Shown here: positions 1-21,003 of the stretch, piece by piece | How positions within the stretch are numbered: position 1 is the first letter of the stretch | How the letters are laid out: every line of letters starts with the position of its first letter | Origin: a virus | Virus record (IMG/VR): IMGVR_UViG_3300044451_000406 | Coordinates: 1 to 21,003 of that record | Direction: 5' to 3' (one strand) | Length of the DNA stretch: 21,003 bases | Program-made: the position numbers and the translations under genes | The notes under the pieces: generated by a model | The model's input: the letters and a program-made list of their open reading frames with translations, nothing else | Told to the model about the DNA's origin: nothing | The model's database searches: none

Positions 1-3000
1 GGAAGTATGTCATCAATTGCTATCTTGGCGAGGTCATCGGCATAGTCGTCAAGTCCGAGTCCACCCTCGTAACTCGTGTAGGGATCGTAAGAGTCGTATC
101 TTGAGCCCCTGCCGCGCGAAGAAAAGGCATCGGCATCCTGATTCTCCAGGAAATCCGTCAATCTGCTTGTTGGCAACTCATCCTCATCCGGAACGAACGG
201 AGTCTCGTAATCGTTGGTTGCTTCGAGTTCCCTATACCGTTCATCGTGGGATCTGACCAATCCGTCCATTAGTTCTTCTAAATCTTGTCGTATCCCTATG
301 AAATCATCTATGTTCTTGGCTGAATCAATTCGCTCCTGCATTCCATTCAGCAACTCTCGTTCTTCGTCGAATACGAACATGTCGTGTTCAAGTTCATAGG
401 TCTCATAGTTGCTTTCGCCCTCGCTCACGCCACCGACGAAGTCCTCGACTCCATCAAAAATGAAAGTCCAATCCTCCCTCATTGCTTCAATGTATTCCTC
501 GTCCGATTCATAATCGCGTCGAGTTGCATACGAACCACGACTGACTCGTTTGGCCACATTTGCCGCCTCTGCCTCAGCGAGCGCCGCGGCCTTCATCGCT
601 GCTTCTGCGACATTTTTATCTTTCCTGAAACGACCGAGTGCTTCATCCGCTTCGTCTATCGCAAAATCGTACTGCTCAATAATTCCGAAATCATCCTCAT
701 CGGCGAAGAGATCATCTGGATATCGAAATTTCTTGGGATCGAGTCCGGCCGCCCGAATCATCTCGAGGGCCGCTTGATTGCGGGCATCTATCAGGTTCTT
801 GCGGTATTCCTGCAGCTCGTCGGGATTCATTCGGCCGACGTACGATTCGGGCTCTTTGAGAGAGTTGAATTCTCTTTCCATGTCTCGGGTGCTACGGCGA
901 CTACCGCGAGAGGCGAGGCCAAATTCTCTGTTCCTTTCATCCGATCCGAGGCCGTACACGCGCTTGTCGTAGTCGGTCATCCCCCTGCCATCGCCGCGCA
1001 GGCTCGGGCCTTCGTCCTTCATTATGTTGTGTCCTTGGCGACCCGCATACGAACGAGCACGGATGTACCCGCGCTTCCTGTTTGCGGCACTCGGCCTGCC
1101 CGGCGATGCCGAGGAGGTCAGGAGTATCTCGTTGGCATGGAGCAACTCGCCAGTATCGGCATCCCGCACCGTTATGGTGTCGTAACCCCTGTTCTTTCCC
1201 TTGCGCGGACCCTTGGTGTACTTGCCCATCGGTGAGCCGGCGGCATCGCGCAAGGCATCCACGGAGATTTTTTTGCCCTCTGCCTCGATGATTTCGTCGA
1301 GCGTTCCCTGCTCCATCTCAATGACGACGTTGCGGTTGCGAACTCGCTTACCGCCGCGAGGCGGCTTGGTGGTGGCCACCTTCGGCATCGCCACCGGTGC
1401 CGGATCCGCCATTCGCGACTCGCGGACAGCTCGTTCTGCCTCCGAGGGCGTCGCAGCAGGTAGTTCCCCCTTGCGAACGTCGTGGGTTCGCTTGATATCG
1501 TTGATTGCTCGACCCTTGCTCGGAGCAGAGCGAACGGCATTCGCCTCCTCGCGCGTCACGCCAGAGTAGATGTAACCCCTCCCGCCCGAATAGACGACGA
1601 AGAGCTCCTCTTTGCTCGGGTCGTAGTGAACCTTCTCGACGGCCTTCGAACCACGGACATCAAACTCCTCAATTCCGCCATCGTCGGCGTTGTCCCACTC
1701 GCTGTCCTTGCGGTACGGATGCGTCCGCTTGATGTCGTTAATGGCTCGACCCTTGCTCGGGGACCGCTTGAAATCGTAGAATGTGTCCTTGTCAACGCCT
1801 TCGTAAATGTAGGTTCCGCCGCCCTTGTAGGTGGCCCTCAGTTCTTGCGTGGACGGGTTGTAATCGACGGCATCAAGCGCCGATGAGCCGGTGACATCGA
1901 CGGATTCGACACCCGGGGCATCGCCCGACATGTCAAGTTCGCGTCGTGCTTCGTCAAGTTCGCGCTCAACCCTTCGCTCGTCATCGTCATTGATGTCCCT
2001 GTCCTTGAGACGACGCATCACCGATTTGTAGACGTCCTCGGGCGAATCCAACAGTTCACGATCCCTCTCCATCCATTCGCCGGGGGTCTCTCTGTCGCCC
2101 ATATCCCACACTTGCGTCGAGACAAAGTACGCATTCCTCTTCGGGTCAAATTCGACCCTGAATGCCGATTCATTTTCCCTGAGCCCGACCATCAGCGCCA
2201 ACGGCTCTTCTTCCATTTCTGCCAGCGCACGACGTCCGGGCAAGGGCGAGGGAGCACCGTCCGTGAATTTGGCCATGACATCCTTGAGTTTCTTCTCAAC
2301 GAACCTGGCCTCGGTGCGGCTTACTTCGGCGGCATCGGTGTCTGCCAGGCCGATGATTTCATCGGGCGTGGCCGTGCGAACGCCCTTGCGACGCTTGATG
2401 TCGTTTATCGCCCTGCCGACGCTCTCGGCATTCTCGACGCCAATAGCCTCGTCCATGCTGACGCCCTCGTAGACGTACATTTGACTGCGACCGCCATCGC
2501 GCTTGTAGGCGACGTACAGACTCTCGCTGTCAGGGTCGTAGGACACATAATCGACTGCCCCGCTCGGCTTGACACCGAGTCTTCTCGTCCGCCTGCCGAC
2601 CGATTCAAACCCGCCCTCGGGTTTCCCGAACTGCGCGCGTCTCCGCATGTGGGCATCGGACATGCTCGCGTATGCCTCTTCGGCGTAGTTGAGCAAGTCC
2701 AGGTCTGGGCGAGAATTCAGTCGTGACCCGTTCATCACATCGGCGAGGCTATGACCGAGTTCGTTCTGGTTGATGAATTCGTCAAGCAGGGAGTTGGCAA
2801 AATCAATCTGCTCGTCCGCCGTCAGGCTGTACCAGTCGGTGTTCCTGCCGAGTACTCGCAACTGCGTCTCTTCAATCCAGTCTCGGTCTTGGAAATTCGG
2901 CTCCATTCCGAGTTTCTTGCGTTCTCCGCCGCGCGAGGCGAGACCATCCGGCCTTGCCACGTCCTGAATGCGCTCATCCCTGCCGAAGAAGTTGAACTGA

Positions 3001-6000
3001 TCATCGTCGGTTGCCTTGCGAGCCTTCTTCAGTTTCTTCAGCGCATTGATGTGCTTGCCCTTGCTCCTGGCGGCCGCAAGTTCCCCGACTTCCTCCATGC
3101 TGACGTCCGAATAGACGTACCAGCCGATGTCGCGGGAGTCCTCGTAGAATTCTCTTGCTCTGTCGTCCAGCTGGGTGTCGCTGAGCGGTGCCTCAAATCC
3201 ACCCTTACCGCGCCTTGCGGATCGATATCTCTCAATTGCGCTCTCGCGCTCGTTGTCACTCAGGTCATCCCATGGCTTGCCCTTCAGGAATCCGACCATG
3301 AGTTCACGGCTGTTGTCGTCGTAGAGAACTCCGCCGAGGGCCGATGAGTACGGCGTGCGGACCCGATGCAGTGATGAGAATCCTTCGCTCGCAGAGATCG
3401 GTACGTCGACCTCGTCCGGCGCATCCACGTCGGGTGCCTTCTTGCCGGTGTCAATGCCGCCGAACAACCTGCGCAGATTCGGCGATTTCTCGAGCATGAA
3501 GTTGACGGCCGCCTGAGATTCCTTGAATGCCCTGTTCAGTGCGTCTGGGTCATCTTTGAGGAGTTGAATCCAGCCCTTGATGTACGGGGCGTGATCCTGA
3601 CGGAAAGGCGCCTCAATGCCGTGCGCCGCCAACACCATCGCAGAACCTATCTCGGCCACGAGCTCCTCATAGGCCCTGATTTTCCTGTCCCTCGAATAAT
3701 CCTTCACGCTTGCCCTGTCAAGGCGCGATTTGTGACCCGTCCAGTGCACTGCTTCGTGTGCGAGCGTGGAAGTCCACTCAAGAGCACTCGTCCCCTTGGC
3801 GAATTCCGGCATCGATATGTAGTCGCCGTCAGGGTTGTAGTGGGGCGTCATGTTCTCCGTCTTGACGGTGGCGCCGAGCTCCTTTATCGTCTCATCAAGA
3901 ATGGTGATTCTCTCGGATTCCGGCAAATCGGCGGCGATTGCCCTCAGCTTTTCGTCGCCACCGTCCGTCTGGTCAATGTTGAAGACCGTCGCTCCGCGGA
4001 ATACGACGTACTCCTCGATTTCTCCGTCCGCATTCTTCCTCTTCACGAGTTGTGGACGAATTATCGGCGTCCCCTTCTCGCCCTTGCGAACTTGCGCACC
4101 ACGAGCCTTGAGCTGGTTGAAGCCGGCGAACCTCCCAGTCTTGTAATTTTTATCGTCCCTCGCCAACATCAACAACCAGGCATTAATCCCTTTGTATGGC
4201 TTGCCAGTCGTCGGGTTTATCGGCAACGAATCGTTGCGCCACGAAGGCCTCCATGTTGCGGGGTCGGCAGTCTCGAGTTCTGCCAAGAGCCTTTCCCTGA
4301 CCCCGCCCACGAGTTCATCGAGCTTGGACTGTTTTACTTGCTCGTCGTTGCCGCGGCTTGCGAATCCGAACGGCTCGTCCCAACCGCTTTCGTCGTCTTC
4401 TGGGACATCAAAACCCCACATCTTGTCGTACTTGTCAAGAAGCGCACCGAAACGTTCTTTGGCCTCGGCATCCTCCGGCCTGGAGCCGAATTCCCCCCTG
4501 CCACGAGAGAGAAGACCGCGCTCTTCGCGCAATTTCTCCACCCGGCTTCTTGTCTCATCAAAGTCGCCAGCCATGTAATCGGCAATCAATTTGTCAATTA
4601 ACTTCTGGCGCTCTTCGCCCCTCGGCATCTTCTCGAGTCTGGCCCAGTCGTCCGGGTCGACCATTGCTCGGTCAATAGTCTGACCATCGCTGGATTGCCA
4701 ACCGAGTTCGTTGTACTCCCTGACGCGACGGTTTATCTCTCGGTTTCTCTCTCGTCTTTCTCGTAGTCTTTCTCGCATTGAGCCACGAGATCCAAAGCCG
4801 CTGTAACGAGAAATCGTGCCGACGCTGACGATTCGGTCCATGTTGTCAAGGATCGATTGGTCGTCATCCAGATCCGGGAACTGATCGAGAGCGTCATCCC
4901 TTTGTGCTTGCGTCAGTTGCGACCAGCGGACGTACTTTTCTTCATCTTTCGGGTCAAAATCAATCAGCGAAAGGTTGCCTCGGCGGAATTGGTCTGCTTG
5001 CTTCTTTACGGCAGCCCGTTGAGCAGCGCGCTCTTTCCTGATTTTGGCATTGCGACTGTCGCGAGCCTTGAGCAAGGCGTCTACATAATCGCCGACCTTG
5101 GGGTCATCATCAAAATCGGGCGACAGCAAGGCCCTCTTTTCCTCGTCACTCAACTGCTCCCAACTGTCAATGGCGTTCCGGGCCTTTTCCTTGGATGAAT
5201 TGGACGGCTCGCGTCCGCCTCGCCAACCATCGCGGCGAGCAACCTCCAGCATTATCTCGGTGTTGCTGAACGGCCTCTCTCCGGCAGATGCAAATCCATC
5301 TCCTACATCACCGTACTTCTCGATGTAGCCCTCTAGTGCCCGGTCAAGCGCCGCATCTGCCTGATCGTCAAGGGCGCGTTCTTTTTGTCGTTCGGCATCG
5401 CGATCCTTGATGCGCCTTGCCTTGACCTTGTCGTACATCTCCTCGGCATGCTCCATGACCTCATCGGCGTAATCGCCGCCTTCCATGAGATCGACGATTC
5501 CATCGTCTCCTCGGTCAGAGAACCTGTCGTACATGTAGTCGTATTCGACCTCCTCGAACATTTCCTGTTTCTCATCGTCCGAGAGGTCGTTCCAGTCTCG
5601 ATACTCGTCGGTGTTCTGGTTCAGGCGGTCAAACACCTCGCCGACGGATCTCAGACCTTCTGACTCCGTTCTTTTCGGCCTGGCAGGAGCACTTTCCGTT
5701 ACGTCCTCGGGCACCAAATCACGGTTCGGTGCTTCTCGCTTTGCGGGCGGGGTGAAGTCCTGTCCGAATGTCTCTGCATACGAGGCGCGTCGCTGGAACT
5801 CGTGCGAAACCTTCAGAAGCTCCTCGTCGACCCTCTGCTTCTCGGCGCCGGTCGCCTGCCTGCGAGCATTGACGAGCCTGTTTCCCTCTTTGGTGAGGTC
5901 GGCCTCGGACATGTCCCAGTACTTGGCGAGACCCGGGTTGTCGGGGCGCCTGTTGGCGAGAAATGCGACATCATCTCGCGTCTCTGGCTCTATGACCGAC

Positions 6001-7493
6001 GCAAGCAGTGCTTCTTGGCGCTGTGCCTTCGTCCAAGAATTCTTGTCCTTCGGGAGCTTCGGAGCGCTGCGAGGCTTGTCAAGCAGGGCATCGCCGTTGC
6101 GTTTGTTGCCCCGAACATCGGGGAGATTGAAACCCGGCTTCTTGATGGGTATGTACGGGCGCATGAACGCACTGCCGTCCTGGACGAAGCCGTCACCGTC
6201 ACCGTCAAGGGCGTACGGGTTGAATGTTTGGGCAAGGTCACGAATCCTGCCGATTGCCTGTCCGATGTTTCCGCCAAACTGGCCGATTGTCGAGCCGAGT
6301 GCTTTTACGGCATTTTGCAGGGCGCCGAGTGCGCTTGCAGTCATCAACCCATCGATGATGATTCCCTTCGTGCTGGGTCTGGCGACAAGTTTGTGGTGCC
6401 TGACCACTGGGGCAATGAAATCCCTCGCATACGCCAAGTATGACTGGGGCAACTCAATGAGGTGCGACACATCCGATTTGCCCCACGACGGTCGACCGAC
6501 TTCTTCTCCGGCAAACAACATTGCCATTTCGACCTGATCATCGGTGCGGTATGCAATGCCACCATTTGGAACGACCACCGGCGTGTCCGGCTTTTGCTGC
6601 ACGTTCTGCATCGGCCCAAGTGCAGGATTGGTGGCTGCGTATGGTTCGGGCTTGCCGAACATGTAGGCAGTACCCTCTCTGTGGTACGGAAGCCTGTACA
6701 TCGATACTTTGCCATCGGCAGTAGTTCGCCTGAACACGGTGCTGTTTTCCGTGGCACTCATGATCTCAATCGTGGATTCGGTGCGCGCGGCGAGTTCTGC
6801 TTGGAGCGACATTTTTTCCGGCTGACTGAGTTCTCGCGCCATGCCCTCGTCGAATGGATTGCCTTCGCTCCCATTGTCATCCTCTTCCCGTGGGGCGGCA
6901 ATGACGACTATGCGTGGCATCTCGGACATCATCGGCATCCCCGTGCCCGACACGGGCACCATCGGTATGTGTGCCTTCCCCTCACCCTTGATGGAAATGG
7001 TCCCCGTCAATTGGTTGGCACCATGCAACACCGGCGACACTTCGTAGAGTTCGACTTCCTTGAGGATGTTTGCCTGCAGATTTTGGTCAAACACCGAATC
7101 AATTGTCTTGTAGCCGATTGACCACTCTTGCTCCTCGCCGAAAAAAGCGACATTGGCGAAGGCCTCCTTGCCCTTCTCTGAGTTCAGGTTGAACTGCACC
7201 TTCGCATACAGGCCGCCGATTCCGGCATTGCGCATCTTTGCAGGAAGGCGCGAATCGCCGACTGGGACTTCGTACATCTCCAAGACTTTGCCAATCGGGT
7301 CATTCCACGAATGACCCCAGACGACACGCGGCTTCCTCTTGGTGAGACTTTTGGCGAATGCCCCACTGATGACGACATCGCCAACCGAATCCTTGTTGCC
7401 TATGCCGGCAACGAAGCACTCGACTATCCCCTTGGCTTCGTCAATGTTGATTTGTCCGCTGTTGCCTGACTTGAAGAGAAGGTCGTCCATCAT
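1..7493 (-). CDS. Giant HK97 prohead protease fused to a polyvalent ArdC/zincin/KTSC protein (3' end outside window)
   Basis: One reading frame is open from the ATG at 7491-7493 to the left edge (last full codon at 3-5), at least 2,497 residues and still unfinished; a normal prohead protease is about 200-250. A second ATG follows directly, and an AAGGCAGG Shine-Dalgarno-like stretch precedes both, so 7490 is an equally good start. Visible in order: S78/U35 prohead protease (residues 1 to about 175; H61, S125); acidic linkers with an EF-hand-like loop at D430/D432/D434; W-x2-L-[ST] motifs at W634, W778, W857, W1408 and W1554; ArdC-like N-terminal domain (about 1055-1170); zincin peptidase (about 1175-1330; H1246, E1247, H1250); KTSC-like domains near 1378-1488, 1641-1703, 1867-1925 and 1946-2004; a charged, low-complexity tail. 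Six [FL]-x-S-R-G motifs are scattered through it. The fusion itself is read directly; the domain names come from motif recognition; virion packaging of the cargo is inference. Confidence 0.85.
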   Translation of the reverse strand, partial: MMDDLLFKSGNSGQINIDEAKGIVECFVAGIGNKDSVGDVVISGAFAKSLTKRKPRVVWGHSWNDPIGKVLEMYEVPVGDSRLPAKMRNAGIGGLYAKVQFNLNSEKGKEAFANVAFFGEEQEWSIGYKTIDSVFDQNLQANILKEVELYEVSPVLHGANQLTGTISIKGEGKAHIPMVPVSGTGMPMMSEMPRIVVIAAPREEDDNGSEGNPFDEGMARELSQPEKMSLQAELAARTESTIEIMSATENSTVFRRTTADGKVSMYRLPYHREGTAYMFGKPEPYAATNPALGPMQNVQQKPDTPVVVPNGGIAYRTDDQVEMAMLFAGEEVGRPSWGKSDVSHLIELPQSYLAYARDFIAPVVRHHKLVARPSTKGIIIDGLMTASALGALQNAVKALGSTIGQFGGNIGQAIGRIRDLAQTFNPYALDGDGDGFVQDGSAFMRPYIPIKKPGFNLPDVRGNKRNGDALLDKPRSAPKLPKDKNSWTKAQRQEALLASVIEPETRDDVAFLANRRPDNPGLAKYWDMSEADLTKEGNRLVNARRQATGAEKQRVDEELLKVSHEFQRRASYAETFGQDFTPPAKREAPNRDLVPEDVTESAPARPKRTESEGLRSVGEVFDRLNQNTDEYRDWNDLSDDEKQEMFEEVEYDYMYDRFSDRGDDGIVDLMEGGDYADEVMEHAEEMYDKVKARRIKDRDAERQKERALDDQADAALDRALEGYIEKYGDVGDGFASAGERPFSNTEIMLEVARRDGWRGGREPSNSSKEKARNAIDSWEQLSDEEKRALLSPDFDDDPKVGDYVDALLKARDSRNAKIRKERAAQRAAVKKQADQFRRGNLSLIDFDPKDEEKYVRWSQLTQAQRDDALDQFPDLDDDQSILDNMDRIVSVGTISRYSGFGSRGSMRERLRERRERNREINRRVREYNELGWQSSDGQTIDRAMVDPDDWARLEKMPRGEERQKLIDKLIADYMAGDFDETRSRVEKLREERGLLSRGRGEFGSRPEDAEAKERFGALLDKYDKMWGFDVPEDDESGWDEPFGFASRGNDEQVKQSKLDELVGGVRERLLAELETADPATWRPSWRNDSLPINPTTGKPYKGINAWLLMLARDDKNYKTGRFAGFNQLKARGAQVRKGEKGTPIIRPQLVKRKNADGEIEEYVVFRGATVFNIDQTDGGDEKLRAIAADLPESERITILDETIKELGATVKTENMTPHYNPDGDYISMPEFAKGTSALEWTSTLAHEAVHWTGHKSRLDRASVKDYSRDRKIRAYEELVAEIGSAMVLAAHGIEAPFRQDHAPYIKGWIQLLKDDPDALNRAFKESQAAVNFMLEKSPNLRRLFGGIDTGKKAPDVDAPDEVDVPISASEGFSSLHRVRTPYSSALGGVLYDDNSRELMVGFLKGKPWDDLSDNERESAIERYRSARRGKGGFEAPLSDTQLDDRAREFYEDSRDIGWYVYSDVSMEEVGELAAARSKGKHINALKKLKKARKATDDDQFNFFGRDERIQDVARPDGLASRGGERKKLGMEPNFQDRDWIEETQLRVLGRNTDWYSLTADEQIDFANSLLDEFINQNELGHSLADVMNGSRLNSRPDLDLLNYAEEAYASMSDAHMRRRAQFGKPEGGFESVGRRTRRLGVKPSGAVDYVSYDPDSESLYVAYKRDGGRSQMYVYEGVSMDEAIGVENAESVGRAINDIKRRKGVRTATPDEIIGLADTDAAEVSRTEARFVEKKLKDVMAKFTDGAPSPLPGRRALAEMEEEPLALMVGLRENESAFRVEFDPKRNAYFVSTQVWDMGDRETPGEWMERDRELLDSPEDVYKSVMRRLKDRDINDDDERRVERELDEARRELDMSGDAPGVESVDVTGSSALDAVDYNPSTQELRATYKGGGTYIYEGVDKDTFYDFKRSPSKGRAINDIKRTHPYRKDSEWDNADDGGIEEFDVRGSKAVEKVHYDPSKEELFVVYSGGRGYIYSGVTREEANAVRSAPSKGRAINDIKRTHDVRKGELPAATPSEAERAVRESRMADPAPVAMPKVATTKPPRGGKRVRNRNVVIEMEQGTLDEIIEAEGKKISVDALRDAAGSPMGKYTKGPRKGKNRGYDTITVRDADTGELLHANEILLTSSASPGRPSAANRKRGYIRARSYAGRQGHNIMKDEGPSLRGDGRGMTDYDKRVYGLGSDERNREFGLASRGSRRSTRDMEREFNSLKEPESYVGRMNPDELQEYRKNLIDARNQAALEMIRAAGLDPKKFRYPDDLFADEDDFGIIEQYDFAIDEADEALGRFRKDKNVAEAAMKAAALAEAEAANVAKRVSRGSYATRRDYESDEEYIEAMREDWTFIFDGVEDFVGGVSEGESNYETYELEHDMFVFDEERELLNGMQERIDSAKNIDDFIGIRQDLEELMDGLVRSHDERYRELEATNDYETPFVPDEDELPTSRLTDFLENQDADAFSSRGRGSRYDSYDPYTSYEGGLGLDDYADDLAKIAIDDIL
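1471..1764 (-). repeat. Tandem KTSC-encoding repeat, period 237 bp
   Basis: The segments near 1471-1527 and 1708-1764 are strongly similar at the DNA level and both encode the SKGRAINDIKRTH helix of adjacent KTSC domains. They are offset by 237 bp, or 79 codons. A third, more diverged copy of the same core lies near 2392, offset 222 codons from the first. The retained nucleotide similarity suggests fairly recent duplication or continuing conversion between the last two copies. Confidence 0.65.
1480..3360 (-). other. Four KTSC-like domains inside the giant protein, one interrupted by an insert
   Basis: Three complete KTSC-type units are seen at residues about 1641-1703, 1867-1925 and 1946-2004. 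Each has a V-x-Y-[DN]-P-[SD] strand, a second strand ending in Y, a Y-[IV]-Y-[ES]-G-V turn, and a closing S-x-GRAINDIKR helix. A fourth, degenerate unit at about 1378-1488 has the first half (GGVLYDDNSRELMVGF) and last half (GWYVYSDVSMEEV, then GKHINALKKLKK) separated by about 45 residues that include one of the protein's W-x2-L-S motifs. KTSC domains are small domains of uncertain function found in phage and polyvalent proteins. The insert inside the fourth copy is unusual. Confidence 0.7.
3500..4330 (-). other. ArdC-like N-terminal domain plus zincin-like metallopeptidase inside the giant protein
   Basis: Residues about 1055-1170 read like the N-terminal domain of ArdC-type anti-restriction proteins: a TWRPSWRND stretch, PTTGKPYKGINAWLL, then FAGFNQLKARGAQVRKGEKG and a VFRGATVFNIDQT strand. 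Residues about 1175-1330 are a zincin-like peptidase with LAHEAVHWTGH (H1246, E1247, H1250) and a downstream AYEELVAEIGSAMV helix that would supply the third zinc ligand near residue 1276. In plasmids and phages this pair is associated with protecting incoming DNA from host restriction. All expected zinc-site residues are present, so an active peptidase is plausible. The substrate cannot be told from sequence. Confidence 0.8.
6950..7493 (-). other. Prohead protease domain (HK97 gp4-like, S78/U35) at the N-terminus of the giant protein
   Basis: The first 175 or so residues carry the family hallmarks: an opening strand GIVECFVAGIGNKDSVGDVV, a xxGAFxxSL helix, then VVWGHSWNDPIG with the catalytic His at residue 61. 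The catalytic Ser is in EWSIGYK at residue 125, followed by the LYEVSPVLHGANQ strand that usually closes the fold. In HK97-like phages this enzyme trims scaffold or capsid delta domains inside the procapsid and then digests itself. Its place just after the portal gene is canonical. A stand-alone enzyme would stop soon after this point; here the frame simply continues. Confidence 0.88.
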
Positions 7494-7560
7494 CCTGCCT
7501 TGTCGGTGTTGCGCCAAGCAATGATAAACCAACGTTTGTATGGCCCAACGCAACTACTAC

Positions 7561-7600
7561 AATCAATTTAGCAATTGAATGTCTAATTGCTAAATTGATT
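7561..7600. repeat. Perfect 16-bp inverted repeat with 8-nt loop across the portal stop codon
   Basis: The arms 7561-7576 (AATCAATTTAGCAATT) and 7585-7600 are exact reverse complements separated by 8 nt. On the minus strand the first arm encodes the last codons of the portal gene and the stop codon falls at the arm/loop junction (7583-7585). The stem is AT-rich and no T-tract follows on either strand, so it is not a standard intrinsic terminator. It sits between the portal gene and the giant protease gene and could form an mRNA hairpin that tunes expression or stability, or be a protein-binding site. Confidence 0.85.
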
Positions 7601-9589
7601 CCATAGCGATGATGCGACGTGTTGGGACAAGACGAAGCGATCTTTGGCATCGAGTTGGGCATACCCCTCAATGAGCGACTCCCTGAACACGGCAGAGCGG
7701 GCATTCTCGCCAGTCGTTGCGACGGCAGACTTGATTGCCGTGCCTATGTCCCTTCCGATTTGTTCGTTCAAATCCTGTAGTTGGACGAGGCTGGCATCGG
7801 CCGCCCTTGCCATGTCTTGCTTTGTCGGTTTCGGGAGATCATTTGACGTTGCCGCATCCTGAATTATGGCAAAAAGGACGGGACGAACATCGTCCTCAAG
7901 TTGCTTGACCCACACATCCTTGTTGAATATTGACGAGACCTCGAGTGTCCCAGAAAACAGAGCTTTGCGAGATTTTGCCCCGAACGACTTCTCCATGACC
8001 ACTCGTTGCTGGCGCTCAATGACGCGCTCAAGTGAACGACCGAGTATTTCTGCCCATCGCTCGATTGCTCGTTCGGTGTCGGCGGCCTTCGATTCCACCG
8101 GGCTTTGGCCGGCGGGGGCGGCTTCCGTGGTTGCGAGTGGGACGTCTGGGGCGCCAGCCGGATTGGCCGCCTGCATGGCCGCCGCAATCGCGCCGGCCAT
8201 CGTGTCGGGTTCTGGGCCGGCAGGTGCTTGCGGCGCAGGTGCTTCGCCTCCGGGCATGCCCGGCATTCCTGGCGGTGGGGCACCAGTCTCCATCCCCGGA
8301 ACGGCACCCTGAGGCGGCCCGCCCGGCATCATCATTGGCGGCGATTCCATCTTTTTCTTCGTGTTGCCAATGGGCGTGAGGTTCGGGTTCATTAGCAACG
8401 AGTCGGCGAGATCGGACTCAATCACCTTGCGTCCGCTTCCCGTCCTGTACTCGTTGAGACTTATGAGACCGCGAGAGAACTCATCACTCAAATAGCGCTC
8501 TCGTTCTTGTTTGTAGAGCATGAGGACGGGGACCTCGCTCGTGTCAAAGTCGACGTAGTTGATTTCATCCAGCTCGTCGAGTGCGCGCGCAATTGGCTCC
8601 AGGTGCGGGAGCATTGTCTCCGTCCAGAACACTCGTATTTCTTCCGCGGCATTGGAGAAAGTACGACCAGAAGCATTGCCGATGACGGATTCTGGGACGC
8701 CGAAAGATGCCAGAATTTCTTCTTTGGTTATCTGTCTCATCTGTATGTAGGCGGCATCTCTCGGGGATGCGCCGACATCGACGTACTCGGCGCCATCGTC
8801 CGAGGCGAGGACGGTTGTCTGTCCCGCGCGCGACAGGTTGCCCCTGAAGCGACTCTTGAGTTCTTCTTTGTCCTCGTCGTCAAGCATTCCGCGCACGACA
8901 AGCAGGCCGCCTGGCCTGCCGTCGTTCATCAGGAAATTTCTGTTGTAGAGCTTGGCAAAATTCTCTATCTCAATTGCTATGCCAGCGGCTTCCATCGGCG
9001 TCAGCGAAAGATACGGGTCAAGTGGGTGTGGCCTGCGAATCCACACGACATCTTCCGGCTTGAGGATCGTTGTCTGCCCGTGCGGAAGCGACACCTCAAA
9101 GCCGGAAACAAATTTCTTCGGATCCGGTATCGGGGCAGTCGCCTGCGGCGGGAGAAGATTCAACCCGATAATGCTCCCGTCTCGCCCCCTCACCTTCTCC
9201 ATGAACGCACCCCTCGTGCCGAGAAGCAACTGAGCGGAGAGTCTGTACCTGAAAATAAATGCGTTCTCGCCAATGTTCGATTTGGTGTTCAAGACCTCCA
9301 CGAGCGGGGACTTTGCCATCTTCTTGGACGACACAATTTCGCCCGTGGGCGAATTGTCCTTGCGCAGGATTATCGGGAGACGAGCCTGATTTCCGGCAAT
9401 GACATCGATACACCTCGAAACCCAGGTGACTCTCTGCATGCCCTCTCGATATGCACGCTCAATGTCCCATGAATCCTTGTACGACCGTCCGGCCATTCCC
9501 ATTGTCTGGGCAATGGGGGCGCCCGGACCTATCGCGGCCTTGGCCGATTGGGCGGATGCCGCTTTGTTCTTTGATGAGTTCCAGGCCAT
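7583..9589 (-). CDS. Portal protein, HK97 family, with C-terminal extension
   Basis: The 668-residue product matches the HK97-type portal family: WVSRCIDVIAGNQARLPI near the start, VVWIRRPHPLDPYLSLTPMEAA, a YNRNFLMNDGRPGGLL segment, and ITKEEILASFGVPESVIG followed by the long helix and ALDELDEINY. Portals form the dodecameric ring at one capsid vertex through which DNA is packaged. It is longer than usual (often 400-500): a Pro/Gly/Met-rich linker at about residues 413-500 leads into a helical C-terminal region of roughly 165 residues. The ATG at 9587-9589 lies 3 bases past the stop of a small upstream gene and has only a weak Shine-Dalgarno sequence, which suggests translational coupling. 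The giant protease gene follows on the same strand after an 89-base gap. Confidence 0.92.
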   Translation of the reverse strand: MAWNSSKNKAASAQSAKAAIGPGAPIAQTMGMAGRSYKDSWDIERAYREGMQRVTWVSRCIDVIAGNQARLPIILRKDNSPTGEIVSSKKMAKSPLVEVLNTKSNIGENAFIFRYRLSAQLLLGTRGAFMEKVRGRDGSIIGLNLLPPQATAPIPDPKKFVSGFEVSLPHGQTTILKPEDVVWIRRPHPLDPYLSLTPMEAAGIAIEIENFAKLYNRNFLMNDGRPGGLLVVRGMLDDEDKEELKSRFRGNLSRAGQTTVLASDDGAEYVDVGASPRDAAYIQMRQITKEEILASFGVPESVIGNASGRTFSNAAEEIRVFWTETMLPHLEPIARALDELDEINYVDFDTSEVPVLMLYKQERERYLSDEFSRGLISLNEYRTGSGRKVIESDLADSLLMNPNLTPIGNTKKKMESPPMMMPGGPPQGAVPGMETGAPPPGMPGMPGGEAPAPQAPAGPEPDTMAGAIAAAMQAANPAGAPDVPLATTEAAPAGQSPVESKAADTERAIERWAEILGRSLERVIERQQRVVMEKSFGAKSRKALFSGTLEVSSIFNKDVWVKQLEDDVRPVLFAIIQDAATSNDLPKPTKQDMARAADASLVQLQDLNEQIGRDIGTAIKSAVATTGENARSAVFRESLIEGYAQLDAKDRFVLSQHVASSLWNQFSN

Positions 9590-9592
9590 TTA

Positions 9593-9763
9593 CTACTCGA
9601 GTCCAAGCAACAGTCCGACCGCACCACAACCGATGCCGGCGACAATTAGGCCAGCCGGAAGAAAAATCAACCCAGCACCGACTGCAGTCAGAAGTACGAA
9701 TGAAGCCATTAGAATGTTAGCAACATTTGAACGGTCGGTAAGAAACACTCGAAGTTTGTTCAT
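9593..9763 (-). CDS. Small two-helix membrane protein, unidentified
   Basis: A 56-residue frame starts at the ATG 9761-9763, preceded by AGGGG about 6 bases upstream, and ends at TAG 9593-9595, three bases before the portal start. After a polar N-terminus of about 14 residues (MNKLRVFLTDRSNV) it is almost wholly hydrophobic: one helix of about 18 residues ending near LIF, a short LPAG turn, and a second Gly-rich helix to LLLGLE. This pattern suits a helical hairpin membrane protein, possibly holin-like, but no family is recognised and lysis genes are not nearby. The spacing supports it as the first gene of the leftward operon. Confidence 0.62.
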   Translation of the reverse strand: MNKLRVFLTDRSNVANILMASFVLLTAVGAGLIFLPAGLIVAGIGCGAVGLLLGLE

Positions 9764-9831
9764 GCCCACCCCTGTTTGCTTTTATACTTATTTTACGACA
9801 CGAGCAAGCATAGTTGATACAGGAATTGCGA
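9764..9831. promoter_or_regulatory. Divergent intergenic region, likely promoters for both arms
   Basis: This 68-base AT-rich spacer separates the leftward operon (small membrane protein, portal, giant protease) from the rightward terminase operon. On the minus strand a TTGCTC and a TATAAA about 15 bases apart could be a -35/-10 pair. On the plus strand TATACT and TATTTT tracts are present without a clear partner. An AGGA precedes the terminase ATG by 8 bases and AGGGG precedes the leftward ATG. Divergent transcription from here is implied by the gene layout; the exact boxes are guesses. Confidence 0.4.
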
Positions 9832-11136
9832 ATGGCAGACTGGCAAAAAATCATTGATTATCTGGAGCCGAAATCTCCTCTGTACTGCCCCGAGAGAGCA
9901 TCGTTCACGCAGAAGGTCTTTCTGAGGTGTTATTCGCTGGAAGCCCTGTTCGGGGGGGCCGCCGGCGGTGGCAAAAGTTCGGCATTGCTGATGGCCGCAC
10001 TTCAGTACGTCGACATACCCCAATACTCGGCAATCCTGTTCAGGCGCACATTTGCCGACCTGTCTCTCCCGGGCGCACTCATGGACCGCTTCAAAACATG
10101 GATTGCCACCCACGAAGATGTCCACTGGAACAACAACAGCTTCATTGCCACCTTCCCGTCCGGGGCGAGAGTGTCGTTCGGTTATCTCAACAATGCCGGC
10201 GATTACCTGAGGTACAAGGGTTCCGAGTTTCAGTTCATCGGGATGGACGAGGTGACGGAAATCAGGGAATCGGATTATCGCTATCTGTTCTCCCGACTTC
10301 GTCGCCCCGTGAGCGGGCCCCTGTCCGAGGTTCCCCTTCGCATGAGGGCGGCATCAAACCCGGCACCCAATTGGGTCAGGCAACGATTCATAGTCGAGGG
10401 AAAGAGCGAAAAACGAATATTCGTTCCTTCCCGACTGACTGACAACCCCGGCATTGATGCGGTCTCGTATCGGCGCTCACTCCAAGCGCTCGACCCCCTC
10501 GAGCGACGCAGATTGGAGGAGGGTGACTGGTGGGCGACCACTCTCGGGTCAATGTTTGACCGCACCTCATTCGTGGTCGTTGATCAGAGCGAGATACCAA
10601 TGGTGAGCAGTTCTGCCAGGGCAGTAAGGTTCTGGGATTTGGCCGCCACCGAGCCCAACTCAAACAACCCGGATCCCGACTGGACGGTCGGCACGCTCAT
10701 GCTGTTCGACAAGGGAATTGCCTACATCTTGGACGTGAAGCGAGCAAGGGTCAAGGGGGAGAAGGTCGAACAATTGGTTCAACAGACTGCCAACGAGGAT
10801 GGGCCGAGCGTGGCAATCAGAATGGAGCAAGAGCCAGGCTCGTCTGGGAAGGCCCTGATTGACCAATACGCCAGATACGTGGTCCCGGGGCGCGACTTCA
10901 TCGGCATTCGATCCACCGGCGACAAGGTGACCAGGGCCCGCCCGTTCGCCGCGGCGGCGGCCAACGGAAACATCAGGTTGCTTCGCAGTGCCTGGCTGAC
11001 CGAATGGTTGGACGAAATGTCCGCCTTCCCCGAGGCCGCAAGCCACGATGACCAGGTTGACTCGGCTACTGGTGCCTTTGGCTACCTGACCGGATTGGGG
11101 TTGCCACAGCGCAAAAGAGCCACTATCATCATCTGA
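9832..11136 (+). CDS. terL: Terminase large subunit (packaging ATPase/nuclease)
   Basis: This 434-residue enzyme pumps and cuts phage DNA at the portal. The ATPase half has a Walker A-like FGGAAGGGKSS at residues 40-50, a FRRTF motif near 70-74, and Walker B FIGMDE at 135-140. The nuclease half opens with RFWDLAA (D269) and has a MEQEPGSSGKA segment and a closing HDDQVD (D406/D407/D410), the usual metal-binding acidic sites. The ATG at 9832 is chosen because AGGA lies 8 bases upstream; an in-frame TTG at 9814 is less likely. It points away from the portal gene, which is unusual because the two are normally co-directional. No small terminase subunit was recognised next to it. Confidence 0.95.
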   Translation: MADWQKIIDYLEPKSPLYCPERASFTQKVFLRCYSLEALFGGAAGGGKSSALLMAALQYVDIPQYSAILFRRTFADLSLPGALMDRFKTWIATHEDVHWNNNSFIATFPSGARVSFGYLNNAGDYLRYKGSEFQFIGMDEVTEIRESDYRYLFSRLRRPVSGPLSEVPLRMRAASNPAPNWVRQRFIVEGKSEKRIFVPSRLTDNPGIDAVSYRRSLQALDPLERRRLEEGDWWATTLGSMFDRTSFVVVDQSEIPMVSSSARAVRFWDLAATEPNSNNPDPDWTVGTLMLFDKGIAYILDVKRARVKGEKVEQLVQQTANEDGPSVAIRMEQEPGSSGKALIDQYARYVVPGRDFIGIRSTGDKVTRARPFAAAAANGNIRLLRSAWLTEWLDEMSAFPEAASHDDQVDSATGAFGYLTGLGLPQRKRATIII

Positions 11137-11173
11137 CGCAAGTTCTATTAATACGCCAAATACTACGAGGATC

Positions 11174-11698
11174 ATGAACACAACACCACGCATCGCCGAC
11201 CTGCTGTTCGGCGACTTTTCCGAACGTCTCGCCAATCTTGAGGGACAACTTCAGGATTACCTGGCAGGTCAGCCGCCACAAGAGGAGGCCTGCGAAGTGC
11301 TTGCGGCATTCAATCGCGCAAAAGCCGAAGTAAAACTGACCTACGACTCTTTCGCCCTCAGAATCGGCGCGATGATGAAAGATGACAAGGTACTCCTCTC
11401 TGGCGGCGGCGAGGTTGAGCGCAACTACTCCACCAAGCGAACGAAGTGGCAACACAAGGATTTGGCGAGCGTGGTCGCCCAGAAGCTCCACAAAATGTCA
11501 ATTGACATGGACACCGGCGAGGTGAAGGTCGACCCAGAGGAGATGGCGAAAGCGATGCTGAACTACGTCCAGCCGTCGTACTGGAAGGTCACCCAACTCG
11601 AGAAAATCGGCATCAATCCCGACAATTACTGCGAGTCCGGCGACTCGCGCATGAGCGTAATAGTAAGACAATCAAACGGAGGCACGAGCGATGAGTGA
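11174..11698 (+). CDS. Unidentified protein upstream of the Rad52-like gene
   Basis: The 174-residue product starts at ATG 11174 after a GAGG Shine-Dalgarno sequence. The first half is helical and acidic (FSERLANLEGQLQDYL, then FNRAKAEVKLTYDSFALRIG). The middle has SGGGEVERNYSTKRTKWQHKD, and the C-terminal half has a YVQPSYWKVTQLEKIGINPD segment followed by YC. I do not recognise the family. It overlaps the Rad52-like gene by 8 bases, so the two are translated from one message, and a role in recombination as an accessory factor is a contextual guess. A host-nuclease inhibitor of the Gam type is another possibility, but no diagnostic motif was found. Confidence 0.85.
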   Translation: MNTTPRIADLLFGDFSERLANLEGQLQDYLAGQPPQEEACEVLAAFNRAKAEVKLTYDSFALRIGAMMKDDKVLLSGGGEVERNYSTKRTKWQHKDLASVVAQKLHKMSIDMDTGEVKVDPEEMAKAMLNYVQPSYWKVTQLEKIGINPDNYCESGDSRMSVIVRQSNGGTSDE

Positions 11699-12350
11699 AG
11701 TGGACAAGACCGAGAAAACTGAATGGAGAGACCCCTACGGCCCTCTTTCCGAACCCTTCCCGCAGGAAATGGAACGGACGATAAACAAGGGCGGGACCAA
11801 CCTCACCTACATTCCGGTCAGCGAAGTCATCAACAGACTGAACAAGGTCCTGGGCGTCGAGAACTGGTCATTCACCGTCACTCGTTGCGAGCGAGACGCG
11901 ATTGACCCAGATTTCGTCGTCGCCCACGTTCGGCTCGAGTACTTCGTCAACGATTTCCGCTCAATTGCCCGCGATGGAATCGGTGGTCAAAAAATCAAGC
12001 GCACCAAGCAGGGGGGCATCGTGGATCTCGGCGATGAGTTCAAGGGCGCCATTTCCGATGCCCTCAAGAAGGCCGCCCAGACGCTTGGCGTCGGCCTCTA
12101 CCTCGCCCGAAGCGATGAAGCCATCGAGGTCGAGCAGGCAATGGCCGCCCCCGTCGATGAGTCCGTCCAAGCATGGGAGAGCTTCGTCAGCGTGAGCAAG
12201 GGTCTGGACGAATCCAAACGAGCACTGCTCAACGAGTTCTGGGCGAACCTCTCCAACAATGCGCCAAAGCCGCGCAAGCCGAGCGATGTGAGCCTTGATC
12301 AACTTCAGGAACTGCAGGCAGAGGCAGTAAGGCTGAGCTTCCTGAAGTAG
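11691..12350 (+). CDS. Rad52-like single-strand annealing protein
   Basis: The 219-residue product has the layout of phage Rad52/Rad22-type annealing proteins: YIPVSEVINRLNKVLGVENW, the FTVTRCE strand, a VAHVRLEYFVNDF strand, then a glycine-rich DGIGGQKIKRTKQGG stretch and FKGAISDALKKAAQTLGVGLYL, which is the helix most typical of the family. Such proteins coat single-stranded DNA and anneal complementary strands, usually working with a 5'-3' exonuclease; the next gene is a nuclease. The C-terminal 70 residues are acidic and probably mediate protein contacts. A strong GGAGG precedes ATG 11691, which overlaps the end of the previous gene. Confidence 0.85.
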   Translation: MSEVDKTEKTEWRDPYGPLSEPFPQEMERTINKGGTNLTYIPVSEVINRLNKVLGVENWSFTVTRCERDAIDPDFVVAHVRLEYFVNDFRSIARDGIGGQKIKRTKQGGIVDLGDEFKGAISDALKKAAQTLGVGLYLARSDEAIEVEQAMAAPVDESVQAWESFVSVSKGLDESKRALLNEFWANLSNNAPKPRKPSDVSLDQLQELQAEAVRLSFLK

Positions 12351-12367
12351 TATAGTAAGGTTGCTCA

Positions 12368-13159
12368 GTGACCACTGAACAGCCATCGGATCCTAGGATG
12401 CCACAATACCTTTCGGCATCATCAATATTGACCTGGGAGCAGTGCCCCCAGAGGTACAAGTACAGTCGCATAGACCAGCTCCCGGAACCCGAGAATCAAA
12501 GCCAACTCATGGGTACATTCGTCCACGAGGTTTTGGAGCAGGTTTACACGCTTCCCGCCGAGCAACGCACGGTGGGCAACGCCCAGCAAGTATCTCGCGT
12601 CGCATGGGCTCGGGGTTGGGTGGAAAGACTCGCAGGAATGAACATGACGGAAGCAGAGATGCGCGAGTTCAGGTGGAAATCTTGGTGGTGCATCGAGAAC
12701 CTCTGGACGGTCGAGGATCCAACCAAAGTTCTCCCGATTGGATTGGAATCCGAATACAACACGGAGGTCATACCGGGCATAAATATCAAGGGTTTTGTCG
12801 ACCGAATCAGCGAAGTCGGGGATGGGGCAAAGATAACCGATTACAAAACCGGCAAATTCCCGAAACCAGCATACATGGATCAGAAGTGGTTCCAGCTACT
12901 CCTCTACAAGTTGGTGGTTGAGCGGACCATTGGGAAATCGGTGAATGAAGTTCAACTCATCTACCTGAAGGATGGAAAAGCCCTGGGTAGGACGACCACG
13001 CCGGAAGATGATGTCGCAACGCTCGCCCGAGTGGCAAAGACCCATTCCGAGATACAGGTCGCGCTTCGCACGGGGGAATTCGAGACGAAGGTGTCTCGGT
13101 TGTGCGACTGGTGTCATTACAAGAAAATCTGCCCAGCATGGGGTGCACGGAGGAAATAG
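12368..13159 (+). CDS. Cas4/RecB-family PD-(D/E)XK nuclease with Fe-S cluster motif
   Basis: The 263-residue enzyme has the PD-(D/E)XK core: a G-T-F-V-H-E helix, GFVDRISEV with D145, and TDYKTGK with D158 and K160, followed by the QLLLYKLVVE helix carrying the QxxxY motif. C26 in WEQCPQRYKYSR and C246, C249 and C255 in LCDWCHYKKICPAW form the four-cysteine pattern of the 4Fe-4S cluster in Cas4 and AddB-type nucleases. It probably resects DNA ends to feed the Rad52-like protein encoded just upstream. The start is GTG 12368, with AAGG about 7 bases upstream; an internal ATG at 12398 is a weaker alternative. Confidence 0.9.
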   Translation: MTTEQPSDPRMPQYLSASSILTWEQCPQRYKYSRIDQLPEPENQSQLMGTFVHEVLEQVYTLPAEQRTVGNAQQVSRVAWARGWVERLAGMNMTEAEMREFRWKSWWCIENLWTVEDPTKVLPIGLESEYNTEVIPGINIKGFVDRISEVGDGAKITDYKTGKFPKPAYMDQKWFQLLLYKLVVERTIGKSVNEVQLIYLKDGKALGRTTTPEDDVATLARVAKTHSEIQVALRTGEFETKVSRLCDWCHYKKICPAWGARRK

Positions 13160-13161
13160 GC

Positions 13162-13677
13162 GTGTCCAACATAGACAATCAGACATTCGCAAAAATGGTC
13201 GCCGAAGAGGTGAAGAACAAACTCTCACCCAATCAGCGGCGCGTGCTTTTGGAAAAAGAGAACTGGGAGCGATGGCGACTCAACCTCGTCGCACTCTTGG
13301 AGAACCTCGATGCTCAGACGGCAGCGGCCGAGAGGTCGCGAATCGCCGACATCAAGCGATACGAGTCGTTCGGGAATGAGGGGCTCTCATTGCTGGAACA
13401 GGCCAATGCCTCGTACGATTCGCGGGTCCAAAAGATTGCGCGGTTCAGGTTCCATGTCGAGCGACGATTGAACGAAATTGCCACAATGATTGACACGGGC
13501 GAGATTTCGGAAAACAACGGTTGGCAGAATGTCGAATTCCTGAAGCGCGGGATAGCCAGGCACCGCGCCCTGCTGAAGGAGTACGACCTTGAGGAAACCG
13601 TCATTGACCGAGCACTCTGGTCGTTGCTGGATGATCGGTGGGAGTTTGACGGCATCAAATCCGTTGACATCGTATGA
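13162..13677 (+). CDS. Unidentified coiled-coil protein
   Basis: The best start is GTG 13162 (SNIDNQTF), two bases after the previous stop and preceded by GGAGGAA; an upstream in-frame start at 13102 would overlap the nuclease gene heavily and is rejected. The product has 171 residues and is nearly all charged helix, for example NWERWRLNLVALLENLDAQ and IADIKRYESFGNEGLSLLEQ, with no cysteine pairs or catalytic motifs. The family is not recognised. It lies inside the recombination cassette and its last codons overlap the HNH gene (ATGA), so it is co-expressed with DNA-processing enzymes. A structural or regulatory partner role is only a guess. Confidence 0.82.
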   Translation: MSNIDNQTFAKMVAEEVKNKLSPNQRRVLLEKENWERWRLNLVALLENLDAQTAAAERSRIADIKRYESFGNEGLSLLEQANASYDSRVQKIARFRFHVERRLNEIATMIDTGEISENNGWQNVEFLKRGIARHRALLKEYDLEETVIDRALWSLLDDRWEFDGIKSVDIV

Positions 13678-14030
13678 AACGGAATCAAATCCCGAAGCAA
13701 AAAACACCCCGCAAGCGCGGCGGTCGAATCGCATCGAGAAGCAAAAAGATGGAATTGAAATACGTCGGGCGCCGGAAATTCGTCAAGCGAATTCTTGCGG
13801 CTCGTCCGTATTGCGAGGCTTGCCCGGTGTTTGCCGCGCACGACAAGAAGAAGTTGTATCACCGGTCGGTCTCGCAGGATGTCCACGAGATAGTGAGACG
13901 CTCGCAGGGCGGGTCAATACTTGACGAGAAAAATGTCCTAGCCGTATGCCGAGGTTGCCACAACCGCATAGGCAGGGAGCCAGCATTGGCATTTGACCTT
14001 GGTCTCGCCAAACGAGGTTCCGAGAAATGA
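13674..14030 (+). CDS. HNH endonuclease
   Basis: The 118-residue product has a very basic N-terminus (about 40 residues, rich in Lys and Arg) and then a complete zinc-supported HNH domain: C47/C50, the DVHEIVRRSQGG core with H71, N87, and C92-x2-C95 followed by H96. HNH enzymes nick or cut DNA; in tailed phages stand-alone ones often assist packaging or act as homing nucleases. Here it sits between a coiled-coil gene and a RuvC-like gene, overlapping both by ATGA junctions, which argues for a DNA-processing role within the cassette rather than a free-standing homing element. Confidence 0.9.
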   Translation: MKRNQIPKQKTPRKRGGRIASRSKKMELKYVGRRKFVKRILAARPYCEACPVFAAHDKKKLYHRSVSQDVHEIVRRSQGGSILDEKNVLAVCRGCHNRIGREPALAFDLGLAKRGSEK

Positions 14031-14575
14031 GTCGGTCGGACTGGATGACGATGGGGGTCGATCCTTCGCTCTCATCAACGGGAATTTCCGTGATTGGCGA
14101 AACCACGAGCATTCGCAGCAACCTGTCCGGACCGCGGCGACTCATGGAAATCAGAGACCGAATTATGCATGCGGTCATCACGTACAAAATTGACTGCGTA
14201 TCCATTGAGCATTATTCGTACGCCTCCCGAAACTCCCAAGCGCATTCCATCGGCGAATTGGGCGGGGTGCTTAGGGTCGCCCTTTACGAGGCTGGTATTC
14301 CGACCGTGGAGATTGCCCCGGCCTGCCGAGCCAAATTCGCCACAGGAAAGGGCAATGCCGCCAAGCCAGAGGTCGTTTCTGCGGTCTCGGCGAGGACGGG
14401 CACGATTTGGAGCGGTGGCGATGGCCCAGACAGGTGCGATGCGTGGGTTCTTGAGGAAATGCTTCGGTACAGGCTCGGACAGTCATTGATTGACTGGCCG
14501 AAATCCCATGCAGTGGCATTGGAAAAGGTAGATTGGTCACCACTAGAGAGACTTACGAAAGGAAATTCTGGGTGA
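14027..14575 (+). CDS. RuvC-like Holliday junction resolvase
   Basis: The 182-residue product has a RuvC-type RNase H fold signature: GVDPSLSSTG with D12, SIEHYSY with E61, the GELGGVLRVALYEAGI helix, a FATGKGNAAKPEV loop, and DGPDRCDAWVL with D135 and D138. These are the four acidic positions that bind metal in resolvases. It would cut branched intermediates created by annealing recombination, or debranch DNA before packaging. The ATG at 14027 overlaps the HNH stop and the gene ends in a GTGA overlap with the next gene. Confidence 0.88.
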   Translation: MSRSDWMTMGVDPSLSSTGISVIGETTSIRSNLSGPRRLMEIRDRIMHAVITYKIDCVSIEHYSYASRNSQAHSIGELGGVLRVALYEAGIPTVEIAPACRAKFATGKGNAAKPEVVSAVSARTGTIWSGGDGPDRCDAWVLEEMLRYRLGQSLIDWPKSHAVALEKVDWSPLERLTKGNSG

Positions 14576-14928
14576 CGACGGTGGGAATTGTTGCGAGGAC
14601 TTCGCCAATCAGTCAGGTGGAAATTGAGGGGCGAATACTGATGCTGCTTGACGAACTCGAGCACCACACCGAGGCATTCGAGAGTCTCGCAGAAGACTGT
14701 GCCAAGAAGGAATCCAGACTCAAGGGAGAGTGGGCAAAGGAGTACCTGTCGGCAAAGGGTTCAATCCGTGAACGAGAAGCATGGGCAGACTACAAGCTCG
14801 CCGACATGGATTTTGATTACAAGTGTGCCGAGGCACTCGTGAAGGCAAAGAGAGAGAAACTCCTGACCCTCAGGACAGAGGTGGATGCCCTCCGGACGCT
14901 CAATGCGAACGTCAGGGCTCAGGTGTGA
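14572..14928 (+). CDS. Unidentified helical protein
   Basis: The start is placed at GTG 14572, which overlaps the RuvC-like stop as GTGA and has AAAGGA about 9 bases upstream; a TTG at 14533 in the same frame is less likely. The product has 118 residues. After a short N-terminus it is a charged helical protein (LEHHTEAFESLAEDCAKKES, then AWADYKLADMDFDYKCAEAL) likely to form a coiled coil. No catalytic motif is visible and no family is recognised. Its position between the resolvase and the ParB-like gene, with coupling at both ends, puts it in the same operon. Confidence 0.8.
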   Translation: MTTVGIVARTSPISQVEIEGRILMLLDELEHHTEAFESLAEDCAKKESRLKGEWAKEYLSAKGSIREREAWADYKLADMDFDYKCAEALVKAKREKLLTLRTEVDALRTLNANVRAQV

Positions 14929-15659
14929 ACGGAATCCACGAATCCTTGGCATCGCTGGCAATGCCCATTGGAAGTCTCGTGCCCCTCAAGGACAATCCGA
15001 GGCGCGGCGACGTGGATGCAATCGCCGCCTCGTACAGAGAATTCGGCCAAGTCAAACCAATCGTTGTCACAGAAAATGGCGATGGGAGGTACCTAATTAT
15101 TGCGGGGAATCACCAGTACGAGGCGGCGAAGCGTCTCGGGTGGGATTCCATCGCCTGTACGGTGCTCGATGCAGACAAAAAGAAAGCGACTGCCTTTGCG
15201 TACGCCGACAACCGGACGGCGGACCTCGGCGGGTACGACGAAGATTTGCTCGTACAAATGATCGGCGAGGTTGGTAGCGAGTACTCCGAACTCATGAACA
15301 ATCTCGGAATAGATGAGTTCGACATGGCCACCATCGAGAACTCGGTCTCAAATGCCGAAAGCGAAATACTCACATCAAACGAATTCCTCCCCCCGGTGCT
15401 CGTTGAGACGCAGGATCAGTCGACTCCGCTGGTCGTGCCCAAAGGCGACGAAATGAACGTGGCGGCGCTCGGAAGCACGGCGATACCGGGCACGAAGAAA
15501 CCTCAGGCGGTCGTGCAGTACACGATTGTTTTTGACAGAGTGGAACAGCAGAGCAGGTGGTACGACTTCATAAAGTGGCTTCGCTCAAACCCGGAAATTG
15601 GGGGCAACACGACTGCAGAAAAATTGATGTGCTACCTGGAAAAGAACATTGACTTCTAA
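14925..15659 (+). CDS. ParB/sulfiredoxin-like domain protein (first of two)
   Basis: The start is GTG 14925, overlapping the previous stop as GTGA; a longer form from 14823 would lie over the upstream gene and is rejected. The 244-residue product opens with a ParB/Srx-type domain: LVPLKDNPRRGDVDAIAASY, GQVKPIVVT, LIIAGNHQYEAAKRLGW (residues 57-71), then VLDADKKKATAFAYADNRTA. This fold can bind or hydrolyse nucleotides and is often found next to DNA-modifying enzymes. The C-terminal part has FDRVEQQSRWYDFIKWLRSN, a helix-rich tail with no methyltransferase. The TAATG junction couples it tightly to the PAPS-reductase-like gene. Confidence 0.85.
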   Translation: MNGIHESLASLAMPIGSLVPLKDNPRRGDVDAIAASYREFGQVKPIVVTENGDGRYLIIAGNHQYEAAKRLGWDSIACTVLDADKKKATAFAYADNRTADLGGYDEDLLVQMIGEVGSEYSELMNNLGIDEFDMATIENSVSNAESEILTSNEFLPPVLVETQDQSTPLVVPKGDEMNVAALGSTAIPGTKKPQAVVQYTIVFDRVEQQSRWYDFIKWLRSNPEIGGNTTAEKLMCYLEKNIDF

Positions 15660-16783
15660 TGCCGCGCCAACGGTTGTTCCTTGATGTCTCCTGCGTTGAT
15701 GCCGCCAGGGCACGGATTCGCCATGTGTACGACACATTTGACACCGTGTGCGTCCAGTTCTCTGGCGGAAAAGACTCGACGGCGATTCTGCACCTGGCGA
15801 AGGAAGTCCACGAGGAGCGTGGGCTTGGACCAGTAAAGGTGATTTTCCGCGACGAGGAAATGGTCAGCCCGATGGTGGTGGACTATGTAATGAAAGTTCG
15901 CAACTACCCGTGGGTTGACATGGAGTGGTACTGCTTGCCGTACGGGGCAGAAATATGGATTCTCGGGCGCCGCGAGACGGCCCTGCTGTGGAGTGGGAAA
16001 AGACAACGAGAAGGTCGTCTCGTCAGGCCGATGCCGAACTTCGCAATCAACGCAATGCACTTCGGACTGGATCACGACAGGCCACTGAGAGAAACAATCG
16101 ATTACTACACGATGCAGGGGAAGAGGGGTCGTACGGCATTCATTACGGGGGTGAGGGCGAACGAGTCAATGATTCGCTACCGATCCTGCGTGCAAAAAAT
16201 CCACGAGAATTACATCGTCACCCCGTTCGGCGTCAAGCGTGGTCTCCCACTCAAGTTCGCAAAAGTCATTTACGACTGGCAGACGAACGATGTGTTCAAG
16301 TTCATCACCGACTCCGGGGGGGAATACTCGGAGTATTACGATGCCGCCGAAATGACTGGCTCAAACACGAGGGTCGGCATTCCGCTCCACTCAATAGCGA
16401 TACGCAGACTTGGCGATGTGGTGGCAACCGAGCCAGAGTTCTACGATCAATTGGTGCGAGTATTCCCGAGAATTGATGCCCAAAGGAGGCTCGGCAAGGA
16501 CTTTGATTCAGATGCAATCGTCGAGACATACTCCCATGATGGACTCAATGGGGTCAGCCAATTCATATCGGACTTCATGATTGGGACAACAATGCAATCC
16601 GCCGCTCGCCGATACGTGTCCACGTTCAAAAAGAAAATGGCTCTGGATCCGGTTTCGTACCCGATACATTGGCTGGTGCGAACGCTTCTGCTCAACTCGA
16701 TACATGTCACCTCTGCAAACCCAGCGGGTCCAGGCACCAAGACGGGGAGAATCATCAAGGATGCAGGAGTAACCAATGAATGA
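15659..16783 (+). CDS. PAPS reductase-like PP-loop protein (IbrA-like)
   Basis: The 374-residue product has a PP-loop ATP-binding motif, FSGGKDST, at residues 34-41, followed by VKVIFRDEEM, a PWVDMEWYCLPYG stretch, FITGVRANES near 164-170, and KVIYDWQTNDV. This matches the PAPS reductase/adenine nucleotide alpha-hydrolase superfamily, which activates substrates with ATP. The Cys-rich C-terminal motif of true PAPS reductase is absent and only C12, C31, C92 and C177 were noted in the first half, so sulfate reduction and a classical DndC iron-sulfur arrangement are both doubtful. With ParB-like proteins on both sides it most resembles IbrA of IbrA-IbrB pairs. The substrate is unknown. Confidence 0.87.
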   Translation: MPRQRLFLDVSCVDAARARIRHVYDTFDTVCVQFSGGKDSTAILHLAKEVHEERGLGPVKVIFRDEEMVSPMVVDYVMKVRNYPWVDMEWYCLPYGAEIWILGRRETALLWSGKRQREGRLVRPMPNFAINAMHFGLDHDRPLRETIDYYTMQGKRGRTAFITGVRANESMIRYRSCVQKIHENYIVTPFGVKRGLPLKFAKVIYDWQTNDVFKFITDSGGEYSEYYDAAEMTGSNTRVGIPLHSIAIRRLGDVVATEPEFYDQLVRVFPRIDAQRRLGKDFDSDAIVETYSHDGLNGVSQFISDFMIGTTMQSAARRYVSTFKKKMALDPVSYPIHWLVRTLLLNSIHVTSANPAGPGTKTGRIIKDAGVTNE

Positions 16784-17321
16784 CACAACGCACGCAAAAC
16801 CGAGCAGTCTGTCATTCGCACCGTGGCGAACGACCTACATGCTCTCGCCAGACTTGGCGGTGCTGGCGCGCTCAATGAACAGGCACGGAATACTGTCGCC
16901 GATAATTGTGAGAGAAGCAGGACTGACGATTATTGATGGTCACGAACGATGCCTGTTGGCAATGAACAACCAGGCAGTACGCGAGGCAATTGGGGAGACC
17001 GTTCCCATCATTGTTGTCCAGTGCACCGAGGCGGAGGCAATGATTCTCCATGTCCAACTCAACAGGGGCAGGGGTTCTGTCGTATCCAAGAAACTTTCCT
17101 CCCTTGTCAGAAGGCTCCTACTTTCGGGTGCGACAACAGAAGATTTCCTTTGCGAAGCCCTCAACCTGACGATGGACGAGTTTGAGCTCCTGCTTGATGG
17201 GACGATTGTCAAGCATCGTGCAATCAGGGAACATCTCTATTCGCGAGCATGGGTGCCCGTTGAGTCGGCCACGAAGGTCAATGAGCCTGCCATAGAAATG
17301 CCACCGAACGACGACAGATAG
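16776..17321 (+). CDS. ParB-like protein, IbrB-type (second of two)
   Basis: The 181-residue product starts at ATG 16776, overlapping the previous gene by 8 bases with GCAGGAG upstream. It carries a short ParB-like domain: LSPDLAVLARSMNRHGILSP, IIVREAGLTIIDGHERCLLA (D54, G55, H56, E57, R58), IIVVQCTEAEAMILHVQLNRGRG. The C-terminal half is helical and may bind DNA or a partner (SSLVRRLLLSGATTEDFL). It is shorter and quite different from the first ParB-like protein, so the two are not a recent duplication. A position next to an IbrA-like gene suggests they act together. Confidence 0.83.
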   Translation: MNDTTHAKPSSLSFAPWRTTYMLSPDLAVLARSMNRHGILSPIIVREAGLTIIDGHERCLLAMNNQAVREAIGETVPIIVVQCTEAEAMILHVQLNRGRGSVVSKKLSSLVRRLLLSGATTEDFLCEALNLTMDEFELLLDGTIVKHRAIREHLYSRAWVPVESATKVNEPAIEMPPNDDR

Positions 17322-17344
17322 CAGACAAGTGATAACATTAAACT

Positions 17345-17371
17345 TGCTATATCTTTTCATTCGGAGGATTC
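17345..17371 (+). promoter_or_regulatory. Possible extended -10 promoter and strong RBS before the virion gene block
   Basis: The 50-base gap after the second ParB-like gene is the longest plus-strand gap and is AT-rich. TGCTATATC at 17345-17353 resembles an extended -10 element, and GGAGGA at 17363-17368 is a near-perfect ribosome binding site 3 bases before ATG 17372. It lies exactly where the gene content changes from DNA processing to virion assembly. The ribosome binding site is clear; the promoter is tentative. Confidence 0.4.
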
Positions 17372-17575
17372 ATGCCCCAAGCATTAGTGCCAAATGTAGG
17401 CGACGAGGACATCAGCATACCGAGGAGGATAGGTCGCGTTCTCGGGTATGCCCTCGGCAGAACCAGAGAGCGCAACCCCGGTCGGGTGCTTGAGTATGCC
17501 CGCAGACAAACACGCGAGGCAATAAACCAACGAAGAAGGGCAAGGGCACGTAGGGCCGCGGCTCTCGGCAGGTGA
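17372..17575 (+). CDS. Small arginine-rich basic protein
   Basis: The 67-residue product starts at ATG 17372 behind a strong GGAGGA. Apart from the first 15 residues it is extremely basic, with about one Arg in every four residues (RIGRVLGYALGRTRERN, then RRQTREAINQRRRARARRAA) and no Lys. It probably binds nucleic acid or an acidic protein surface. The family is not recognised. Standing first in the virion assembly block, it may be a minor capsid or DNA-associated protein, but that rests on location only. Confidence 0.7.
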   Translation: MPQALVPNVGDEDISIPRRIGRVLGYALGRTRERNPGRVLEYARRQTREAINQRRRARARRAAALGR

Positions 17576-17581
17576 CCGCCA

Positions 17582-18229
17582 ATGGCACTCGTTACGGCGG
17601 CGGAGCTGAAGACCTACATGGACATCAGCCTGACCAACAGGCAGATGGACGCGGCCGACCTGGTGCTTGCTGGTTTGCAGAGCGAATTGGAGATGTTCCT
17701 TCGTCGTCCAGTCGAGGCGCAGAGTCGCACGGAGATCTATCGAATTCCGAGCACGCACACCGGGATACCCATGTCGTCATTCTTCGTGAATGCAAATCCC
17801 ACCGGGGAATCCTTTTACGGAAACCCCGTGAACAATTCAACGTACCTCAATCCGCCGACCAGCATCTATCTGCTCAACACCCCCGTGATCAGCATTTCTC
17901 AGGTCAAGCACAAGCCACTGAACGGAACAGAGGTGACGCTGGTCGCCGATATTGATTACATCAAGAGGGGCTTCGGTGTCGATGTGTTCAGTGCGTACGC
18001 CGACGACACGGTGACGGTCACCTACGTCGGCGGCCTTGACGGCCAGAACATTTCCGTGTTCAAACTGATGATTCTGAGGGCGGCAACCCGGGAGATGCAG
18101 AACATGCACGACGATGTCGTCGGCGTGAAGGATTTGGAGACAAGGAATGTTGCCCCGCTGGAAACTGGATTCTTGGAATCTGAACTGATGGCGCTCAAGC
18201 GTTACCGAAAGAATCGGATAGCAGGATGA
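17582..18229 (+). CDS. Head-to-tail connector, gp6-like
   Basis: The 215-residue product fits the gp6-like/adaptor family that forms a ring under the portal. The N-terminus (LVTAAELKTYMDISLTNRQM, then AADLVLAGLQSELEMFLRRP) is the typical pair of helices. A beta-rich middle follows (NTPVISISQVKHKPLNG), then VTVTYVGGLDGQNI and a helical C-terminus (LMILRAATREMQNMHDDVVG). ATG 17582 has AGGTGA upstream, inside the previous stop region. The next gene starts inside the last codon (ATGA). Sequence divergence in this family is large, so the call relies on helix pattern plus position. Confidence 0.75.
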   Translation: MALVTAAELKTYMDISLTNRQMDAADLVLAGLQSELEMFLRRPVEAQSRTEIYRIPSTHTGIPMSSFFVNANPTGESFYGNPVNNSTYLNPPTSIYLLNTPVISISQVKHKPLNGTEVTLVADIDYIKRGFGVDVFSAYADDTVTVTYVGGLDGQNISVFKLMILRAATREMQNMHDDVVGVKDLETRNVAPLETGFLESELMALKRYRKNRIAG

Positions 18230-18702
18230 GCGAACTGCGTACCAAGGTCGATGCCCAAAAGGCGATTCTCTGCCTAAGAATGATGAAAAAGCGGGCGAAC
18301 GACATGCGCCCGGTTCTGTGGAAATCAAAACAGTGGCTTCGTCTTGCCAACGAGGAGAATTTTCGGCGATCCGGCCTGCCCTCTGGGGGTTGGTTGCCAC
18401 TTGACCGAGAGTACAAAAACTGGAAAAGAATTCACAATCCGCGCGCACCGCAGATGGTGATGACTGGTCGCTTGTTCACAAGTCTGACAACGCTCGCAGG
18501 TTATCCCAATCGGATAGATCTCATGGATGCTGTCTTTGGAACGAAAGTTGAGTATGCGAAATTCCATCAGTACGGAACATCCAGGATGCCAAAACGCAAA
18601 ATCGTGTACGAGCCCGTCGGCTTCGCACACCGATTGGGTCAGGTGGCCGCCGTTTATGTTTGCCATGGAAACACCGCCGCCGTCAGAGAGGCGTTGCCGT
18701 GA
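18226..18702 (+). CDS. Neck/tail completion protein, gpG-like (virion morphogenesis family)
   Basis: The 158-residue product has the signature of the Mu gpG / P2 gpS type virion morphogenesis family: an N-terminal helix pair, MTGRLFTSLTT in the middle, and VEYAKFHQYGTSRMPKRKIV near residues 105-125, where HQYG and the following MPxR are the most conserved parts. These proteins complete the neck or tail. It overlaps the connector gene (ATGA) and the next gene (GTGA). The C-terminal 30 residues (FAHRLGQVAAVYVCHGNT) are less typical. Confidence 0.78.
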   Translation: MSELRTKVDAQKAILCLRMMKKRANDMRPVLWKSKQWLRLANEENFRRSGLPSGGWLPLDREYKNWKRIHNPRAPQMVMTGRLFTSLTTLAGYPNRIDLMDAVFGTKVEYAKFHQYGTSRMPKRKIVYEPVGFAHRLGQVAAVYVCHGNTAAVREALP

Positions 18703-19331
18703 CCGACTACTTGATGCATGGGCCGCAGTTCGCCAAGGAGTACGTCAATGCATACCTGAAAACGGAACTCCCCAAGCGACTCATTCGTTATCGGAATGGC
18801 TGGCGAGTGAGCAGCACGGAAATGCCCGATCCCGAGGACTACTTCACCTACGAACCGCTCGCCATGGATCACTGGCCGACGATTATCACCGTCGTCATAT
18901 CCACGAACTCATTCGAGCAAATCGGCTGGGACGGGTCGCACCCTCTCTACCGAGTTACCTACTCCATGAGAACATACGTCTGGGCGAGGACCGAGGGTTC
19001 CGAGGAGACGACGACCATGCGGGATCGAATGACCGTCGTTGTGAGATCGGCACTCCTTGATGGACCATGCCTTGAGGCGACGGATCCTCGGAAAACATTC
19101 AGGGTCCAGATTGATCAGACGAGCATCAGGGAGGAGTTTTCCGACCTAACCCTCCTGAAAGGCGACAGGGTGCTTGCCGGTTCGTATGTCTCGTACAACC
19201 TACAAATTGACGAGATAGTCCACAGGGAGGACATAGGCACGGTGGAAGAAATAACCATTGCATACCAAAGCGCCACCCTGAGCCAGAACTTCAGCGAGGA
19301 TGGCTATACCAATGAAATCGTTGTCCCATAG
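18699..19331 (+). CDS. Putative tail terminator / tail completion protein
   Basis: The start is GTG 18699, overlapping the previous stop as GTGA and preceded by GAGAGG; an in-frame ATG at 18660 would overlap the gpG-like gene and is rejected. The product has 210 residues, with an N-terminal helix (FAKEYVNAYLKTELPKRLIR) and then alternating strands such as WPTIITVVISTNSFEQIGW, RVTYSMRTYVWART and ITIAYQSATLSQNF. No family is recognised by motif. The place between a gpG-like protein and the tail sheath is where tail terminator proteins of contractile-tailed phages normally lie, and the helix-then-sheet pattern agrees with that. Confidence 0.72.
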   Translation: MTDYLMHGPQFAKEYVNAYLKTELPKRLIRYRNGWRVSSTEMPDPEDYFTYEPLAMDHWPTIITVVISTNSFEQIGWDGSHPLYRVTYSMRTYVWARTEGSEETTTMRDRMTVVVRSALLDGPCLEATDPRKTFRVQIDQTSIREEFSDLTLLKGDRVLAGSYVSYNLQIDEIVHREDIGTVEEITIAYQSATLSQNFSEDGYTNEIVVP

Positions 19332-19345
19332 TTTAGTATTTTAGT

Positions 19346-19759
19346 ATGTTTAAGTTCTTGTCACGACGAGATGAAAACCCCGGCTTTGCCGATGCCGTCC
19401 TGCTGACGAACAAATCCCAACATTGGCTGTGCCTCACCGAAGCAGGCCATCGAGCACCCCCGTTGAGCCATGTCGCCATGGATTCTGCCTCCGTGAATGC
19501 CTCAAACTTGATTGATAAACACGTCCGGGACGGGAACCTGATTGTGACCAGCTTGTCGGACACCCCCCCGCGCCCAAGGTCAAGAAAGAAGAAGAAACAG
19601 GACATTTCAGAGATGGTGGGGGATATCACGGATGAATCGGCGACCACCCCCGAGACGATTGAGGCATTAAATGATATTTTAGTTGCCCAAGCAGAACCAG
19701 AAAATTGGGTATCATCTAATGAGAGCATAGTCGGGCTTCCGACGACGGATGAATTTTAG
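19346..19759 (+). CDS. Unidentified protein with basic patch and acidic tail
   Basis: The 137-residue product begins MFKFLSRRDENPGFADAVLL and has a Lys/Arg patch (RPRSRKKKKQD) near residue 80, then an acidic, disordered-looking C-terminus (DISEMVGDITDESATTPE). The ATG at 19346 has no clear Shine-Dalgarno sequence; the 14-base gap reads as TTTAGTATTTTAGTATG, two near copies of TTTAGTAT. Translation may rely on termination of the upstream gene. No family is recognised. It lies directly before the tail sheath gene. Confidence 0.72.
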   Translation: MFKFLSRRDENPGFADAVLLTNKSQHWLCLTEAGHRAPPLSHVAMDSASVNASNLIDKHVRDGNLIVTSLSDTPPRPRSRKKKKQDISEMVGDITDESATTPETIEALNDILVAQAEPENWVSSNESIVGLPTTDEF

Positions 19760-19768
19760 CGAGGTACC

Positions 19769-21003
19769 ATGCCAGGCGTAATCATTTCTACTTCTGTTCG
19801 CACCGGTCCTTCGGTGCCCCTGTTCAACGAAGCCTCACAGGCATTTTTCGTCGGCTTGGCCGAACGTGGCCCGACAGGCGAGGCAATTCGCGTCTCCAGC
19901 CTCGAGGAATTTGAAAACACCTACGGCGGATTCGCCTCGTACAGCCTTCTCCACCCGACGATTGAGTGCTTCTTTGAGGAAGGCGGCACTCAGTGTTACG
20001 TCGGCAGGGTCGTCGGCGGAGCCGCAGATGTTGGTTCGCTCGAACTTGACGATGCCGATGGCAATGCGACAATCGTTCTGACGGCCAACGGTCCCGGTGA
20101 TTGGAGCACGGATGTTTCCGCTCAGGTCGTGTCTGGCACGATTGCCGGAACTTTCGCCATCAAAATTTTCTTCGATGGCGAACAAATTGCCACGACCGGC
20201 AATTGCACTTCGCGCGAGATTGCGGTCGGCAAGATAAACCTCCATGCCGAAGCAAGCAAGTACATCACCGCGGAGCTCGGAGCAGACACCAGCAACCCGG
20301 CCGTGATGGCAAACCCCTCCAATCTCAGTGCCGGAGACGACGATCGCGCGGCGGTTGTGGATGCCGACTACGCCACGGCACTAGAACTGTTCAATGATGC
20401 ACTCGGTACTGGCGCAGTTTCGTGCCCAGAGTCGTCCTCTGCGACGGTTTACTCTGCCCTGATTGCCCATGCGAATGAGTACAACAGGATCGCCATTCTG
20501 CACGGCGAATCAAACGCGACCATATCCTCAATAAAGTCCTTTGCCCAGACTGCGATTGCCGACGGGCAAAACCTTGAGCATGCGGCGCTGTACTACCCAT
20601 GGGTGTTTGCACCGACCGCGGTCAACGGCGTCAACCGCATGCTCCCGCCGGACGGCTACGTTGCGGCGAAGCGATCCGCAATTGTGAACAGCAACGGCTC
20701 GCACATCCCGTACGCTGGCACGAATTCGCAGGCATCCTTCGTCAATGGCGTCGTCACGGACATTGACCGAGCGAACGGGAATGCGCTCGATGACGAGTGC
20801 ATCAATGCAATTCGGATCATCAGCAACACCGTCCGAATCTACGGTGCAAGATCGCTGTCTCAGGACACCACGAACTTCAGGTACATCACCTCGCAGGACA
20901 CCGTCAACTCAATCGTCACGGATTCATACCGAGCCATCGAACCGCTCGTGTTCACGGCGATTGATGGTCGCGGCATGGTGTTCGCGGCCGTAGAAGCGAG
21001 ACT
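19769..21003 (+). CDS. Contractile tail sheath protein (3' end outside window)
   Basis: The frame from ATG 19769, with GAGG upstream, is open to the right edge (411 codons). The N-terminus is the classic sheath opening: AFFVGLAERGPTGEAIRVSS, LEEFENTYGG, LHPTIECFFEEGGTQCYVGR. A beta-rich insertion domain follows (GNATIVLTANGPGDWSTDV), then the core: YNRIAILHGES, FAQTAIADGQNLEHAALYYP, LPPDGYVAAKRSA, NAIRIISNTVRIYGARSLS and NFRYITSQDTV. Sheath proteins polymerise around the tail tube and contract during injection. Its presence defines the phage as having a contractile tail. Confidence 0.93.
   Translation, partial: MPGVIISTSVRTGPSVPLFNEASQAFFVGLAERGPTGEAIRVSSLEEFENTYGGFASYSLLHPTIECFFEEGGTQCYVGRVVGGAADVGSLELDDADGNATIVLTANGPGDWSTDVSAQVVSGTIAGTFAIKIFFDGEQIATTGNCTSREIAVGKINLHAEASKYITAELGADTSNPAVMANPSNLSAGDDDRAAVVDADYATALELFNDALGTGAVSCPESSSATVYSALIAHANEYNRIAILHGESNATISSIKSFAQTAIADGQNLEHAALYYPWVFAPTAVNGVNRMLPPDGYVAAKRSAIVNSNGSHIPYAGTNSQASFVNGVVTDIDRANGNALDDECINAIRIISNTVRIYGARSLSQDTTNFRYITSQDTVNSIVTDSYRAIEPLVFTAIDGRGMVFAAVEAR

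What the first reader, a model, noticed from the sequence alone, without database searches (positions are those of the whole stretch)
1..7493. Prohead protease continuous with a >2,300-residue polyvalent anti-host protein
The N-terminal 175 residues are an ordinary S78/U35 prohead protease, yet the frame continues without a stop for at least 2,497 codons through ArdC-like, zincin and KTSC domains. Prohead proteases act inside the procapsid, so the enzyme could serve as the targeting domain that carries the cargo into the virion, and may later cut it free. The fusion is seen directly. Polyvalent proteins are an established phage theme, but I do not know whether a fusion to the maturation protease of this size has been described.
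Basis: partly seen in the sequence, partly recalled or inferred. Interest (0 to 1): 0.85.

Follow-up and report, generated by a model that had tools for sequence, protein, structure and literature searches.

The report
Phage head-protease polyprotein with cut-site code
A phage encodes one giant protein (2,500 residues in this fragment, up to 5,502 in relatives) that starts with its head-maturation protease and continues as a chain of cargo domains separated by a short repeated peptide; the peptide differs between phage lineages and is shared by other head proteins of the same phage, which suggests a polyprotein cut up inside the virus head.

Summary
Confirmed: on the minus strand (7490..3) one uninterrupted frame joins an S78 prohead protease to an ArdC/zincin module and four KTSC domains, open at the window edge. 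It is no assembly join: an independent contig overlaps 15.8 kb with 3 mismatches, and relatives keep the frame; complete ones are 3,772-5,502 aa. The main new observation is a repeated linker peptide, (D/R)G[FL][AGS]S, often GFASRG: 7-27 copies per protein against 0.3-0.7 expected, at module boundaries and in predicted disordered linkers. Other lineages repeat a different peptide of the same shape: GLAS, GFSS, GMRSxR, GLRS, LGSR, RLSSG. The variant follows the protease tree, switches in concert at orthologous junctions, and recurs in other large proteins of the same phage. Those proteins share a ~45-residue Ca-loop-like tag with the protease leader; tagged proteins hold 58 motifs against 2.1 expected. 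S78 occurs in all 15 contigs checked, the zincin in only 6 of 14. Best explanation: a head-cargo polyprotein, addressed by leader or tag and cut by its own N-terminal protease before the motif serine. Cleavage and encapsidation are inferred. Polyvalent proteins and protease-capsid fusions are known; I found no described precedent for this N-terminal arrangement with a lineage-specific repeated site.

The parts
3..7490 (-). Giant polyprotein frame (P0001 residues 22-2517), truncated at the window edge
   Evidence: independent contig overlap
6999..7427 (-). S78/U35 prohead (head maturation) serine protease domain, P0001 43-185; H81, S145, E168 and E171 invariant in relatives
6651..6830 (-). Second leader domain (P0001 ~242-301), best-predicted part of the leader (pLDDT ~90); a leader profile also hits a KTSC repeat at 1642-1718
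6132..6224 (-). Ca-loop-like tag FNPYALDGDGDGFVQDGSAFMRPYIPIKKPG (P0001 444-474), shared with other large motif-bearing proteins of related phages
5280..5297 (-). Motif copy GFASAG (P0001 753), candidate cut site
4782..4799 (-). Motif copy GFGSRG (P0001 919), in predicted disordered linker
4500..4517 (-). Motif variant GLLSRG (P0001 1013), in predicted disordered linker
4350..4367 (-). Motif copy GFASRG (P0001 1063), upstream border of the ArdC cassette
3981..4298 (-). ArdC N-terminal domain (P0001 1086-1191)
3528..3896 (-). MPTase-PolyVal zincin (P0001 1220-1342), HEAVH motif present
3366..3383 (-). Motif copy GFSS (P0001 1391), downstream border of the ArdC cassette
1449..3383 (-). Region holding the four KTSC-type repeats (P0001 ~1391-2035; best hit 1890-1940); the limits are my reading, Pfam gave only the best stretch
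2928..2945 (-). Motif copy GLASRG (P0001 1537)
903..920 (-). Motif copy GLASRG (P0001 2212), start of a module found elsewhere in relatives (e.g. G005 4715-4980)
111..128 (-). Motif variant AFSSRG (P0001 2476)
7583..9589 (-). Portal protein, immediately upstream of the polyprotein

Best explanation
The gene encodes a head-cargo polyprotein. The N-terminal leader (S78 protease, a KTSC-like domain and a Ca-loop tag) brings the chain into the assembling procapsid. The S78 protease then cuts the chain, and probably other tagged head proteins, at repeated linker sites of the form G/P-[FLM]-[AGRS]-S, by inference just before the Ser. This frees separate cassettes (ArdC/zincin antirestriction, KTSC domains, others unknown) that are ejected with the DNA. 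Shown: frame continuity, motif enrichment, position at module borders and in predicted disorder, lineage-specific concerted change, sharing with tagged proteins, an S78 in every contig checked. Inferred: cleavage, the scissile bond, the identity of the protease, encapsidation, ejection.
For: (1) G[FL]xSRG occurs 3-14 times per polyprotein against 0.006-0.022 expected from composition shuffles; the core G[FL][AGS]S occurs 7-27 times against 0.28-0.68. (2) Homology breakpoints between polyproteins lie within 10 aa of a motif in 174 cases against 40 +/- 9 for circular shifts (0 of 2000 as high), and 180 with the motif masked. The ArdC cassette sits at ~1080 or ~3280, is preceded by a motif copy in each motif-bearing lineage (GFASRG, GALGSRA, GFGSRF, TRLSSG), and is followed by one where sequence continues in the window, L013, L140 and L176 lineages. 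(3) All five motif sites in the modelled region lie in pLDDT<50 segments, which make up 30% of it, on both sides of the folded ArdC-zincin. (4) Codons at motif copies differ synonymously. (5) Other lineages repeat another peptide: GLAS x9, GFSS, GMRS x9, GLRS x5, LGSR x17 (0.13 expected), LSSG x14 (0.12 expected). Labels follow the S78 tree: 10 changes against 17.2 shuffled. Orthologous junctions switch, e.g. ASEYGFASRG to ASEYGALGSRS. (6) Other proteins of the same phage carry that phage's variant: GMRS-type phages 9, 19 and 10 copies against 2, 2 and 3 of the other type; GFAS/GLAS-type 4-21 against 0-2. Non-S78 proteins with the Ca-loop tag hold 58 motifs against 2.1 expected, 18 of 19 having at least one. 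(7) S78 is in 15 of 15 contigs, always at the N-terminus of the giant frame; the MPTase is in 6 of 14.
Against: No cleavage product or virion proteome exists for these phages. The major capsid protein, the classical S78 substrate, lacks the repeated peptide; only an xS[IVL]G site aligns with HK97's K103/S104 (the HK97 scissile bond is from my own knowledge). Phage phylogeny as a whole could account for the motif following the S78 tree. Tape-measure proteins of the window clade carry the motif but those of other lineages do not carry their lineage's variant. Giant S78 frames without any detected repeat exist: L029 3,207 aa, L164 and L178 3,869 aa, so the repeat is not required for a giant S78 fusion. 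Untagged proteins also show some excess, 53 against 15.2. Some motif definitions were chosen after looking at each genome.
Confidence: 0.6

Rival explanations
1. The repeated peptide is a docking motif, not a cut site: each copy binds one lineage-specific partner (scaffold, capsid interior or DNA-bound protein) that holds the long chain in the head, and the chain stays intact.
For: Explains lineage-specific concerted change and sharing between tagged proteins equally well; N4 virion RNA polymerase is packaged as a large unprocessed polyvalent protein (PMC5512222).
Against: Copies sit at cassette borders in predicted disorder, and the chain carries a protease whose predicted catalytic residues are conserved.
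Confidence: 0.18
2. The motif is a cut site, but for another protease: the zincin in the polyprotein, a host protease, or a protease acting after ejection.
For: Iyer et al. propose autoproteolysis by MPTase domains (PMC5512222); the MCP lacks the motif; window-clade tape-measure proteins, which are not head cargo, carry it.
Against: The MPTase is absent from 8 of 14 motif-bearing contigs, including a 132-kb one, while S78 is present in all. A host enzyme does not readily explain a different motif per phage lineage following the S78 tree, unless the hosts differ too.
Confidence: 0.15
3. The repeat is a by-product of cassette duplication, a recombination seam or flexible linker with no recognition function.
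For: Motif codons are nearly always TCN and CGN, as expected if copies descend from one another.
Against: Third positions have diverged while residues are kept; orthologous seams switch to another lineage's peptide in concert; other tagged proteins of the same phage share the same variant.
Confidence: 0.05

Closest known systems
Polyvalent proteins of phages and conjugative elements (Iyer et al. 2017, PMC5512222)
   Same: Large multidomain chain with ArdC-N and MPTase domains in a portal/terminase phage; the authors already draw the analogy to RNA-virus polyproteins and mention embedded peptidases
   Different: They report assemblin-like (head-protease) peptidases always at the C-terminus; here S78 is N-terminal, followed by a tag and a shuffled cassette array with a repeated lineage-specific junction peptide; the passages read name no such motif
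HK97-type S78 prohead protease (HK97 gp4) and S78-major capsid protein fusions (PAJU2, Nocturne116; PMC8306868)
   Same: Same protease family, gene next to portal; natural fusion of the protease to another head component
   Different: Fusion partner is thousands of residues of cargo; the capsid protein is a separate gene in the contigs where both are seen
Head proteins with propeptides cut by prohead proteases: SPN3US gp245 (motif AxE, P1' Ser preferred, PMC10052503), P1 DarA cut by Pro (PMC12810830)
   Same: Short protease motif shared by several internal head proteins; N-terminal targeting parts; antirestriction cargo; Ser preferred after the SPN3US cut
   Different: There 13 of 14 mapped SPN3US cuts remove N-terminal propeptides from separately encoded proteins; here up to 27 sites would release cassettes from one chain
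ArdC antirestriction protein of plasmid R388 (PDB 6i89)
   Same: ArdC-N plus zincin core, TM 0.80 by target
   Different: One cassette within a giant polyprotein, bounded by the motif

Membership tests
S78 prohead protease | S78 profile match above curated cut-off | tested here: met
   (47.9 bits in the six-frame search, cut-off 21)
S78 prohead protease | Conserved catalytic His, Ser and acidic residue | tested here: met
   H81, S145, E168, E171 invariant over 10 and 24 relatives; assignment as catalytic is from my own knowledge of the family
S78 prohead protease | Gene between portal and major capsid protein | tested here: met
   portal directly upstream in the window; MCP further downstream in relatives
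S78 prohead protease | Cleaves the major capsid protein | not testable with these tools
   xS[IVL]G site at the HK97-aligned position only suggests it
Polyvalent protein | Several effector-type domains including ArdC-N/MPTase in one chain in a portal-terminase phage | tested here: met
Polyvalent protein | Head-protease-like peptidase, when present, at the C-terminus (as reported in PMC5512222) | tested here: not met
   S78 is N-terminal in the window and in all contigs checked; a reported regularity rather than a defining feature
Processed viral polyprotein | Embedded protease | tested here: met
Processed viral polyprotein | Consensus cut-site sequence repeated at domain junctions | tested here: met
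   (as a sequence motif only)
Processed viral polyprotein | Actual cleavage into mature products | not testable with these tools
   needs mass spectrometry or enzymology
S78-MCP capsid polyprotein (PAJU2 type) | MCP in the same frame as the protease | tested here: not met
   MCP is a separate gene in the contigs where both were found; not seen directly in the truncated window
ArdC antirestriction protein | ArdC-N plus MPTase with HExxH and ArdC fold | tested here: met
   activity not testable

The most novel reading that the evidence does not exclude
A group of tailed phages packs its injected cargo with a two-part protein code: a Ca-loop tag that addresses proteins to the head and a lineage-specific four-residue cut site read by the S78 head protease. 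The code is used both within giant protease-led polyproteins and across several separately encoded head proteins, and protease and sites co-evolve. It would be a tailed-phage counterpart of the self-cutting polyproteins of RNA viruses and retroviruses.
Probability: 0.5. Interest if true: 0.9.

Novelty: new variant of a known kind. Interest (0 to 1): 0.82.

Why it matters
What tailed phages inject with their DNA, and how it is loaded and released, is known for only a few models. If this reading is right, cargo boundaries can be read from sequence, so the injected repertoire of the more than 580 matching IMG/VR stretches could be listed cassette by cassette. It also makes predictions that mass spectrometry or one purified protease can test, including lineage-matched cutting. 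A leader, tag and cut site that load proteins into capsids could be useful in capsid engineering.

Tried and rejected
Assembly artefact: rejected. DNA-level repeat as sole cause: synonymous divergence between copies. The zincin as the general reader of the motif: absent from 8 of 14 motif-bearing contigs. Tape measure as a general substrate: motif present in the window clade only, not concordant elsewhere. Conservation profile across motif columns against flanks: showed no spike, because the motif is often replaced by related forms; this led me from GFASRG to the wider core. Known actinophage relatives (GMA6, Cantare, Chidiebere, Gilgamesh): separate short proteases, no enriched repeat of this kind, no tag. 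Host: a portal scan of genome contigs found no relative, so the host is unknown. Solved-structure search for the leader gave nothing credible. Literature: the string GFASRG occurs in no held paper; no paper held four or more of six terms for protease-led cargo polyproteins; most subscription papers are not held, among them the HK97 protease encapsidation paper.

Full report
WHAT IS THERE. The window is a 21-kb fragment of an uncultivated tailed phage (IMG/VR record). On the minus strand, directly downstream of the portal gene (9589..7583), one frame runs 7553..3 without a stop and leaves the window open; the likely start is the ATG at 7490. It holds an S78 head maturation protease, ArdC-N, an MPTase zincin and four KTSC stretches. 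The ArdC model matches R388 ArdC at TM 0.80 by target; the leader model matches predicted viral prohead proteases. The putative catalytic His, Ser and acidic positions are invariant in 24 relatives.

IT IS NOT A JOIN. A second IMG/VR contig overlaps the window for 15,831 bp with 3 mismatches and carries the frame through residue 793. A portal search brought 80 relatives. In the closest ones the frame after the portal stays open beyond 3,300 codons; with more sequence it closes at 3,772, 3,918, 4,109, 4,315, 4,905 and 5,502 aa. A leader profile found more than 580 stretches that encode a relative in IMG/VR; among the fetched, closed leader frames, 22 of 77 are 1,500 aa or longer and the rest shorter.

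A REPEATED LINKER PEPTIDE. The chain contains a recurring peptide, in its fullest form DGFASRG. G[FL]xSRG occurs 3-14 times per polyprotein where 0.006-0.022 are expected; the core G[FL][AGS]S occurs 7-27 times where 0.28-0.68 are expected. Copies use different synonymous codons. They mark module borders: ends of homology between polyproteins fall within 10 residues of a copy 174 times against 40 +/- 9 for circularly shifted positions, and 180 times when the motif itself is masked. This shows that the motif lies in the seams between modules; it does not by itself show cutting. The ArdC module occurs near residue 1080 in one group and 3280 in another, each time right after a copy. In the structure model of window residues 880-1600, all five copies lie in segments with pLDDT under 50, on either side of the folded ArdC-zincin.

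THE PEPTIDE IS LINEAGE-SPECIFIC AND CHANGES IN CONCERT. Counts of short patterns in other S78-led giants found the same shape with other letters: GLAS, GFSS, GMRSxR, GLRS, LGSR (17 copies, 0.13 expected) and LSSG (14 copies, 0.12 expected). The common shape is [FLM]-[AGRS]-S, usually after G or P. The variants follow the S78 tree (10 changes against 17.2 when shuffled), though whole-phage ancestry would do the same. At orthologous junctions one variant replaces the other: ASEYG-FASRG in G006 is ASEYG-ALGSRS in L140, and GLASRGARKSTEDYEK corresponds to PLGSRGARKSTDDYKD. Such concerted change suggests a trans-acting reader.

OTHER PROTEINS OF THE SAME PHAGE USE THE SAME VARIANT. In 14 contigs, non-S78 proteins of GMRS-type phages carry 9, 19 and 10 GMRS/GLRS copies against 2, 2 and 3 of the other type; GFAS/GLAS-type phages show the reverse, 4-21 against 0-2. 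The L140 phage carries LGSR/PLGS forms in its second giant protein too. Many of these proteins share a segment with the polyprotein leader, FDPxAxDGDGDGxVQEGTPFxRPxIPG, which looks like a dockerin-type calcium loop. The 19 tagged non-S78 proteins hold 58 motif copies against 2.1 expected, 18 of them at least one; untagged proteins hold 53 against 15.2 in six times as much sequence.

WHO READS IT. Every one of 15 contigs holds an S78, always at the start of the giant frame. The zincin, which Iyer et al. propose as an autoprotease in polyvalent proteins (PMC5512222), is missing from 8 of 14 motif-bearing contigs. A serine after the cut is preferred by the SPN3US protease (PMC10052503) and begins the mature P1 capsid protein (PMC9024508). 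The aligned capsid proteins here have xS[IVL]G at the place of HK97's KSLG. This makes cutting before the motif serine plausible but unproven. The capsid protein itself lacks the repeated peptide.

HOW IT MOST LIKELY WORKS. Shown: the fusion, the repeat, its position, its lineage-specific variation and its sharing with tagged proteins. Inferred: the leader (through protease or tag) brings the chain into the procapsid; the protease, activated there, cuts the chain at the motifs; the freed cassettes leave with the DNA and act early in infection, ArdC against restriction. HK97 proheads hold about 60 protease copies (PMC12749128), so a leader fusion could carry a fixed dose of each cassette (inference).

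WHAT IT IS NOT. It is not an S78-capsid fusion of the PAJU2 type (PMC8306868): the MCP is a separate gene in the contigs where both were found. It differs from the polyvalent proteins of Iyer et al., where head-type peptidases sit at the C-terminus. In SPN3US, 13 of the 14 mapped cuts remove N-terminal propeptides from separately encoded proteins; here many sites lie along one chain.

LIMITS. All sequences bearing the motif are metagenomic, the host is unknown, no protein data exist, motif definitions were set after looking, tape-measure copies are inconsistent, and some giant S78 frames (L029, L164, L178) show no repeat.

Noticed in passing
L105:22697-36571 (Streptomyces phage Gilgamesh gp48): A 4,624-aa hypothetical protein lies between portal and protease of a cultured phage, with no clearly enriched repeat of this kind; a tractable relative for virion proteomics.
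   Followed up: partly
L029, L164, L178 (S78-led frames of 3,207 and 3,869 aa): Giant S78 fusions without any detected repeated peptide; either uncut or with a more degenerate site.
   Followed up: partly
L101:6981-11879 and L096:4046-8947: Tape-measure proteins of the window clade carry GLASR(G/A) near residue 60 and GFAS or GLASRG copies in a Gly-rich hinge near 645; other lineages lack their lineage motif there.
   Followed up: partly
L098:9693-19154 and L111:9472-15678: A second tagged giant protein (3,154 and 2,069 aa) with a DnaQ/RNase_T exonuclease domain and GNAT or WYL matches.
   Followed up: partly
window 6651-6830: The best-predicted leader domain after the protease gives a profile that also hits a KTSC repeat (1642-1718) of the same protein, so the leader may contain a divergent KTSC domain.
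   Followed up: no
window 14823-15659, 15659-16783, 16776-17321: Two ParB-like partition/nuclease genes flank a phosphoadenosine phosphosulfate reductase gene.
   Followed up: no
BFVD A0A6J5NDH2: Top viral structure match of the leader is an uncultured-phage protein with a model of 1,394 residues labelled DNA 3'-5' helicase; probably a mislabelled S78-led fusion.
   Followed up: no
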